Shown: positions 1-64,000, counted from the stretch's first letter. The stretch is 64,000 bases of DNA from Bryobacteraceae bacterium (GCA_025055455.1 JANWXD010000004.1:62001-126000), one strand, 5' to 3'. Notes: a model not told the origin generated them from the sequence alone. Made by a program: numbers and translations.

Positions 1-1197
1 GCGATCATCGAAGACGTCGACGGCAACCGTTTTCTCGACTTCAACGCCGGGATCGCTGTGGTCGCCACGGGCCACTGCCATCCGCGGATCGTCGAAGCGA
101 TCCGCCGACAAGCGGAGCGTCTGATCCATATGTCGGGCACGGACTTTTACTACGAGAACCTTGTCCGGTTGGCCGAGAAACTGGCGGCCATCGCTCCGGG
201 CGGGGGTGCGCGGCGTGTGTCCTTCGGCAACTCTGGCGCGGAGGCGATCGAAGCCGCCCTGAAGCTGGCCCGCTACCATACCGGGCGGCAGCGCTTTATT
301 GCGTTTCTGGGCTGCTTTCACGGGCGCACCCTGGGCGCCTTGTCGCTGACCGCGAGCAAGTCGGTGCAGCGGGAAGGGTTTGGTCCGCTGCTGGCGGGCG
401 TGCACCACGTGCCCTACGCCTACTGCTACCGCTGCGCGTATGGCAAGCAGCCGGAGACCTGCGCCGTCGAGTGCGTGAAGTTCATCGAGGACGAGGTGCT
501 GCGGACCGCGGCGCCGCCGGCTGAGGTCGCAGGGATCGTGGTGGAACCGGTCCAAGGCGAAGGCGGCTATGTCGTGCCGCCGCCAAAATTCTTCGAGGAG
601 TTGCAGGAGCTGGCGCGGCGGCACGGGATTTTGCTCGTCGTCGATGAGGTGCAATCTGGGATGGGGCGCACGGGCAAGATGTGGGCCTGCGAGCACTTCG
701 GCCTGGAACCGGATATTCTGGCGGTGGCCAAGGGAATTGCCAGCGGCCTGCCGCTCGGGGTCACCGTGGCGCGCGCCGAGTTGATGCGCTGGAAACCGGG
801 CGCCCACGCCTCGACCTTCGGAGGAAACCCAGTTGCGGTCGAGGCCGCCCTCGCCACCATCGAAGTGCTCGAACAGGAGCTGATCGAAAATGCCGCCCGG
901 GTAGGCCAGCACCTTCTCGACCGCCTGCGCGACTGGCCCCAGCGGTTTCGGCATGTGGGCGAGGTGCGAGGCCTTGGCCTGATGATCGGCATCGAGATCG
1001 TGCGCGACCAACAGACCCGAGAGCGAGCCCCGGAGCTGCGGGACCGTATCGTGCAGCTGGCGTTCGAGCGTGGCCTTTTGATCCTCGGCGCCGGTCCCAA
1101 CTCCATCCGCCTTTGCCCGCCGCTCGTGATTAGCCGGGATCAGGCCGATTTTGCGGTGGAAACCCTCGAGGAATGCCTGCGGATGGCCGCAGACTGA
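1..1197 (+). CDS. Class III aminotransferase (4-aminobutyrate/acetylornithine type), 5' end outside window
   Basis: PLP-dependent fold type I aminotransferase that moves an amino group from an omega-amino acid (4-aminobutyrate, acetylornithine or similar) to a 2-oxo acid. The frame is already open at base 1, so the N-terminus lies upstream; an internal GTG at 58 is not the start. Visible class III features are the FGNSGAEAIEAALKLAR cofactor-binding stretch, the VEPVQGEGGY segment, the LLVVDEVQSGMGRTG motif with the PLP-ring aspartate, and the Schiff-base lysine in ILAVAKGIASG (codon 730-732). A CYRC...C cysteine cluster in the middle recalls the GabT-like enzymes of archaea and thermophiles. 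The exact substrate cannot be read from the sequence. The methyltransferase gene follows 22 bp downstream. Confidence 0.9.
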   Translation, partial: AIIEDVDGNRFLDFNAGIAVVATGHCHPRIVEAIRRQAERLIHMSGTDFYYENLVRLAEKLAAIAPGGGARRVSFGNSGAEAIEAALKLARYHTGRQRFIAFLGCFHGRTLGALSLTASKSVQREGFGPLLAGVHHVPYAYCYRCAYGKQPETCAVECVKFIEDEVLRTAAPPAEVAGIVVEPVQGEGGYVVPPPKFFEELQELARRHGILLVVDEVQSGMGRTGKMWACEHFGLEPDILAVAKGIASGLPLGVTVARAELMRWKPGAHASTFGGNPVAVEAALATIEVLEQELIENAARVGQHLLDRLRDWPQRFRHVGEVRGLGLMIGIEIVRDQQTRERAPELRDRIVQLAFERGLLILGAGPNSIRLCPPLVISRDQADFAVETLEECLRMAAD

Positions 1198-1219
1198 ACA
1201 GCGGGGAAGCGCGCGGCGG

Positions 1220-1750
1220 ATGCGCATTCTGGATGTGGGTTGCGGGATCAAGAAGTATCCCGGCGCGATCGGGATCGACCGCAACCCGCGCAGCGCGGCC
1301 GACGTGCTCTGCGATCTGGACGGGCCGGCGTATCCTTTCGCCGCCGAATCGTTCGATCGAATCCGGGCAATCCACGTGATCGAGCACGTGGCCGACGTGA
1401 TGCGAACGATGGAGGAGTTCTGGCGGTTGCTCAAGCCGGGTGGGCGGTTGCTGGTCGTCACGCCGCACTACACGGATTTCAGCTCCTTTTGCGACCCCAC
1501 CCACCGGTGGCACCTCAACAGCTTTTCGTTCCGCTACTTCGGCGAGGACCATGGCGGCTTCGGCTATTACACCCAGGTCAAGTTCCGTGAGATTTCCGTG
1601 CGCGTGCGGCTACTGGCTTTATGGAAGTGGCTCGGTTTGGAGTGGCTCGTGAACGCCTCGCGGCGTTTCCGCCGGTTTTGGGAGCACTATCTGTGCTTTG
1701 TCGTGCGGGGCAAAGTGATCGAGTTCGAGTTTGAAAAACCCGCAAGCTGA
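1220..1750 (+). CDS. Class I SAM-dependent methyltransferase
   Basis: A 176-residue protein that begins with the SAM-binding motif I, MRILDVGCGIKKYPG. The acidic residue of motif II follows (GIDRN), then a motif with the core FDRIRAIHVIEHV and the post-motif LLKPGGRLLVVTPH. This is the Methyltransf_11 arrangement. The C-terminal half carries a PTHRWHLNSFSF segment typical of small methyltransferases found near cell-surface polysaccharide genes. The ATG at 1220 was chosen because motif I starts directly after it; a longer reading from 1151 would overlap the aminotransferase. The substrate is unknown. It sits between the aminotransferase and the YraN-like gene (6 bp), probably in one transcript. 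Confidence 0.85.
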   Translation: MRILDVGCGIKKYPGAIGIDRNPRSAADVLCDLDGPAYPFAAESFDRIRAIHVIEHVADVMRTMEEFWRLLKPGGRLLVVTPHYTDFSSFCDPTHRWHLNSFSFRYFGEDHGGFGYYTQVKFREISVRVRLLALWKWLGLEWLVNASRRFRRFWEHYLCFVVRGKVIEFEFEKPAS

Positions 1751-1756
1751 GGCGAC

Positions 1757-2191
1757 GTGCGCGCGCTACTGCGCCTTTGCGACGCGCTGCGTCACCGCGG
1801 CCGCGAGCGCCGGTGGGCAGCGGACCTCGCCACGGGGCGCCGCGGCGAGGATCTGGCTCACCGCTTTCTCCAGCAGCAGGGCTACATCGTGGTGGCGCGC
1901 AATTACCGCACCCGGGGCGGATCCGGCGAAGTGGACCTGATCGCCTGGGAGGGGGACACGTTGGTGTTCGTCGAAGTCAAGACCCGGCGCAGCGACGAGT
2001 TCGGATCTCCGGAGCGGGCAGTGGACCATGACAAGAGGCGCAAGCTGATCCGCGCAGCCGGCGACTATGTGCGGAAGGCCGGAACGCCGTGGGAACGGGT
2101 CCGGTTCGATGTGATCAGCGTGGTGTTGTCCGCTCCGCCGGCCATCACTCACATCCGGGACGCGTTCCGGCCTCGTCCGGCCCTGTACTAA
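1757..2191 (+). CDS. YraN/UPF0102 family putative endonuclease
   Basis: A 144-residue protein of the UPF0102 (YraN) family, whose fold is that of Holliday-junction resolvase-like nucleases. Visible are the N-terminal GRRGEDLAHRFLQQQGY signature, the ARNYRT...GEVDLIAWEG stretch containing the metal-binding E and D, and the FVEVKTRRS motif. Together these form the PD-(D/E)XK-type centre E...GExDLI...VEVK. Start is GTG at 1757, 6 bp after the methyltransferase stop. Family members usually sit in housekeeping contexts, and no biological role has been settled. The nuclease assignment rests on family knowledge; the motif residues are intact here. Confidence 0.9.
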   Translation: MRALLRLCDALRHRGRERRWAADLATGRRGEDLAHRFLQQQGYIVVARNYRTRGGSGEVDLIAWEGDTLVFVEVKTRRSDEFGSPERAVDHDKRRKLIRAAGDYVRKAGTPWERVRFDVISVVLSAPPAITHIRDAFRPRPALY

Positions 2192-2227
2192 AATCATCGT
2201 TCTCCCACGATCGGAGGAGCCTGTCGC

Positions 2228-3229
2228 TTGCCCGAACTCCGCAAAGACCCGGTGACGGGGCGCTGGGTCATCATCGCCACCGAGCGCGCCATGCGTCCCA
2301 CGGATTTCATTCGGGAACACGTGGTTGTGCAGGGCGGACGCCTGTGTCCGTTCTGCCCCGGCCAGGAACAGAAAACCCCGCCGGAGATTCTTGCCTATCG
2401 CGACAGCGGCGGTCCCAACGAGCCCGGCTGGCGGGTCCGCGTCGTGCCGAACAAGTTTCCGGCCCTGCGAGTGGAAGGGGAGCTGAACCGGCAAGGGGAA
2501 GGGCTCTACGACAAGATGAACGGCGTCGGGGCCCACGAGGTGATCATCGAAACGCCGGATCACCAGCGCACCTTCGGCGACTTGACGGAAAAACAGGTCG
2601 AAGAAGTGCTCTGGGCGTTCCGGGACCGCATTCTCGATCTCCGCAAGGACATCCGCTTGCGTTACATCCTCATTTTCAAGAATCACGGCGAGGCGGCGGG
2701 AGCTTCTCTGGAGCATACCCATTCGCAGCTGATCGCCCTGCCGGTCGTGCCCAAGCGCGTGCAGGAGGAGATCGAGGGCGCCAGGAAATATTACGAGTTC
2801 AAGGAGCGCTGCATCTTTTGCGACATCGTGCGGCAGGAGATGGAATCCGGTCCGCGGGTGATTCTGGAGAGCGATCATCATCTGGCCCTGTCGCCGTATG
2901 CCGCTCGTTTCCCTTTTGAAACCTGGATCGTGCCCAAGCGGCACCATTCGCACTTCGAAGCAGCCGAGGCGCCGGCCATCCAGAATCTGGCGTGGGTGTT
3001 GCGGGTGGTGATCCGCAAAATGGACAAGGTCCTGGAACGGCCGGCCTACAACCTGATGCTGCATACTGCGCCGGTGCAAGAAGGCGCGATGACGCACTAC
3101 CACTGGCATCTCGAGCTGATCCCTCGCCTCACTCGCGTGGCCGGGTTCGAGTGGGGCGCCGGTTTTTACATCAATCCGACGCCGCCGGAGATTGCGGCCT
3201 CGTTCTTGCGGGAAGCCGGACTGGTTTGA
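2228..3229 (+). CDS. galT: Galactose-1-phosphate uridylyltransferase
   Basis: Leloir-pathway transferase that swaps UDP between UDP-glucose and galactose-1-phosphate (HIT superfamily), 333 residues. It begins MPELRKDPVTGRWVIIATER, a hallmark N-terminus of bacterial GalT. The zinc-binding cysteines appear as CPFC at residues 40-43. The catalytic HxHxH motif HYHWH is at residues 290-294, within which the nucleophilic histidine becomes uridylylated. Start is TTG at 2228, preceded by GGAGGAG at 2213-2219. No galK or galE is in the window, so the gene may serve general sugar-nucleotide metabolism; glgC and manA lie elsewhere in the window. Confidence 0.93.
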   Translation: MPELRKDPVTGRWVIIATERAMRPTDFIREHVVVQGGRLCPFCPGQEQKTPPEILAYRDSGGPNEPGWRVRVVPNKFPALRVEGELNRQGEGLYDKMNGVGAHEVIIETPDHQRTFGDLTEKQVEEVLWAFRDRILDLRKDIRLRYILIFKNHGEAAGASLEHTHSQLIALPVVPKRVQEEIEGARKYYEFKERCIFCDIVRQEMESGPRVILESDHHLALSPYAARFPFETWIVPKRHHSHFEAAEAPAIQNLAWVLRVVIRKMDKVLERPAYNLMLHTAPVQEGAMTHYHWHLELIPRLTRVAGFEWGAGFYINPTPPEIAASFLREAGLV

Positions 3230-3269
3230 GGGCAGGCGGCCGGATCCCGGTTGCTAGAATCGAACAAGA

Positions 3270-4106
3270 GTGCCGTTTACGGTAGAAGAATTCCACGATT
3301 TGGTGCGTCTGCTCGAGCAGCACCCGGAATGGCGGGCGGAGCTGCGCCGGCTGGTGCTCAGCGAGGAGTTGCTGTCTTTGCCCGACCTGGTCAAGGATCT
3401 GGTCCAGGCGCAGCGAAGGGGCGATGAGCGGTTCCAGGCATTGGATGCGCGGCTTGAGGCGCTGAGCTTGAAGCTCGAGCAACTGGCCGAAGCCCAGCGG
3501 AGGACCGAGGAGCGGTTGCAAGCGCTGGAGCTGCGGCTGGAGCAGCTCGCGGCTGCCCAACAGCGAACGGAAGAGCGGATTCGAGAGCTGGTGGAGGTGC
3601 AGCAGCGGACCCAGGCGGAGATCGTCCTCCTGCAGCGAGTCCAATCTGACGCTGTGACTCGTCTGGAGCGAACGGAGCAACGGCTTGCCGACTTGTTGGG
3701 TAGAGATTTAGAACGCCGCTACCGGGAGCGCGCCGCGAGCTACTTCCAAGGACTGCTCCGGCGCATCCGCGTCATCGACCACCAGACGCTCGGCTCGCAG
3801 TTGGACGATGCCGTGGATGCGGGCCGGATTACGCGTAGCGAAAGAGACGAGGTTCTCCGCTTGGATCTAGTGGTGCAGGGCCGCCTGGACGACCAAGAGG
3901 CCTATCTGGCCGTCGAGGTTTCCAGTGCGGTGGACGATTTCGATGTGCGCCGTGCCGCCGAGCGGGCCGCCCTGCTGTCGAAAGCGACGGGCCAGCTGGT
4001 GATTCCCGCGGTGGCCGGCAGCGAGGTTGCCGCCGAGGTGGCCGAGGCCGCGGCGCGCCACAACGTGCGCTGCTTTCTGGACGGACGGCCGATCGGACCG
4101 CCGTGA
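3270..4106 (+). CDS. Long coiled-coil protein with C-terminal PD-(D/E)XK-like domain
   Basis: A 278-residue protein of the type often labelled DUF3782-like. Residues about 45-150 are a heptad-rich coiled coil made of near repeats (LxALxLxLEQLAEAQRRTEERLQAL and variants). The C-terminal third contains DEVLRLDLVVQGR...AYLAVEVSSAV, a pattern like the D...(E/x)xK core of nuclease-fold domains, though the final lysine is serine here. It is therefore probably a non-catalytic or altered relative. Start is GTG at 3270. It lies between galT and purA, converging on purA with 4 bp between the stops. Function unknown; the call describes architecture only. Confidence 0.7.
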   Translation: MPFTVEEFHDLVRLLEQHPEWRAELRRLVLSEELLSLPDLVKDLVQAQRRGDERFQALDARLEALSLKLEQLAEAQRRTEERLQALELRLEQLAAAQQRTEERIRELVEVQQRTQAEIVLLQRVQSDAVTRLERTEQRLADLLGRDLERRYRERAASYFQGLLRRIRVIDHQTLGSQLDDAVDAGRITRSERDEVLRLDLVVQGRLDDQEAYLAVEVSSAVDDFDVRRAAERAALLSKATGQLVIPAVAGSEVAAEVAEAAARHNVRCFLDGRPIGPP

Positions 4107-4110
4107 GGCC

Positions 4111-5421
4111 TCAGGCACCCGCCAGGAGCGCTTCCAATTTCGAGCCCGGGACGAAGATCGTCTGCGCGCGTTCGGGTCCCGTGGAAATACAGCCGATTTC
4201 CACGCCGGTGCGCTCGGCGAGAAACTGAAGATACTGCCGCGCTCGGCTGGGGAGGTCCTCGTAGCGAGTCAGGCCGGAGGTGGTGGATCGCCAGCCCGGC
4301 AGGAATTCGTAGACGGGCTCCACCGCCTCCAGGGCGCGGTGCGTGTCCGGCATGTCCGTGATTTCCCTCCCATTGAGACGGTAGGCCACACAGACCGGGA
4401 TCGGGTCGAGGTCGTCGAGCACGTCGAGCTTGGTGATGACGAGGCTGTCGAAGCCGTTGATCATGGCAGTGTAGCGCACCACGGGCACGTCGAACCAGCC
4501 GCAGCGGCGCGGTCTTCCGGTCACCGCTCCGAATTCGTTGCCCGCCTCGCGGAGCCGGTCTCCCTCTTGTCCTCGCACTTCCGTGGGAAACGGTCCCCCT
4601 CCCACGCGCGTGGTGTAGGCCTTGGAGACGCCGATGACACCATGGATGCGCGTGGGCGGCACCCCTGTGCCCGTGGCCGCGCCGCCGGCGGTGGCGTTCG
4701 AGGACGTCACGAAGGGGTACGTGCCGTGGTCGATGTCGAGCATGGTGCCCTGCGCTCCCTCGAACAGCACCCGCCGCCCGGAAGCGATGGCGCGGTTCAG
4801 CAGCGCCGCCGTGTCGCACACCATCGGACGCAAGCATTCGGCGAGCTCGGCGTAGCGACGGCGGATCGCGTCGAAGTCGATGGTTTCCTTGAGCTGAAAA
4901 GCGCGGGCCAAGATCTGCTTGTCTTCGGCCAGCGCACGGTAGAGTTCCGGGAAACTCTCCCGGTCGACGAGGTCGCCCATGCGGATCCCGCGGCGTCCGG
5001 TCTTGTCTTCATAACACGGTCCGATGCCGCGCGAGGTGGTCCCGATCGCGACGCGGTCCGGCCGCGCTTCCGAAATCTTCTCGACCATCCGGTGGAAGGG
5101 AAAGATGACGTGGGCCCGGTTGCTGATCGCCAGTCGGCCGTGGACGCGGATGCCGGCGTGCTCCAGATCGCGGATTTCCTCGAGCAGCGCCGCCGGGTCC
5201 ACGACGACGCCGTTGCCGATGACCACCTGCTTGTCCGGCCGTAAAATGCCCGTCGGCACGAGCTTCAAAACGAAACGCCGCTCGCCGATCCGCACCGTAT
5301 GGCCGGCGTTGTGACCGCCCTGGTAGCGGGCGACGATGTCGAACCGCTCGCAGAACAGGTCCACAATCTTACCTTTTCCCTCGTCGCCCCACTGCGCGCC
5401 GAGGACCGCGATATTGCTCAT
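4111..5421 (-). CDS. purA: Adenylosuccinate synthetase
   Basis: GTP-dependent ligase that joins IMP and aspartate in the first step of AMP synthesis (cytoplasm). It has 436 residues, the normal bacterial length. The N-terminus carries the phosphate-binding loop QWGDEGKGKIVDL with the catalytic Asp of the family and is followed by GGHNAGHT. Further family landmarks are GIGPCYEDK, FEGAQGTMLDIDHGTYPFVTSSN and the C-terminal RCGWFD. Start is ATG at 5421. The upstream gene at 5473 is divergent, with about 50 bp between the two starts. Nothing is missing from the catalytic set. Confidence 0.97.
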   Translation of the reverse strand: MSNIAVLGAQWGDEGKGKIVDLFCERFDIVARYQGGHNAGHTVRIGERRFVLKLVPTGILRPDKQVVIGNGVVVDPAALLEEIRDLEHAGIRVHGRLAISNRAHVIFPFHRMVEKISEARPDRVAIGTTSRGIGPCYEDKTGRRGIRMGDLVDRESFPELYRALAEDKQILARAFQLKETIDFDAIRRRYAELAECLRPMVCDTAALLNRAIASGRRVLFEGAQGTMLDIDHGTYPFVTSSNATAGGAATGTGVPPTRIHGVIGVSKAYTTRVGGGPFPTEVRGQEGDRLREAGNEFGAVTGRPRRCGWFDVPVVRYTAMINGFDSLVITKLDVLDDLDPIPVCVAYRLNGREITDMPDTHRALEAVEPVYEFLPGWRSTTSGLTRYEDLPSRARQYLQFLAERTGVEIGCISTGPERAQTIFVPGSKLEALLAGA

Positions 5422-5472
5422 ACCTGGAGGGAAAGCCTCATTCTATCGCAGCCGCGTGCTACGCTGGCGTTG

Positions 5473-5937
5473 ATGCGTCTCTCGGAGGCGTTCCTGGATC
5501 TGGGACCGGCTAGTCTGGAGCGTCTGGTGCGAACCATTGCCATCGGAAAATTGAGAACGTATCAGCTTTACGAACCGCTCAAGGTGCGGGCGGGCCTACA
5601 CAAGCTCAACTCTGAGACCTTGCGCCGGAGCGCGCCGCGTTTCTGGGCCCGCCTGGAGGAACATGACGAGGACTTCGCCAGGGATCTCGCTCAAGCCATC
5701 CTGTTGTCCCATTGGGACCTCGTTCAGGAGGTCCTGGACTATCTGGGCGTCCCGAACGAAGACGGCTTTTTCGCCAAAGACCTCGACGCCACGCCGTACC
5801 TTACGCCGGGTTGGCAACAGCGCGTGTACGAACATTTTCGACAGCGCTATCCCGAAGAGGTCCTGCGGCTCTACATCAACCACCTGGCGCTGGAACTGGA
5901 CAAATCGGCCGGTCTGTTCAAGCCTCCAGCCGCCTGA
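5473..5937 (+). CDS. Conserved hypothetical protein, helical
   Basis: A 154-residue soluble, mostly helical protein that I do not recognise as a named family. The N-terminus (MRLSEAFLDLGPASLERLV) and the repeated charged helices (EEHDEDFARDLAQAILLSHWDLVQEVLDYLG) suggest an alpha-helical bundle. There is no signal peptide or membrane segment. The ATG at 5473 was chosen over an upstream in-frame start at 5299, which lies inside antisense purA. It precedes the AAA ATPase/VWA pair on the same strand by 75 bp and may belong to that operon. Confidence 0.65.
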   Translation: MRLSEAFLDLGPASLERLVRTIAIGKLRTYQLYEPLKVRAGLHKLNSETLRRSAPRFWARLEEHDEDFARDLAQAILLSHWDLVQEVLDYLGVPNEDGFFAKDLDATPYLTPGWQQRVYEHFRQRYPEEVLRLYINHLALELDKSAGLFKPPAA

Positions 5938-6012
5938 AATTCGCCGCCCCGTGCGGGCTGCCGCCGCGCGCCGCGGTGCGGTGTTACAATCGCGAGTAGC
6001 GCTGGGGCTGCC

Positions 6013-7512
6013 ATGAAAAGCGACCGCTGGGAGCTGCCACATACGTTGGGGGCGTTGCGGCGCAGCGAATTCAGCGAGGAGCGGATCGCGACGCGCTCCG
6101 TCAAGGACGAACTGCGGGCCAACCTCATCTGCAAGCTCCAACGCGGCGAGACTTTGTTTCCGGGCATCGTCGGCTATGAAGACACGGTGGTGCCGCAGAT
6201 CGTCAATGCGATTCTGTCGCGGCAGAACTTCGTGCTGCTGGGCTTGCGAGGCCAGGCGAAGACGCGCATCATCCGCATGCTCACCAATTTCCTGGACGAG
6301 GCGCTGCCGTACATAGCTGGCTGCGAAATTCACGACAATCCCTACCGGCCCATCTGCCGGCGCTGCCGCCTCTTGCTCGAAGAGATGGGCGAGGAGGCGC
6401 CCATCGCCTACCTGACGCCGGAGCAGCGCTACGTGGAGAAGCTGGCGACGCCGGACGTGACCATCGCCGACATGATCGGCGACATCGACCCCATCAAGGC
6501 GGCGCGCCACGGCCGCGACATCTCCGACGAGCTCACCATCCATTACGGCTTGCTGCCGCGCGCCAACCGCGGCATTCTGGCCATCAACGAGCTGCCGGAT
6601 CTGGCGGGCAAGATCCAGGTGGGCCTGTTCAACATCATGCAAGAGGGCGACGTGCAGATCAAGGGTTATCCGGTGCGCTTGCCGCTGGATCTGCTGCTCG
6701 TGTTCACCGCGAATCCGGAAGACTACACGGCGCGGGGCAAGATCATCACCCCGCTCAAGGACCGCATCGGCAGCGAAATTCGAACCCATTATCCGCTCAC
6801 CCTGGAGCAGGGAATGGCCATCACCCGGCAAGAAGCCTGGATCGAGCGCTGCTCGCCGGTACGGGTGGACGTGCCGCACTATATCGCGGAAGTGATCGAA
6901 CAACTGGCCTTCCTGGCTCGGGAAGACAAGCGCATCGACAAGCGCTCCGGGGTGTCTCAGCGGCTGCCGATTTCGGTGATGGAGAACGTCGTCTCTAACG
7001 CCGAGCGCCGGGCGTTGCGTACTGGGGAGAAACTCGCGGTCCCCCGCGTGTTGGACGTTTACGCTGCCCTTCCCGCGATTACGGGCAAGCTCGAGCTCGA
7101 ATACGAAGGCGAACTCAAGGGGGGCGAGACCGTGGCTCGGGAACTGGTGCGGATGAGCGTGGGCAAGGTTTACTCCCGGGCCATGGAGGGCGTCAATGTG
7201 ACCCCCATCGTGCAGTGGTTCGAGCTGGGCGGGTCGCTGAAATTGGACGAGTACATGACCGCGGTCTCGATGGTGGAGCACATGCGCGCCATCCAGGGGC
7301 TGCTCGAGATGACGCGCGCGCTGGGAGTGGACCACGACCGGGAACCGGCGTACCTGGCCTCCGCGGGGGAGTTCATCTTGGAAGGGCTGTACGCGCACCG
7401 GCGCATTAGCCGCACCGAGGAGCGGGGCTTTGTGGCCGAGGAAAAGAAGCGCGAAACGGTCGCGCCGGAAGAAGGCGGCCGGCGGCCGCCGTACCGCCGG
7501 CAATTCAACTGA
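6013..7512 (+). CDS. AAA+ ATPase, magnesium-chelatase subunit I / MoxR-like
   Basis: A 499-residue ATPase related to the BchI/ChlI subunit and to MoxR proteins, the helix-2-insert clade of AAA+. Residues about 50-90 hold the P-loop region (FVLLGLRGQAKTRIIRML), where the usual GxxGxGKT is replaced by LRGQAKT. The Walker B region reads RGILAINELPDLAGKIQVGL, and the sensor region has VFTANPEDYTARGKIITPLKDRIGS. A CRRCRLLLEEMG segment inserted after the P-loop adds a small cysteine pair. It is followed 11 bp later by a VWA-domain gene. This is the standard AAA-VWA chaperone-like pairing, which usually remodels or inserts metal into a partner protein. The target here is unknown, and no tetrapyrrole genes are nearby. 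Confidence 0.85.
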   Translation: MKSDRWELPHTLGALRRSEFSEERIATRSVKDELRANLICKLQRGETLFPGIVGYEDTVVPQIVNAILSRQNFVLLGLRGQAKTRIIRMLTNFLDEALPYIAGCEIHDNPYRPICRRCRLLLEEMGEEAPIAYLTPEQRYVEKLATPDVTIADMIGDIDPIKAARHGRDISDELTIHYGLLPRANRGILAINELPDLAGKIQVGLFNIMQEGDVQIKGYPVRLPLDLLLVFTANPEDYTARGKIITPLKDRIGSEIRTHYPLTLEQGMAITRQEAWIERCSPVRVDVPHYIAEVIEQLAFLAREDKRIDKRSGVSQRLPISVMENVVSNAERRALRTGEKLAVPRVLDVYAALPAITGKLELEYEGELKGGETVARELVRMSVGKVYSRAMEGVNVTPIVQWFELGGSLKLDEYMTAVSMVEHMRAIQGLLEMTRALGVDHDREPAYLASAGEFILEGLYAHRRISRTEERGFVAEEKKRETVAPEEGGRRPPYRRQFN

Positions 7513-7523
7513 GGGGCTGGCCC

Positions 7524-8762
7524 ATGCGGCGGATCACCTACTCCCGCTATGCTGGCGAAGACTTCGGCATTTCCGCCGAGGACCTGCTCCGAGCTCTGGC
7601 CGACTATTTCTTGCAAAGCGGTTTCGAACGGCATTCCTTCGCCTTCAGCGAATGGAATGCCCGGACGCTGGAGGAGCTCAAGGAGGCCATCCAGCGGGCC
7701 TTGGAGCAGGGCCAGATTCTGGAAGGCGACGAGTTTCGCCGGATGATGGAGCAGCTTTCCCGCATGACGCCCGAGGAGCTGGACCGGCTTTTGGATCAGC
7801 TGGTCCAGAAGCTGGTGGACGAGGGCTACATTACGCTCGAGGAGGAACAGCGGCCGGCGCCGCCGAATCGCCCCGAACTCGGACAGGCGCGCACGCGCAT
7901 CAAGGTGGAGATCACCGACAAGTCGCTCGACTTTTTGGGCTACAAGACGCTGAAGGATCTGCTGGCCTCCCTGGGGAAGTCAAGCTTCGGGGCCCACGAC
8001 ACACGGGAACTGGCCACGGGCGTCGAGGCCAGCGGGGCGGCCAAGCCCTACGAGTTCGGCGACACCCTGAACCTGGACGTGAGCGAAACGTTGTTTTCGG
8101 CGATTCGCCGCGAAGGCCCGGGCGTGCCGCTCAATTTAGAGTATGCCGATCTGCACGTGCACCAGTCCGAATACCAAAGCTCTTGCGCCACAGTGCTGAT
8201 GCTCGATTGCAGTCACAGCATGATCCTATACGGGGAAGACCGGTTCACCCCCGCCAAGAAAGTGGCCCTGGCGCTGGCGCATCTGATCCGCACGCAGTAT
8301 CCGGGCGACAGCCTGCGCTGCGTGCTGTTCCACGACTCGGCCGAGGAGCTCCGTCTTTCCGAGCTCGCCCGCGTGCAGGTGGGGCCTTATTACACCAACA
8401 CCCGTGACGGCCTGATCCTGGCGCAGCGGCTGCTCAAACAGGAAAAGAAAGACATGAAGCAGATCATCATGATCACCGACGGCAAGCCCTCGGCGTTGAC
8501 GCTCGACGACGGGCGCATGTACCGGAATGCTTTCGGGTTGGATCCGCTGGTGATCAGCCGAACGCTCGAGGAAGTGGCCCGCTGTCGCCGCCAGGGAATC
8601 CTGATCAACACCTTCATGCTGGCGAGCGACTATGGCCTGGTGAGCTTCGTTCAGAAGGTGACGGAGCTGTGCCGCGGCAAGGCCTATTTCACCACGCCCT
8701 ACACGCTCGGCCACTATCTGCTGTTGGATTACCTGAACCGCAAGACGCGGACCATTCACTAG
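7524..8762 (+). CDS. VWA-domain protein, partner of the adjacent AAA ATPase
   Basis: A 412-residue protein with a C-terminal von Willebrand factor A domain. The MIDAS metal site begins with MLDCSHSM (DxSxS pattern) near residue 230 and continues with conserved ITDGKPSAL. The N-terminal half is charged and helical with an acidic [14 protein letters not shown] stretch. No signal peptide or membrane helix is visible. Together with the preceding BchI/MoxR-like ATPase it forms an AAA-VWA pair comparable to ChlI/ChlD or MoxR/VWA modules, in which the VWA protein recruits the substrate. Start is ATG at 7524, 11 bp after the ATPase stop. Confidence 0.87.
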
Positions 8763-8858
8763 CGCCGGGCGGACCGTCGGGTCGGGTCGCGACATGGATC
8801 CCGCCCCAGGTGGTCGAGCAGGCACCGGCCGCGGATCGCGCCCTTCCGTCGTGCCGAA

Positions 8859-10115
8859 CTACACCAGCACGCGGGACACTTCCACCGGCGTGCGCGGGCC
8901 CCCCACCACCACGATGCCGCTCTCGGTGACGTGGTATTTCCTGCGGTCCTCCTCCAGGTCGTAGCCGATGACCGTGTCCGGCGGCACGACCACATTTTTG
9001 TCGAAGATCGCCCGGCGGATACGCGAGCGGCGGCCAATGTCGCAGTTGTCGAACAGGATCGAATCTTCCACCACGGCCCCCGCATGCACTCGCACCCAGC
9101 GGCCCAACACGCACCGCCGCACCAGGCCGCCCGAAAGAATGCAGCCGCCGGAGACGATGGAATCGATCGCCTCTCCGCGGCGCCCATCTTCGTCGAAAGT
9201 GAATTTAGCGGGCGGATCCGGGTAGCTGGCCGTGCGCAGCGGCCACTGGCGGTTGTACAGGTTCAGGGCGGGCACCACGGCGCGCAAATCCATCGCCGCC
9301 TCGTAGTAGGCGTCGATGGTTCCCACGTCGCGCCAGTACGGTTGGACTTCCGGCGGATCCCCTGGAATACGATTGGTCAGGAAGTTATAAGCGAACATCT
9401 CCGCCCGGCCGACGAGCGACGGAAGGATGTCGCGGCCGAAATCGTGGGAACTTTCCTCGCTTTCGGCATCGCGGCAGAGCTCCTCGACCAGCCGGTCCGC
9501 GTTGAAAATGTAATTTCCCATGGAGGCGTAGACCCGCTCCGGATCGCCCGGGATGGTGGGAGCGTCCGCCTTCTTTTCGTGGAAGCCCACGATCCGCCCG
9601 TCGCCATCCGCTTCGATCACGCCGAAATCGGTGGCGTAACGGCGCTCGACGGGAATGGCGGCCACGGTGACCTCGGCGCGCTTCTCGCAGTGGTACTCGA
9701 TCATGGCGCGAATGTTCATGCGGTAAATATGGTCGGCGCCGAAGATCACCACCAGGTCCGGATGCGCCTGTTCGATCAGGTTCAGGTTCTGGTAGATCGC
9801 ATCCGCGGTCCCGCGATACCAGGCTTCGTCAGCGGCGCGCATCTGGGCGGGCACGGGAATGATGAACTGGTCCTTCAAGAGACCGCTGAACTGCCAGCCG
9901 TCGCGCAGGTGCTGTAACAGCGACTGGCTCTTGAACTGGATCAGGACGTAGATCGAATAGATGCCGGAATTGATGAGGTTGCTCAGGACGAAATCGATGA
10001 TGCGGTACTTGCCTCCGAAAGGAACCGCCGGCTTGGCGCGCTCGCGCGTGAGCGGGTAAAGCCGTGTGCCTTTGCCCCCGGCCAGCACAAAGGCGAGCAC
10101 CCTGAGCTGTTGCAT
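8859..10115 (-). CDS. glgC: Glucose-1-phosphate adenylyltransferase
   Basis: ADP-glucose pyrophosphorylase (418 residues) that makes ADP-glucose from glucose-1-phosphate and ATP for glycogen synthesis. The N-terminal nucleotidyltransferase domain begins with LAGGKGTRLYPLTRERAKPA and PFGGKYRIIDF, which contain the ATP-binding and allosteric arginines and lysines. The C-terminal third is a left-handed beta-helix with hexapeptide-like repeats and ends in PVEVSRVLV. The ATG at 10115 was chosen over an upstream reading to 10178. It places the catalytic loop near residue 10 and is preceded by GGGAG on the minus strand. The neighbouring MFS gene is divergent, with about 145 bp between them. Confidence 0.95.
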   Translation of the reverse strand: MQQLRVLAFVLAGGKGTRLYPLTRERAKPAVPFGGKYRIIDFVLSNLINSGIYSIYVLIQFKSQSLLQHLRDGWQFSGLLKDQFIIPVPAQMRAADEAWYRGTADAIYQNLNLIEQAHPDLVVIFGADHIYRMNIRAMIEYHCEKRAEVTVAAIPVERRYATDFGVIEADGDGRIVGFHEKKADAPTIPGDPERVYASMGNYIFNADRLVEELCRDAESEESSHDFGRDILPSLVGRAEMFAYNFLTNRIPGDPPEVQPYWRDVGTIDAYYEAAMDLRAVVPALNLYNRQWPLRTASYPDPPAKFTFDEDGRRGEAIDSIVSGGCILSGGLVRRCVLGRWVRVHAGAVVEDSILFDNCDIGRRSRIRRAIFDKNVVVPPDTVIGYDLEEDRRKYHVTESGIVVVGGPRTPVEVSRVLV

Positions 10116-10261
10116 GTTGGAACTCCCAACACCAAAAAATGCGCCTGTGACATCCGCCCCATTATTGTGCCAGCGCAACGGGCGAGCCGCAAGAAAGCGC
10201 GGCGTGCGCCCGGCTCAGGGTGTGCTATGTTGTTCGCACGCTCTCAGGCACGGAGCGCGGC

Positions 10262-11539
10262 GTGGCGAGTCAGGATACGGCGTTTCTGGAACAACAGCCC
10301 CGGATCTCGCTGCGGGAGTCCCCGCAGCGATGGGCGCTGGCCGCGCTGCTCGTGTCGGCTACGGTCTTCTGCTACGCCCAGCGCGCGGCGCTCTCGGTGG
10401 CGGCGCCGTTCATGATGAAAGAACTCGGGCTGTCGCGGGCCGCCATGGGCGTCCTGCTGTCGGCCTTCTTCTGGTCGTACTCGCTCATGCAGGTGCCCGC
10501 GGGATGGTTCGTGGACCGCTTCGGCGTGCGACGCGCCTACGCGCTAGGCTTCGGCTTCTGGTCTCTGGCCTCGGCCGCCACCGCCTACGCCGCCAACCTG
10601 GCGCACCTGATCCTGGTGCGGATTCTGCTGGGAGTGGGCCAATCGGCTGCCTTTCCGGCCAGCGCCCGGGCCGTGGCCAACTGGTTTCCGGACCGCGAGC
10701 GCGGCACCGTCACCGGCCTGTACCTGATGGGAGTCCGGCTGGGGCAGGCTCTGATCTCGGCGGTGGGCGGGTTCTTCCTGGCGGCCCATGGCTGGAAGGC
10801 GTTCTTCCTGACCAGCGGACTCGTCCCCATGCTCTGGCTGGCCCCGTGGTGGCTGTTTTTGCGGCGCTGGGATTCCCCCGGGCGCGGCTCGCGCACGGCG
10901 CCCCTGCCGGCGGCGCGCACCGCGTCGTTCCTCGAAGGATGGGCGCTGCTCGGCCGCAAGACGGTGCTGGGAATTTTCCTCGGCTTTTTCGCTTTCGACT
11001 ACACCTGGTTTCTCTACGTCACGTGGTTGCCCGGCTACCTCGTCGAGGAGCGCAAATTCTCCAGCGCGGAGATGGGCATTTATAGTTCCATCCCCTTCCT
11101 GGTCATGTCAGTCGTCATTCTGGTGGCGGGCATGGCCAGCGACTGGCTGATCCGCCGCGGCTGGAGCGAGGTCGCCGTGCGCAAAGGATTCATCACCGCG
11201 GGCCTGACCATCGCCTGCCTGATCGTCCCCGCCGGATTGGTCGAGGACAAAATGACGGCGGTGTGGCTGCTCGGCGCTTCCCTGTGCGGTTTGGGCTTGT
11301 GCTCGCCGAACACGTGGACGTTGACGCAGGCGGTCTGCGGGAGGAACATCGTGGGCACGGTCTCCGGCATTCAGAACTTCGGCGGCAATCTCGGAGGCGT
11401 GCTCGCGCCCATGGTGACGGGCTTCATCGCGCACTCGACCGGATCGTTCGCCCTCGCCCTGGGACTGACGGGCTTGATCTGCCTCGGCGGAATCGCGTCC
11501 TATCTTTGGCTCGTTTCCGAGAGGGTGGAACTGCGATGA
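10262..11539 (+). CDS. MFS transporter, anion:cation symporter-like
   Basis: A major facilitator superfamily carrier of about 425 residues with 12 predicted hydrophobic segments. Family features are the loop 2-3 motif GWFVDRFGVRR (form of GxxxDxxGRR), the helix 4 stretch ILLGVGQSAAFPASARAVANWFP, and GTVTGLYLMG. This resembles the ACS subfamily (GudP/ExuT-like importers of organic anions such as sugar acids). The substrate cannot be read from the sequence. The GTG at 10262 has GGAG just upstream; an ATG at 10220 is a possible longer start. The stop codon overlaps the ATG of a wrecked small gene (ATGA). Confidence 0.85.
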   Translation: MASQDTAFLEQQPRISLRESPQRWALAALLVSATVFCYAQRAALSVAAPFMMKELGLSRAAMGVLLSAFFWSYSLMQVPAGWFVDRFGVRRAYALGFGFWSLASAATAYAANLAHLILVRILLGVGQSAAFPASARAVANWFPDRERGTVTGLYLMGVRLGQALISAVGGFFLAAHGWKAFFLTSGLVPMLWLAPWWLFLRRWDSPGRGSRTAPLPAARTASFLEGWALLGRKTVLGIFLGFFAFDYTWFLYVTWLPGYLVEERKFSSAEMGIYSSIPFLVMSVVILVAGMASDWLIRRGWSEVAVRKGFITAGLTIACLIVPAGLVEDKMTAVWLLGASLCGLGLCSPNTWTLTQAVCGRNIVGTVSGIQNFGGNLGGVLAPMVTGFIAHSTGSFALALGLTGLICLGGIASYLWLVSERVELR

Positions 11540-11627
11540 GGACCTTTTATGCGAGCCTTCTGTGTGTCAGCTCGTGAACCTGGGACCGAAGCCCTACCGC
11601 ACCCTGGTGATCGAATGGAAGGAGTGA
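11536..11627 (+). pseudogene. Remnant of a small secreted protein gene, internally deleted
   Basis: An ATG at 11536 overlaps the MFS stop as ATGA and has GAGGGTGG upstream, so it looks like a genuine coupled start. It encodes a signal-peptide-like beginning (MRTFYASLLCVSS) but stops at 11577. In another frame, from 11568, the bases read QLVNLGPKPYRTLVIEWKE then stop at 11625-11627. This looks like the last strands of a small cupin-type protein. I infer that the body of the gene was deleted near 11561-11570 and only its head and tail remain. The cupin assignment is a guess from the tail pattern. Confidence 0.4.
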
Positions 11628-11634
11628 AGCGCGC

Positions 11635-12588
11635 ATGCGGGACTTCCACACGGCGGCGGTGATCGGAACGGGGATGATGGGGCCCGGCATCGCCGTGACG
11701 TTGGCCTCCGGCGGAGTCGAGACGACCATCGTGAGCCGGACCGAAGAAGGTGCCGCGCGCGGGCTCGCCAAGGCGCGGGAGCAGGTGGCCTTTCTGGAGC
11801 GCCACGGCGTGATGGACCCGGCTGAGGCGGCGCGAGCGGCAGAACGGCTGCATGCGAGCGCCCAGTTGGAACGGGCCGTCCGCGGCGCCGACCTCGTGAT
11901 CGAATCCACCCCCGAGGAGATGACCTCGAAACAGGTCTTGTTCGCTACCCTGGAGGAGCTGGCGTCCGAGGCGGTACTGGCCTCCAACACGTCGAGTCTG
12001 AGCATCACGGCCCTCGCCAGCAAGTGCCGTCGGCGCGACCGCGTGCTGACGACCCATTTTTGGAACCCGCCGCACCTGATGCCGCTCGTCGAGATCGTAT
12101 GCGGCCGGGAGACCTCCCGGGAGGTTGCGGCGGCCGTGCGTTGCCTGCTGCTTCAGTGCGGCAAGACGCCGGTCATGGTCAAACAGGACCGGCCGGGCCA
12201 GCTCGGCAACCGGTTGCAGATGGCGTTGTGGCGCGAAGCCGTGCATATCGTCGCCGAAGGGATCGCGGATCCCGAGGATGTGGATCTGGCGGCGAAGACG
12301 GGCTTCGGGCTCCGGCTGCCGGTCTACGGAATCTTCGAGCACGCCGACGGGGTCGGGCTCGACCTGGTGCACGCGGTCATGGACTACACGGCCCGGGATC
12401 TGTACAATCAGCCGCAGGCGCCGCCGCTGCTGAAGCAAAAGGTGGAGGCGGGCCAGCTCGGCGTCAAGACCGGCTGCGGGTTTTACGACTGGTCCGAGAA
12501 AAGCTTCGCCGACGTGGCGGCCCGGCGCGACCAATTCCTGGTCGAATTTCTGCGCTCACGCCGGCGACGAGGCGGCGACGGGAGCTGA
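11635..12588 (+). CDS. 3-hydroxyacyl-CoA dehydrogenase family protein
   Basis: NAD-dependent dehydrogenase, 317 residues, of the 3-hydroxyacyl-CoA / L-gulonate / carnitine dehydrogenase group. The Rossmann motif is AAVIGTGMMGPGIAVTLASGG near residues 7-27. The mid-domain has LVIESTPEEM and SNTSSLSITALA. The catalytic His-Glu region shows THFWNPPHLMPLVEIV, and the C-terminal domain contains VMVKQDRPGQLGNRLQMALWREA. The HFWNP variant and the stand-alone size point to oxidation of small hydroxy acids rather than a fatty-acid multienzyme. Start ATG at 11635 follows an AAGGAG. The 3' end overlaps the end of ftsH by 33 bp (convergent). Confidence 0.87.
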   Translation: MRDFHTAAVIGTGMMGPGIAVTLASGGVETTIVSRTEEGAARGLAKAREQVAFLERHGVMDPAEAARAAERLHASAQLERAVRGADLVIESTPEEMTSKQVLFATLEELASEAVLASNTSSLSITALASKCRRRDRVLTTHFWNPPHLMPLVEIVCGRETSREVAAAVRCLLLQCGKTPVMVKQDRPGQLGNRLQMALWREAVHIVAEGIADPEDVDLAAKTGFGLRLPVYGIFEHADGVGLDLVHAVMDYTARDLYNQPQAPPLLKQKVEAGQLGVKTGCGFYDWSEKSFADVAARRDQFLVEFLRSRRRRGGDGS

Positions 12589-14415
12589 GACGAGCGCCCG
12601 CAACTCCTGCGCGTCCAGCGTCTCCTTTTCGAGCAGGCGCGCCACCACGCGCTCCAGATCGGGCCGGCGCGTGGCCAGGATCCGCTTGACCTTGGCGTAG
12701 AGCCCGTCCAGGATCGCCCGCACCTCGTCGTCAATCATTTCGGCCGTCCGCTCGCTGTAGTTGCGCTCTTCGAATTGGAAGGGCCCCTTGAGGAACTGCG
12801 ACGCCAGCGGGTTGCCGTAGGTGAGATGGCCGAGCCGCTCGCTCATGCCAAAACGGGTGACCATCTGGCGGGCGAGCTCCGTGGCCCGGTGCAAATCGTC
12901 GGCGGCGCCCGTGGAGACCTCGCCGTCGTAGACGATGTCCTCGGCAGCGCGGCCGCCGAGCATCACCGCGATCTGGTCCTCGAGCTGCGGCCGCGTCATG
13001 AGATAGCGCTCCTGTGTCGGCAGTTGGAGCATGTGTCCGAGCGCGCCGACGGTGCGGGGGATGATGGAGAGCCGGTGCACCGGGTCGGCGTGAGGAAGCG
13101 ACAGGGCGACCAGCGCGTGACCGGCCTCGTGGTAAGCCACACGCCGCTTCTCGGCGTCCGTCATGACACGGCTCTTCTTTTCCAGACCGAGCATGACGCG
13201 ATCGATCGCCTCTTCGAAGTCGCGCATCTCGACCCGTTCGGCGCCGCGGCGCGCCGCCAGAAGCGCCGCTTCGTTGGCGATGTTGGCCAGGTCCGCGCCG
13301 ACCATGCCCGGCGTGCGGGCGGCGATTTTATGCAAGTCGACGTCCGGGGCCAGCTTGAGCTTGCGCGCGTGAACGGCCAGGATGGCCTCGCGGCCCTGCA
13401 AGTCCGGCCGATCGATGACCACCTGCCGGTCGAAGCGCCCGGCGCGAAGCAGCGCCGGGTCTAGGACCTCGGGGGTGTTGGTGGCGCCCATGATGATGAC
13501 GCCTTTGGAGGAATCGAAGCCATCCATCTCGACGAGCAACTGGTTGAGCGTCTGCTCGCGCTCATCGTGACTCATAATCAGACCCCGGCCGGCGGACCGG
13601 GACTTTCCAATGGCGTCGAGTTCGTCAATGAAAACGATGCACGGAGCTTTCTGTTTGGCTTGTTCGAAGAGGTCCCGCACGCGGGCAGCGCCGAGCCCCA
13701 CGAACATCTCAACGAATTCCGAACCGGAGATCGAAAAGAAGGGCACCTTCGCCTCGCCGGCCACGGCGCGGGCCAGCAGAGTTTTGCCCGTGCCCGGAGG
13801 CCCCACCAGCAGCACCCCTTTCGGAATGCGCCCGCCGAGTCTTTGGTATTTCTGCGGGTTCTTGAGGAAATCCACGATCTCTTGCAGTTCGGCCTTGGCC
13901 TCGTCGATGCCGGCCACGTCGGCGAAAGTGACCTCGATGCGGCTGGAGTCGTCGTAGATTTTGGCGCGGTTGCGGCCGAAGCTCAACGGTCCCGCTCCCT
14001 GCGCCATCCGGCGCATGCCGTAACCCCAAATCAACCCCAACACGAGCAGCGGCAGCAGCCAAACCAAAAACAGCTCCGTCCACCAGGAGCGCACTTCGAT
14101 CCGACCGCTCAGATCCACGCCGCGCCCCTCTAGTTCCTTGATCAAGGCGGTTTCGTCGATTCCGGGCAGTCGCGTGGCGGCGATCAGCTCCCGCTTGCGG
14201 CGGCTGGGGTCGCTCTTGAGCGCCCCGACAAACTCCCGTTCGGTGACATGGACGGCGGTGACCCGCCCGGCTCGAACCTCGCTCCAGAACTGGCTGTAGG
14301 AGACACGGCGGGGGGCCGGCGTGGCGATGGCCGCCTGGAAGAAGTACAGCGCTAGAGCCGCGGCCACCACATAGGCCAGAGAAAACATCCACTGCTGCTT
14401 GCGCAACCGATCCAT
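12556..14415 (-). CDS. ftsH: ATP-dependent zinc metalloprotease FtsH
   Basis: Membrane-anchored AAA protease, 619 residues. Two N-terminal hydrophobic segments (about residues 10-28 and 113-130) flank a periplasmic domain. The AAA module has Walker A GPPGTGKT near residue 205, Walker [13 protein letters not shown], the pore stretch [20 protein letters not shown] and an arginine-finger segment RAGRFDRQV. The zinc-protease motif HEAGH is at residues 429-433. It degrades unneeded membrane and regulatory proteins. The ATG at 14415 has AGGGG upstream; an in-frame ATG at 14481 adds 22 poorly conserved residues. hsp20 lies upstream on the same strand (84 bp gap), which suggests a shared protein-quality role. 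Confidence 0.96.
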
Positions 14416-14499
14416 AACCCCTGGCGCGGCCTCCCAAGAAGAAATAATGCGCCTTGCCTGCGCCCGAAGGCAAGCAGACAAGGCGCCAGCCGACCGGTA

Positions 14500-14976
14500 T
14501 TACGCGGCGATGGCCTTCCGCTCCTCGCCCGCGGTGATCTGGATGTGGCGCGGCTTCATGGCCTCCGCCACGGGGATGGTGACCTCCAGGATGCCGTTGC
14601 TCAACCGGCAGCTCAGTTTGTCGAGGTTGAGCCCATTGGGCAGATCCACGGTGCGATAGAACCGCCCGTAGGGCAGCCAGACCGAGCTGTACCGGCTGGT
14701 GCTCATCCCCTCAGGGGCCTTCCGCTCGCCCTCGATGGTGAGCTGGTTGCCCTGGAGCGTGACTTTCACATCCTTCTCGTCCACCCCGGGCAGCACCACC
14801 CGCAGCTTCAAATGGTCGTCGGTCCAGTATGACTCCACCGCGGGGCTGAACGTCCACTCGGCCGCTTCCACCGTCCGCGGCGCGAAGGAGAAAAAGTTCT
14901 CGAACAACTGATCCACGGAACGACGGAAGTGATCCAGGGTCTGACGGATGTCAGTTTCAATCACGCTGTGTACCAT
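14500..14976 (-). CDS. Small heat shock protein, Hsp20/alpha-crystallin family
   Basis: A 158-residue holdase chaperone. An N-terminal arm (residues 1-45) leads to the alpha-crystallin domain (about 46-140) containing LKLRVVLPGVDEKDVKVTLQGN, the loop with YGRFYRTVDLP, and the beta-strand signature LSCRLSNGILEVTIPV. A short tail with RHIQI replaces the usual IXI motif. Start ATG at 14976 is preceded by a very strong Shine-Dalgarno (AAGGAGGTG, plus-strand 14985-14992). Two stable hairpins lie in the leader, described separately. ftsH follows downstream on the same strand. Confidence 0.93.
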   Translation of the reverse strand: MVHSVIETDIRQTLDHFRRSVDQLFENFFSFAPRTVEAAEWTFSPAVESYWTDDHLKLRVVLPGVDEKDVKVTLQGNQLTIEGERKAPEGMSTSRYSSVWLPYGRFYRTVDLPNGLNLDKLSCRLSNGILEVTIPVAEAMKPRHIQITAGEERKAIAA

Positions 14977-15009
14977 CCCACTTCACCTCCTTGGAACACG
15001 TGGATTTCG

Positions 15010-15051
15010 GGCGGGCCGAAGCCCGCCGGGAAGGGCCTCTCGGCGCCTTCC
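15010..15051 (-). promoter_or_regulatory. Two tandem hairpins in the 5' leader of hsp20
   Basis: On the transcribed (minus) strand two stem-loops follow one another just upstream of the hsp20 ribosome binding site. The nearer one, 15010-15027, is a perfect 7-bp stem with a UUCG loop closed by C-G (GGCGGGC UUCG GCCCGCC). The farther one, 15029-15051, has nine base pairs with one bulged base and a GAGA loop. Neither includes the Shine-Dalgarno itself. They could stabilise the mRNA or take part in a thermosensor structure. A terminator is unlikely because no U-tract follows. The pairing is seen directly; the function is inferred. Confidence 0.5.
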
Positions 15052-15281
15052 ACTCGATGATGATGCAGCAGCCCGGAGAAAGGTTACAGGTATCGGCGCA
15101 GAAAATCTTATAGCATCAAGCTCATCACGATTGGACGGTATCCTGTTGATGGAGAGAGGCCTTGAGCCAAAACACCGGGAGAGGAGCGTAAAAATCGCGC
15201 GAAGCCGGAAAATCTTTCTCGGTTCTTAAAACTTGGCTATCGGCGTCCGGATGAGGGCTTGGCAGAGTGGGTCCGAGGAGT

Positions 15282-15500
15282 GAGTCCGCAGTTGCTGCTC
15301 ATTGGCGATGAAGCCGAGTTTACCTGGCGCAAGTGGCTGACGTTCAACGCGTTGTGCCGGATTGCCGAATCCTAACCCAAGGCACGGTAAAGGCTGATCT
15401 GTCACGGCTGCTGCACAAGACGGGTTTGCGGAACCGGTATCAACTGGCGGTCTACGGGAGCAGGTATCTAAGCCAACCATCCGGCGAGAACGGCGACTTT
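15282..15500 (+). pseudogene. Decayed LuxR-type response regulator fragment
   Basis: The plus strand reads VSPQLLLIGDEAEF from a GTG at 15282, resembling the first strand of a receiver domain. After a stop and a frame change it reads LTQGTVKADLSRLLHKTGLR, followed by NRYQLAVYG. The latter matches the recognition helix of LuxR/NarL helix-turn-helix proteins. Most of the receiver domain is missing and the two pieces are in different frames, so this is a dead gene. The rest of the 14977-15568 spacer holds the hsp20 leader and nothing else that I recognise. Confidence 0.55.
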
Positions 15501-15568
15501 CGAGTAGCCGGACCCTGGGGTCTTCCCCGGGCGGGTGACCGAGCCACGCGCTGGTGCCGTTGAACGCC

Positions 15569-17074
15569 TTAACCGGAATTCCAGTCCAGCACGACGCGAA
15601 CGAACGTCCGCAAGGGCATGCCGGTGGGGCCTTTGGCTAGGTGTGGTTTACTCTCCTCGAGCCAAGCGGTCCCGGCGATATCCAAATGCACCCAGGGCGT
15701 CGTTTCGACGAACTCCTTCAGAAACATAGCAGCCGTGATGGCGCCGCCCCAGCGGTTGCCGACGTTGGGAATGTCGGCGAACGGGCTTTTGAGCATATCT
15801 TTGTAATCCTCGTCGAGGGGCATCGGCCAAATCTTCTCCCCCTCGCGCCGGGCGGCGGCCAATACTCTGTTCAGGAGCTGCTCGTCGTTGGTGAACGCTC
15901 CGGCGTTGACGTGGCCCAGGGCGACGACGATCGCCCCCGTCAGCGTAGCGGCATCGAGCAAGTGCGTGCACCCGAGGCGCTTGGCATACGTGATGGCGTC
16001 GGCCAGAATCAGCCGGCCTTCGGCGTCGGTGTTCAGTACCTCGACGGTTTTGCCCGAAAGCGACGTGACGATATCGCCGGGGCGCTGAGCACGGCCACCG
16101 GGCATGTTCTCGACGGCGGGCACGAAGCCGGTCACCCGCACGGGCGGTTTCAATTGGGCGATGGCCCGCATCGCGCCGATCACCGCCGCGCCGCCGGCCA
16201 TGTCGTACTTCATTTTCTCCATTCCCTCGGAGGGTTTGATCGAAATACCGCCCGTGTCAAAGGTCACACCCTTGCCGAGCAGCCCTAGGTGCGCACCCCC
16301 TGGGGTGGGGCTTTCGGGGCGATAATCGAGCACGATCAGGGCCGGTGGCTCGCTACTGCCCTGGGCGACGCCCAACAGAAGGCCCATACCAAGCTGCTTC
16401 ATCCGGCTGGCGTCCAATACTTCGCACTCCAAACCGTATTCGGAGGCCACTTGGCGGGCCCGCTCCGCCAAAACGGTGGGCGTCAGGCGATTGGCCGGCT
16501 CACTGACCAGATCGCGCGCGTAGTTCTGCGCCTCGGCAATGACACGTCCGCGCTCCAGGGCCTCCTGAGCGGCTGGCCTGGCCTCGGAGACCACAAAATG
16601 GACCTGTTCGACTTGCTTGCGTTCGCTTTTGTCGGTCTTGTAGCGGTCGGGTTCGTAGTCGCCCAGAAGGATACCCTCGACAGCGGCTGCGACGTTCTCC
16701 GGGTCGGCGAGCTCCGGATCGAGCAAAAGGAAGGCCACGCTGCGCGCCCCTTTGCTTTTCAGCGTGCGCAGGGCCGCTCCGGCGACTTTTCGAAGCTCGC
16801 TCGAACCAAAGTTCTCGCGCTTGCCGCCGCCCACGACCAGAAGCCGAGAGACTTTGAGCTCCGGCGGGCGGTGCAACAGCGCCGCTTCGAGCGTCTTTCC
16901 GCGAAATTCTCCGCTGCGGAAAAGCTCGTCGAGCCAGTTCCGCGTGAGCGTATTGATACGGGCGGCGGTGGCGGGCTCGATCGGCGCTTCTGGGCTCGTG
17001 CGCTCCCACACTACCACCGCGGCGGCGTCCGCCTCCAAGTCTTCCAAACGTTGCCTCAGCAGTTGGATTTGCAT
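15569..17074 (-). CDS. pepA: Cytosol (leucyl) aminopeptidase
   Basis: M17-family zinc/manganese aminopeptidase, 501 residues, which removes N-terminal residues from peptides in the cytoplasm. The catalytic domain shows the conserved LLGKGVTFDTGGISIKPS, KYDMAGGAAVIGAM and the signature NTDAEGRL, which together supply the metal-binding Asp, Glu and Lys residues. The N-terminal macro-like domain is normal in length. Some relatives also bind DNA; nothing here distinguishes this. The gene follows smpB on the same strand with an 11 bp gap, so the two are probably cotranscribed. Confidence 0.95.
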   Translation of the reverse strand: MQIQLLRQRLEDLEADAAAVVVWERTSPEAPIEPATAARINTLTRNWLDELFRSGEFRGKTLEAALLHRPPELKVSRLLVVGGGKRENFGSSELRKVAGAALRTLKSKGARSVAFLLLDPELADPENVAAAVEGILLGDYEPDRYKTDKSERKQVEQVHFVVSEARPAAQEALERGRVIAEAQNYARDLVSEPANRLTPTVLAERARQVASEYGLECEVLDASRMKQLGMGLLLGVAQGSSEPPALIVLDYRPESPTPGGAHLGLLGKGVTFDTGGISIKPSEGMEKMKYDMAGGAAVIGAMRAIAQLKPPVRVTGFVPAVENMPGGRAQRPGDIVTSLSGKTVEVLNTDAEGRLILADAITYAKRLGCTHLLDAATLTGAIVVALGHVNAGAFTNDEQLLNRVLAAARREGEKIWPMPLDEDYKDMLKSPFADIPNVGNRWGGAITAAMFLKEFVETTPWVHLDIAGTAWLEESKPHLAKGPTGMPLRTFVRVVLDWNSG

Positions 17075-17085
17075 CGGAAGGTGTC

Positions 17086-17550
17086 CTACAGTTTGGTTTT
17101 GTGCGCCATCGCCGCGCGAGCCTCGGCTTGCTCGGCGCGCTTTCTTTCGGCCTCCCGCTTGTCGTGCAGCTTCTTACCTTTCGCCAGGGCGAGCTCGCAC
17201 TTGATCCGCCCGTTCTTCAAGTAAACCTTCGTGGGAATGAGCGTTAGGCCTTTTTCCCGGGTCTTGCCAAGCAGCCGGTCAATCTCCCGGCGGTGTAAGA
17301 GGAGCTTGCGCCGCCGTAGGGGGTCGTGGTTCTGGCGATTGCCGTGGGAGTAGGGGCTGATGTGCGCGTTCACCAGCCAAGCCTCATTGTTGACCACCTC
17401 GGCGTAGCTATCCCGGAGCTGGATCTTGCCGGCGCGGGCCGACTTGACCTCCGTGCCGGTCAGCACCATGCCCGCCTCGAAGCGCTCGAGCAGGTGGTAG
17501 TTGTGGCTCGCGCTGCGGTTGTCACACAGGATTTTGATGCCGGAGTTCAC
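17086..17550 (-). CDS. smpB: SsrA-binding protein
   Basis: A 154-residue RNA-binding protein that delivers tmRNA to stalled ribosomes (trans-translation). Hallmarks are the N-terminal [47 protein letters not shown], and the basic C-terminal tail rich in Lys/Arg that folds in the mRNA channel. Length and order match the family. Start is ATG at 17550. The tmRNA gene is not recognisable in this window. The secretin gene is divergent, with an 81 bp spacer holding the promoters for both directions. Confidence 0.96.
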
Positions 17551-17631
17551 CGGTGCGATCCACGCGCTTGCACGATCCCAAGCCTTGCGCCGTCAAAGAG
17601 TTGTGTGACGCGCAGGGCTCAGGACACACCC

Positions 17632-19977
17632 ATGGTATCACAAGCTGCGACGCCTAAGCTACGTGTTTGCAAGCGGATAGCAGTTGCGAGCCTCGCCGTG
17701 CTCTTGGCGGCGCCGGGCCCGCCGACGCTGGAGGCCAGGACCCGCAAGGGCGACAAACTGGTCGCCGAAGGACGCCGAGCCGAGCAGCGTCAGGATTGGG
17801 AAAAGGCGCTGGAATTCTACGAACAGGCGGTCTCAGAAGACCCGGCAGATCCGTCTTACCAGCTCTTGGCGCGCCGCATGCGGTTCCAAGCCGCGCAGGC
17901 CCGCGTGGATCGAGGCCAGCGGCTGCGCGAGCAGGGCAAGCTGCTGGAAGCGGTGCAAGAGTATCGTCGCGCGCTCGTTCTCGACCCCTCTTCGCCCATT
18001 GCTCGGCAGGAGTTGCGCGAGGTAATGGAAATCCTCGACCGGGAGGAGCGGGCACGCCGGCGCGGGGAGAAACCGGAGGAAAAAGCACCCGAGGAACGCG
18101 GTTTGGGGCCGGCGGAGCTGGCACGGCGGGAACTGGAGGCCAAGCTCGCCGCGGTGCGCTCCGTGCCCGAATTGAAGCCGCTTTCCCCCGCGCCCATCAC
18201 GCTCAAGATGAACAACCAGCCTCCCAGGGTGCTCTTTGAAACGGTCGGCAAGCTGGCAGGGATCAACGTGCTTTTCGATCCGGATTTTCTCACCCAGGTT
18301 CCGGGACGCCCGTTGAATGTGGAGCTGGTCAACGCGACGCTCGAGGAGGCCCTCGACTACATCGCCTTGATCACCAAGTCGTTTTGGAAGCCGCTTTCCT
18401 CCAACGCGGTCTTCGTGACGGCGGACAACCCCGCCAAGCGCCAGGAGTACGAGGACCAAGTCGCCAAAATCTTCTATCTGACCAACGTGGCCACCCAGCA
18501 AGAGCTGACCGAAATCATGAGCGCGCTGCGGGCGGTCAGCGGCGCCCAGCGGATCTTTCCCGTGCAAACGCAAATGGCACTGGTGGTGCGAGGCACGGCC
18601 GACCAGGTGGCGCTGGCCGAGATGCTGCTCCGCAATCTGGACCGGCCGCGCCCGGAAGTGGTGGTGGACGTCATCGTCATGGAGGTCAACCGGAGTCGCA
18701 CGCGCGACCTGACCTCGGGAATCCCGGGCCTGAATATCCCCATCGCGTTCACGCCACGGAATCCCCTTTCCACCGGAGATCAAGGCGCCGACGCCATCCG
18801 GCTGTCGCGGCTGGACAAACTGTCGACCAGCGACTGGTCCATTACGCTTCCCGGCGCCCTCCTCGAAGCGCTCATGAGCGACCGGAACACGCGCGTGTTG
18901 CAATCCCCCCAAGTCCGGACCGCCGACGGCATGAAGGCCAGTCTGCGAATCGGCGACCGCGTACCGTACTCGACTGGGGGATTCCAACCGGCCTTCGGCC
19001 AAATTGGCACGGGCCTCAATACGCTCTTCAACACATTCCAGTTCCTCGACGTCGGCGTCAACGTGGATATCACGCCGAAGGTGCACGGCACCGACGAGGT
19101 GTCCTTGCATGTGGAGCTCGACATCTCGCAGGTGCGGGACCGCATCGACATCGGGGGCATCTCGCAGCCGGTCGTGGGACAGCGGAAAGTGATTCACGAC
19201 ATACGGCTGCGGGAGGGCGAGGTGAGTTTGCTCGGGGGGCTGGTGCAAACGCAGGAGACGCGGGCGGTCTCCGGCATCCCCGGTTTGGCCAGCATTCCTC
19301 TGCTTGGCCGGCTGTTCTCGAGCGAGAGCGTGGAAAAGAACGAAAGCGAGTTGCTGGTGGCGATCGTGCCACGGGTCGTGCGCGCTCCGGATTACGATGC
19401 CCTGAGCTTCAAGGGGATCTTGGCGGGCACCGAGCGCGTCCAGCGCGTGTCCTATCAACCGCGGCAGCCTGCGGAAGCGCCTCCCGCAAGAGCGCCGGAA
19501 ACTCTGCCTCTGCCGCCCGAGCCCAAACCGGAGGCTCCCGCTCCGGCGCCCGCGCCGGCAGCCGCGCCACGCGTGGTGTTCGGACCGTCACCGGCGGAGG
19601 CCCAGTTGCCGGGCACCCTGACTTTGACCGTACGGGTCGAAAACGTTACGGATTTGTTCGACGCCCCCGTTCGGGTCAAGTTCGACCCCAACTTCCTGCG
19701 CCTCAGTGAAGTGCAGCGCGGAACGTTCCTGAGCGGCGATGGGCGGGAGGTTCTTTTCACGCGCAACATTCTCAACGACACGGGCGACGCCACCGTCCAG
19801 CTCCGTCGGATGCCGGGCACGGGCGGCATCAGCGGCTCCGGAACGCTGCTCACCCTCGTGTTTCAGACCGTCGCCCGGGGCGCGACCGCGGTCACCCTTC
19901 CGGAGATTTCCTGGCGGAATTCGCAGGGTCAGACCGTGCTGAGCGACTCTCCTCGAGTGAGCGTCAATATTAAGTAG
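17632..19977 (+). CDS. Secretin (GspD/PilQ family) with N-terminal TPR and C-terminal cohesin-like domain
   Basis: An outer-membrane pore-forming protein of 781 residues. An N-terminal signal segment (RIAVASLAVLLAAPGPPTLEA) precedes TPR-like helices at about 45-130. Secretin short domains follow (VLFETVGKLAGINVLFDPDFL; NVATQQELTEIMSALRAVSG). The beta-barrel secretin domain covers about 400-600, with TRVLQSPQVRTADGMKASLRIGDRVPY and VSLLGGLVQTQETRAVSGIPG. After a Pro/Ala-rich linker (about 612-645) comes a cohesin-like beta domain (about 647-781) with LTLTVRVENVTDLFDAPVRVKFDPN. The cohesin addition is reported in acidobacterial secretins (family knowledge). It heads an apparent operon with two pseudopilins. 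Start ATG at 17632; the reading frame extends upstream antisense to smpB but lacks conservation there. Confidence 0.88.
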   Translation: MVSQAATPKLRVCKRIAVASLAVLLAAPGPPTLEARTRKGDKLVAEGRRAEQRQDWEKALEFYEQAVSEDPADPSYQLLARRMRFQAAQARVDRGQRLREQGKLLEAVQEYRRALVLDPSSPIARQELREVMEILDREERARRRGEKPEEKAPEERGLGPAELARRELEAKLAAVRSVPELKPLSPAPITLKMNNQPPRVLFETVGKLAGINVLFDPDFLTQVPGRPLNVELVNATLEEALDYIALITKSFWKPLSSNAVFVTADNPAKRQEYEDQVAKIFYLTNVATQQELTEIMSALRAVSGAQRIFPVQTQMALVVRGTADQVALAEMLLRNLDRPRPEVVVDVIVMEVNRSRTRDLTSGIPGLNIPIAFTPRNPLSTGDQGADAIRLSRLDKLSTSDWSITLPGALLEALMSDRNTRVLQSPQVRTADGMKASLRIGDRVPYSTGGFQPAFGQIGTGLNTLFNTFQFLDVGVNVDITPKVHGTDEVSLHVELDISQVRDRIDIGGISQPVVGQRKVIHDIRLREGEVSLLGGLVQTQETRAVSGIPGLASIPLLGRLFSSESVEKNESELLVAIVPRVVRAPDYDALSFKGILAGTERVQRVSYQPRQPAEAPPARAPETLPLPPEPKPEAPAPAPAPAAAPRVVFGPSPAEAQLPGTLTLTVRVENVTDLFDAPVRVKFDPNFLRLSEVQRGTFLSGDGREVLFTRNILNDTGDATVQLRRMPGTGGISGSGTLLTLVFQTVARGATAVTLPEISWRNSQGQTVLSDSPRVSVNIK

Positions 19978-19983
19978 AAGGCC

Positions 19984-20448
19984 ATGAGACTGGGGAACCG
20001 TCGGGGCTTGACCCTGGTGGAGCTCATCGTGGCGTTCACCATCATGGCCCTGCTGACGGCCATGGCGGTTCCCATCGCTCGCTACAAGGTGCGGCGCGAA
20101 CGGGAGCGGGAGCTGCGCTGGGCCTTGCGGGAGATTCGCACCGCGATCGACAAGTACAAAGACCTGTGCGATTCCGGCCAGTTGGGCCCTCCGGAGGTGG
20201 ACACGTTCTGCTATCCGAAGACGCTCGAAGTTCTGGTGGAGGGCGTCAAGCTGGCGGGCACGGTGGACAAGAAGGTCCGGTTTCTGCGCCGCATTCCCAA
20301 AGATCCGTTTACCAACTCGACAGACTGGGGCCTGCGCAGCATGCAGGACGATCCGAACTCGCAGAGCTGGGGCGGGCAGAACGTCTTCGACGTCTACACC
20401 AAGAGCATGGAGAGGGCCGCCGATGGCACGCCGTATTCGGAGTGGTGA
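19984..20448 (+). CDS. Type II secretion / type IV pilin-like pseudopilin (GspG type)
   Basis: A 154-residue pseudopilin. A short positive leader ends in RRGLTLVELIVAFTIMALLTAMA, the prepilin peptidase site (cleavage after Gly) with Glu at +5 and the hydrophobic assembly helix. The remainder is a small GspG-like domain with a C-terminal stretch GGQNVFDVYTKSMERAADG. It is 7 bp from the secretin stop. Its last residues, DGTPYSEW, are identical to those of the next pseudopilin. It would form part of a periplasmic pseudopilus driving secretion through the secretin upstream. No ATPase or inner-membrane platform genes are in the window. Confidence 0.87.
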   Translation: MRLGNRRGLTLVELIVAFTIMALLTAMAVPIARYKVRRERERELRWALREIRTAIDKYKDLCDSGQLGPPEVDTFCYPKTLEVLVEGVKLAGTVDKKVRFLRRIPKDPFTNSTDWGLRSMQDDPNSQSWGGQNVFDVYTKSMERAADGTPYSEW

Positions 20449-20842
20449 AGCCGAGGGGACACGCCGCGGCTTCACCTTGATCGAGTTGATGATCGTCATG
20501 ACCATCGTGACGATCCTGGTCTCGATCGCCGTGCCGCTTTACCAGCGCTCTATTATCCGCGCCAAAGAGAGCGTCCTCAAGAGCAACCTCTTCACGCTGC
20601 GCACGATGATCGACGAATACACCATCGACAAACAGAAGGCGCCGCAGTCGCTCGAGGATTTGGTGCGCGAAGGCTACCTCCGGCAGATTCCCGTGGATCC
20701 GATGACCGGCTCCAATACGACCTGGCGCGTGATCATGGAGGACGCCACGGCCAGCGCCAATCAGGCGGAGCCGGGTATCTTCGACGTGCGCAGCGGGTCC
20801 GACAAGATCAGCCTGGACGGGACCCCGTATTCGGAGTGGTGA
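20423..20842 (+). CDS. Second type II secretion pseudopilin (GspG type)
   Basis: A 139-residue pseudopilin that overlaps the preceding gene by 26 bp. The cleavage site and helix read RRGFTLIELMIVMTIVTILVSIA with the conserved Phe+1 and Glu+5. The soluble part contains VREGYLRQIPVDPMTGS, the GspG-type strand and loop (PxDPxTG), and ends in DGTPYSEW like its neighbour. The two are paralogues that arose by tandem duplication, or must share a C-terminal assembly surface. Start ATG at 20423 follows an AGAGGG. Confidence 0.88.
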   Translation: MARRIRSGEAEGTRRGFTLIELMIVMTIVTILVSIAVPLYQRSIIRAKESVLKSNLFTLRTMIDEYTIDKQKAPQSLEDLVREGYLRQIPVDPMTGSNTTWRVIMEDATASANQAEPGIFDVRSGSDKISLDGTPYSEW

Positions 20843-20880
20843 CGGGCTGCAAGGAGCCCTGACGCTGCAAGAAGAGCCCC

Positions 20881-22950
20881 ATGCACGCCCGCACGTTCGC
20901 AAGCCTCCTGGTTTTCGTCGCGGCGTTGGCCGGCTCGGCTCAGACCACCGCGCTTGACCGCTACGTGGCCCAGCCGGATGGAGCCTATTCCTACCGCCGC
21001 GTGCAGACCGTCGGGGGCTTCGGCTACACGGCCCACGTGCTGGAGCTGACCTCGCAGAACTGGCGCACCGCGGCGGAAGTGGACCGGCCGCTGTGGAAAC
21101 ATTGGGTGACGGTGTTCGCGCCGGCGTCGGTGCGAACCCGTACCGCGCTGCTCCTCATCTCGGGAGGCTCCAACAGCGAGACGCCGCCGGCGCCCGATGT
21201 GGCCCTGGGGCTCGCGGCCGTCTCGGCCGGCGCGGTGGTTGCCGAGTTGCAGCAAGTGCCCAACCAGCCCTTGCGCTTCGCCGGGGAAACCCGCAGCCGG
21301 AGCGAAGACGCCGTGATCGCCTATAGCTGGGACAAATTCCTCCGCACCGGCGACGAGCTCTGGCCGGCGCAGCTTCCCATGACCAAGGCAGCGGTGCGGG
21401 CAATGGACGCCGTGGCGGCCTTCGCCGCCTCGAGCGACGGGGGCGGCCGCACGGTGGACCGCTTCGTCGTCGTCGGCGCCTCCAAGCGCGGCTGGACGAC
21501 CTGGCTGGCCGCCGCCGTAGATCCCAGGGTTATCGCGATCATCCCCTTGGTGATCGACACGCTCAACGTCGAAGCCGCCTTCCTGCATCATTGGCGTGCC
21601 TACGGATTTTGGGCGCCGGCGGTGCGAGACTACGAAGCCGCCGGCATCATGACGTGGATGGGCACCCCACAATTGCGCTCGCTGCTGGCACTGGTGGATC
21701 CATACTTCTACCGGAACCGGTTGACCATGGCCAAATATCTGATCCATGCCACCGGGGATGAATTCTTCCTTCCGGACTCATCCCAGTTTTACTTCGACGA
21801 TCTGCCGGAACCGAAGTATCTGCGCTACGTTCCCAACACGGGGCACGGGTTGAACGTCCCGGCGACCGCTGACGTCATCACCAACGCCCTGGCCTTTTTT
21901 GCCGCCGTAACGGGCGGGGGAACCTTGCCGCGTTTTACCTGGGAATTTCCCTCGGCCAACGGCATCCGGGTGCGGGCTCCGGATCCGCCGTCGGAGGTGC
22001 GCCTGTGGCGGGCCACCAATCCAGTGGCGCGGGATTTCCGGTTCGAAACGATCGGGCCGACGTGGTTGGACTCGACCGTGGCGGCGACGGTTCCTGGGGT
22101 TTACGAGGTAACGGTGCCATCCCCGCCGGCGGGCTGGACAGCGTTTTTCGTCGAACTGACGTACACGAGCGGGGGCCTTCCGTTGAAGTTCACCACGCCG
22201 GTGCGCGTCGTGCCGCAGACCTTGCCGTTTGCCCCGCCGGCTGCGGTCGTCTCGGCGGCGAGCTACTTGCCGCTGGTGACCGCCGACAGTATCGCGAGCG
22301 CCTTCGGAGAAAATCTCGCGGGCGGCGTGGCGGCGGCGACTCAGTCGCCGCTGCCCGAGACGCTGGCCGGCGTGTCGGTGCGAGTCACGGACTCGGGCGG
22401 CCGGATGAGGACGGCGCCGCTGTTTTTCGCCGCGCCGGGCCAAGTAAATTTCCTGGTGCCGGCGGGGACAGCGCACGGCCTGGCGGCGGTGGAATTGGTG
22501 CGGGACGGCCGCACGGTGACCAAGGGGCAAATGCTGGTCGAGGCGGTGGCGCCAGCATTGTTCAGCGCCAACGGAGACGGGCGGGGCGTGGCGGCGGGGC
22601 TGGCGGTCACGGTGAAGGCGGATGGCTCGCAGACGTGGCAGTATCTTTTTGACGCCGGCGCGCCGCTGGGCGCCCGGACGCCGGTGGGCGTGGACCTGGG
22701 CGGTTCGGGGGATCAGGTGTACCTCTCGCTGTTCGGCACGGGTATGAGGCGCGGCTCGGGCACCGTCACGGCGACGGTGGGCGGCGAACCGGTGGGCGTG
22801 GCTGGGCCGGTGGCTCAGGGGCAGTTCGAGGGGCTGGACCAAGTCAATCTCGGACCGCTGCCGCGGACGCTGGCGGGGCGGGGCGAGGTGGAGATCCGCC
22901 TGGTGGTGGCGGGCCGCAGCGCCAACGTGGTCACGGTCGAGATGCGCTGA
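20881..22950 (+). CDS. Secreted PqaA-type alpha/beta hydrolase with Solibacter-type C-terminal domain
   Basis: A 689-residue exported protein. A signal peptide (residues 1-20, ending AGSAQ) leads to an alpha/beta-hydrolase domain (about 25-345) like PhoPQ-activated PqaA. The nucleophile elbow reads VVGASKRGWTTW, and the later HATGDEFFLPDSSQFY and NTGHGL carry the acid and histidine. The C-terminal domain (about 450-689) begins VVSAASYLPLVTADSIASAF and includes LFFAAPGQVNFLVPAGTAHG. I recognise this as the tail domain highly expanded in Solibacter, used here as taxonomic evidence. It follows the pseudopilins by 38 bp and may be a secreted cargo of that system (inference). Confidence 0.85.
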   Translation: MHARTFASLLVFVAALAGSAQTTALDRYVAQPDGAYSYRRVQTVGGFGYTAHVLELTSQNWRTAAEVDRPLWKHWVTVFAPASVRTRTALLLISGGSNSETPPAPDVALGLAAVSAGAVVAELQQVPNQPLRFAGETRSRSEDAVIAYSWDKFLRTGDELWPAQLPMTKAAVRAMDAVAAFAASSDGGGRTVDRFVVVGASKRGWTTWLAAAVDPRVIAIIPLVIDTLNVEAAFLHHWRAYGFWAPAVRDYEAAGIMTWMGTPQLRSLLALVDPYFYRNRLTMAKYLIHATGDEFFLPDSSQFYFDDLPEPKYLRYVPNTGHGLNVPATADVITNALAFFAAVTGGGTLPRFTWEFPSANGIRVRAPDPPSEVRLWRATNPVARDFRFETIGPTWLDSTVAATVPGVYEVTVPSPPAGWTAFFVELTYTSGGLPLKFTTPVRVVPQTLPFAPPAAVVSAASYLPLVTADSIASAFGENLAGGVAAATQSPLPETLAGVSVRVTDSGGRMRTAPLFFAAPGQVNFLVPAGTAHGLAAVELVRDGRTVTKGQMLVEAVAPALFSANGDGRGVAAGLAVTVKADGSQTWQYLFDAGAPLGARTPVGVDLGGSGDQVYLSLFGTGMRRGSGTVTATVGGEPVGVAGPVAQGQFEGLDQVNLGPLPRTLAGRGEVEIRLVVAGRSANVVTVEMR

Positions 22951-22993
22951 GGAAGGTGGCGGAGCGGTGTCGCGCTGCGGTAAATTTTAAACG

Positions 22994-23011
22994 GGAGGGT
23001 CAGCGCCCTCC
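22994..23011 (+). terminator. Possible weak terminator hairpin after the hydrolase gene
   Basis: A perfect 6-bp GGAGGG/CCCTCC stem with a TCAGCG loop lies between the hydrolase stop (22950) and the tRNA-Gln. No T-run follows, so it is at best a weak terminator and may be chance in GC-rich DNA. An A/T-rich patch (TAAATTTTAA, 22981-22990) just before it is the only promoter-like AT stretch upstream of the tRNA. Confidence 0.25.
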
Positions 23012-23019
23012 AACTGCGC

Positions 23020-23093
23020 TCCCCGGTCGTCTAATGGTAAGACAACGGCCTTTGGAGCCGTGAATCGAGGTTCGAATCCTTGCCGGGGAGCCA
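23020..23093 (+). tRNA. tRNA-Gln (anticodon TTG)
   Basis: Complete cloverleaf. The acceptor TCCCCGG pairs with CCGGGGA, the discriminator is G, and CCA is encoded. The D-arm is GTCTAATGGTAAGAC. The anticodon stem ACGGC/GCCGT holds the loop CTTTGGA, giving anticodon TTG with U33. The T-arm has the invariant TTCGAAT loop. It is the left border of a 3 kb island whose right border is a diverged copy of this same gene, so its 3' half or whole sequence probably served as an integration or recombination target. Confidence 0.95.
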
Positions 23094-23353
23094 GGCCCAA
23101 TCCCCTACCTTCCCGACGAAGGCGAGCCACGGGCTTCGCGCCAAGAAGGGATGATGCTCTAGATACCACAGTCTTTGGCCATGTTCCGCCTGCCCCGCGC
23201 GTCAGCGATGGGCTCAAGCGATTCGGGGATCCGGTCTCGGACAACCGGGTCACCAAATGGGAGCTGACGCATGATCCGCTGCGCGTCGACTATTATGAGG
23301 AAAGTAGGAGACATCGTCACGGCGCAAGTATTAGGCAATATGGGGCCCGCGGT
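23094..23353. other. Island left arm, unrecognised coding-like remnant
   Basis: Between the tRNA and the methylase remnant one plus-strand frame stays open and reads, in part, VSDGLKRFGDPVSDNRVTKW then ELTHDPLRVDYYEES. It has no start of its own and no relative that I recognise. By position it could belong to the same decayed gene or to another deleted member of the locus. Confidence 0.3.
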
Positions 23354-23516
23354 GAGTTTGCGCGCGACTTAGCGTACCGGCTGTTCACTCTGAGCGAGCG
23401 CAAGAACTGGCCCCCGGGACGTTCAGGAGGTACAACACCCTGTGCTCGGCTCACCAGCGATCGCCTGGCTGGGGCGCGCCACCGGGGAGCACCAGGGAGC
23501 TCTCTTTGAGGGCTGA
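23354..23516 (+). pseudogene. C-terminal remnant of a DUF1156-type DNA methylase
   Basis: Three frames in succession give pieces of the C-terminus typical of DUF1156 adenine-specific methylases. FARDLAYRLFTLSERKNW is in one frame (to 23410), RYNTL in the next (from 23428), and AIAWLGRATGEHQGALFEG then stop in the third (stop 23514-23516). The pieces are in the right order and spacing, so the tail of the gene is present but broken by two frameshifts. The rest of the roughly 1000-residue methylase is gone. Such methylases normally accompany DUF499 ATPases in anti-phage loci, and the DUF499 remains are 1.8 kb downstream. Confidence 0.6.
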
Positions 23517-23522
23517 TCGGGT

Positions 23523-24200
23523 ATGGTAGTGACGAAACGAATCCTCTGTCTGGCAAACTCCCGCAAGATGCAAGGGCGGTGCGTCGCAGGCAAGGAACTG
23601 ATCAACGACAGGCCTGGTTCTTGGATTCGCCCCGTCAGCGCACGAACAACGGGAGAGTTGTCATTCACTGAGATCTGCTACGCGGGCGGTGGGGAGCCAC
23701 AAGTCTTGGATATTATCGATGTCCCCCTCCTGCAGCACTGCCCGAAGCACTACCAACAGGAGAACTGGCTCGTCGATCCAACTCAGCGCTGGACAATGGT
23801 CGAACGGTTCCCAGTTGAACGATTAGCGGAGCTTGTCGATCCGCCTGCTCCATTGTGGATCGACGGCTACAGCAGCTTAAGAGGCAAAAACGACCGTATG
23901 CCAGTGGAGAAAGCGAACACTCAGACGAACTCCTTAAAACTGGTCGACGCGATGGACTTCGAATTCAACTTGGACAACTACCCTCGGATCCGCGGGTGCT
24001 TCACGTTAGCGCATGATCGTCACAGCTTGCGGGTTACCGACCCTGTCATCGAGGACCTGGGTCGCCAGAGCATCGAGAGGTTGAGTGGCCGGAAAGCGTG
24101 CTACCTGACCATCAGTCTCGGCGAACCACTGAGAGACAAGAAGGACCGCAACAAAGAATACGTTTACAAACTCATCGCGGCGGTGATCGGCTGGACATGA
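23523..24200 (+). CDS. Dual-OB-like protein associated with DUF488 genes
   Basis: A 225-residue soluble protein with an intact frame from ATG 23523. The N-terminus (TKRILCLANSRKMQGRCVAG then KELINDRPGSWIRPVSA) and the C-terminal ACYLTISLGEP...YKLIAAVI match the small two-OB-fold proteins that travel with DUF488 genes in defence-type islands (recognised from memory, no search). OB folds suggest binding to nucleic acid. It starts 6 bp after the methylase remnant stop and ends 10 bp before the first DUF488 gene, so the three form one operon. Its role is not known. Confidence 0.65.
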   Translation: MVVTKRILCLANSRKMQGRCVAGKELINDRPGSWIRPVSARTTGELSFTEICYAGGGEPQVLDIIDVPLLQHCPKHYQQENWLVDPTQRWTMVERFPVERLAELVDPPAPLWIDGYSSLRGKNDRMPVEKANTQTNSLKLVDAMDFEFNLDNYPRIRGCFTLAHDRHSLRVTDPVIEDLGRQSIERLSGRKACYLTISLGEPLRDKKDRNKEYVYKLIAAVIGWT

Positions 24201-24210
24201 GAGTAGAGTT

Positions 24211-24831
24211 ATGTGCGCAGAGGCTAAGGTTTTCACGATCGGTCATTCCAACCACACGCTGGAAGACTTCCTGCGGCTTTTGGCGCAGCACAGCGTCACG
24301 GCGGTGGCTGATGTCCGGTCGGTTCCCATGAGCCGGCTGCACCCGCAATTCAACCGCAAGGGGATGTCCGAAGCGCTCAAGCGGGCCGGCATCGCATACT
24401 CGTTCCTGGGCAAGGAGTTGGGCGGGCGGCCTCGAGATCCGTCGTGCTACGTGAACGGTCAGGTACAGTACCGGCTTGTGGCATCAACCACGCACTTCAA
24501 AAGAGGGATTGAAAGGATTCTCGCGGGAGCGAGGAAATACCGAATCGCCCTGATGTGCGCCGAGCGGGACCCGCTGGATTGCCACCGTGGGCTCCTCGTC
24601 GCGCCGACGCTGGAGAAGGCCGGCGTCTCGGTTCTGCACATCCTCGCCGACGGGCGCATCGAAGCCCACCGGGAGACGATGAGCCGCCTGCTGGAGCGTT
24701 TCGGTTTCACTCAGGATGACCTGTTCCGCTCCCGCGAGGCATTGGTTGAAGAGGCATGTGCGCGGCAGCAGGAGCGCATCGCCTACACCGAAAGCCCGGA
24801 ACCGGGAGAAAAGGTCAGAGTCGCCCCATGA
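24211..24831 (+). CDS. DUF488 family protein (long form)
   Basis: A 206-residue protein of the DUF488 family. It begins VFTIGHSNHTLEDFLRLLAQ, continues with VADVRSVPMSRLHPQFNR and has the diagnostic CAERDPLDCHRGLL motif (C-x7-CHR). An extra C-terminal helix of about 45 residues follows. The conserved Cys and His-Arg suggest a metal- or phosphate-linked active site; no activity is established that I can cite. Start ATG 24211 follows AGAG. Its TGA overlaps the ATG of the next DUF488 gene (ATGA), which implies coupled synthesis. The two DUF488 copies are clearly different in sequence, so this is not a recent duplication. Confidence 0.85.
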   Translation: MCAEAKVFTIGHSNHTLEDFLRLLAQHSVTAVADVRSVPMSRLHPQFNRKGMSEALKRAGIAYSFLGKELGGRPRDPSCYVNGQVQYRLVASTTHFKRGIERILAGARKYRIALMCAERDPLDCHRGLLVAPTLEKAGVSVLHILADGRIEAHRETMSRLLERFGFTQDDLFRSREALVEEACARQQERIAYTESPEPGEKVRVAP

Positions 24832-25265
24832 CGATTTATACGATCGGATTCACGAAGAAGACCGCGGAACAGTTCTTCGAGGCGCTGCGCAAGTCCGGCG
24901 CCGTGCGCGTGGTGGATGTGCGCCTGAACAATGTCTCGCAGCTCGCCGGTTTCGCCAAGAAGCAGGACCTGAAATACTTCCTCGAGAAGATCTGCGGGAT
25001 GGAGTACGTTCACCTGCCAATTCTGGCGCCGACGCAAGAGATTCTCGATGAGTACAGGAAGCACAAGGGAGACTGGCAGGTTTACGAGCGCAGCTTTCTA
25101 CAATTGATCCGGGACCGAAAGATTGAGGACCAAGTCTCGCGAGACGTGATCGCCGACGGCTGCTTGCTGTGCAGCGAGGATAAACCGGATTACTGCCACC
25201 GGCGCCTGGTCGCCGCGTACCTCAAAGAACATTGGGGCGACGTGGAAATCAGGCACCTCCGATGA
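24828..25265 (+). CDS. DUF488 family protein (short form)
   Basis: A 145-residue DUF488 protein. It begins MTIYTIGFTKKTAEQFFEAL, has VRVVDVRLNNVSQLAGFAKK and ends with the CSEDKPDYCHRRLVAAYL motif. That motif has the same C-x7-CHR spacing as its upstream partner. Start ATG 24828 is within the ATGA overlap with the preceding gene. A DUF499-type ATPase remnant starts 9 bp downstream, in the position the intact gene would have held. The frame shows no damage, unlike its neighbours on both sides. Confidence 0.87.
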   Translation: MTIYTIGFTKKTAEQFFEALRKSGAVRVVDVRLNNVSQLAGFAKKQDLKYFLEKICGMEYVHLPILAPTQEILDEYRKHKGDWQVYERSFLQLIRDRKIEDQVSRDVIADGCLLCSEDKPDYCHRRLVAAYLKEHWGDVEIRHLR

Positions 25266-25274
25266 GGAGTTCCT

Positions 25275-26050
25275 ATGGCCATCACGAATCATGAGCGCGT
25301 CGGCAAGGCGCTGGATCTGCTGCGGACCGGCCTTGCGCCGTTCATCGAACGCGAATTCAAGAGCACATTCGGCCAGCGAGCGCAAAACGAGCTGCCACGA
25401 GCGCTTGGCGAAGACCGCCTGACCAGTACGAAACCTGCTGGACATTGGGATACATTCGCACCACTCAAGGTAACGAGGAAGTACGTGGCGAGAAGCGCAA
25501 GGCCGGCGCCTCACTGCTGGAAGCGCCGGCGAGGGGTACTTTGAAGCCTTGGCAGGAGGTCGCCACTCCGCGACGTCGCGGACCTACCCGGCGGCAGCTT
25601 TCAGACACAGTTTTCCTTCGCCCAGGCGCCGACGGAATCACCCCGAGCGGCGCGCGACTGCTTCGTAGTCATCAGTCTTCCCGCGTCGGATACGGTAGGC
25701 TCTCCGCACGTCCAGGCGGAAGACATAGAGGTACGTGGGCTACGGGCACGCGAGGCGTTGGATCGGCTGGAAGACGTCGTCGGACGAATCGAGTCGTCTT
25801 GGCGCCCGGCGTCGGCAGAGTAGGGTCTTGAGATTGTCCGCGGGAGTCTCTAACAGCCGACGACCGACTCGGAACAGCTCAAGACGCGCGATGTAACCAC
25901 CTGGGCTTTGGCCGACCTTGATCGCGCTCAGCATCAGCGATTCCCACCGGAATGCCGCGAGGCGGAATACGAGCAGAGGCTCGAGGCCGCTTATCTCATC
26001 CATCCCGAAATTCTTGACTGACTCTGCACCGAGTGGTCAACGCCGCTGTT
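25275..26050 (+). pseudogene. Decayed DUF499-type ATPase with Swt1-like HEPN N-terminus
   Basis: Starts normally at ATG 25275 with MAITNHERVGKALDLLRTGL, then APFIEREFKSTFG, the Swt1-type HEPN beginning of DUF499 ATPases, and loses frame near 25490. From 25569 a second frame reads RDVADLPGGSFQTQFSFAQA, then DCFVVISLPASD and REALDRLEDVVGRIESSWRP. It ends at a nonsense TAG (25821) where a Glu is expected, followed in frame by GLEIVR. From 25893 a third piece reads RFPPECREAEYEQRLEAAYL then IHPEILD. A TGA (26019) stands where Arg is expected, followed by LCTEWST. The sequence then runs straight into the second tRNA-Gln copy at 26051. The P-loop region is deleted. The gene is dead and truncated. 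Confidence 0.65.
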
Positions 26051-26052
26051 GC

Positions 26053-26126
26053 TCCCCGGTCGTCTAACGGTAGGACAGCGGCCTTTGGAGCCGTGAATCG
26101 AGGTTGGGATCCCTGCCGGGCAGCCA
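26053..26126 (+). pseudogene. Diverged second copy of tRNA-Gln, probable island border
   Basis: A 76-bp block (26051-26126) matches 23018-23093 at all but seven positions, including the two bases before the tRNA and the CCA. The anticodon TTG is unchanged. The copy has lost C56 and A58 of the T-loop (TTGGGAT instead of TTCGAAT), has a mismatch in the T-stem and a C-C mismatch in the acceptor stem. It is therefore unlikely to be a working tRNA. It cuts the DUF499 remnant, marking the right end of the island. Confidence 0.7.
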
Positions 26127-26177
26127 CGGGATCTCCACCCGATCGGGCACTCAAACCCGTTACGGCGCCTGGCCCGC

Positions 26178-26591
26178 TCATAGCCGAACCTCTTCCGGCA
26201 GCCGCTTCGAAATAGAGGAGAAGACCTCTTGGGCGATCGTTAGCGCATTCGACGCCTCTTCCACCGTGGCTTCGTCCGGATCCCCGGGATATCGAAACCG
26301 CCAGGCGTATTCCGTCAGCGGAGCGGCGCGCCGCAATAAGCTCTCGAGACCCGGTTCGATCTGACAGCACTCGCCGCCGAGCTCTACAAGGTTATGCGTC
26401 CTGCGAAACGGGACTCCATGCCAAGCCAGGAACGCCTTAAGCGCCTTCTCGACTGCCTGCTGCGCATGAAAGACAATGTCATCTGTAAATGGCGGATTGG
26501 CCTGTAGCTCATAAGCCGCCGTATCGAGGTCTTTGCGAGCCTTCTTCAGCCAGGCCTGCACTTCCGCGACAAGGGCGGGATCATGCGGCAT
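26178..26591 (-). CDS. HEPN-domain protein, partner of adjacent nucleotidyltransferase
   Basis: A 137-residue all-helical HEPN protein. VQAWLKKARKDLDTAAYELQ is the first helix typical of minimal HEPN proteins. AQQAVEKALKAFLAWHGVPF and RRTHNLVELG follow, the latter an R-x-x-H form of the HEPN active motif. In HEPN/MNT pairs this partner is the toxin or RNase-like component and the nucleotidyltransferase is the antitoxin (family knowledge). Start ATG at 26591 overlaps the 3' end of the MNT gene by 11 bp. The genes lie just outside the right tRNA copy, on the opposite strand to the island genes. Confidence 0.85.
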   Translation of the reverse strand: MPHDPALVAEVQAWLKKARKDLDTAAYELQANPPFTDDIVFHAQQAVEKALKAFLAWHGVPFRRTHNLVELGGECCQIEPGLESLLRRAAPLTEYAWRFRYPGDPDEATVEEASNALTIAQEVFSSISKRLPEEVRL

Positions 26592-26928
26592 GCAGCAACT
26601 TCCCTTCTCGCAACACCGTCGCAGGCAGGGATGCAGGCAGATGGGCCCGGCTTTGGAATTGGCTCGAAGTCCACACCACCACGTCGGCTGCCATTCCGGT
26701 GCCCCAGAGGACTTCGTACGCCAGCCGGCTGCGGCGGCGTTCCGGTGGCGCGTCATCAGGAACGACGAGCAGCAGATCGTAGTCGCTGTCCGGTCCGGCC
26801 TCGCCGCGGGCGACAGATCCGAACAAATACACGCGCTCCGGACGGTAGGCTTCCACCAAGCGGCGCACGACCTCTGCGAGCGCCCGATCGCCGATTGCCG
26901 GCGTTGACGCGTTTTCGATCCCAGCCAT
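26581..26928 (-). CDS. MNT-type nucleotidyltransferase (HEPN/MNT system)
   Basis: A 115-residue minimal nucleotidyltransferase. The active site is LFGSVARGEAGPDSDYDLLL, the GSx10DxD pattern of DNA polymerase beta-like MNT proteins, so the metal-binding acidic residues are present. In this family the enzyme can AMPylate its HEPN partner to silence it. It is the first gene of the two-gene operon and overlaps the HEPN start by 11 bp. Start ATG 26928. The intergenic DNA upstream (to 27418) holds its promoter. Confidence 0.87.
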   Translation of the reverse strand: MAGIENASTPAIGDRALAEVVRRLVEAYRPERVYLFGSVARGEAGPDSDYDLLLVVPDDAPPERRRSRLAYEVLWGTGMAADVVVWTSSQFQSRAHLPASLPATVLREGKLLHAA

Positions 26929-27418
26929 GGCTACCTCTGCATTCTGCCACAGTCAGACAAACCAGCCGTCGGCGGGGCCGCGCTCCTGGTGCCGCGAACT
27001 TAGTCCCGGCATGCGTCTCCGGCCGCCATTGAGGGGCAGCAATCCGTCCGGGAGGTGGTCGCTCACCAGCCGGCACGAAGAATTCACGCGTCGAGGAGTG
27101 GGCATCTTCGGGTTACCCACCGGCCCGCCCATCCGGCGAGGGCCGACTAAGGCTAGTTCCTTCGAGAGAACCGTTACGTCACGACCGAGCCCTGGCGCTT
27201 CTTTACGAGCACATGCCCCACGTAAGCCAGCCCGGCCTGTAGCATAGACCAGTTATTACCGGGTATGTTTAGCAGGGCAGGAAACTCCCAATTCTCCAAA
27301 ACGCTCCTGAACGGAACGCGGCCGGGCCCTATCACCGGCGAGGCCCAACAGTGGTGGACTGAGAGGCCGGACGCGGCGCCGCGCCGGTCACCTCGTTGGT
27401 GCGGACTCTCGATTCCGT
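26929..27418. other. Intergenic region without a recognisable gene
   Basis: About 490 bp between the MNT gene and the Dabb gene. On the minus strand 27174-27275 reads NIPGNNWSMLQAGLAYVGHV then LVKKRQGSVVT and a stop, which has protein-like composition and could be the tail of a lost gene. I do not recognise it, and no start or upstream frame supports it. No tRNA, terminator or repeat was seen. Confidence 0.3.
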
Positions 27419-27820
27419 CTAGTTGGTGACCTGAAAGCTCCGGCTCTCGGCTCGGATGGGGATGTAGATCTTGTACCAGGCGTCGTGGGCCGGATGCTTG
27501 GCGTAGCGGTCGGCCGCTGCCTGATCCTCGAATTCGATCACGAAGGCGTCGGTGAAATCCCGGGGCTGCACCCGCAGAGGCTTCAGCCAGATGTTCTTGA
27601 TGCCCGGAATCTCCGCGGCCATTTTTTCCACGCCTTCGATGGCGGCCTTGCGTTGTTCGGGGGTGGACTCCGGCGTCCACTTGATGGCGACCAGGTGGAT
27701 GATCGACTTCGGCTTGCTGTAGGTGTTGGCGCCTACCGCGACGCCGGAAAGAAACAGCGCCACCGCCGCCAGCCCCGCTGCCAGAAATCGCCAATTCGCG
27801 ACGATGTTTAAGAATCTCAT
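27419..27820 (-). CDS. Secreted or membrane-anchored Dabb (stress-responsive A/B barrel) protein
   Basis: A 133-residue protein. Residues 13-31 form a hydrophobic signal/anchor (LAAGLAAVALFLSGVAVGA). The rest is a small ferredoxin-like alpha-beta barrel of the Dabb family: IIHLVAIKWTPESTPEQRKA, DAFVIEFEDQAAADRYAKHP and AHDAWYKIY. The H-x-x-Y near the end is typical of the family. Dabb proteins are stress-associated or cyclase-like and the ligand is unknown. It is 67 bp downstream of the transaldolase-like gene on the same strand. Confidence 0.85.
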   Translation of the reverse strand: MRFLNIVANWRFLAAGLAAVALFLSGVAVGANTYSKPKSIIHLVAIKWTPESTPEQRKAAIEGVEKMAAEIPGIKNIWLKPLRVQPRDFTDAFVIEFEDQAAADRYAKHPAHDAWYKIYIPIRAESRSFQVTN

Positions 27821-27887
27821 CTCGCCTCCACTCCTTGAATGAAATTCCTTGAATGGAATGCCGCCGTTACGACGGCCATCATCCGGC

Positions 27888-28550
27888 TCAGACGTTGACC
27901 GGCGTTTGCTGAAACACTTTCGCCCAGTCTTTCAAGAATTGCTCCAGCCCCTTGTCCGTTAAGGGATGGTTGAAGAGCATCTCGAGCACGCGGAACGGCA
28001 TGGTGGCGATCTGCGCCCCGGCGAGGGCGGCTGCGATCACATGCGTGGGCGAGCGCAGCGACGCGGCCAGCACCTGCGTCTTGAAGCCGTAATTCCGATA
28101 GATTTGCGTGATGTCTCGGATCGAATCCACGCCCGTGTGCCCGACGTCGTCCAGGCGGCCCACGAAGGGGCTCACGATGTAGGCGCCCGCTTTGGCCGCC
28201 AGCAACGCTTGGGCAGGCGAAAAGCACAAGGTGACGTTCACCCGGATACCTTCTTTGCTGAGGGCGGTCGTGGCTTGGATCCCCTCGCGCGTCAGGGGCA
28301 CCTTGACGACCACATTCGGATGAATGGCCGCCAACTGGCGCGCTTCCCGCATCATCTCCTCCGCCCCGGTGGCCACCACCTCCGCGCTGATGTCGCCGTC
28401 GACGAGATCCGCGATGCGCCGGATCTGTTCTTCGATGGGGCGCCCTTCCTTGGCGATGAGCGAGGGGTTCGTCGTCACGCCGTCCACGATCCCCCACTCG
28501 ACGCCTTTGCGAATCTCATCCAGGTTCGCCGTGTCCAAGAAAATTTTCAT
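27888..28550 (-). CDS. Transaldolase / fructose-6-phosphate aldolase-like
   Basis: A 220-residue class I aldolase of the small transaldolase group (TalC/Fsa type). It begins [20 protein letters not shown] and has [13 protein letters not shown]. The Schiff-base lysine lies in VVVKVPLT, and further landmarks are [34 protein letters not shown] and [13 protein letters not shown]. Enzymes of this length are either transaldolases of the pentose phosphate pathway or F6P aldolases, and the sequence does not decide which. Start ATG 28550. The divergent DUF309 gene lies about 120 bp away. Confidence 0.93.
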
Positions 28551-28669
28551 CTTCCCACCCTCGCCGTCCGATACAACACCGACATTATATCCTTCGGCTC
28601 TGCCGGCGGCCTTCTCGATCCCCGACGAGCCGTCCCTAGCGCCAGTGGTTCGGCGGTAGGCTGGAATCC

Positions 28670-29077
28670 ATGGCGCGCGAATCCGCCGCGGGCGATGAGT
28701 TGCTGGTCCAAGGGGTCGAGCTGTTCAACCAGCGGCATTTTTTCGAAGCGCACGAGGTCTGGGAGGAACTGTGGACTCCGGCACGCGGGCCGGAGCGGCT
28801 GTTTTTGCAAGCCCTGATTCATTTGGCCGTAGCCTTTTACCACGCCCAGCGCGACAACCGACTCGGCGCCCTCCGTCAGCTTCGCAAAGGGCTCAAAAAA
28901 CTGGCAGGCTATCTGCCACAGGCCTACGGCGTGGACACGCTAGCGCTGTACCGCAAGGCGACGGTCTGCTTGGAGCGCGTCGAGCGCGGAGACCTCTCGC
29001 TCGACGTTCCTACGGTCGCTTTTTCGGAACGAAGGCGATCGCTCGCGACGGACTGCCGCTCTGATCCGCCACCTTGA
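28670..29077 (+). CDS. DUF309 domain protein
   Basis: A 135-residue helical protein with the defining DUF309 segment [17 protein letters not shown], followed by [19 protein letters not shown]. These conserved His, Glu and Trp residues form the family core. No activity has been established for DUF309. The gene converges on the cyclase-family gene and the 3' ends overlap by 68 bp, so the last about 22 codons are read from both strands. The ATG at 28670 is the only suitable start. Confidence 0.85.
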
Positions 29078-29960
29078 GCGGCAAGGCCAGATAGAAGGCG
29101 CCGCGCGCGGGCAGGCGGCCGAGCCCCGTCAGCATTTCTTCCCAGCTCATGCCGTGCCGTAGGCCTGCCACGTGCACGGCCTGACCGCCTTCGGCCGGAC
29201 CCATGCTCGGGGCATCCGTGCCGAGGTGCCGGACGCCTCGCTGATGGAGGTATTCCATGACCTCCGGCGTGGGCGCCGGCCAGCCAGGAGCGGTCTTGGT
29301 CACCAGAACGTGGTAGGTCAGCCGCAGCCCCTCCGGCAAAGGTTTGTAGTACTTGTCCGTGTAGCCGCTGTAGAAGAGCACGACTTCACCGGGTCGGATC
29401 TCGCCGTGCCGCTTCTCCCAGTCCTGGATCAGAGTCAGCGTGATCGCGGAGCTTTTCCCGTTTTCGGCGCGGTCGACTTGCGCCGTCACGTCGATCACGG
29501 CTGCCGGACCCATCATCTGCGCCAAAGGATATTTATCTCCGGTGAGTACGCCCATGGGTCCGGCGTAGGGCAGACCGCTGCCCGGCGGCGGAATAAAGTG
29601 GGCCGGAAAATCCGTCTGCGTTCCAGTGTGCTCGTCGATCAGGTAGCGTTGCCCGTAATAGGGCCCTTGGCTCGGGATGTGCACGACGCCGTAGGGATTC
29701 TTGACTGGCGCAAACCAGTTGTAGGTCCAGCGCTGAAAGGGCGGATTGGCGCCCCAGTGTGCGGGCATGGTCTCGCTAACCAGCACGGACAGATCCACGA
29801 CCTCGTAATCGGAGAACAGGGCGGCGGGGGACGGCGCGACAGCGGCCGACGCTGGTTGGGCCGGCTCCGGCGATGCCGTGGGCTCGCGGCGCGCACAGCC
29901 GGCAATCAGAGCCACGCCGCAGAGAGTCATCCAAAGGGAGCTGCGGAACATGGGCATCAT
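29010..29960 (-). CDS. Cyclase-family (kynurenine formamidase-like) lipoprotein
   Basis: A 316-residue exported protein. The N-terminus MMPMFRSSLWMTLCGVALIA then GCARRE is a lipoprotein signal with the lipobox cysteine. The catalytic domain is of the cyclase / kynurenine formamidase group, recognised by YEVVDLSVLVSETMP at the start and the metal motif HTGTQTDFPAHF. The usual HxGTHxDxPxHF has Gln in place of the second His. Later segments are PGEVVLFYSGYTDKY and RHLGTDAPSMGP. It probably hydrolyses an amide or lactone in the periplasm; the substrate is unknown. The ATG run at 29951-29960 was chosen because the lipobox follows. Confidence 0.82.
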   Translation of the reverse strand: MMPMFRSSLWMTLCGVALIAGCARREPTASPEPAQPASAAVAPSPAALFSDYEVVDLSVLVSETMPAHWGANPPFQRWTYNWFAPVKNPYGVVHIPSQGPYYGQRYLIDEHTGTQTDFPAHFIPPPGSGLPYAGPMGVLTGDKYPLAQMMGPAAVIDVTAQVDRAENGKSSAITLTLIQDWEKRHGEIRPGEVVLFYSGYTDKYYKPLPEGLRLTYHVLVTKTAPGWPAPTPEVMEYLHQRGVRHLGTDAPSMGPAEGGQAVHVAGLRHGMSWEEMLTGLGRLPARGAFYLALPLKVADQSGSPSRAIAFVPKKRP

Positions 29961-30148
29961 CTTATCAGCCGCAGCGGACATGCAAGCGGCCGCTGGCGTC
30001 AGGGCTTGGCCTGCCGGTGGCAGCGATTCAGCGGCGCATGGTCTCGAGGCTGCCGCGGGCCGGCAGGTCGGCGCGGGCTTTATTGTCCCCGGGTCTGCGT
30101 CGCACGGCGGGCGCGAGCTCCCTGAGCCGGTGCGGCCGATCCGTGAGG

Positions 30149-32059
30149 CTACGGCAGCCGCGTGCGCAGCAGCCGGGACGAATTCGCCAGGATGCCCACG
30201 TCCGGAAGCGACTGGGCCGCAGCGGCCAGTGTGGGTGGAAGGATTCCGAGCGCTGCGAGCGACAACCCCAGCAAATTGTACAGGCCGGTGAAGAGCAGAT
30301 TGCCGCGCACCACGCGCATGGTGCGGCGCGCCGTCGCGAACAGGGTCGGCACGAGCGACCAATCATCGGCCAAAACCGCGGCGTGAGCCGCTTCCACCGC
30401 CACCGGAGAACCTGCGGCGCCCATGGCGATCCCCACGTCGGCTTGCGCCAGCGCCGGAGCGTCGTTGACGCCGTCGCCGATCATCGCCACGGTGTGGCCT
30501 GCCGCCTGATAGTCGCGCACGACCGCGATCTTGTCCTGAGGCAGGAGTCCGGCGCGCACCGGCAGACCGAGCGCACGCGCAACGGGCAGGGCGGCCCGCT
30601 CGTGATCCCCGGTGATCAGCTCGATGCGCTGCAAGCCCATCTCCCGCAGGCGACGGAGCGCGGCCGGGACATCGGGCCGGATCGTGTCGGCGGCGGCGAG
30701 CAATCCCGCGGCCTGCCCGTCGCAGGAGACGAACAGCACGGTCTTGCCCTCCGCCTCCAGGCGCGCCGCCGCATCGATGGGGCAGCCGCAAGCCAACAGG
30801 CGGTTTCCCACCGAGACCAGTCGTTCTCCCACCAGCGCCCGCACTCCCGCGCCCGGGATGGCCTCGAATCGGTCGGGCTCGGGAATCACCAGCCCTCGTT
30901 CGACCGCGGCGCCGCGAACGGCCTCCGCCAGCGGGTGCTCCGAGTAGCGCTCCGCGGCGGCGGCCAGGGACAGCAACTCGGCGGGGCTCGCGCCGTTCAG
31001 CGGCACGACGTCGGTGATTCGCGGGCGCCCGAGCGTCAAAGTGCCGGTCTTGTCGATCAGCACCACGTCCGCGCGCGCCAGCAGCTCGAGGTACTTGCCG
31101 CCTTTGATCAGGAGCCCCCGGCGCGCGGCGGCCCCGATCGAAGCCAGCATCGCCACCGGAGTCGCGAGGGCGAACGAACAGGAGCAGGCCACCACCAGCA
31201 CAGCGACCGTCGCCATCCAGTCGCCGCGAACGAGCAGCGTCAGCGCGGCCACGGCCAGCACCACCGGGAGATAGCGCGCCGAGAAGCGGTCTGCCGCGCG
31301 CTGCACGTCCCCCTTGTGGGTCTCGGCTTGCTGCACCATTTCCAGCACGCGGCCGAAGACCGTGCCGGCCCCGGCCTGCTCGGCCCGCACGCGGAGCATT
31401 CCCGCATGTGCAAAGCTCGCCGCGAACACTCTGGCGCCGGGCCCCGCCTCCACCGGCATGGACTCGCCCGTAATCGCGGCTTGGTCCACCCAAGCGTGGC
31501 CTCCGATCACTTCACCGTCGACAGGGATCGCCTCGCCTGGGCGCACGATCACGACGCTGCCCGGCTCCACGAGTTCGGCCGGAATCTCGATTTCGACGCC
31601 GTCGCGCTCGATACGGGCCCTCCGGGGCGCCAGGGCCGCGAGCTGCTGGAGCGCCCGCCTCGCCTGCTGCGCCGTGAAGCGCTCGATGGCCTCTCCAGCG
31701 CGCATGAACAGGACCACGATCACAGCCGTAGGCCATTCGCCCGCAACGAGCGCCGCCAGTGCGCCGACCGTCATCAGGGTGTGGGAGGTGATCCTTTTGC
31801 GCGCCGCCGCCCGGATCACGCCACGGAACACCGGATAGCCGACTACGGCCGCAAGAACCCAGCCGACCGGCGCCGGCACGCGTCCCCGGAGCAGTTCGAA
31901 CCAACCGAGCCATTCTCCGCCGATGACGACGGCAAGGACCACCGCGAAAGAGATTCCCAGAAGGACCAACGCCGTACGGCCCACGGGCGGAACCTCGGCC
32001 CCAGTCCGGCCGCAGCTACCGCACGGTGCCGGCGCCGGATCCTTTGTCAGGAGACTCAT
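30149..32059 (-). CDS. P1B-type heavy-metal P-type ATPase with CSC in place of CPC
   Basis: A 636-residue metal-exporting ATPase. It has eight predicted membrane helices, an actuator-domain loop ITGESMPV, phosphorylation site DKTGTLT with Asp336, the nucleotide-domain SEHPLA (the HP motif of P1B enzymes) and GDGVNDAPALAQADVGIAMG. The transmembrane metal motif normally written CPC is ACSCSFALATP, with the cysteines at 292 and 294 and Ser replacing Pro at 293. There is no full N-terminal HMA domain, only a CGSCGR near residue 13. The metal could be Cu, Zn or Cd. The 3'-to-5' neighbour is the HTH-TPR gene, whose end overlaps its start by 44 bp. Confidence 0.9.
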   Translation of the reverse strand: MSLLTKDPAPAPCGSCGRTGAEVPPVGRTALVLLGISFAVVLAVVIGGEWLGWFELLRGRVPAPVGWVLAAVVGYPVFRGVIRAAARKRITSHTLMTVGALAALVAGEWPTAVIVVLFMRAGEAIERFTAQQARRALQQLAALAPRRARIERDGVEIEIPAELVEPGSVVIVRPGEAIPVDGEVIGGHAWVDQAAITGESMPVEAGPGARVFAASFAHAGMLRVRAEQAGAGTVFGRVLEMVQQAETHKGDVQRAADRFSARYLPVVLAVAALTLLVRGDWMATVAVLVVACSCSFALATPVAMLASIGAAARRGLLIKGGKYLELLARADVVLIDKTGTLTLGRPRITDVVPLNGASPAELLSLAAAAERYSEHPLAEAVRGAAVERGLVIPEPDRFEAIPGAGVRALVGERLVSVGNRLLACGCPIDAAARLEAEGKTVLFVSCDGQAAGLLAAADTIRPDVPAALRRLREMGLQRIELITGDHERAALPVARALGLPVRAGLLPQDKIAVVRDYQAAGHTVAMIGDGVNDAPALAQADVGIAMGAAGSPVAVEAAHAAVLADDWSLVPTLFATARRTMRVVRGNLLFTGLYNLLGLSLAALGILPPTLAAAAQSLPDVGILANSSRLLRTRLP

Positions 32060-32966
32060 AGCCCTTCACCAGCGCTGCGCGGCGAAGCTTTTCCAGCTCT
32101 TGCCGGGCGACCGCGGCCCAGGGGCTGTCGGAGTCGAGTTTGAGATAGGCCTTCCAGTGGCGAACGGCGCGCAGGATCTGACCGGCGGACTGGTACAGCA
32201 GCGCCAGGTTGTAGTGGGCATCGGCATAGCGCGGATTGAGTTTGACTGCCATCAGATAGTGGGCGAGTGCCTTGGGACGGTCATGAAGTTCGTCGTAGAG
32301 ATTGCCGAGGTTGAAATGAGCCAGGGCGTAAGTGGGATCCACCTCCAGAGCCTGTTTGTAATACGCTTCGGCCTGGCGCCAGGATTTGAGGTGAAAGTAG
32401 ACGGTCCCCAAGTTGACGAGAGCCCCGACGGAAGTGGGATCTAACTCGACGGCGGTGCGGTAGGCCGCGATCACTTCCTGGTACGGTGCTCCGCTTTGCT
32501 CGAGCTCTAAGCCCCGTTCGAACCACCGCTTGGCCTCCTGTCGGCGCCCGGCGCCGCTCGGCCGGTTTGGATCCGGCAGCCGCGCCGGCAGCGCCAAAAC
32601 CTGGCCGGCCGCGCTCCCATCGAAATCGAGCAGTAACTGCCCCGTAAAGGGTTCCAGTTTGCTAGGTCCGACGCGCACGGCGACGGTGCGTCCCTCGACC
32701 AGGATTTTGAGCTCGCCCAACGGATCTCGGACATCGCGGAGCTTTTCTCGCACGGCGGCAAGCACCTGCCGGATGCGAGCGCTTGGCACCCCGTGCTCCC
32801 GGAGCCGGAGCAAGGTCCGGAGCGCGATCAGGTCGCGGAACGAAAACGTGCCCTGGGGGTGTATCAGATTCTGCCGCTCCCAAGCGCGCAACTGACGGCC
32901 GGAGATCCCGAGCAAGCGGCAGACCTGCGGGCGGGAGTAAGCGCCCGCGTCCACTGGGGTAGCCAC
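32016..32966 (-). CDS. MerR-like HTH protein with C-terminal TPR repeats
   Basis: A 316-residue protein. The N-terminal 70 residues form a MerR-type winged helix (YSRPQVCRLLGISGRQLRAW then ERQNLIHPQGTFSFRDLIALRTL). A linker follows, and about four TPR units occupy residues 155-290 (VGALVNLGTVYFHLKSWRQA then EAYYKQALEVDPTYALAHFN). GTG 32966 is the likely start. On the minus strand a TACAAT box (plus 32974-32979) stands 7 nt before it, so the mRNA may be leaderless. An in-frame ATG at 33158 would cross the ECF sigma gene. It is divergent from that sigma operon, which suggests a regulatory link (inference), and its 3' end overlaps the ATPase start by 44 bp. Confidence 0.82.
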   Translation of the reverse strand: MATPVDAGAYSRPQVCRLLGISGRQLRAWERQNLIHPQGTFSFRDLIALRTLLRLREHGVPSARIRQVLAAVREKLRDVRDPLGELKILVEGRTVAVRVGPSKLEPFTGQLLLDFDGSAAGQVLALPARLPDPNRPSGAGRRQEAKRWFERGLELEQSGAPYQEVIAAYRTAVELDPTSVGALVNLGTVYFHLKSWRQAEAYYKQALEVDPTYALAHFNLGNLYDELHDRPKALAHYLMAVKLNPRYADAHYNLALLYQSAGQILRAVRHWKAYLKLDSDSPWAAVARQELEKLRRAALVKGYESPDKGSGAGTVR

Positions 32967-33056
32967 GTGGGCAATTGTAGCACGGGGGCCAGAACCGATC
33001 GCGCAGCTGGCTCGGGCACGATCCTTGCCAGAGTGGTGGTTGCACGCTATACTTAA
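32967..33056. promoter_or_regulatory. Divergent promoter region between the HTH-TPR and ECF sigma genes
   Basis: A 90-bp spacer carries a -10-like box for each direction: TACAAT (minus strand, 32974-32979) for the HTH-TPR gene and TATACT (plus strand, 33048-33053) for the sigma gene. Neither start has a clear Shine-Dalgarno. The plus-strand box lies only 3 nt before the GTG at 33057. Either the sigma factor starts further down (TTG at 33081 after GGCGGA is possible) or the box is not the working promoter. Confidence 0.35.
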
Positions 33057-33635
33057 GTGCCGAATCTTACCGGCGGATTCTTGAAGTTCCACGAGTTCAC
33101 CGCGGACTATGTGAAGCGGCTTGCGGAGGGTGACCCCTTCGTGGCCGAACACTTTCACGCCTATTTCTCCAAGCTGTTTGCCGTGCGGCTCGGGCGCCGC
33201 GGCCGATCGCGGGAATTCATCGAGGATGTGACTCAGGAAACCTTCCGCCGCGTTCTGACGTGGTTACAAAGCGGCAAGCCCGTCGAGTATCCCGAGCGGT
33301 TCGGAGCGTTCGTCCATGCGATCTCCGTCAACGTGGAACGAGAAATGCTGCGCCCGGAAGAGCGCTACCAGCCTATGGACGACGCCGACTTCACCGACCA
33401 CCGCGCGGATCCCGCCTCGGCCTTGGTCACCGACGAGCGCAAGCGGGCCGTGCGCGCCATCCTTGCGGAGCTCTCCGAACGAGACCGGCGGGTGCTGGAG
33501 CTGCGCTACCTCGAGGAGTGGCCTCTCGAGAAAATTTGCCAGCAACTCGGCGTGGATGCGGTCTACGTCCGCGTGGTGCTCCATCGCGCCCGCTTGCGCT
33601 TCCGCGAAAAAATGGGGGACGCAGTTCCGGTGTGA
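33057..33635 (+). CDS. ECF-type RNA polymerase sigma factor
   Basis: A 192-residue sigma-70-like factor of the extracytoplasmic function class. Region 2 is EFIEDVTQETFRRVLTWLQS (core and -10 binding). Region 4 is SERDRRVLELRYLEEWPLEK then ICQQLGVDAVYVRVVLHRAR, the helix-turn-helix reading the -35. It would be held inactive by the zinc-finger protein encoded 68 bp downstream. GTG 33057 is the outermost start; conservation begins near FHEFTADYVKRL, so a later start (TTG 33081) is possible. It heads the five-gene plus-strand cluster that ends at 38201. Confidence 0.9.
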   Translation: MPNLTGGFLKFHEFTADYVKRLAEGDPFVAEHFHAYFSKLFAVRLGRRGRSREFIEDVTQETFRRVLTWLQSGKPVEYPERFGAFVHAISVNVEREMLRPEERYQPMDDADFTDHRADPASALVTDERKRAVRAILAELSERDRRVLELRYLEEWPLEKICQQLGVDAVYVRVVLHRARLRFREKMGDAVPV

Positions 33636-33703
33636 GCGAGCAGAGGGCATTTGAAACCTTAGGAACGCCCGATTCAGGATATCTTAAGGAGGGCTAAGCC
33701 TCC

Positions 33704-34381
33704 ATGGACCACGCGGAAGCGGAGCGAACAGGCGCCGTGGATAGATACCTGCTCGGCGAGCTTACCGAGCCGGAGCGGGAAGCCTTCGAGGAGCATTATT
33801 TCGCCTGCCCGCAATGCGCCCGGGACGTCCTGGCGGGAGAGGCACTCCGGGCCAACGTCCGGGCGGTGCTGCTCGAGGACCGGCGCCCAGATCCGGTCGC
33901 GCTCCGCTCGCGGCCCTGGTTTCACCGGTTGCGAATACCCTCGCCACAGCTAGCTTGGGCCGCCGCCGGAGTCTTTGCGCTGGTTGCCAGCTATGACCGC
34001 CTCGTGCTGGTTCCCAGACTCGAGTCCCAACTGCGCGAGCTGAGCGCGCCCCAGACGGTCTCGCGCCACGTGTTGCTGCCTCTGGCTCGGGCGGGTGACG
34101 TGCCCCGGCTGACCGCGGCAACCAAAGGCTTCGTGACCCTCGCTCTGCCTTTGGATTTTCTACCGGAGGCCCAGGAGCTCGTCGTCGAAGTGCGAGACAG
34201 CGGGGGACGGACGGCGGCGGTCATCGAAGCTCGTGTTCCCCAGCGTCCGGGCGAGCCCTTGGAGGTGCTGGTTCCCCTGGCGAGCTTGAGGCCGGACTCC
34301 TATACGCTTGCCCTGACCGGAGGCCGAGGCCAGCAACGCGCCGAGCTCGGCACGTACCGTTTCGTCGTCGTCAAACCGTAA
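33704..34381 (+). CDS. Zinc-finger membrane anti-sigma factor
   Basis: A 225-residue protein with an N-terminal zf-HC2 anti-sigma domain, VDRYLLGELTEPEREAFEEH then YFACPQC (HxxxCxxC). One transmembrane helix follows near residues 84-101 (LAWAAAGVFALVASYDRLVL). The outer part of about 120 residues is beta-rich and of unrecognised fold. The family binds the sigma factor through the zinc finger and releases it on a signal sensed outside. Start ATG 33704 has GGAGGG about 10 bp upstream. Its partner is the ECF sigma factor encoded just before it. Confidence 0.85.
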   Translation: MDHAEAERTGAVDRYLLGELTEPEREAFEEHYFACPQCARDVLAGEALRANVRAVLLEDRRPDPVALRSRPWFHRLRIPSPQLAWAAAGVFALVASYDRLVLVPRLESQLRELSAPQTVSRHVLLPLARAGDVPRLTAATKGFVTLALPLDFLPEAQELVVEVRDSGGRTAAVIEARVPQRPGEPLEVLVPLASLRPDSYTLALTGGRGQQRAELGTYRFVVVKP

Positions 34382-34391
34382 GGACCCTGGT

Positions 34392-35198
34392 ATGCGGAGA
34401 ACCTTCGAGTTTCACGCGCAAGCGGTGGCCGTGGCGGCTCAGGTCAGTGGTCCCAACTCCATCGAGGGAGTTTGGGCCTCGGTTTCCCTGCCGATCATCG
34501 GAGGAAAAGACACCCGGTCCGTGGGCCGATTTCGGCACGAGCCGGTTCTCTCGTTCGAGTCTGCGACCGCCACCGTCGAGGGTCGCACCAACGGTTCCGT
34601 GCACAGCACGCGCGCGGAAATCCGAGTGACCGGGCTCAACGTGTTGGACAAAGTTCGCGGGGACGTGCACCTTATCATGACCACGAACTATGACGCGGCG
34701 GCCAGGCAATACCAGGTGGAGTTCGGTCCAGAGCGCCCCTTGGCCAGGCTCACCGTACCCGGCGTGAACACGGCCTTGGTGACGTACAACGGCCGGCGAT
34801 ATCCTTCCTTGGCAGCGCCTTCCTCCGGTCCGGCGGCACCCGTCCCTGTCGCCTCCCAGGCCGGCGTGATGCGGTGCCCGGTGGACTTCCACCCGATCAT
34901 GGATCACATCCGCACCAGCGCCCCAACCAAGCACCGCCTCCACCCCCATAACGCCGTTCTGACCTCGCTCGTGGATCCCGAAACCGCATTTCAGTGGGAT
35001 ACCGCCCAGAATCGCTTCGGATTCGTTTCCGTTCCCGGCTTGGGGCGGGTCTACTTCCTGGAGTGGGCCATCGAGCCCTACCGGCAGTCGTTGACCGCCT
35101 TGCGCATCGTGCTCGACGATCCCGAACACCGCTACAAGGGCGAAATCGTCATCGCCGACCCGGAAGAGAACGGCAGACCCGAGGGGCGCGGGTGGTGA
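34392..35198 (+). CDS. Uncharacterised protein of the ECF sigma-CHAT cluster
   Basis: A 268-residue protein that I do not recognise. The first half is rich in short beta strands (FEFHAQAVAVAAQVSGPNSI; ASVSLPIIGG). The second half has a histidine-rich stretch VDFHPIMDHIRTS...KHRLHPHNAVL and ends in KGEIVIADPEENG. There is no signal peptide or membrane helix, so it should be cytoplasmic. It lies 10 bp after the anti-sigma gene and 67 bp before the CHAT gene on the same strand, suggesting a shared function in this signalling unit. Start ATG 34392 follows AAGGA. Confidence 0.75.
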   Translation: MRRTFEFHAQAVAVAAQVSGPNSIEGVWASVSLPIIGGKDTRSVGRFRHEPVLSFESATATVEGRTNGSVHSTRAEIRVTGLNVLDKVRGDVHLIMTTNYDAAARQYQVEFGPERPLARLTVPGVNTALVTYNGRRYPSLAAPSSGPAAPVPVASQAGVMRCPVDFHPIMDHIRTSAPTKHRLHPHNAVLTSLVDPETAFQWDTAQNRFGFVSVPGLGRVYFLEWAIEPYRQSLTALRIVLDDPEHRYKGEIVIADPEENGRPEGRGW

Positions 35199-35265
35199 TC
35201 CCCTTTCCAAAGTCAGTCGGAGACACCCCGCCGGCTTCCGGCGGTCGCCTGAATATGATGGGAGC

Positions 35266-37782
35266 ATGGCTCGCTGGGCGGTGTTGTGGTTGCTCGCCGT
35301 TTCCCTTAGCTGCGCGCATAAACCGCCGGGCGAGCTCCAGAGAGAGGCGCTGACCCTCCTGCGGCAGGGCAAACGGTCGGACGCCTGGCGACTCGCGGAG
35401 CAGGGGCTCCGGGAGGCTGGCGCAGCGGAGGATCGTTGGCGGCTCGTGCTCATCCAAGCGGAAGTCCTATACCGAACCGGCCGGTCGGCCGAAGCATTGA
35501 AGCGCTTGGAGCAAGACGCGCCGCCCGAAGATCCCGAGACGGCGGTCCGGCGGCTGACGCTGCTGAGTCGCGTTCTCGGCGACCTCGGACGGCGGGCCGA
35601 GTCCGAGCGCGCCCTCGAGGAGGCCTTGCGTTTGGCAGAGGACTCCGGCGAGCCGCTGTTGATTTCCCTGGCGGAGCAGCTTCACGGCATCGTGCTGCAA
35701 CGCAGGGACGCCACTGGCGCCTATCGATGCCTTCGACGCGCCCTCGATGCGGCGCAACGAGCCGCCGAGCGGCATCAAGAGGCCGCCACGCTGGTGACGC
35801 TGGGATGGAGCCGGATGAGTGCTGGCCGGCACGACGAAGCGATTCCGTGGCTCGAGCAGGCGCTCGCCATCGCCGTCCCCGCCGGCTACGAGCCGCTCGT
35901 AGCGACGGCAACGCACAACCTCGGGGTCTGCTACAACGCACTGGGCGACTGGGAGCGGGCGCGGGAGAAGCTTCAGCAGGCGGAAAAGATCTACATCGCG
36001 ACGGGCGACGAGCGCTCCCGTGCGGGCCTGCTGGGAGACCTCGGGAACACGTATTACTTTCTGCGCGAGCCGCAACATGCCACGGCCTGTTACCGGCGAG
36101 GTCTGGAGCTGGCGCGCCGTCTCGGCGACGAGGCCATGGCCGCCCGCTGGCTGACCAACCTCGCGATGATGGCGATCGAGGCGGGCGATCCGGACGCGGC
36201 GGAGAAATTCAACCAGGAAGCCGTGGAGCTGCGGGCGCGTGCCGGCGAGGCGGACCGCCTGGTGTGGCCGCTGCTGAACGAAGCTCGGATCCTCACGCTC
36301 CGCGGCCGCTATTCGGAGGCGGAGGCCCGCTACCGGGAAGCGATTGCCCGCGCCGAGAAACTGGACCTGCCGCAGGCGCTGCTCGAAGGCCGGGCGCGCT
36401 TGGGCCGTCTGTACGCTCAAGCCGGCGCCTATCGCCTGCTGGCCAAAGAATTCGACCGACTGGCGGCGGACACGGCGCGGCTCCGCGGCCGTCTGTCGCG
36501 CCTCGAGTGGAAGTTCACGTTCCACGCCAGCATCGTTCCCTTCTACCAGGATTACGTGGACGTGTTGGTGCGCCGCGGCGAGATCGCACGCGCTTGGGAG
36601 GTGGTGGAGTCCTGCCGCGCCCGTGTGCTCGCCGAGCGGGCCGCCAGCCGGCACCGCTCCGCGGCGCAATCCCGCCGCGCCGAAGGCGCGCGCCGAGTCC
36701 AACACGGCGGCGCAACCGTGGTGCTCTCCTACTGGCTTGCCCCGGTGCGCTCGTTCTTGTTCGTGCGGGCCAAGGGCAGCCTTGCCTGGTTCGCCTTGCC
36801 TCCCGAGGCGGAAATCCGCCGGCTCGTCGAGGCCTATGCCACCGCGCTGATGGCCGTCGAAGATCCTCGGGACCAGCGCAGCCCGCTCGGGCGGAAGCTC
36901 TATGACGTGCTGGTCGCACCGGCGCGGGAATGGATCCCGCGCGGGGCAAACGTTCTGATCGTGCCGGACGGGGCCCTCCACGAGTTGAATTTCGAGACGC
37001 TGCTGACGCCCGACCATCCGCCACGGTATTGGCTGGAGGAGGTGACCCTGGCCGTGGCGCCAGCGACCTCCGTTCTGTCGCCCGCTCCGGCGCGCACAGG
37101 CCGTGGCTTATTGGTGCTGGGAGATCCCGTGCCGCCGGCGGCGCAGTTCCCCCGCTTGCCCGATGCCGCGAGGGAAATCGCCGGCATCGCACGGGAGTTT
37201 CCCGTCGGCCCGAAGAAAATTCTTACGGGGTACGAGGCTTACCCCGAAGCCTACCGACTCAACGCTCCCGAGCAGTATGCCCTCATCCATTTCGCGGCTC
37301 ACGCCGAGGCCAACCGCGAAAGTCCTCTGGACTCCGCGGTGATTCTTTCGCGCCGGGGCGACGGCTACAAGCTTTACGCCCGGGACATGCTCGAGCAGCC
37401 CCTCCAAGCGAACCTGGTGACCATTTCGGCGTGTCGCAGTGCCGGCACGCGCACTTATTCGGGCGAGGGCTTGGTCGGATTTGCATGGGTCTTTCTGGCG
37501 GCGGGAGCGCGCAACGTAGTGGCCGGACTATGGAACGTCAATGACCGTTCCACTGCCCAGCTGATTTCGGAATTGTACCGGCGCCTCGGCGCAGGAGATT
37601 CTCCCGCCGGCGCACTCCGCGCCGCCAAGCTGGCCCTGCTGGCGCACCCCGTTTACAAGCGGCCGTACTATTGGGCGCCCTTCCAGATCTTCACCCGCGG
37701 CGGGGCATTCGCGCCCGGTGCGGCGCACGACGATTCGCCGTCCCCCTCGCCTGCTAGAATACGCAAGTTGTCGTCGCGGTGA
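35266..37782 (+). CDS. TPR-CHAT protease-like lipoprotein
   Basis: An 838-residue protein. The lipoprotein signal WAVLWLLAVSLSCAHKP (lipobox Cys about residue 17) predicts a periplasmic membrane-attached protein. Residues about 25-400 form a long run of TPR/Sel1-like helices (for example GDWERAREKLQQAEKIYIAT). The C-terminal CHAT domain (about 470-820) is a caspase-like fold. Its dyad appears intact, with His679 in HFAAHAE and Cys723 in TISACRSA, followed by GEGLVGFAWVFLAAGARNVV. CHAT proteins are cysteine peptidases that cut partner proteins when triggered. Here the gene sits in an ECF sigma/anti-sigma operon. Its stop overlaps the next gene as GTGA. Confidence 0.88.
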   Translation: MARWAVLWLLAVSLSCAHKPPGELQREALTLLRQGKRSDAWRLAEQGLREAGAAEDRWRLVLIQAEVLYRTGRSAEALKRLEQDAPPEDPETAVRRLTLLSRVLGDLGRRAESERALEEALRLAEDSGEPLLISLAEQLHGIVLQRRDATGAYRCLRRALDAAQRAAERHQEAATLVTLGWSRMSAGRHDEAIPWLEQALAIAVPAGYEPLVATATHNLGVCYNALGDWERAREKLQQAEKIYIATGDERSRAGLLGDLGNTYYFLREPQHATACYRRGLELARRLGDEAMAARWLTNLAMMAIEAGDPDAAEKFNQEAVELRARAGEADRLVWPLLNEARILTLRGRYSEAEARYREAIARAEKLDLPQALLEGRARLGRLYAQAGAYRLLAKEFDRLAADTARLRGRLSRLEWKFTFHASIVPFYQDYVDVLVRRGEIARAWEVVESCRARVLAERAASRHRSAAQSRRAEGARRVQHGGATVVLSYWLAPVRSFLFVRAKGSLAWFALPPEAEIRRLVEAYATALMAVEDPRDQRSPLGRKLYDVLVAPAREWIPRGANVLIVPDGALHELNFETLLTPDHPPRYWLEEVTLAVAPATSVLSPAPARTGRGLLVLGDPVPPAAQFPRLPDAAREIAGIAREFPVGPKKILTGYEAYPEAYRLNAPEQYALIHFAAHAEANRESPLDSAVILSRRGDGYKLYARDMLEQPLQANLVTISACRSAGTRTYSGEGLVGFAWVFLAAGARNVVAGLWNVNDRSTAQLISELYRRLGAGDSPAGALRAAKLALLAHPVYKRPYYWAPFQIFTRGGAFAPGAAHDDSPSPSPARIRKLSSR

Positions 37783-38201
37783 CCGCCGGGAGGTTCCCCG
37801 AATTGCTGAATGCGCTGCTTCGCTGGTTCGCCCTGTTTTTTCATGCCGGGTTCGCGGTGGCTCTTCTGGTGCTGGCGGTAGTGTCCGCCTTCAGCCCGCC
37901 CCACGAACTTTGGTTTCCTGTCTTGCCTTGGAGCGGGACATGGCTAATCGGGAGCTTGGTGGGGCTCGGGGTCGCGGGCTTGCTGATCGTGGCGGCGGCG
38001 GCGCGAGGCAGAGCGCGGGGGCTGTGGTTGGCCTGGAGCCTGGCGGTCTTCGTGCTGATTGCGCGCGGCTACTTTTTCTCCGACTACCGTTTCGTCCCCG
38101 ATTCCAGCCAGTTCACCACAGCGTTGCTGGTGCTGCTGGCCTCCCTGATGGCGATCTTAGGCGCCAAGCGGAGCCTGCGGCCCGGCCCCCGCAAAACCTG
38201 A
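37779..38201 (+). CDS. Small integral membrane protein
   Basis: A 140-residue protein with four hydrophobic segments, including FFHAGFAVALLVLAVVSAF, LIGSLVGLGVAGLLIVAAAA, LWLAWSLAVFVLIARGYFF and ALLVLLASLMAILGA. I do not recognise a named family. The GTG at 37779 overlaps the CHAT stop (GTGA), which implies translational coupling; a TTG at 37803 is an alternative start. It is the last gene of the sigma-CHAT cluster and converges on clpP with a 10 bp gap. Confidence 0.65.
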   Translation: MTAGRFPELLNALLRWFALFFHAGFAVALLVLAVVSAFSPPHELWFPVLPWSGTWLIGSLVGLGVAGLLIVAAAARGRARGLWLAWSLAVFVLIARGYFFSDYRFVPDSSQFTTALLVLLASLMAILGAKRSLRPGPRKT

Positions 38202-38211
38202 GCCAGGCCAG

Positions 38212-38829
38212 CTACAGCTTGCCGACCGGCGCGAGCTGGCGGCTGGTGATGACGCGGTCGATCATCCCGTATTCGAGGGCTTGCTGCGGCTCCATGATGT
38301 AGTCCCGGTCCACGTCCCGCGCGACTTTTTCGATCGGCTGGCCCGTCGCTTCCGCCAGGATCTGGTTGAGGGTTTCGCGCATACGCAGGATCTCTTTGGC
38401 GTAAATATCGATGTCCGCCGCCTGCCCGGCCAGACCGCTCACCGTGGGTTGGTGAATAAGGATGCGCGAGTGCGGGAGGGCGTAGCGCTTGCCTTTGGTG
38501 CCGCAGGCCAGCAACACGGCGCCCATCGAGGCAGCCTGGCCCACGCAGATGGTCACGATGTCCGGCTCCACGAAACGCATCGTGTCCAGGATCGCCAAGC
38601 CCGCCGTGATGGACCCGCCCGGGGAATTGATGTACAGGGAAATGTCTTTCTCCGGATCCTCGGCCGCCAGAAAGAGCATCTGAGCGATGACCAGGTTCGC
38701 CACCGTGTCGTCGATGGGCGTGCCCAAGAAAATAATGTTCTCCTTTAGGAGCCGAGAGTAAATGTCATAGGCCCGTTCTCCCCTGGGGGTCTGTTCGACC
38801 ACCATGGGTACTAGCACCGAACTCCCCAT
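38212..38829 (-). CDS. clpP: ATP-dependent Clp protease proteolytic subunit
   Basis: Self-compartmentalised serine protease subunit, 205 residues. The catalytic serine lies in [16 protein letters not shown] and the histidine in [12 protein letters not shown], with Asp in [18 protein letters not shown]. Pro-region, length and the [20 protein letters not shown] segment are typical. It works with ClpX/ClpA ATPases, not present in the window. Start ATG at 38829. An Rrf2 regulator lies upstream on the same strand with about 32 bp between them. Confidence 0.97.
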
Positions 38830-38861
38830 GCGCTGCTCCTCCCCGCGCCCCTTCGGGCAAC

Positions 38862-39332
38862 CTACTTCTTGGACCTGGATGCGGACCGCCGTCCTCGCCG
38901 AGGCTTTTCGAGCTGGCGCTGTTTCTCCTCGAGCGCGCGCGCCACGTCGGCGATGGTAGTTCGCTCCAGATACTCTATGATACGCGACCGCAGCGCCTTC
39001 CAGGAATCATGCATGCCGCACGGCATGTCGTCGTTGCATTCCGCCAGCCCGCTGGCGCACTTCTGATACTCCGACATCCCGTCCAGCGCGTCCACGATGT
39101 CCTTGAGCGAGATTTTCTCCGGCGGCAGGCGTAACGTGAAGCCGCCTGTGGGGCCTTTGCTCGACCGCAGAAAGCCCTTCCGGGCCAGTTGCTGGAGGAT
39201 TTTGGCGAGGAAATGGGCGGGAATCTGCTCCTGCTGGGCGATCTGCTTGACCATCGCAAAGCGCCCGTCGGCGACCCGGGCTAAGTGCACAAAAGCGCGG
39301 ATCGCATACTCAGCCGAGCGGGAATAGATCAT
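38862..39332 (-). CDS. Rrf2 family transcriptional regulator (IscR/NsrR-like)
   Basis: A 156-residue winged-helix regulator. It begins [20 protein letters not shown], and the HTH helix reads [20 protein letters not shown]. The cysteine triad is [15 protein letters not shown], spaced as in iron-sulphur-sensing Rrf2 proteins, so it can probably bind a 2Fe-2S or 4Fe-4S cluster and respond to oxidative or nitrosative stress. The C-terminal tail is Arg/Ser-rich. It lies just upstream of clpP on the same strand; no Isc/Suf genes are in the window, so the target is unknown. Confidence 0.92.
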
Positions 39333-39424
39333 CGCTTGCCCTCTGCTTGGGAAGATTTGAGTACCCCTTTATCTTAGAAGAGCCCCGACTTTTAACGCAA
39401 CGGACGTTTCGGAGTGGGTCGATT

Positions 39425-40135
39425 CTAGCCCGTTGCAAATGCTCCCTCTGCCACGCCCCGCGCCCAGCGGCCAAAGACGCGAGCGGCCAGCTCTTGAAGC
39501 CGCGCGGCGTTGTAGGCCGGATCCACCGGGTGCTGGATCTCGCGGAGGTCGCCGGCATTGGCGTCCTCCTCGAGCCAGCCCGCGATCATCTCCGGCGTCA
39601 CCTCCAGGTGGAACTGGAACCCGTACACCCCCGGCGTGGCGCGAAAGGCCTGGTGGCGGCAGGCCTCGGACCACGCCAGCCACTCGGCTGCCTCCGGCAG
39701 ATCGAACGTCTCGCCGTGCCAGTGGAAGACGGTTTCTGGAGAACGCAGATCGTGAAGCAGCGGGTCCCGCTGGGCGGCCTCGGTCCAAAAGACCGGGTAC
39801 CATCCGATCTCCTTGACCGGGTTGCGATACACACGGGCCCCCAAAGCCTTGGCCAGCAACTGCGCGCCCAAGCACACGCCGAGCACCGGCCGGCCTTTGG
39901 CCAGTGCGTCCTGAATGAGCTCCAGTTCACGCCGCAGGAACGGCAGGTCGTCGTTGGCCGACATCGGCCCGCCCATGAAAATCAACGCATCCGCCTGCGG
40001 CAGGGGACGCCACGGATCGTCGAACAGATCCACGTATTCCCAGGAGAGGCCCGCGGCCTCGAGCGCCGGGCCAATCCGGCCGAGATGCTCGAAGGGGACG
40101 TGGCGGAAGGCGAGAACGTGCACGGAAGTCAACAC
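39425..40135 (-). CDS. Class I glutamine amidotransferase-like protein
   Basis: A 236-residue stand-alone GATase1 domain. The nucleophile elbow GVCLGAQLLAKALGARVY holds the catalytic Cys, and the histidine/glutamate part reads YGFQFHLEVTPEMI. A MGGPMSANDD loop is typical of GMP-synthase-like stand-alone enzymes. It probably hydrolyses glutamine or a gamma-glutamyl compound to supply ammonia for a partner; the partner cannot be seen. It follows the amidase gene on the same strand with 1 bp between the genes. Confidence 0.87.
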   Translation of the reverse strand: MLTSVHVLAFRHVPFEHLGRIGPALEAAGLSWEYVDLFDDPWRPLPQADALIFMGGPMSANDDLPFLRRELELIQDALAKGRPVLGVCLGAQLLAKALGARVYRNPVKEIGWYPVFWTEAAQRDPLLHDLRSPETVFHWHGETFDLPEAAEWLAWSEACRHQAFRATPGVYGFQFHLEVTPEMIAGWLEEDANAGDLREIQHPVDPAYNAARLQELAARVFGRWARGVAEGAFATG

Positions 40136-40136
40136 C

Positions 40137-41402
40137 TCACGGTGCGGCGGCGCGGGCGGCTTGGAACTGGCCCAGCGTCGCCGCGTAACTTGCGATGCCT
40201 CGGAAAAGACCCTCCGCGATTCGCTGCCGTTGGGCTGGGCGTTTGAGCAGTCGTTCTTCCCGCGGGTTGCTCAAGAAGCCGATCTCTGCCAGCACGGACG
40301 GCATCGAGGCGCCGAGGAGCACCAGAAACGGCGCCTTGCGCACGCCCCGGTCCCGCCCGCTCGTCCCGGATAGGGTCCTATGTAAAGCGGACTGGATCGC
40401 CTTGGCGAACTCCCGCGATTCCTCCACCTTGTCCTGAAGGGCGATCTTCCGTACGAGCTCCTCGAGCTCGTGGATCGTCTTCTCGGACGTGGCGTTCTCC
40501 CGAGCCGCCACTTCCAGCGCCTCCCGCGAGGTGGTCAGGGAAAGAAAGTAGGTCTCGACGCCGGAGGCCGAGTGGGATCCGGCGTTGGCGTGGATCGAAA
40601 GGAACAGGTCGGCCTTGCTTTGGTTGGCGATTTCGGTCCGCCGTTCGAGAGAAACGAAGCTGTCGTCCGTACGGGTGTAGATGACCTCGGCGCCCAAGCG
40701 TTCCTCGAGCAGCGCGCCGAGCCGCCGCGCTACATCCAGCACGAGGTCCTTTTCAGCAAGACCTGTAGGGCCGACGGTCCCGGTGTCGTGCCCTCCGTGA
40801 CCCGGATCCAAAACCACCCGAGCGACTTTCAAACCCAGAGCGCGCACCAGCGAGGGGGTGCCCGTTGGCGAGGGCCGGGCCCCTACCGGGGCGCCGGATG
40901 GTCTCGCCCCGAGCGCGCGGCTTTCGGCGGCCCTCGGCTCGGTCGGTGCCCCTGGCGTCTGGCCGAGCGTCGGTGGCCGATCCAGCGTGGCGGTCTTCGT
41001 CGCCCGAAGTTCGACGATCAGCCGGCTGGGATTGGCCAGTTGCGCCGCCAGGTATTCGGCCGGACCGGCAAGATCCAGCACCACTCGGGTGACGCCGGGT
41101 TGCGTTTCCGCCACGCGAATCTGCTGCAACAATGCGCCGCCGGCTTCGATGACCCCCGCGCCCAAGCGCGGTTTGCACCCGAAAAGGTCGAAATAGATCC
41201 GGTGGGGATTGGGGAGCTTCTCTCCGCGATAGTCGAACTCTCCAGTGACTTCCACCACCACGCGCGTCACATCGCCAAGGGTCCAAAACCGCACGCCCGT
41301 CACAGCCAGCCACGGTTCAGAGGACACCTGAGCAAAAAGTTGGCCCATCGGCAGCAGGACCCAGCCGAGCGCCGCGAGCGAGCCTGGAGCGCGTCGCAAC
41401 AT
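40137..41402 (-). CDS. N-acetylmuramoyl-L-alanine amidase with AMIN domain
   Basis: A 421-residue secreted cell-wall hydrolase (AmiC type) that cuts the bond between MurNAc and the stem peptide. A signal peptide (residues 1-25) leads to the AMIN domain (about 30-130, with VTRVVVEVTGEFDYRGEKLP). A Pro/Ala-rich linker and the Amidase_3 domain (about 200-410) follow. Zinc ligands and catalytic residues appear in RVVLDPGHGGHDTGTVGP, LFLSIHANAGS and SVLAEIGFLSNPREE. ATG 41402 fits the signal peptide; a longer in-frame reading to 41681 is antisense and unlikely. The lytic transglycosylase gene is 4 bp upstream. Confidence 0.92.
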   Translation of the reverse strand: MLRRAPGSLAALGWVLLPMGQLFAQVSSEPWLAVTGVRFWTLGDVTRVVVEVTGEFDYRGEKLPNPHRIYFDLFGCKPRLGAGVIEAGGALLQQIRVAETQPGVTRVVLDLAGPAEYLAAQLANPSRLIVELRATKTATLDRPPTLGQTPGAPTEPRAAESRALGARPSGAPVGARPSPTGTPSLVRALGLKVARVVLDPGHGGHDTGTVGPTGLAEKDLVLDVARRLGALLEERLGAEVIYTRTDDSFVSLERRTEIANQSKADLFLSIHANAGSHSASGVETYFLSLTTSREALEVAARENATSEKTIHELEELVRKIALQDKVEESREFAKAIQSALHRTLSGTSGRDRGVRKAPFLVLLGASMPSVLAEIGFLSNPREERLLKRPAQRQRIAEGLFRGIASYAATLGQFQAARAAAP

Positions 41403-41406
41403 GACG

Positions 41407-42081
41407 TCAGGGCGTCCGCAGATAGAACACGCCGCGGGAGTCTTGGAACCACCGGACCGGCCGGGGGGCGTCAGGATCCGGGCGCGGGAGGGCTTGCGCC
41501 ACCGCCGAGGTCCGGCGGGCCGATTCGTACCGGCGCGAAACTTCCTCGACATAGCGGCGGGTCTCCGCATAAGGCGGAATACCGCCGTATCGCACCACCG
41601 CCCCTTCGCCGGCGTTGTAGGCCGCAAGGGCCAGCCGCAGGTCTTGGAATCGATCCAGCAGATACCGCAGATGGCGCGCACCGGCGAGGAGGTTTTCCGA
41701 GAAGTTGAACGGGTTGCTCACGCCCAAGCGGCGCGCCGTGCCGGGGATGAGTTGCATCAGCCCCTCGGCGCCGCGCGGCGAGATGGCGTAAGGATCGTAG
41801 CCGCTCTCCACCTCGATGAGGGCGTGCACCAGCAGCGGGTCGAGGTTGTATCGGACGGCGGCGTCGTGGACGAACCCGGGGACACCGGCGTCTCGGGAGG
41901 AGGCCCGGCGCGGCTTTTCCGCCACGATTCGCCGGACCAGTCGTCCCGTGCGATGATCCGCCCGCACCACGGACATCACGGCGCGCTCGGCGGGCCGCGT
42001 GGGCTCCGCGCCCGGCGCTCCGGTCGCCAGCGTCAGGGCCGCAAACCAAAAACAAATCTCCACAGCTCTGTTGGATCCCAT
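41407..42081 (-). CDS. Lytic transglycosylase, SLT family
   Basis: A 224-residue secreted peptidoglycan lyase. It has an N-terminal signal (VEICFWFAALTLATGAPGA) and a compact SLT domain with the catalytic Glu in HALIEVESGYDPYAISPRGA. The conserved GLMQLIPGTARRLGV and LALAAYNAGEGAVVRYGGIP follow. It breaks the glycan strands that its neighbour, the amidase, unlinks from peptides. Start ATG at 42081 has AGGA upstream. The stop is 4 bp from the amidase start, so the two form one operon; the divergent mobA is 58 bp away. Confidence 0.92.
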   Translation of the reverse strand: MGSNRAVEICFWFAALTLATGAPGAEPTRPAERAVMSVVRADHRTGRLVRRIVAEKPRRASSRDAGVPGFVHDAAVRYNLDPLLVHALIEVESGYDPYAISPRGAEGLMQLIPGTARRLGVSNPFNFSENLLAGARHLRYLLDRFQDLRLALAAYNAGEGAVVRYGGIPPYAETRRYVEEVSRRYESARRTSAVAQALPRPDPDAPRPVRWFQDSRGVFYLRTP

Positions 42082-42139
42082 TTTATCCTGGGAGGGTCGC
42101 ACCCGCTTCCGCCACGGGCCTTGGTGTTATCATCGGGGC

Positions 42140-42718
42140 ATGAAGTGCGCCGGCTTCGTGCTGGCCGGCGGATCCAGTTCCCGCATGGGGCGCGACAAGG
42201 CCCTGCTGCCGCTGGCCGGCGCCACGCTGCTCGAGCACGTGGCCGGACAAGTCCGGCAAGCTACGGGTTCCGTGGTGGTGATCGGCCCTCCGGAACGGTA
42301 CGCCGCTCTGGGGCTGCGCGTAGTGCCGGATCTGGTCCCCGGCGGCGGCCCGCTGGGCGGAATCTTCACCGCCTTGACCCGTTCCCCCGCCGAATGGAAT
42401 CTCATCGTGGCTTGTGATCTTGCTGGCATCCGCGCCCGGTTCTTGCGTGATTTGCTCGAGGCCGCCCGGGACAGCCGAGCCGACTGCGTGGCGCCGGTCG
42501 ATCCCGAAGGCTTCCTGCAACCCCTTTGCGCCGTGTGGCGCCGCGCCTGCCTGCCTGTCGTTGCGCAGGCCCTCCGGCAAGGGCAGCGCAAGGTGCTGGC
42601 CGTGCTGGCCCGCCTTTCGGTGGCTCCTTATCCCGTGGCGGGAACCGCGTGGCTCGTCAACGTGAACACGCCCGAAGATTGGGCCGTTGCGCAAACCAGC
42701 CGCAAGCCGCATGAGTGA
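42140..42718 (+). CDS. mobA: Molybdenum cofactor guanylyltransferase
   Basis: A 192-residue nucleotidyltransferase that attaches GMP to molybdopterin. The N-terminal loop CAGFVLAGGSSSRMGRDKAL is the MobA GTP-binding signature. Further motifs are VVPDLVPGGGPLGGIFTALT, VACDLAGIRARFLRDL and the C-terminal VNVNTPEDW. Start ATG 42140. The end overlaps the ABC ATPase gene by 8 bp (ATGAGTGA). The MobB-like protein at 51448 is far away and not obviously linked. Confidence 0.92.
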   Translation: MKCAGFVLAGGSSSRMGRDKALLPLAGATLLEHVAGQVRQATGSVVVIGPPERYAALGLRVVPDLVPGGGPLGGIFTALTRSPAEWNLIVACDLAGIRARFLRDLLEAARDSRADCVAPVDPEGFLQPLCAVWRRACLPVVAQALRQGQRKVLAVLARLSVAPYPVAGTAWLVNVNTPEDWAVAQTSRKPHE

Positions 42719-43466
42719 GCTCTACCCTCACTACATCGAATTTCGTCATGTGTATAAGACGTTCGACGCCCCCGTCTTGGTCGACGTGAGTTTTCACGTG
42801 AAACCGGGCGAAACCGTCGCCATCATCGGCCGCAGCGGCGTGGGCAAGTCCGTGACCTTGGCCCACATCATGGGTTTCCTCAAGCCCGACCGCGGCCGCG
42901 TCATCGTTGCACACGAGGACATTACCGACTACGGCGAGGCCGAGCTGCGGCGCATCCGCAAGAAGGTGACCATGGTGTTCCAGTCGGGGGCGTTGTTCGA
43001 TTCGCTCACCGTGGCGGAAAACATCCTCTTCTCGCTGGAACTGAGAGACGATTACAACCAAGCCAACAAGGACGACGTCGTCGATGGCCTCCTCCGGATG
43101 GTGGATTTGTTGGAGTACCGCGAAGCCTACCCGTCAGACCTCTCGACCGGCTACAAACGAGCGGTCGCCATCGCCCGCGCTCTGGCGGCCGAGCCTCAGT
43201 GCATCCTCTACGACGAGCCGACCACGATGGTGGATCCCATCATGTCGGATCACTTGACCAATCTGATGCTGCGTCTGAAACAACAGCTGCGCCTCACCTC
43301 GGTCGTGGTCACTCATGATCTCGACTTGATGCGCCGCCTGGCCGATCGCGTGGTGGTGCTTCATGAGGGACAGGTAATCTATTTCGGCTCCGTTTCCGGG
43401 CTGGAGAACGCCGCCCATCCCCACATCCGCGAGTTTCTCGCGCTGGACCGAGTCCAGCTGATCTGA
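42711..43466 (+). CDS. ABC transporter ATPase, MlaF-like (retrograde phospholipid transport)
   Basis: A 251-residue ATP-binding cassette. Walker A is GRSGVGKS, the Q-loop is VTMVFQSGALFDSLTVAENI, and Walker B and D-loop are CILYDEPTTMVDPI, a form typical of the Mla/Ttg2/MCE group. The H-loop is VVTHDLDLMRR. The signature motif is unusual: DLSTGYKRAVAIARAL instead of LSGGQxxR. No permease (MlaE) or MCE gene (MlaD) is adjacent. Start ATG 42711 lies in the mobA stop overlap. Confidence 0.88.
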   Translation: MSELYPHYIEFRHVYKTFDAPVLVDVSFHVKPGETVAIIGRSGVGKSVTLAHIMGFLKPDRGRVIVAHEDITDYGEAELRRIRKKVTMVFQSGALFDSLTVAENILFSLELRDDYNQANKDDVVDGLLRMVDLLEYREAYPSDLSTGYKRAVAIARALAAEPQCILYDEPTTMVDPIMSDHLTNLMLRLKQQLRLTSVVVTHDLDLMRRLADRVVVLHEGQVIYFGSVSGLENAAHPHIREFLALDRVQLI

Positions 43467-43500
43467 GGCCCATTGAGGACGCAAGGGGCGGGCCGCCGTG

Positions 43501-44571
43501 TCACGGCAGCAGAGCGCTGCGAAACTTGCGGCTCAGATCGCGCAAGCGTTCCTGCCACGTCGAACCACTTGTCTCGATCGGCGCATCTGCGGCAACGACC
43601 CGGGCCGGCGGACTCGGCTCGACCCACGGCTCCTTGCCGATCAGTCGCACGCGGTAGCCGCGAAACCCATAGGTCCGTCGATATTTGTGGCCGTCCTTTT
43701 CCTCGACGACGAGCGAAAAGGTTGCGTCCTCGGACGTGGGCTCCCACTGCACTCGGACCGGGTAATAGCCTCTCAGGTTGCGCTCTATATAAGCGGTTTC
43801 GTACCGGTGGCGTCTCCGGCTCCAAACGAAGACTCGAACGCTGTCGAACTGATACGGTTGGCGTCCTTCCGATATGGAGGTCCACAGCCAATTGTGTTTG
43901 ACCGCGTCGCCGTCCCGCACCTTGCCGAGCGAAAAGTAGGAGGTGATGCGGCGCCCTTCGGCGTACTGCGCGACCTCGTCCGGAATGCGCATCACCAACC
44001 TCGCAAATAGCACCCATCCGGCCTGACCGCTTGCGGTGCGCACCAGCGCCCAGTCGTCCGCTGGAATCCCGTCGGTGACGCTCGGGGGAGGGGCATCGGG
44101 GGCGAACGGCACGCGCGGCTCCAGCCGATGAGCGACCACGTCCACGACATCTCCCTCGTGCAGTTGCATAATGGTCGGCGCTTGCCGGTTCGGGTGGCTG
44201 TGGAGGTTCAACGCTTCGTAGACGGTGGCCTGGCCCTGGGAGGGAAGCGCCGCCGCGTGGGCGGCCAGCCGGCGCAGTTCTTCCATTTGCTCGCGCGTGA
44301 ACAGCAGCTTGCCGTCCGTCCAGCCTTGGGCCCCCGAGGCGGCTCGGACGAGGGCAAAACGGCGGCGGCGCCTCAGAATCTCGACGCGCTCTCCATGGCG
44401 GAGCGTCGCCACGACGGGTTCTTGCGGACCGAGAGCCTTGCGTACGCTCAACCTTTCCGGAGCCACGTACGCCTCCCCGACAGCGCGCGCCGGCTCCGGG
44501 TCGCTGCCGCAGGCCGAAAGAAGCGCCAGCAGGGCGAGCAAACAAAGCCTTGCCCGCAGAGGCCTCATCAT
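43501..44571 (-). CDS. SH3-domain lipoprotein of unknown function
   Basis: A 356-residue outer-envelope lipoprotein. The signal is LCLLALLALLSACGSDPEPA, with the lipobox Cys about residue 21. Two bacterial SH3-like units follow: GEAYVAPERLSVRKALGPQE then VVATLRHGERVEIL, and TVYEALNLHSHPNRQAPTIM then QLHEGDVVDVV, each ending in a W-containing strand such as ALVRTASGQAGWV. The C-terminal half (about 210-356) is beta-rich and unrecognised. It is probably a cell-wall binding or sensing lipoprotein. Start ATG 44571. Confidence 0.8.
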   Translation of the reverse strand: MMRPLRARLCLLALLALLSACGSDPEPARAVGEAYVAPERLSVRKALGPQEPVVATLRHGERVEILRRRRRFALVRAASGAQGWTDGKLLFTREQMEELRRLAAHAAALPSQGQATVYEALNLHSHPNRQAPTIMQLHEGDVVDVVAHRLEPRVPFAPDAPPPSVTDGIPADDWALVRTASGQAGWVLFARLVMRIPDEVAQYAEGRRITSYFSLGKVRDGDAVKHNWLWTSISEGRQPYQFDSVRVFVWSRRRHRYETAYIERNLRGYYPVRVQWEPTSEDATFSLVVEEKDGHKYRRTYGFRGYRVRLIGKEPWVEPSPPARVVAADAPIETSGSTWQERLRDLSRKFRSALLP

Positions 44572-44587
44572 GGGATAGTCTAACAGG

Positions 44588-44749
44588 ATGGGCAGCAGCA
44601 GCCCCGCCGAAGCCGCTTCCCTGCAGTATTACTGTCCGCGTTGCGACCGCCTGGTGAACGATCCGTTGGTTTGCGGAGACTGCTCTGCGCTGATTTGCCG
44701 CTACTGCGGCACCCCGCTCGAGAGCGTGGACGAGCTGGGTGTCGGTTGA
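44588..44749 (+). CDS. 53-residue zinc-ribbon protein
   Basis: A small protein from ATG 44588 to TGA 44747-44749. Its last 40 residues contain four CxxC-type pairs: YCPRCDRLV, VCGDCSALI and ICRYCGTPL. The pattern is of a double zinc ribbon or treble-clef fold. AGG precedes the start (weak). It lies in the gap between the SH3 lipoprotein (divergent) and manA (convergent, 4 bp). The dense cysteine spacing makes chance unlikely, but expression is not shown. Confidence 0.6.
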   Translation: MGSSSPAEAASLQYYCPRCDRLVNDPLVCGDCSALICRYCGTPLESVDELGVG

Positions 44750-44753
44750 GGGC

Positions 44754-45563
44754 TCATTTGCGGGGCAGATAACTCTTCAACAGGCGTGCCCCGTCCGTCT
44801 CGATGCAAAAAGGCTCTGCCGCGGCAGGGATCATCCAAACCTGGCCCATCCGGAACTCTTGACCTGCCCACCGGCCTTGCCCCTCTAGGACGACGAGCAG
44901 GTGGAAGCGATCCCGCTCCGGCTCGTAGACCGTGCCGGAGTCCAGGTCCAGCTTCTCGGTGACGAAATAGTCGCACGCGGCCAAAATGCGGCCCTGCGCC
45001 ACAGAGGGTCCCGGATGGGGTCCAAGGCAGGCCACATCGAGGGCTTTGTCGAGATGCAGTTCCCGAGGACGGCCGTAATCGTAAAGGCGGTACGTGATGT
45101 CGGTGTTTTCCTGGATCTCGCACAGCACGATCCCCTCCCCTAGCGCGTGCACCGTTCCGGGGGGGATGAAGAAAATCTGGCCGGGCTTGACCTCGAACCA
45201 TCGCAGCAATTGTTCGATCTCGCCCGAGAGGGCCGCTTCCCAGGCGCGCGTGCGGGAAACCGGCTCCCGGAACCCCAAGGCGAGCTTGGCGCCCGGCTCG
45301 GCCCGTAAGATGTACCACATCTCGGTCTTCCCCAGCGTGCCGTCGTGGGCGAGCGCATAAGCATCGTCCGGATGTACCTGCACCGACAGGCGCTCCGAGG
45401 TGAAAATGAACTTGACGAGGATGGGGAGCGGATCGCCTTCGGGATGAAGGAACCAAACCTCGCCGATCTTCTGCCCCGTGGGCGGGAACCACGGCTGCAG
45501 ATCGTGCACCCCCCAAACCTTCTCGCGGAAGGAAGGCTTCAGGGGATACGGCGCAACCCTCAT
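44754..45563 (-). CDS. manA: Mannose-6-phosphate isomerase, class I
   Basis: A 269-residue zinc isomerase interconverting fructose-6-phosphate and mannose-6-phosphate. Key stretches are the N-terminal FREKVWGVHDLQPWF, the zinc site LSVQVHPDDAYA, then GKTEMWYILRAEPGAKLALG, and IPPGTVHALGEGIVLCEIQE with the second metal ligands. It is on the short side, as in the Bacillus-type enzymes. It feeds GDP-mannose synthesis for surface sugars. Its ATG overlaps the aminotransferase stop (ATGA) upstream. Confidence 0.93.
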   Translation of the reverse strand: MRVAPYPLKPSFREKVWGVHDLQPWFPPTGQKIGEVWFLHPEGDPLPILVKFIFTSERLSVQVHPDDAYALAHDGTLGKTEMWYILRAEPGAKLALGFREPVSRTRAWEAALSGEIEQLLRWFEVKPGQIFFIPPGTVHALGEGIVLCEIQENTDITYRLYDYGRPRELHLDKALDVACLGPHPGPSVAQGRILAACDYFVTEKLDLDSGTVYEPERDRFHLLVVLEGQGRWAGQEFRMGQVWMIPAAAEPFCIETDGARLLKSYLPRK

Positions 45564-46750
45564 CCGGCCGCTTCCACAACGAACCGGTGCAGCCGGTCCA
45601 GGCCGCGCTCCAGCTCGCGCATGGAGGTGGCATAGGAGATGCGCACATGCTCGGAGGTGCCAAAGGCCTCGCCCGGCACCACTGCCACGCGGGCGCGCTC
45701 CAACAGTTGTTCCGCAAACTCCACCGTGGTGCGGATGCGCCCGTTACGAAGCACCGAGCCGATGTTCGGATAGGCGTAAAAGGCGCCCTTCGGTTCGGCG
45801 CAGCCGATCCCGGGAATGGATCGCAAGCGTTGCACCACGAAGTCGCGCCGCCGGCGATACTCTTCGAGCATGCGGGCGACCGAATCCTGCGGGCCTCGCA
45901 GCGCCTCCACGCCCGCCTTCTGAGCAATCGACGTCGGGTTGGACGTGGACTGACTCTGCAACTTGACAATGGCCGCTGCCACCGGCGCCGGGGCCAAGCC
46001 GAACCCGATGCGCCAGCCGGTCATCGCGTAGGTCTTCGACAGCGAGCCGGCCACTACCACGCTCGCCGACGCCCCCGGAAGCGACGCCACCGAAAACGGC
46101 TTGCCCGCATAGAGGAAATGACAGTAGCACTCGTCCGTCAGCAGCCAGATGCCCCGGCGGGAGGTCAGATGGAAGATGCGGGCAAACTCTTCCGGATCCA
46201 CGACCGCCCCGCTGGGGTTGGCCGGGGAATTCACAATTACGATGCGCGTCCTCGGGGTCAAGTGCCTTTCGATCAAGGCCGCCGTGACCGCGAATCCTTC
46301 TTGCTCGTCGGTGGGCGCGAACACGCACCGGCCGCCGGCATACTGCACGACGTCTTTGTAGGTGACCCAATAGGGGACGGGGATGACGACCTCGTCACCT
46401 TCGTTGAGCAGCACCTGCATCAGGTTGAAGATGACATGCTTGCCGCCCACCGACACGACGCACTCGGCGGGCGTGTACCGAGTGCCGAAGTCCAGGCGGT
46501 GCCGTTCGCAAATCGCCTCGCGGAGCTCGAGCGTACCTCCCGAAGCGGTGTACTTGGTGAAGTCCTGCTCGATGGCCCGGATGGCGGCCCGCTTGATGTT
46601 GTCCGGCGTGGGGAAGTCGGGCTCTCCTGCACCGAAATCCACCACGTCTACGCCCTCCGCCTTGAGCTTCTCGGCCTCGGCGGCGACCCGCATGGTTGCC
46701 GACACGCTGATCCGCGAAATCCGTTCTGCCAGTTCGTTGGTCACCGTCAT
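45560..46750 (-). CDS. Class I/II aminotransferase (aspartate aminotransferase type)
   Basis: A 396-residue PLP enzyme of fold type I. It has DFGAGEPDFPTPDNIKRAAI, SVGGKHVIFNLMQVLLNEGD, VIVNSPANPSGAV, the PLP lysine in VVAGSLSKTYAMTGWRIGFG, and EHVRISYATSM. This matches the AspC/ArAT subgroup I-gamma. Start ATG at 46750 puts the conserved SATMR segment near residue 20; an earlier in-frame start at 46843 crosses coaD. The coaD stop lies 4 bp upstream of this start and the manA start overlaps its end. Confidence 0.93.
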   Translation of the reverse strand: MTVTNELAERISRISVSATMRVAAEAEKLKAEGVDVVDFGAGEPDFPTPDNIKRAAIRAIEQDFTKYTASGGTLELREAICERHRLDFGTRYTPAECVVSVGGKHVIFNLMQVLLNEGDEVVIPVPYWVTYKDVVQYAGGRCVFAPTDEQEGFAVTAALIERHLTPRTRIVIVNSPANPSGAVVDPEEFARIFHLTSRRGIWLLTDECYCHFLYAGKPFSVASLPGASASVVVAGSLSKTYAMTGWRIGFGLAPAPVAAAIVKLQSQSTSNPTSIAQKAGVEALRGPQDSVARMLEEYRRRRDFVVQRLRSIPGIGCAEPKGAFYAYPNIGSVLRNGRIRTTVEFAEQLLERARVAVVPGEAFGTSEHVRISYATSMRELERGLDRLHRFVVEAAG

Positions 46751-46754
46751 GCCG

Positions 46755-47276
46755 CTAACTGGACCTTCCCTTGGGCAGAGGCGTCCCGACGCGCTCTCGA
46801 AGGCGCGCTTCCACCAAAGGCGGCACAAGCCCGGAGACATCACCCCCGAGACTCGCCACTTCCTTGACCAGCCGTGAGCTGATGAACGAGTAGGCCTCGC
46901 CCGCCATCAGAAACACGGTCTCGATCTCCGGGGCCAGCCGGCGGTTCATCAACGCCATCTGCAACTCGTACTCGTAGTCGGAGACGGCGCGGATGCCCCG
47001 CACGATCACGCTCGCTCCTTTGCGCGCGGCATAGTCCACGAGCAGTCCTTCGAAGGCATCCACTTCCACGTTGGCGAAATCCCGGAGCACGTGCCGCAGC
47101 ATCTCGACGCGCTCCTCGGCGGTGAACAGCGGCTCCTTGCCCTCGTTGCGGAGAATGGCCACGATCAACCGATCGAACAAACGGGCGCCCCGTTCGATCA
47201 GATCCAAGTGCCCGTTGGTGATTGGGTCGAACGATCCCGGATAAATCGCGACCGTTTGGCCGGTCTTTCTCGCCAC
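46755..47276 (-). CDS. coaD: Phosphopantetheine adenylyltransferase
   Basis: A 173-residue enzyme that transfers AMP to 4'-phosphopantetheine, the penultimate step of coenzyme A synthesis. Visible are the phosphate-binding VAIYPGSFDPITNGHLDLIE with the (T/S)xGH motif, RGIRAVSDYEYELQMALMNR, and FISSRLVKEVASLGGDVSGL. Start GTG 47276 fits the usual N-terminal distance; longer in-frame readings reach 47606 but have no ribosome binding site there. It is followed directly by the aminotransferase gene, making a coaD-aminotransferase-manA operon. Confidence 0.95.
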   Translation of the reverse strand: MARKTGQTVAIYPGSFDPITNGHLDLIERGARLFDRLIVAILRNEGKEPLFTAEERVEMLRHVLRDFANVEVDAFEGLLVDYAARKGASVIVRGIRAVSDYEYELQMALMNRRLAPEIETVFLMAGEAYSFISSRLVKEVASLGGDVSGLVPPLVEARLRERVGTPLPKGRSS

Positions 47277-47885
47277 CTGCCTGGCTGCCCTTTCCGAAGG
47301 GTGATCCCTTATTCTAACAAGGGGCGATCGGCGTGCGCACCCGAGCACAACTGGCGTGCGAACTGGGAACAACTGCTCGACCGCTGCCTCCGCGTTTTCC
47401 ATGAGGAGGAACACGCCCAAGTTGTAGCCCACATGAGGTATGTTGGGATGGCGCGCGGTGAGATTCTCGGCCAACCGTCGCCCCGCTTTTGCCGGCCGCG
47501 CGTGGCCAGGAGACACTGGGTCCGGCCGGTTGCTTCGACGCGTTCGCCGTCGCCGGCAGCAAGCCTTCCCCGTCGGTCGTTTCTTCGGAAGGGCGCTCGA
47601 GCCCATCGCCTCGATCAGCGAGGGGCTCTCTGCCTCGCTTCGGGAGCGGCTTCATGGGCAAGCGATGAGATAAAGCGATCGATGTCAGGCGTTTACGTTG
47701 AGTTTGTGCACTCACGACGCTCCGGTAGGTGGAAGAGACAAGTTTCTCAGTAACTGGACGAGACGAAGTCGCGCCTTGGCAGCGGAAGTGGTGTATTGCT
47801 CTACGGCATATCCCTCGGGAGGCGAAGCCCCACGCCGGGACCGGTTTCTTGAGGCCGCGATACAATGGCCCCTACGCCCCCGTTC
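47277..47885. other. Intergenic region without a recognisable gene
   Basis: About 610 bp between coaD and the phosphoesterase gene. Both strands are open over parts of it. One minus-strand stretch reads RHPNIPHVGYNLGVFLLMEN, upstream of and in frame with coaD, but I recognise no family and see no start. This could be an N-terminal extension or a lost gene. No RNA gene or repeat was seen. Confidence 0.3.
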
Positions 47886-48626
47886 ATGCGCTATCTGGTT
47901 CTCAGCGACCTGCACGCCAACTGGGAGGCGCTTCAGGCCGTGCTCGAACACGCCCGGGGAAGCTATGACGCTGTGCTGTGCTGCGGCGATCTGGTGGGTT
48001 ACGGCGCCGATCCCAACCTCATCGTGCAGTGGGCTCGCCAACACGTGGCTGCCGTCGTCCGCGGCAACCATGACAAGGCTTGCGCCGGCCTCGAGGATCT
48101 GGAATGGTTCAACCCCGTGGCGCGCGCCGCGGCCCTGTGGACGCAGCGGACGCTGACGGCGGACAACCGCGAATACCTCCGACGGCTCCCCAAGGGCCCG
48201 CTGCCGCTGGACGGGTTTCAGATCCTGCACGGATCCCCGGTGGACGAAGACCAGTATCTCGTAACGGTCGCGGACGTTCAGGACATTTCGTCGTACGTGG
48301 ACCGCGCGGTTTCCTTCTTCGGACACACCCACGTGCAGGGCGGTTTTTTGTGGCAGCGCGGCGGCGTCCGTCGCGTGGCGAAGCTGCCAGCAGACGAGCA
48401 GGAGCGCGTCCTGGAGCTGCCGCCGGACTCCGTCTGTCTGGCCAATCCGGGCGCCGTGGGCCAGCCCCGCGACGGCGACCCGCGGGCGGCCTATCTGCTC
48501 TATGTGCCCGAGGAGCGGATCTTGATCTACCGCCGCGTCGCTTACGACCTGGCCACGGCCCAGCGCAAAATTTTGGATGCTGGCCTGCCTCCGGCCCTGG
48601 CCCACCGTCTCACCTTGGGCGCCTGA
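47886..48626 (+). CDS. Calcineurin-like metallophosphoesterase (YfcE type)
   Basis: A 246-residue phosphoesterase. The dimetal motifs are in order: SDLHANWEAL (DxH), CCGDLVGYGADPN (GDxVGYGxxPN), RGNHDKACAG (GNHD), ILHGSP and FGHTHVQGGF (GHTH). This GDLVGYGADPN form is typical of a bacterial subgroup acting on small phosphodiesters or nucleotides; the substrate is unknown. Start ATG 47886 gives the DxH motif near residue 8. It converges on trkH with 12 bp between the stops. Confidence 0.93.
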   Translation: MRYLVLSDLHANWEALQAVLEHARGSYDAVLCCGDLVGYGADPNLIVQWARQHVAAVVRGNHDKACAGLEDLEWFNPVARAAALWTQRTLTADNREYLRRLPKGPLPLDGFQILHGSPVDEDQYLVTVADVQDISSYVDRAVSFFGHTHVQGGFLWQRGGVRRVAKLPADEQERVLELPPDSVCLANPGAVGQPRDGDPRAAYLLYVPEERILIYRRVAYDLATAQRKILDAGLPPALAHRLTLGA

Positions 48627-48638
48627 CGCCGGCAGCCC

Positions 48639-50087
48639 TCAACGCCGCCAGAATGCTGGGCTCAGCGCCACCAGCGCCGTGTAGAACTCCAGCCGCCCGG
48701 CGATCATGCAGCCGCTCAGCACCCATTTCGCCAGATCCGGCAAATGCCCGTAATTTTCCGCCGGTCCCACGCTGCCCAAGGCCGGCCCGATATTGAACAT
48801 GCACGCCGCTACCGCAGAGATGGCGGTGAGCACATCCACGCCCGCGGCCGCCAGCAGCAGGCAGGAGGCGAAATTCACCAGAAACGCCAGGTAGACCAGG
48901 TTCAGCAAGCTGCGGATGGCGGCCTCCGGCACCACTTGCCCGCCGAGCCGCACCGCAAACACCGCGCGCCGCTCCACCAGGCTGCGGAACTCCCGGTCCA
49001 CTACTTTCAGCAGCAGCACCAGCCGCGCCACCTTCAGCCCACCCGCCGAAGAGCCGGTGCACCCGCCGGAGAACATCAGCATGAGCAGCACGAGCTGCGG
49101 CAGCGGCCCCCAGGCTTCGTAGTCCGCCGTGGCGAATCCCGTGGTGGTGGCAATCGAGGTCACCTGGAACAAGGCCGCGCGCAGCGCCGGTTCCAGCCCG
49201 TAGCCGCTCTGCCCCACCAAGCTGGCGAAGACGATCAAACTGGCGCCCACGATCACGGCGCAGTAGGCGCGCACCTCCACGTCGCCGAAGAAGGCCTCCT
49301 TCCGGCGTTCGACCCAAAACTGGTATTGCCGCGCGAAGTTGATCCCGGCCAGAAACATGAAGACGACGATGATGTATTCGACCCGCGGGTCCGAAAAACC
49401 GCCCACGCTCGCCGTGCGCGTGGAAAACCCGCCGGTGCCCAGGGTCGAGAAGGCGTGACAGGCGGCCTCGAAGGCGTCCAGACCCGCCCAGCGCAGGGCG
49501 ACGTACAGCGCCAGCGTCAGCGCGAAATAGATGCGCCACAGCGACAGGGCCGTTTCCGCGATCCTCGGCTTGAGCTTGTCGGACTTGGCGCCGGAAAACT
49601 CGGCCCGGTACAGGTGCATGCCTCCGGCTCCCAGCAGCGGCAGCACGGCAATCATCAACAGCACGATGCCCATGCCGCCCAGCCAGTGCATGAAAATGCG
49701 CCAGAACTGCAGCCCGCGCGGCAGGGGCTCCACTTCCGCCAGCACGGTGGCGCCGGTGGTGGTGAAGCCGGAGGCGGCCTCGAAAAAGGCGTCCGTGAAG
49801 GAGCGGAAGTAAGGGGAGAAGAAAAGCGGCAGCGCTCCGAAGACCGAGGCCAGCAGCCAGACGAGCAGCACCAGCAGCATCGCCTCGCGCAGCGTCACGT
49901 CCCCTTGCGGCCGCGAACCCAGCGCATATAGCACCAATCCGGCCGCGGCCGTGGCCAGCCAGCCGAAGGCGAGCGGGGTCGGGTCGTCTCCCGCCGCCAG
50001 CGCCACCCCGAGCGGCGGCAGCATGGCCACCGCCAGCAGCAGAAGGAACAACCCGAGCACGTGGGCTACTGCCCCGGCGCGGATCAT
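48639..50087 (-). CDS. trkH: Trk-type potassium uptake transmembrane protein
   Basis: A 482-residue integral membrane protein of the TrkH/KtrB superfamily, with four pore segments carrying selectivity loops. These include FEAASGFTTTGATVL, HAFSTLGTGGFSTRTAS, IATTTGFATADYEAW and MFNIGPALGSVGPAENYG. It lets potassium in under control of the cytoplasmic RCK ring encoded by the next gene. Start ATG 50087 overlaps the TrkA stop by 4 bp (ATGA), so the two are translated together. Confidence 0.93.
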   Translation of the reverse strand: MIRAGAVAHVLGLFLLLLAVAMLPPLGVALAAGDDPTPLAFGWLATAAAGLVLYALGSRPQGDVTLREAMLLVLLVWLLASVFGALPLFFSPYFRSFTDAFFEAASGFTTTGATVLAEVEPLPRGLQFWRIFMHWLGGMGIVLLMIAVLPLLGAGGMHLYRAEFSGAKSDKLKPRIAETALSLWRIYFALTLALYVALRWAGLDAFEAACHAFSTLGTGGFSTRTASVGGFSDPRVEYIIVVFMFLAGINFARQYQFWVERRKEAFFGDVEVRAYCAVIVGASLIVFASLVGQSGYGLEPALRAALFQVTSIATTTGFATADYEAWGPLPQLVLLMLMFSGGCTGSSAGGLKVARLVLLLKVVDREFRSLVERRAVFAVRLGGQVVPEAAIRSLLNLVYLAFLVNFASCLLLAAAGVDVLTAISAVAACMFNIGPALGSVGPAENYGHLPDLAKWVLSGCMIAGRLEFYTALVALSPAFWRR

Positions 50088-51460
50088 CCCCGCACCCTCT
50101 TGCGCTCGCTCAAGAAGGCCGATTCCAGTTCCCGCACCGTCCGCTCCAGCGTGAAAAAGATCACGCTATCACCGGCTTGAATGGAAGCGTCGCCCCGAGG
50201 AACCGTCACCGTCCCGTCGGGCCGCACGATCGCGCCCACGATGGCCCCGGCCGGGAAACGGATCTCTCGCAGCTTGCGGCCGATGTAGGGCGAGCCCGGT
50301 GCCGCGATGAGCTCGATCGCTTCCGCCTCCTCTTCCCGGAACGTGGTCACCGACAGCACCCGGCCCTTGCGGACGAATTGCAGGATCCGGTCCACGATGT
50401 GCAGCCGGGGACTCACGGTGGTGCTGATGCCCAACCGCTGCGCCATAGGGAGGTAGTTCATGCGGTTGATCAGCGCCACGACCTTTTTGACCCCCAGCCG
50501 GCGCGCCAGCAGCGAGGCGATGATGTTGTCCTCGTCGTCGTTGGTGAAGGCCAGGTAGGCGCTGACCCCCCGGATGCCCTCCTCGAGCAACACCGCCTCG
50601 TCGGTGCCGTCGGCGTGCACCACCACGGTCCGCTCCAGCATCCGCGCGATCTTCTCGCACCGCTGCGCGTCGCGCTCGAACAGTTTCACGCTGACGCCCT
50701 GGCGCTCCAGCTCCTGCGCCACCCATACGCTGATCTGCTTGCCGCCCAGGATGAAAACCCGCTCCACGCGCTCCTGTGTGCGGATGCCCATGAAACGCAG
50801 GTCCTCCTCGAGTTCCTGCGCCGTGGTGATGATGTAGACGTGATCGCCCGGCTGCAGCACGTCGTGCCCGCGCGGAATGATGACGTCCGGGCCCCGAAAG
50901 ATCATGGCGATCAGAGAGTTTTTGGGCGGCCCAGCCCGGTCCAGCTGCTCCAGTGTCTTGCCCACCACCCAGTTGTCGGGTTCGATGCTCATCGCGAACA
51001 GCTTGACTCGGCCGCCGGCAAAGTCCACGATGTCGGAGACGCCCGGCACGCGCAGCACCCGGAGGATCCGGGCGGCCAGCTCCGACTCCGGGTGCACGAT
51101 CAAGTCGATGCGGACGCCCGCCTGCCGGCAAATCTCCCGCCAGTGGGCGGCTTCATGCGTCTCCAGCCGCGCCACCTTGACTTGCTGCTCGGCTTCCACT
51201 TGGGCGATCAGGCATGTCAGGAGGTTCACTTCGTCGGAATTGGTGGCGGCGATAAGCATCTCGGCATCCCGCACCCGGGCCTCGCGCAGCGTGCGGATGC
51301 TCGAAGCGCTGCCCTCGACGATGCGCGCATCCAGGGTCTCGGCGAGCTGGGCGCACCGTTCCGCGCTTTGCTCGATAATCGTGATCTCGTTGCCTTCGCG
51401 GCTCAGGCGCCGTGCTGTCAGGTACGCCACGTCGCCGCCGCCGGCGATCAGAATCCGCAT
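50084..51460 (-). CDS. trkA: Trk system potassium uptake protein TrkA
   Basis: A 458-residue cytoplasmic NAD-binding regulator made of two RCK units. The first Rossmann half is MRILIAGGGDVAYLTARRLS, the second is VFILGGKQISVWVAQELERQ. The RCK_C segments are near IDIVDFAGGRVKLFAMSIEP and RVLSVTTFREEEAEAIELIA. It gates the TrkH channel in response to NAD(H)/ATP. The gene is upstream of trkH and its own start overlaps the 3' end of the MobB-like gene by 13 bp. Confidence 0.94.
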   Translation of the reverse strand: MRILIAGGGDVAYLTARRLSREGNEITIIEQSAERCAQLAETLDARIVEGSASSIRTLREARVRDAEMLIAATNSDEVNLLTCLIAQVEAEQQVKVARLETHEAAHWREICRQAGVRIDLIVHPESELAARILRVLRVPGVSDIVDFAGGRVKLFAMSIEPDNWVVGKTLEQLDRAGPPKNSLIAMIFRGPDVIIPRGHDVLQPGDHVYIITTAQELEEDLRFMGIRTQERVERVFILGGKQISVWVAQELERQGVSVKLFERDAQRCEKIARMLERTVVVHADGTDEAVLLEEGIRGVSAYLAFTNDDEDNIIASLLARRLGVKKVVALINRMNYLPMAQRLGISTTVSPRLHIVDRILQFVRKGRVLSVTTFREEEAEAIELIAAPGSPYIGRKLREIRFPAGAIVGAIVRPDGTVTVPRGDASIQAGDSVIFFTLERTVRELESAFLSERKRVRG

Positions 51461-52014
51461 CGGGATGCCACGAAACGTATCAGGTCTTCACAGACATAGC
51501 ACGGCGGGCGGATCGAAAACCTCGGCTTGCCGGCCAGCGGCCCGGCGAGCCAGCGCCGCCACCGCTCGGTCGGTTCCACGTCGTGGACCACGCAGGCCGT
51601 CACGCGATCCACGTGGCGCAGCCAGGACTCTTTGACGTCGTCCACGCCGGGGTGGATCACAGCGAGGTATAGGTCCGGAACCAAAAAGTCCAGCGCGCGT
51701 GTCGTCTCCACAATGGCGTGGTCGCTCGCACCCAGGAGCACCCGCAGCGGGGCGATCAAGGAGCGCAGATTGCCGCCTGCGAGGGACAGCAGATAGGAGC
51801 GAGCCGCCCCCGCCGCCAGGAACCGGCCGGTGTCGGTGGCGTCCACCTCGGTCTGACGCTCGAGGTGGTAGGGCGCCGGCGGCGAGCCCGCGCCGTAGTG
51901 GTGCGGGGTGATTTTCACTGCTGTCCAGCCGGCTTGGGGCAGGGCTTGGATTAGGCCCACGACCACGGCCGTCTTGCCCACGTTGCGGCAGGGGCCGCCT
52001 ACGACCACCAGCAC
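51448..52014 (-). CDS. MobB-like P-loop NTPase, linked to trkAH
   Basis: A 188-residue protein with an N-terminal P-loop LVVVGGPCRNVGKTAVVVGL and VKITPHHYGAGSPPAPYHLE. The DATDTGRFLAAGAARSYLLS segment recalls MobB, the GTPase that helps molybdenum cofactor guanylylation. The C-terminus (RWLAGPLAGKPRFSIRPPCY) is not of standard MobB. The 3' end overlaps trkA by 13 bp, so it is in the potassium operon rather than with mobA (10 kb away). It could be a nucleotide-dependent regulator; this is a guess. Start ATG 52014. Confidence 0.68.
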   Translation of the reverse strand: MLVVVGGPCRNVGKTAVVVGLIQALPQAGWTAVKITPHHYGAGSPPAPYHLERQTEVDATDTGRFLAAGAARSYLLSLAGGNLRSLIAPLRVLLGASDHAIVETTRALDFLVPDLYLAVIHPGVDDVKESWLRHVDRVTACVVHDVEPTERWRRWLAGPLAGKPRFSIRPPCYVCEDLIRFVASRCGF

Positions 52015-52375
52015 GTGTTCACTCCCTTATGTATGCTACCGCTTGCCCGCCGACCCCCCATCCGAGCCGGCCGATGTCGCACCCCGACACCGAGCCGATT
52101 CCCGGTCTGACTTCGCCCGTAAGCTTGCGGTCGTGGGTCAAGAACTGGTCATGCTCGCCTCGGCAGCGCAGGCCAACGGAACCACTGACGCTGCGGGGAT
52201 GGCCGGATCCGCTGCGAGGTACGCGGAAAGCTTTGCCACCGCCCGGCCGATGGGGAGAATGCTTTCTAAGACCCTTCTGACTTTCCGAGCGCAGATCACG
52301 AGCGGGATGCGCCGATCGAGGCCCAGGCGTCTGTGCGCCTAGCCCCGGCACAGAGCCGGTCTCGACGACGCTCGC
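52015..52375. other. Intergenic region without a recognisable gene
   Basis: About 360 bp between the MobB-like gene and lpxD. Short frames exist on both strands but none shows a conserved motif, a start with a ribosome binding site, or a hairpin followed by T residues. I see nothing in it that I can name. Confidence 0.3.
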
Positions 52376-53401
52376 TCACTCGCGAGGCTCGCTGGGCAAT
52401 CGCCGTTTGAGCTCCGCCACCTCGCGGCGCAGCTGCGGCAAGCGCGACAAATTGGCCAGCATCTCGAGATACTCCTTCAGCGGCCGCGCGGGTGTGCCCC
52501 AGACGACTTGGCCAGAGCGCACAATTTTGGAAGTGAGGATCCCTGCGCCCGAACCCACCACGGCGCGGGACTCGATCCGGGCCTTGTCTCCCACGCCCAC
52601 CTGCCCGCCGATGACGGCGTAATCTTCCACCACCACGCCCCCGGAAAAACCGGTTTGCGCCGCCACCACGACGTGCCGGCCGATGCGGCAGTTATGCGCC
52701 ACGTGCACCATGTTGTCCAGCTTGGTGCCCTCGCCGATCCAGGTCACGCCCAGCGCCGCCCGGTCCACGGCGGAATTGGCGCCGATTTCCACGTCGTCGC
52801 CGATCACCACGCGGCCGATCTGCGGGAATTTCTGGTAGCGGTCGCCCTCGAAGACGAAGCCGAAGCCGTCGGCTCCGATGACGCAGCCGGAGTGAAGAAT
52901 GACGCGGTTCCCGATGTCGACGTCGTCGTAAACCGTCACGTGGGCATGCAGGGTGCAGTCTTCCCCGATGCTCACGCGGCGGCCAATCACCGTGAGCGCC
53001 CCGATGCGCGTTCCGGCCCCGATGCGAGAGCCTTCGCCGATGACGGCCAGGGGTCCGACCGCCACGCCCGGGCCGATCTCGGCCCCCGGGGCGATCACGG
53101 CTGAGGGATGGATTCCGGGAGTGACCGGCGGGGGCGGATGCAGCCGGCTGGCGGCCCGGGCAAAGGCGGTGCGCGGCTCGGCCGCGCGGATGACCGTGCG
53201 TCCTTCGGCGTTATCGTAATCCGGCGGCACGATCAGGCATCCGGCGGCAGAACGCGACGCCGCGCGCGCCGCCTGGGCCGTGGCTACGAAGGCCAGATCC
53301 GTGGCGCCGGCGCACGCCAAATCGGCCACGTCCGTGAGTTCCTTTTCACCGTCGCCTTCGTACGGCGCTCCGAGCCAGTCGGCCAGTTCGCGCACGCGCA
53401 T
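52376..53401 (-). CDS. lpxD: UDP-3-O-acylglucosamine N-acyltransferase
   Basis: A 341-residue enzyme of lipid A synthesis that N-acylates UDP-3-O-acylglucosamine. The N-terminal LpxD domain (about 1-100) begins MRVRELADWLGAPYEGDGEK. A left-handed beta-helix of hexapeptide repeats (about 100-300) contains the catalytic His in VHVAHNCRIGRHVVV and ends in GVGDKARIESRAVVGSGAGI. The C-terminal helix is EYLEMLANLSRLPQLRREVA. Start ATG 53401. lpxA is divergent, 53 bp away, so the two share a promoter region. Confidence 0.95.
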   Translation of the reverse strand: MRVRELADWLGAPYEGDGEKELTDVADLACAGATDLAFVATAQAARAASRSAAGCLIVPPDYDNAEGRTVIRAAEPRTAFARAASRLHPPPPVTPGIHPSAVIAPGAEIGPGVAVGPLAVIGEGSRIGAGTRIGALTVIGRRVSIGEDCTLHAHVTVYDDVDIGNRVILHSGCVIGADGFGFVFEGDRYQKFPQIGRVVIGDDVEIGANSAVDRAALGVTWIGEGTKLDNMVHVAHNCRIGRHVVVAAQTGFSGGVVVEDYAVIGGQVGVGDKARIESRAVVGSGAGILTSKIVRSGQVVWGTPARPLKEYLEMLANLSRLPQLRREVAELKRRLPSEPRE

Positions 53402-53454
53402 TGCACTCCTCCTGTGGGCCGGTCGCAGCCGGCCACTGAGTATGATACAGAGTT

Positions 53455-54291
53455 ATGCCGGCGGACCCTTCGGCCGTGATCGCCCCCACGGCGCGTGTGC
53501 ACCCGGACGCCCGCATCGGGCCGCAGACGGTCATCGGCGACTATTGCGTCATCGAGTCCGACGTGGTCATCGGCGCCTTCTGCCGGCTGGAGCCGTACGT
53601 CTACGTCAAGCGCTGGACCACCCTCGGCGACCGCAACGAGATTTCCGCTGGAACCGTTCTCGGCACGGATCCGCTCGACAAGGCCTTCACGGGCGCGCGC
53701 AGCTATCTCCGCATCGGCAACGACAACAAGATCCGGGAGCACTTCACCATCTCCCGGGGCACCCAGCCGGAATCGGTGACCGAGATCGGCGACGGCAACT
53801 ACATCATGACCGCGGGCCACATCGCCCATAACTGCAAAGTGGGCAACCGCACGGTGATTTGCAGCACCGCCCTGCTGGCCGGTTACGTCGAGGTGGAAGA
53901 TGAGGCCTTCATCTCCGGCGGCGTCGTCATCCATCAGTACTCGAAAATCGGGCGTCTGGCCATGATCGGCGGCAACACGCGGGTCAACCAAGACGTGCCG
54001 CCGTTTTTCCTGTACTCGGAGTTCAACGTGGCCCCGAGGGGACTCAACCTCGTCGGTCTCAAACGCGCCGGGTTCACATCCGAGCAAATTTCCACCCTCA
54101 AGAAAGCCTATACGCTGCTGTACCGCTCTGGCCTGAAACTGGAAGAGGCCCTGGCGCGGATCGAGGCGGAGATCCCGAACGAGCACACCTTGCACCTGGT
54201 GCGTTTCATCCGTTCCAGCCGGCGGGGGATTTGTCGCGAGTCAACGCGGCGACGATCGGCAGGATTTGGCCACACGGGGGACGAGCCATGA
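53455..54291 (+). CDS. lpxA: Acyl-[ACP]-UDP-N-acetylglucosamine O-acyltransferase
   Basis: A 278-residue enzyme that starts lipid A synthesis by acylating UDP-GlcNAc. Hexapeptide repeats fill residues about 1-180, with the catalytic His in ITAGHIAHNCKVGN (numbering near 125). The GTRVNQDVPPFFL-type loop (here GGNTRVNQDVPPFFLYSEFN) and RGLNLVGLKRAGFT are family-specific. Start ATG 53455 is 53 bp from the divergent lpxD. The end overlaps the M20 gene as ATGA. lpxC, fabZ and lpxB are not in the window. Confidence 0.95.
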   Translation: MPADPSAVIAPTARVHPDARIGPQTVIGDYCVIESDVVIGAFCRLEPYVYVKRWTTLGDRNEISAGTVLGTDPLDKAFTGARSYLRIGNDNKIREHFTISRGTQPESVTEIGDGNYIMTAGHIAHNCKVGNRTVICSTALLAGYVEVEDEAFISGGVVIHQYSKIGRLAMIGGNTRVNQDVPPFFLYSEFNVAPRGLNLVGLKRAGFTSEQISTLKKAYTLLYRSGLKLEEALARIEAEIPNEHTLHLVRFIRSSRRGICRESTRRRSAGFGHTGDEP

Positions 54292-55844
54292 AGCGAACCC
54301 TCGCCTGGTTGCTCTGCGTGGCGGCGACGTGCGGGCCGGCGGCGCAGCCGCCGCCTCTCGAACCGCTCAAGCAGGCGGCCGCCGAGATGGTCGACGCCCG
54401 CGCCGTTCTCACCCAGCAAATCGTGGATTCGATCTTCAGCTTTGCCGAATTGGGCTATCAGGAATTCGAAACGTCGGCCTACTTGACGGCACTGCTCGAA
54501 AAGGAAGGCTTCCACGTCCAGCGCGGCGTCGCAGGCATGCCCACGGCCTTCGTCGCCAGCTGGGGATCCGGAAAGCCCGTGATCGGTTTCATGGCCGATA
54601 TTGACGGGCTCCCGGGGACGTCGCAGAAGCCGGGGGTGGCCTATCATGATCCGCTCATCCCTGGCGGCCCGGGCCACGGCGAAGGGCACAACGCCGGCCA
54701 GGCGGTCAACGTGACCGCGGCGCTCGTGGTCAAACAGCTCATGGAGCGCTACCGGATTCCGGGCACGCTGCGGATCTACCCCGGTGTGGCCGAGGAGCTG
54801 GTCGGCAGCCGGACGTACATGGTCATGGCGGGCTTGTTCCGGGATGTGGACGTGATGCTGAGCAGCCATATCAGCAGTGATTTCGGCACGTACTACGGTC
54901 CGCGCGGCTCGGGCCTCATTTCCACGCAGTACACCTTTCACGGCCAAAGCGCTCACAGCGCGGGCTCCCCCTGGCGCGGCCGCAGCGCCCTCGACGCGGT
55001 GGAGCTGATGAACGCGGGATGGAACTACCGCCGCGAGCATCTCCGCCCCCAGCATCGCTCCCACTATGTGATCGTCCACGGCGGCGACCAACCCAACGTG
55101 GTCCCTCCCCTAGCGACCGTCTGGTATTTTTTCCGCGAGTGGGATTACGATCGGATCCGAGAGCTGCACCAGATCGGCACGCGCATCGCCCACGCGGCCG
55201 CTCAGATGACGGACACCACCGTGACCGAGCGCGTGATCGCCGCCACCTGGCCCGGCCACTTCAACAAGCCCCTCGCCGAGGCCCTGTACGCCAACATCCG
55301 CCGGGTCGGCATGCCGGAATGGTCGGAGGCCGACGAACGGCTGGCCCGCGCCGCCCAGAAGGAACTGAAAGTCCCCGTCGAAGGGCTCCGCAAGGAGATT
55401 CGGGAGCTCAAAGCGCCGGCCGATCCTTACGAATCGGCCGGCTCGGACGACATCGCCGAAGTTTCCTGGAACTTGCCGACGGTGGTGCTGCACTATCCGG
55501 GCAATATTCCGGGCATGATCGGCCACCACTGGTCGAGCGCCATCGCCATGGCCACGCCCATCGCGCACAAAGGGGCCACGGCGGGCGCCAAAGCCCTGGC
55601 CATGACGGCTCTCGATTTGCTCCTGCGACCGGAGCTCCTCGAAGCCGCACGCGCCTATTTTGCCGAGCAGACCAGAGAGACGAAATGGAAGCCGCTGATC
55701 CCGGAGGGCACGCAACCGGCCATCGAACTCAACCGCGACAAGATGGAGAGATTTCGGCCGCAGCTCGAGCGCCTTCGCTACGATCCGTCTCGCTACCGCA
55801 CCTACCTCGAGCAGCTGGGGATCGCGTATCCCACCCTGCGGTGA
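54288..55844 (+). CDS. Secreted M20-family amidohydrolase (AbgB-like)
   Basis: A 518-residue zinc amidohydrolase. A signal peptide (MKRTLAWLLCVAATCGPAAQ) is followed by the M20 catalytic domain: FSFAELGYQEFETSAYLTAL, the metal region GFMADIDGLPGT, PGHGEGHNAGQAVNVTAALV, GVAEELVGSRTYMV, and the dimerisation domain around FHGQSAHSAGSPWRGRSALD. The late segment HHWSSAIAMATPIAHKGATA carries the last zinc ligand. It acts on an amide or peptide outside the cytoplasm; the substrate is unknown. It starts at ATG 54288, overlapping lpxA (ATGA). Confidence 0.9.
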   Translation: MKRTLAWLLCVAATCGPAAQPPPLEPLKQAAAEMVDARAVLTQQIVDSIFSFAELGYQEFETSAYLTALLEKEGFHVQRGVAGMPTAFVASWGSGKPVIGFMADIDGLPGTSQKPGVAYHDPLIPGGPGHGEGHNAGQAVNVTAALVVKQLMERYRIPGTLRIYPGVAEELVGSRTYMVMAGLFRDVDVMLSSHISSDFGTYYGPRGSGLISTQYTFHGQSAHSAGSPWRGRSALDAVELMNAGWNYRREHLRPQHRSHYVIVHGGDQPNVVPPLATVWYFFREWDYDRIRELHQIGTRIAHAAAQMTDTTVTERVIAATWPGHFNKPLAEALYANIRRVGMPEWSEADERLARAAQKELKVPVEGLRKEIRELKAPADPYESAGSDDIAEVSWNLPTVVLHYPGNIPGMIGHHWSSAIAMATPIAHKGATAGAKALAMTALDLLLRPELLEAARAYFAEQTRETKWKPLIPEGTQPAIELNRDKMERFRPQLERLRYDPSRYRTYLEQLGIAYPTLR

Positions 55845-56145
55845 GCCTCAGAAGCCGGCGCGCGTCCCTCAACAAGAGACGCTCGAGCCGGCATGCCCAT
55901 CCGAAAGCCGGGCGTGGCCACCACCGCCACGGCCGGGGCCACCTGGAGCCCGAAAGGCCATGCGGCGCCCGCCTGACTCAAGGCTGGAATCAGTCAGGCT
56001 AGCGCCATCACTGTCCCGCTCACCAAAAGCGAGCACGGCGCCCAGACGACTGGGAGAACGGCCCACGATGCGCCGGCACGTGCCGGGCTCCCCGACGTGG
56101 CATGCCCCGCGCCGCACGGGGCGGCTGGCGTCGCCCACAGAGCGC
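55845..56145. other. Intergenic region without a recognisable gene
   Basis: About 300 bp between the M20 gene and the convergent MBL gene. No frame has conserved motifs and no hairpin with a T tract was found. I see nothing that I can name in it. Confidence 0.3.
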
Positions 56146-56928
56146 CTATCCGCCCGGGAAGATCCAGGCGCGGCCGTGCTCGAGTTGCACGTAGCGCACC
56201 TCCGGCGCCTTCAGACGGAGCGACGCCCGGAACTGGCCCGGATCCACGGCGTTGTCGGCGAACATGTCGTAGTGGCAGGGAATCGCCACTTTGGGCCGAA
56301 TCACCGAGGCCACCTGCGCCGCCTCCCAATGGGACAGATTGTTGAAGCCGCCATTGATGCAGGTGATCATCACGTCCGGCGCGTAGCGCGCGGCCGAATA
56401 CAGCAGCTCGGTGAAATCCGTGTCCCCGGTAATGTAGATGCGCGGCCCGCCATGGAATTCGAAGATAAAGCCCATATGGTTCAAATCCGTGTCGTCGGTC
56501 GGCAGGGCGAACGTGCCTCGGATGCGGAGGTCGCGGAACTCGATCTCGCAGGCCGGCCAGGCGGGCACGATGCGCCCACTCTCCACCCCTTGGGCGGCGA
56601 AGGTCTCGCAGCTCGGATGCGGTCCGACGAAGCACATCGTGTCCTTATTCCGCAGCCCGCGGATCGTCTCGGGGTCGGTGTGGTCCTGGTGGTTGTGTGT
56701 GCACGCGAACAGGTCCACTTCGAGCTCCTCCGGCGGAATCAGCACCGGCACACGCCGCCGCAAGTCCAGCCCCGGAACCAGCGTGGCGCAACTGTCGGTC
56801 AGGTACAGATCCACCCCAGCAAGCGTCCCCTGCGGCGTCTTGAAGATGTAGCCGTTCTGGCCTAGCCACCAGACGGCCACCGAGCCGTACGGCACGGGGA
56901 AGTCCCGGATGTGCTGCATCAGCGACAT
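56146..56928 (-). CDS. MBL-fold hydrolase, UlaG-like
   Basis: A 260-residue metallo-beta-lactamase-fold enzyme. It begins PVPYGSVAVWWLGQNGYIFK. The metal motif is CTHNHQDHTDPETI (HxHxDH with Asn-His-Gln), followed by GDTDFTELLY and IPCHYDMFADN. This form is shared by L-ascorbate-6-phosphate lactonase UlaG and relatives. The physiological substrate is not clear. The OPT transporter gene is 15 bp upstream on the same strand, and the two may act on a common compound. Confidence 0.88.
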   Translation of the reverse strand: MSLMQHIRDFPVPYGSVAVWWLGQNGYIFKTPQGTLAGVDLYLTDSCATLVPGLDLRRRVPVLIPPEELEVDLFACTHNHQDHTDPETIRGLRNKDTMCFVGPHPSCETFAAQGVESGRIVPAWPACEIEFRDLRIRGTFALPTDDTDLNHMGFIFEFHGGPRIYITGDTDFTELLYSAARYAPDVMITCINGGFNNLSHWEAAQVASVIRPKVAIPCHYDMFADNAVDPGQFRASLRLKAPEVRYVQLEHGRAWIFPGG

Positions 56929-56943
56929 CGGTGCCTCCCGCGC

Positions 56944-58962
56944 TCACATGATGGCGGCCGGCGGCGCCGGCTCCTCCGGCCGCCCGGCGCGCGCCAGGGG
57001 CAGCCGCACCATGACGAACGCAAGCAGGATGAGCACGGCAAATCCCGCCAGGAAGGAAGGCTGGGCGAAGACGGCCGGCAGGGGCCACTCGAAGAAACGG
57101 AACGTGGCCACGACCAAGCCCATAATCGCCTCCCCCGCGATCAGCCCTGAGGCCGTGAGGACCCCGGCATTTTCCACCCGGGCTTTTTGGGCCTCGTTGA
57201 AGCCCCGGCGGTCCCGCGCCGCATCCGTCAGCCAGCGCACCAGACCGCCCAGGAAGATGGCGAACGTGGTCTCGAGCGGCAGATACATCCCCACGGCGAA
57301 CAGCATCGGGCTGCGCACTTGGACCATAATCAGCGCGAAGCCCATCATGATGCCCACCACGACCAGGGGCCACGGCATGTCCCCGCCCACGATCCCTTGC
57401 GCCAGCGACGCCATCAGCCCCGCCTGCGGCGCCGACAGTTCCTTGTCACCGAAGCCGATGCCGCCGGCGTTGATGTTGCCCTGGTGCAGGACCAGCAGCG
57501 GGAAGTACAGTAGCGCGCTGGCCACCAGCACACCGAACACATCGCCGATCTGCATGCTGCGCGGGGTGCCCCCGAGGATGTGGCCCACCTTCAGGTCCTG
57601 GAGCATTTCGCCCGCCACGGCCGAGGACACGCAGACCACGGCGGCCACACCCAGCACCGCCGCCACGCCGCTCATGCCGGAGACGCCGATGGAGACCATG
57701 AGCAAGGCCGCGACGATGAGCGTCGACAGCGTCAGGCCGGAGACGGGATTGTTGGAGGATCCGATCATGCCCACGAGGTTGCCCGAAACGGCGGCGAAGA
57801 AGAAGCCGAGCACGAGCATCACGACTGCAGCCACCGCGCCCCCCAACACGCTGCCGGACAAGTAGATGTACAGCAGCACCATGGCCAGGAAGGTCGCGGC
57901 CACGCCGAGCAGGGTCGTACGCGCGCCGAGGTCCCGGTCGGTGCGGCTGACGGCTTCGGTCTGGGCGGCGGCCTTCTGCAAGTCCGAGATCGCCCGTTTC
58001 ATGCCCACCGCTAGACTCTTCCGCATGCGGAACAACGTAAAGCCGGCGCCCACCAGCATGCCGCCCACGGCGATCGGACGCACGATAAAGCGCCAGACCG
58101 ATCCCGCCAGCCCGCCCCAGGATTCCTCCGCCGAGCCCGCCGGCAACGTCGCTTGTAGCTGCGGCCCGAGGAAATAGAGCAGCAGCGGAACCAACAGCCC
58201 CCAAGCCACGACGCCACCCGAAAAGTTCAGCGCGGCCAGACGGGGCCCGATGATGTAGCCGACGCCCAGATAGGCGGGACTCACCGCCGGCGCCGAGGCC
58301 ATCGTCACCGCACCCACGCCCACATCCCCCGCGCTGCCGCCCAGGCGCACCACGCTGCGGCCGATCTCTCCCACACGGACGAAGAACTCCTTGCTGGTCG
58401 CAAACAGCTTGATCACGCCCAGAAAATAGACCGCTGCACCGAGGGCCATGTTGTAGAACAACAGCCGCGCCGCCTCGGCGCCGCGCTGCCCCGCTTTGTG
58501 AATCTCCGAGGCGGCCACCGACTCGGGAAACGGCAGCTCTGGATCGGTCACCATCACGCGGCGCAGCAAGGTCATGAACAGGATGCCGAGCAGCCCGCCC
58601 ACGAGCATCAACACGGTGGACTTCCAGTAAGCGTGCTCGAAGTCGAACGACGGCCACGCCCGGGAAATGACGAAGGCCGGTATGGTGAAGATCGCGCCCG
58701 CGGCGACCGATTCGCCGATCGAGCCCACCGTGCGGGCGATGTTTTCCTCCAGGATGGAGCCGCGCCACAGCCGCAGGACCGCCATGCTGATCACGGCGGC
58801 GGGATAGGCGGCCGCGATAGTCATGCCCGCCCGTAGCCCGAGGTAGGCGTTGGCGGCACCCAGCACGACGGTTAAAACGAGCCCGAGGAGCACGGCTCGC
58901 AGGGTGAACTCCGACATTTGCATGGTTTCGGGCACGAACGGCCGGTAGGTGGGTTTCGTCAT
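56944..58962 (-). CDS. OPT family oligopeptide/metal-chelate transporter
   Basis: A 672-residue membrane carrier with about 14-16 hydrophobic segments. It begins with FTLRAVLLGLVLTVVLGAAN and AYLGLRAGMTIAAAYPAAVI, followed by GSIGESVAAGAIFTIPAFVI and LPFPESVAASEIHKAGQRGA (the OPT-typical SVA...E stretch). The later GEMLQDLKVGHILGGTPRSM and SLAQGIVGGDMPWPLVVVGI are also characteristic. OPT members import peptides or chelated metals. The substrate is not decided. Start ATG 58962. It is the first gene of an operon with the MBL enzyme. Confidence 0.92.
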   Translation of the reverse strand: MTKPTYRPFVPETMQMSEFTLRAVLLGLVLTVVLGAANAYLGLRAGMTIAAAYPAAVISMAVLRLWRGSILEENIARTVGSIGESVAAGAIFTIPAFVISRAWPSFDFEHAYWKSTVLMLVGGLLGILFMTLLRRVMVTDPELPFPESVAASEIHKAGQRGAEAARLLFYNMALGAAVYFLGVIKLFATSKEFFVRVGEIGRSVVRLGGSAGDVGVGAVTMASAPAVSPAYLGVGYIIGPRLAALNFSGGVVAWGLLVPLLLYFLGPQLQATLPAGSAEESWGGLAGSVWRFIVRPIAVGGMLVGAGFTLFRMRKSLAVGMKRAISDLQKAAAQTEAVSRTDRDLGARTTLLGVAATFLAMVLLYIYLSGSVLGGAVAAVVMLVLGFFFAAVSGNLVGMIGSSNNPVSGLTLSTLIVAALLMVSIGVSGMSGVAAVLGVAAVVCVSSAVAGEMLQDLKVGHILGGTPRSMQIGDVFGVLVASALLYFPLLVLHQGNINAGGIGFGDKELSAPQAGLMASLAQGIVGGDMPWPLVVVGIMMGFALIMVQVRSPMLFAVGMYLPLETTFAIFLGGLVRWLTDAARDRRGFNEAQKARVENAGVLTASGLIAGEAIMGLVVATFRFFEWPLPAVFAQPSFLAGFAVLILLAFVMVRLPLARAGRPEEPAPPAAIM

Positions 58963-59093
58963 CGGCGCCTCGCAAACGGGTTTATTATAAGTGCGCAGCC
59001 GGGGAAGGGGCTAACCGCCCAACAAACAAGCCGCCAGTGCCGACCTAAGGCGCGAGCGGACCTGGAACGGGACCTATCGCAACACGGCGGCCG

Positions 59094-59909
59094 TCAGTCA
59101 CTCGGCTTCGGCCGGGGCGTCGCGTCGCCGGGGATCAACCCCATGGCCCATTTGATGGCCTCGAGCCACATCTTCTGCACATCCGGACGGTCCCAGACGT
59201 CCTCGCGGTGGCCGAGACTGCTGTAGAAGACCCTGCCTTTGCCATAGGTGCGGACCCACGTGACCGCGAAATCCTTGTCGGTGCGCCGCACGCCTTTGCG
59301 CGTCAGGTCAATCTTGTCGGCGTCCAGCCGCATCAGCACCCGGACCTTCTGCCGGGAAAAGTCTTTGAACTGATAGATTTCGTCGTAGATCGTAAAGCGG
59401 GCCGGGAAAGGTTTCATCGCCGGGAAGTCCGGATCCTCGACGATGATCGGCGCTTCGAACTGGTTCCAGGGGTGCAAGTCGAAGTAGCCGCCGATCATGT
59501 CTCCATACTCGGGCCACTTATAAAACGTATCCGTGGCACTGTGGGCGCCGAGAAACCCCTTGCCGTCGTCCCGGACGAAGGCGAGCAGGGCCGCCTTTTG
59601 CTCGTCGTCCATGTCGAGTTCGCCCGTGGTGTAGAAGAACACCGCGTCGAAGAAGTCCAGGTTCTTGGCGTTGCCGCCGAGTTTCTTCTTGGTCAGAAGC
59701 TGCGTATCGGTGCGGATGTAGGTGTCATAGAGGCCGGACTCCTGGCCGATTTTCCACAGCGTGCCGAGCGCATGAGAGACCGAGTCGTGCTGGAAGCCCT
59801 TGACCGCGCCGATCGCCAGCAGTTTTTTCTTTTTCGTCTGAGCGGTGAGGGGAGTTGCCAGCAGAACGGCCAGCACTACCAGGCTGGTGCGCCAGAGGAT
59901 TCGCTTCAT
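59094..59909 (-). CDS. Secreted ThuA-domain protein
   Basis: A 271-residue protein with a signal peptide (MKRILWRTSLVVLAVLLATP then LTAQ). The ThuA domain has a glutamine amidotransferase-like fold and is named for trehalose utilisation. The domain includes IGAVKGFQHDSVSHALGTLW, FDAVFFYTTGELDMDDEQKA, GKGFLGAHSATDTFY, and GRVFYSSLGHREDVWD. The GAHSATDTF motif is diagnostic. ThuA-like proteins handle sugars in planctomycetes, acidobacteria and relatives. Start ATG 59909 is preceded by a strong GGAGGTGAT. Confidence 0.9.
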   Translation of the reverse strand: MKRILWRTSLVVLAVLLATPLTAQTKKKKLLAIGAVKGFQHDSVSHALGTLWKIGQESGLYDTYIRTDTQLLTKKKLGGNAKNLDFFDAVFFYTTGELDMDDEQKAALLAFVRDDGKGFLGAHSATDTFYKWPEYGDMIGGYFDLHPWNQFEAPIIVEDPDFPAMKPFPARFTIYDEIYQFKDFSRQKVRVLMRLDADKIDLTRKGVRRTDKDFAVTWVRTYGKGRVFYSSLGHREDVWDRPDVQKMWLEAIKWAMGLIPGDATPRPKPSD

Positions 59910-59971
59910 CCGATCACCTCCAATTTCCACCAATCATCGCACAGCGTGGCGCTGCTTGCGGAGCGGCGCAC

Positions 59972-60808
59972 TCAGAGCTTCCGCACCCGGCGGAGGGTGA
60001 ACAGCTCTGCGTGACTGTTGGTATGCTCCAACCGCCGCCAGTCGTCGTCTACATGAAGGATCTTGCCACTGATGTGATTGGAACGCTGGGAGGCCAGAAA
60101 GAAGGCTAGCGCTATTTGTTCGTCCGGCGCGTGGCCGCCCGTGAGTTGAATGGTGCGGGCCCGCTCGAGCTCCTTTTGGCCCGCCCGCTCGCCGGCGCGC
60201 AAAATTTCGTCCGTCATGTGCGTGTACGTCCCGCCGGGAGAGAAACAGTTCACTTGGACGTTGGCGTCCCGCACCTCTTTGGCCAACGTCTCGACGAAGC
60301 GCGCCACGGCGGCTTTGGAGGCGGCATAAGCCGAGAAATTGGGGCGCGGGTGGGTGTCGCCTCCCCCGGTGAGGACGATGATCTTACCCGAGCGCCGCTC
60401 GATCATCTCGTGCAGCACGGCGCGGCAGGCGTGCATGACCCCGATCAAGTTCACCTCGACGGTGGCGGCCCACGCCTCCGGATCGGTGCTCCACAACGGC
60501 CCGATGGGTCCCTGAATCGCCGCGGCGGCCACCAGCACGTGGGTACCTCCGAAGGCTTCCCGCATCCGCCTCACGGCGCCGCACACGGCGCCGTAGTCGC
60601 GGACGTCGGCCAGCAGGCGCAGCGAGCTGCCGCCCGCATGTTGAATCTCCAGGTGAACCAGATCGAGCTCCGCCCGCGTGCGGGCCAGCAGCCCCACGCG
60701 GGCGCCGGCGCGGGCAAACCCCAGCGCCAAGCGTTTGCCGATCCCTCGGCCGGCGCCCGTGATCAGCACGTTGCGTCCGTCGAAGCGCTCGGTCAATGCT
60801 TCGGCCAC
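59972..60808 (-). CDS. Short-chain dehydrogenase/reductase
   Basis: A 278-residue NAD(P)-dependent oxidoreductase. The cofactor motif is VLITGAGRGIGKRLALGFAR (TGxxxGxG) and the catalytic YxxxK is in NFSAYAASKAAVARF. The usual catalytic serine position, 13 residues before the Tyr, reads Gly with a Thr beside it (VLTGGGDTHPRP). This is a pattern I associate with a distinct SDR subgroup. The C-terminal segment SNHISGKILHVDDDWRRLEH closes the substrate pocket. Substrate unknown. Start ATG 60808; alr ends 18 bp upstream on the same strand. Confidence 0.9.
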   Translation of the reverse strand: MAEALTERFDGRNVLITGAGRGIGKRLALGFARAGARVGLLARTRAELDLVHLEIQHAGGSSLRLLADVRDYGAVCGAVRRMREAFGGTHVLVAAAAIQGPIGPLWSTDPEAWAATVEVNLIGVMHACRAVLHEMIERRSGKIIVLTGGGDTHPRPNFSAYAASKAAVARFVETLAKEVRDANVQVNCFSPGGTYTHMTDEILRAGERAGQKELERARTIQLTGGHAPDEQIALAFFLASQRSNHISGKILHVDDDWRRLEHTNSHAELFTLRRVRKL

Positions 60809-60826
60809 CCCCGTCAGTATATCGGC

Positions 60827-61966
60827 CTAAAGGTAAAGGCGCGGTACGCGTGCACTGATGCCGCACAGCACGCTGTAGGAAATGGTGCCCGCCCACCGGG
60901 CGATCTGCTGCGCGTCCACAACCACTTCCCCCGCCCGTCCGAGAAGCGTCACCGGATCTCCCGGGCGGAGATGCGGCGTCTGGCTGATGTCAATCGTGGT
61001 CAGGTCCATAGAGACCGCGCCGATGACCGGCGCCAATCGGCCGCCGGCGATCACCTTGCCGCGGTTGGAGAGCCGGTGTGGGTAACCGTCGGCATAGCCT
61101 GCCGCCAGCACGGCGATGCGCATCGGGCGCGGCGCGCGGTACATCGCTCCGTAGCCGATCTCGGCGCCCGCCGCCACATCTTTGACGGCAAGAATCACGG
61201 TCTTCCAGGTCAGCGCCGGGCGCACTTCGAGCACCCTCGCCGGGGCCGGACCGCGCGGCGGCGAGACGTAGCCGTAGAGAGCGTGGCCGGGACGGACCAT
61301 GTTGCGCCAGGCGGCCCGCCGTCCGAATGCGATGGGATTGCTGCTGGCGACGTGGACCCACCGCGGCCGGATCCCGGCGCCCGCGAGCCCGTCTAAGAAA
61401 CGCTCGAACACCGCCAGTTGCCGCTCCGTCTGATCTCGCGTGTAATCGGCGGAGGAGGCCAAGTGTGTCATGACGCCTTCCATTTCCAGGTGGGGCGCCT
61501 GCCGGATGGCTGCCACGATCGTCGCGGCATCGGGCGCCACCCCCAGGCGGCCCATCCCGCTGTCCACCTTGAGGTGAAAGGCGAGTTTGCGGCCGGCAGC
61601 CGCCGCCATGGCCTCCAGCGTCGGCAGCTGCTCCAAGGCGTGGACGACCGGCGTCAGCTCGTGCGCGAGCACGGTGTCCCGTTCCCACGGCAGCAGATCG
61701 GCCATGACCAGAATGCGCGCCCGGATCCCGGCCTGCCGCAGCGCCGCGCCTTCGCCGGCGTGACTCACCGCGAGCCAGCGCGCCCCCGCGGCTTCCAGCG
61801 CCTGCGAGACGGGCACGGCACCGTGGCCGTACGCGTCGGCTTTGACCACGGGCATGACCTCGACCGGGTCGCCCACCACAGCTTGGACGGCGCGGAAATT
61901 GGCCACAATCTGGCCCAGCGAGACTTCCACCCAGCAGCGTCGGCCCGCGGGCAGGGGAGACGTCAT
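60827..61966 (-). CDS. alr: Alanine racemase
   Basis: A 379-residue PLP enzyme that makes D-alanine for peptidoglycan. It begins with CWVEVSLGQIVANFRAVQAV. The PLP lysine is in VMPVVKADAYGHGAVPV, and the catalytic tyrosine region reads AVKDVAAGAEIGYGAMYRAP. The C-terminal domain contains GAVSMDLTTIDISQTPHL and VTLLGRAGE. Start ATG 61966 overlaps the upstream glycosyltransferase stop by 4 bp (ATGA). A longer frame toward 62683 is antisense to that gene's opposite frame and not used. Confidence 0.94.
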   Translation of the reverse strand: MTSPLPAGRRCWVEVSLGQIVANFRAVQAVVGDPVEVMPVVKADAYGHGAVPVSQALEAAGARWLAVSHAGEGAALRQAGIRARILVMADLLPWERDTVLAHELTPVVHALEQLPTLEAMAAAAGRKLAFHLKVDSGMGRLGVAPDAATIVAAIRQAPHLEMEGVMTHLASSADYTRDQTERQLAVFERFLDGLAGAGIRPRWVHVASSNPIAFGRRAAWRNMVRPGHALYGYVSPPRGPAPARVLEVRPALTWKTVILAVKDVAAGAEIGYGAMYRAPRPMRIAVLAAGYADGYPHRLSNRGKVIAGGRLAPVIGAVSMDLTTIDISQTPHLRPGDPVTLLGRAGEVVVDAQQIARWAGTISYSVLCGISARVPRLYL

Positions 61967-63042
61967 CGGCGAACCAGCCGCGCGAACAGTTGTTCGTAAG
62001 CTTCGGTGACCGCGTCCCAGCGATAGCGCTCGCGCACCAGCGCCTCCGCCTTGCGCCGCCACTCCTCGCGCTCGCCCTCTGGCATGGCCAGCACGGCCCG
62101 GATCTTTTCGGCCAGATCCTCGCGAAACGGGATCGCGGCGCCGGCGGCGACCTCGGCATTTTCCGGCGTCTCCAGATACAGCACCAGGGCGCCCCGTCCC
62201 ATGGCCTCGATCAAAGCCGGATGCGTGCCGCCCACTTCGGTGGCATGAATGTAAGCAAAACAGTGCGACAGCAGCTCGTGATAGCCGCGCCCGTAGATGG
62301 CGCCGGGGAAGAGGATGCGCGGGTCGCTTGTGGCGCGTACGCGACGAATGTAATCTGCGGCGTAGGGGGCGTCGCCGACCATCACCAGCCGGTGATCCGT
62401 TTCCACCCTCTCGAAGGCCTCGCGCACCAGCAGCGCGTTGTTTTCCGGCTCCATGCGGCTGACGTAAAGAAAGTAGCAACCCGGCTGCAGGCCCAACTGA
62501 TCCAGCGTATCGGTGGTGGCCAGTTTGCCCGTCTCGGCGCCGTAAGGGATGTAGGTGGTCTCCTTGCCGTAGCGGTGAAAGTAATAATTGCTGATCGTGC
62601 GCGCGTCCGCCACCACGGCCGAGGGGAACCACGTGGCCAGCCGTTCGGAGATCCGGTACCAGGTCTTGGCGAGCGCGTTCCACTTCCGGCGCTGGCGTTC
62701 GATGCCGTCCACGTTCAACGCCACTGGAATCCCCGCCCAGCGGGGGAGCAGGGTGAAGAGGGCGTTGGCGGCGTTACAGTACAGCGCGGCGTCGGTCCGG
62801 TGGCGCAAAAGGTGCAGGGTGGAGAGAAAGGTGTGCACGATCGTGTCAAGATACTTGTGCCGGATGGTGGGCAAGTGCACCAGCCGGGCACCCCTCCACA
62901 CGGGGGGCCCACTCCGGCCCCGGCAGTAGACCGTGACGACGTGTCCGCGGGCCGCCAGTCGGGCCGATAACTCCTCGGCGAAGGTCTCGAATCCGCCGTA
63001 GCGCGCGGGAATGCCGCGCGTTCCGAGGATGGCCAGCTTCAT
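61963..63042 (-). CDS. Glycosyltransferase family 4 with DUF1972 N-terminus
   Basis: A 359-residue GT-B-fold glycosyltransferase for surface polysaccharide. The N-terminus MKLAILGTRGIPARYGGFET then FAEELSARLAARGHVVTVYC is the DUF1972 signature (rhamnosyltransferase-like). The C-terminal half has YVSRMEPENNALLVREAFER and a domain with SHCFAYIHATEVGGTHPALI then EAMGRGALVLYL, the acceptor/nucleotide-binding Glu region. Sugar specificity is unknown. It lies between alr (overlap of 4 bp) and a GT2 gene (adjacent, start next to the stop), so all three share one transcript. Confidence 0.9.
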   Translation of the reverse strand: MKLAILGTRGIPARYGGFETFAEELSARLAARGHVVTVYCRGRSGPPVWRGARLVHLPTIRHKYLDTIVHTFLSTLHLLRHRTDAALYCNAANALFTLLPRWAGIPVALNVDGIERQRRKWNALAKTWYRISERLATWFPSAVVADARTISNYYFHRYGKETTYIPYGAETGKLATTDTLDQLGLQPGCYFLYVSRMEPENNALLVREAFERVETDHRLVMVGDAPYAADYIRRVRATSDPRILFPGAIYGRGYHELLSHCFAYIHATEVGGTHPALIEAMGRGALVLYLETPENAEVAAGAAIPFREDLAEKIRAVLAMPEGEREEWRRKAEALVRERYRWDAVTEAYEQLFARLVRR

Positions 63043-64000
63043 CTAGCCGCGGGCGGCGCGCGAGCGGGCCATCACCTGGGGACGGGCGTTCGGGGCCGGA
63101 CGGCTCACGGGCAGGTAGCGGAACCAACCCGCCAAATATTCGTCGTTGACGCGACGCCGCTTCATGATCTCGCGCCGCTTGGCCCACACGCGCCGCCAGT
63201 GCTTGGCCAGGTACCAGAAGGCCTTGAGCGAGCTGTGCTCGCGCAGCAGGCAGCAGCCAATCACCATCAGGTCGCGCGCCGTGATCGAGAAGAAATTGCG
63301 CAGATACAGATCCCCGGTCATGTTCTTGATGCGCATCAGGAAGCGGTTCTTCACCGAGTGCATGTTGATCACCGGGGGCAGAGCCCGGCGGTTGCCCGGC
63401 AGCACTTTTCGGACGTGATAGCCCCTCGCGTGGGGCGTATAAATGCACCGCCAGCCAAGCAGTTGGGCCCGCCAGGCCACATCGGCGTCCTCGCGGTACA
63501 CGAAAAAGTCCGGATCGAAGAATTCGCCGTTGATCGAGACGTCCTCGATCATCTCCCGCCGATAGAGCGCGGCCGCCGCCGAGGCGCCAAAGACGTACTC
63601 GTAGTGGAGAAAATGGCCGTTGTCGACTTGCTGGCTGCCCCGGTCCAAATGGCGCAGCATGGGAGTGAAGTAGATCCCCGTCGAATCCACCAGCGGACGC
63701 TCCGGCAGTTCGAAGCTGGCGCTCATCGTCAGAAGCTTGCCGCAGACCGAGCCGATCCGCGGATGGATGTGCCCGGCGGCGACCATGGCCTGGATAAATC
63801 CGGGGCTCAGCAACACATCCGGGTTCAGAGTCAGCACCCAGCGGCCCGAGGACAAGCCAATGGCCTGGTTCTGCGCCGCCGCAAAGCCGATGTTTTCCCG
63901 GTTGTAGACGACCAGGCAGCGATCTTCGAATTCCCGCAAAATCGCCACGGTGCCGTCGGCGGAGGCGTTGTCTACGATGATCACTTCCTTGTTCGGGTAG
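63043..64000 (-). CDS. Family 2 glycosyltransferase, N-terminus outside window
   Basis: A partial GT2 enzyme. The frame is open to the window end, and the codons before the first in-frame Met (63984) read YPNKEVIIVDNASADGTVAI, so the real start lies beyond 64000. Visible motifs are VDNASADGTV, NRENIGFAAAQNQAIGLSSG, the DxD-like LTLNPDVLLSPGF and DPDFFVYREDADVAWRAQLL. The C-terminal 90 residues are basic (KHWRRVWAKRREIMKRRRVN). It probably builds a surface glycan with the adjacent GT4 enzyme. The stop is at 63043-63045, directly next to the GT4 start. Confidence 0.88.
   Translation of the reverse strand, partial: YPNKEVIIVDNASADGTVAILREFEDRCLVVYNRENIGFAAAQNQAIGLSSGRWVLTLNPDVLLSPGFIQAMVAAGHIHPRIGSVCGKLLTMSASFELPERPLVDSTGIYFTPMLRHLDRGSQQVDNGHFLHYEYVFGASAAAALYRREMIEDVSINGEFFDPDFFVYREDADVAWRAQLLGWRCIYTPHARGYHVRKVLPGNRRALPPVINMHSVKNRFLMRIKNMTGDLYLRNFFSITARDLMVIGCCLLREHSSLKAFWYLAKHWRRVWAKRREIMKRRRVNDEYLAGWFRYLPVSRPAPNARPQVMARSRAARG

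Follow-up and report, generated by a model that had tools for sequence, protein, structure and literature searches.

The window, the whole 64,000-nucleotide stretch analyzed here (Bryobacteraceae bacterium, GCA_025055455.1, JANWXD010000004.1:62001-126000), belongs to a 3.95-Mb draft genome that is 98.75% complete and whose nearest named relatives are Acidobacteriota, chiefly Bryobacterales and Acidobacteriaceae. A preliminary description had reported five plus-strand genes with short or overlapping junctions at 33057-38201. All five open reading frames (ORFs) were found, with intergenic gaps of 68, 10, 67 and -4 bp. Their predicted products are, in order, an ECF-type sigma factor, an anti-sigma factor, a beta-rich protein (ORF3), a TPR-CHAT protein and a small membrane protein (Table 1).

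Table 1. Genes and promoter elements of the locus, in window coordinates
Feature	Position	Strand	Evidence
Sigma70-like promoter of the sigma gene, TTGCCA-N17-TATACT	33025-33053	+	Sequence; recurrence in relatives
ECF-type sigma factor	33081-33635 (ORF opens at GTG 33057)	+	TIGR02937, PF08281, PF04545
Degenerate motif TGAAACC-N16-CAGGA, weak	33652-33679	+	Position of relatives' TGAAACG-N16-CACT, ahead of the anti-sigma gene
Anti-sigma factor	33704-34381	+	PF13490 zf-HC2, alignment A2, AlphaFold model, Foldseek
ORF3, beta-rich, signal-peptide-free	34392-35198	+	NF040603, alignment A1, model
Exported TPR-CHAT protein	35266-37782	+	PF12770, catalytic dyad, family N-termini
Small membrane protein, gene 5	37779-38201	+	ORF call

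The first product matches the sigma factor profiles TIGR02937 (66.6 bits for a cut-off of 42.9), PF08281 (43.2 for 25.7) and PF04545 (above cut-off); its match to the region 2 model is weak (14.3 for a cut-off of 24). A promoter of the form TTGC-N17/18-TATACT recurs just 5' of the sigma gene in about 15 related loci. Translation probably starts at the TTG at 33081 rather than at the upstream GTG, because the promoter predicts an RNA start around 33060 and the homologues begin at 33081. The adjoining gene would encode a one-pass membrane protein, the putative inhibitor of this sigma factor. It carries a zf-HC2 domain (PF13490, 29.5 bits for a cut-off of 22.2) with the residues H31-x3-C35-x2-C38, and H31, C35 and C38 are invariant in alignment A2. 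The large outer domain attributed to the anti-sigma factor in the preliminary description is borne out by the AlphaFold model (pLDDT 90): a single transmembrane helix within residues 81-114 is followed by a C-terminal beta-sandwich (residues 121-223), which Foldseek matched to Ig-like beta-sandwiches.

ORF3 gave no sequence match and no Pfam family in sequence and Pfam searches. Its N-terminal half is related to the choice-of-anchor P family, at a borderline score for the window's copy (NF040603, 27.3 bits for a cut-off of 27), and the same profile matches 16 of the 36 members of alignment A1 (15 of the 35 aligned homologues) at E ≤ 0.01. Proteins of the choice-of-anchor P family are expected to carry a signal peptide and a C-terminal anchor. 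Unlike them, ORF3 has no anchor, and a signal peptide is absent from it and from every homologue examined. It ends in a short conserved tail (...NG... in alignment A1). The structural model is confident and made of beta structure (pLDDT 80, pTM 0.79), and its fold has no PDB match at E ≤ 0.001. Unless it is exported by an unusual route, ORF3 would lie across the membrane from the CHAT protein and from the outer domain of the anti-sigma factor.

In the TPR-CHAT protein, TPRs at about residues 110-365 form an array that occupies much of the sequence, and the CHAT domain spans residues 540-808 (PF12770, E 2e-55). His679 and Cys723, previously noted as intact, correspond exactly to the CHAT dyad; all 68 homologues keep the dyad and the CHAT motifs around it unchanged. 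The protein had also been predicted to be lipid-anchored outside the cytoplasm. The export part of this claim stands as a prediction, since a lipobox-like N-terminus is found in 87 of 99 members of the family under a relaxed rule (58 of 100 under a strict one), and homologues that fail the rule still keep a hydrophobic N-terminus. The lipid anchor is less secure for the window's own protein, whose hydrophobic N-terminal segment ends in ...AVSLSC, a non-canonical lipobox (VSLSC, with Ser at -3), so that the lipoprotein call relies on the N-termini of the family. Taken together, the lipobox-like N-termini and the invariant dyad make an exported, active enzyme likely, and on the predicted topology it would share one compartment with the outer domain of the anti-sigma factor.

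To assess conservation, we examined 103 related acidobacterial loci chosen by CHAT or ORF3 alone. The genes for sigma, anti-sigma, ORF3 and CHAT follow one another in that order on one strand in 84 of them; another 12 contain anti-sigma, ORF3 and CHAT without a detected sigma, and two contain sigma, anti-sigma and CHAT without ORF3. Among 150 genomes of the family, 64 encode relatives of CHAT (E ≤ 1e-60), and among 250 of the class, 54 encode relatives of ORF3; the unit, or parts of it, is also present in other classes of the phylum. The genes flanking the unit are unrelated from genome to genome, and its conservation is therefore not a matter of simple local synteny. Judged by gene order, the true unit is made of four genes. 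Of the five genes whose conserved co-occurrence had been suggested as a check, the first four are complete and collinear in most relatives, and gene 5 is not a conserved neighbor.

The small membrane protein was rejected as a member of the unit, its adjacency not being conserved; homologues lie upstream of the unit in two loci (L115 and L126), not after CHAT. On the minus strand, at 32016-33158, a long ORF that overlaps the start of the sigma gene encodes a MerR-type HTH fused to TPR repeats. This divergent gene, put forward earlier as a possible repressor of the cluster, was likewise discarded, as it is not a conserved neighbor; a weak homologue was seen upstream of the unit in one locus only (L091). 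The neighbors scanned in the window encode a P-type ATPase, the MerR-TPR protein, ClpP and Rrf2. Among the relatives, ten loci (L100, L121, L125, L129, L130, L135, L141, L146, L218 and L053) have anti-sigma, ORF3 and CHAT with no adjacent sigma at E ≤ 1e-12; the sigma factor may have been lost, have diverged or lie elsewhere. In two rearranged units (L189 and L190) the anti-sigma gene follows CHAT, and no sigma was detected in the vicinity.

A DNA signal is linked to this switch. The core of an ECF-type promoter motif, TGAAACG-N16-CACTA, was counted over 1.5 Mb of these loci: GAAACG-N16-CACTA has 87 matches at spacing 16, and each other spacing has 0 to 2. Of 101 loci, 36 have a shortened form (TGAAACG-N16-CACT) about 45 bp 5' of the anti-sigma gene; none has it on the opposite strand, and it never occurs inside the CHAT coding sequence. 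In a set of 250 genomes, 44 of the 54 that bear the unit contain the full motif, versus 27 of the 196 that lack the unit (P ~ 8e-21, a value inflated by shared ancestry). In relatives, the motif heads the anti-sigma-ORF3-CHAT part of the unit as well as scattered other genes. Nearly all of the approximately 40 sites inspected there are intergenic, and the genes 3' of them encode PilZ-domain proteins, an amidohydrolase, a papain-like protease, an apiosidase-like protein and a conserved 69-residue protein. The last of these (about 69 residues, YDILIxDADGxHLxLE...) lies about 20 to 40 bp behind the motif in seven loci (L260, L272, L277, L279, L286, L295 and L296), and the one copy tested has no Pfam match. 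The simplest reading of the association is that the sigma factor of the unit would use this motif. No exact TGAAACG-N16-CACTA site exists in the window's own genome, whose sigma factor may therefore prefer an altered sequence; a weak, degenerate version is found at the sigma/anti-sigma junction (Table 1). We take the four-gene unit to be real, and likewise the DNA signal associated with the switch.

Distant relatives of the anti-sigma factor led to a second architecture, type B, as distinct from the type A loci described above. In type B the gene order is CHAT, sigma, anti-sigma. Among the best 30 type-B anti-sigma loci, 20 adjoin CHAT and sigma genes and 10 stand alone, and no ORF3 was seen beside a type-B CHAT-sigma-antisigma set. 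A split form, in which CHAT and sigma are neighbors and the anti-sigma gene lies by itself elsewhere, exists in the window's own genome and in five others, all of one genus. The window's genome has, on the minus strand of contig C51 (L219:7974-11109), a CHAT-sigma pair with no anti-sigma gene beside it; a type-B anti-sigma gene stands alone on a different contig (C52:82954-83589). These two loci probably form one split system. More generally, we infer that separated CHAT-sigma pairs and lone anti-sigma factors cooperate. In a CHAT tree, whose root is not fixed, types A and B are separate supported groups with other CHAT proteins between them. That an ECF sigma/anti-sigma pair is tied to a second exported CHAT lineage, in reversed gene order, argues for a functional link.

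If the CHAT protein acts on the anti-sigma factor, the best candidate cut site is R129, in the juxtamembrane stalk. This residue is near-invariant (45 of 46, one alignment shift counted), a level of conservation on par with that of structural Ig residues. Anti-sigma factors that do not adjoin CHAT (10 of 30, the stand-alone type-B copies) have it as well; these do not make a clean control, as each tested genome that has one encodes a CHAT protein elsewhere. By raw alignment column R129 is missing from 11 type-A loci. Shifts in the alignment account for L106 and probably for L186, and locus L215 stops short of CHAT; replacement is seen in about nine type-A loci, nearly all of which have CHAT. 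Being kept without an adjacent CHAT and replaced where one is present, R129 may be structural, and we dropped it as proof of CHAT cleavage. In one genome (G027, L220 5082-6742), sigma and anti-sigma are retained, ORF3 and CHAT are both gone, and a short CHAT-like remnant directly follows the anti-sigma gene; in this single case the stalk Arg has become Q.

The unit was not found in the open literature searched, where a CHAT domain together with an ECF sigma and an anti-sigma factor is described in Craspase work only, and nothing of the kind with Acidobacteria. In the type III-E CASP/Craspase system, a TPR-CHAT protease is likewise encoded with an ECF-type sigma factor and its inhibitor: Csx29 cleaves Csx30, the inhibitor of the ECF-like CASP-sigma, and this action is thought to free the sigma factor (PMC10028731), which in the present unit is a proposal. 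Unlike Craspase, the unit has no Cas7-11/gRAMP gene among the neighbors scanned, its CHAT protein is predicted to be exported whereas Csx29 is cytosolic, and its inhibitor is a zinc-finger transmembrane anti-sigma factor, not Csx30. The CHAT protein also scores far below the cut-off of the Csx29 family profile (NF041237, 16.8 bits for a cut-off of 300). The RseA/DegS/RseP system resembles the unit in having a membrane anti-sigma factor with an outer domain, an ECF sigma factor and M50 site-2 proteases in the genome; its first protease is a PDZ serine protease, whereas here an exported CHAT cysteine-peptidase homologue is linked to the unit and the cut is only proposed. CalpL/CalpT/CalpS, of type III CRISPR, is another three-part switch of protease, anti-sigma and ECF sigma, in which CalpL is a SAVED-Lon protease triggered by a nucleotide (PMC11417357); in contrast, the domain scan found a SAVED or Lon domain in none of the five genes. 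A device made of a protease, an anti-sigma factor and an ECF sigma factor is thus already known (RseA/DegS, Craspase, Calp), and the new element is that the protease linked to the pair would be an exported CHAT protein. The promoter motif and the second exported-CHAT lineage are newly found here.

The reading that we favor, tentatively and as one that falls a little short of probable, is a conserved, envelope-facing ECF switch in which CHAT cuts the outer stalk of the anti-sigma factor. The vegetative promoter would give a basal supply of sigma factor, held at the membrane by the anti-sigma factor. Outside the cytoplasm, the TPR part of CHAT would sense a partner or signal and unlock the active site, and CHAT would then make a site-1-type cut in the stalk. 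A site-2 protease and cytosolic proteases would clear the rest of the anti-sigma factor, and the freed sigma factor would activate TGAAACG promoters, yielding more anti-sigma, ORF3 and CHAT as a feedback. ORF3 would probably be a cytoplasmic modulator. The preliminary description had presented such a route as different from the site-1/site-2 scheme. In our reading CHAT would stand in for the site-1 protease and leave the rest of the scheme in place; the genome encodes M50 site-2 proteases. The cutting step is a guess with circumstantial support, namely the shared compartment, the tight linkage in two arrangements, the intact dyad, the Craspase precedent and, in G027, the joint loss of ORF3, CHAT and the stalk Arg. 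The behavior of R129 speaks against it: anti-sigma factors away from CHAT retain the residue, and about nine type-A loci, nearly all with CHAT, do not. Against the wider scheme stand the absence of an exact motif from the window's own genome and the roughly ten loci without a detectable adjacent sigma.

Since the motif precedes CHAT in relatives, CHAT could itself be an output of the switch and not its trigger. Another protease, or a ligand of the Ig domain, would then free the sigma factor, and the induced CHAT would process envelope or surface proteins, with ORF3 as a further output. We hold this arrangement to be only slightly less likely than the cutting model. The motif between sigma and anti-sigma indeed places ORF3 and CHAT behind it, G027 retains the sigma pair without either, and secreted or surface-related proteins are among the other motif-headed genes; yet the linkage to the anti-sigma gene, in two CHAT lineages of opposite gene order, is tighter than an effector needs. 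It is unlikely that CHAT has ORF3 as its substrate or cargo, in which case ORF3 would enter the envelope with no classical signal peptide and have its NG tail trimmed. ORF3 adjoins CHAT and disappeared with it from G027, its short tail is conserved, and it is kin to an extracytoplasmic protein family, but no homologue has a signal peptide, which would put it on the opposite side of the membrane, and none was seen beside type-B sets. The large TPR array could also suggest a scaffold that binds the outer domain of the anti-sigma factor and gates access for other proteases, with no cutting by CHAT itself; the invariance of the catalytic His and Cys and of the CHAT motifs argues for catalysis and leaves this role very improbable.

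Bacterial CHAT proteins are common and mostly without known substrates, and the best-worked examples come from CRISPR and gasdermin systems. Across a major soil phylum, the present analysis ties two CHAT lineages to ECF sigma switches, for which it offers a predicted promoter and candidate target genes. The exported caspase-like CHAT may be the dedicated site-1 protease of an ECF pathway, an arrangement present in two CHAT lineages within Acidobacteriota, and would then parallel the Craspase switch outside the cytoplasm and without CRISPR; we regard this as quite possible, though on balance doubtful. If CHAT does cut the anti-sigma factor, it would represent a new class of protease in transmembrane sigma signaling, and would hint at a possible origin of the Craspase sigma module.
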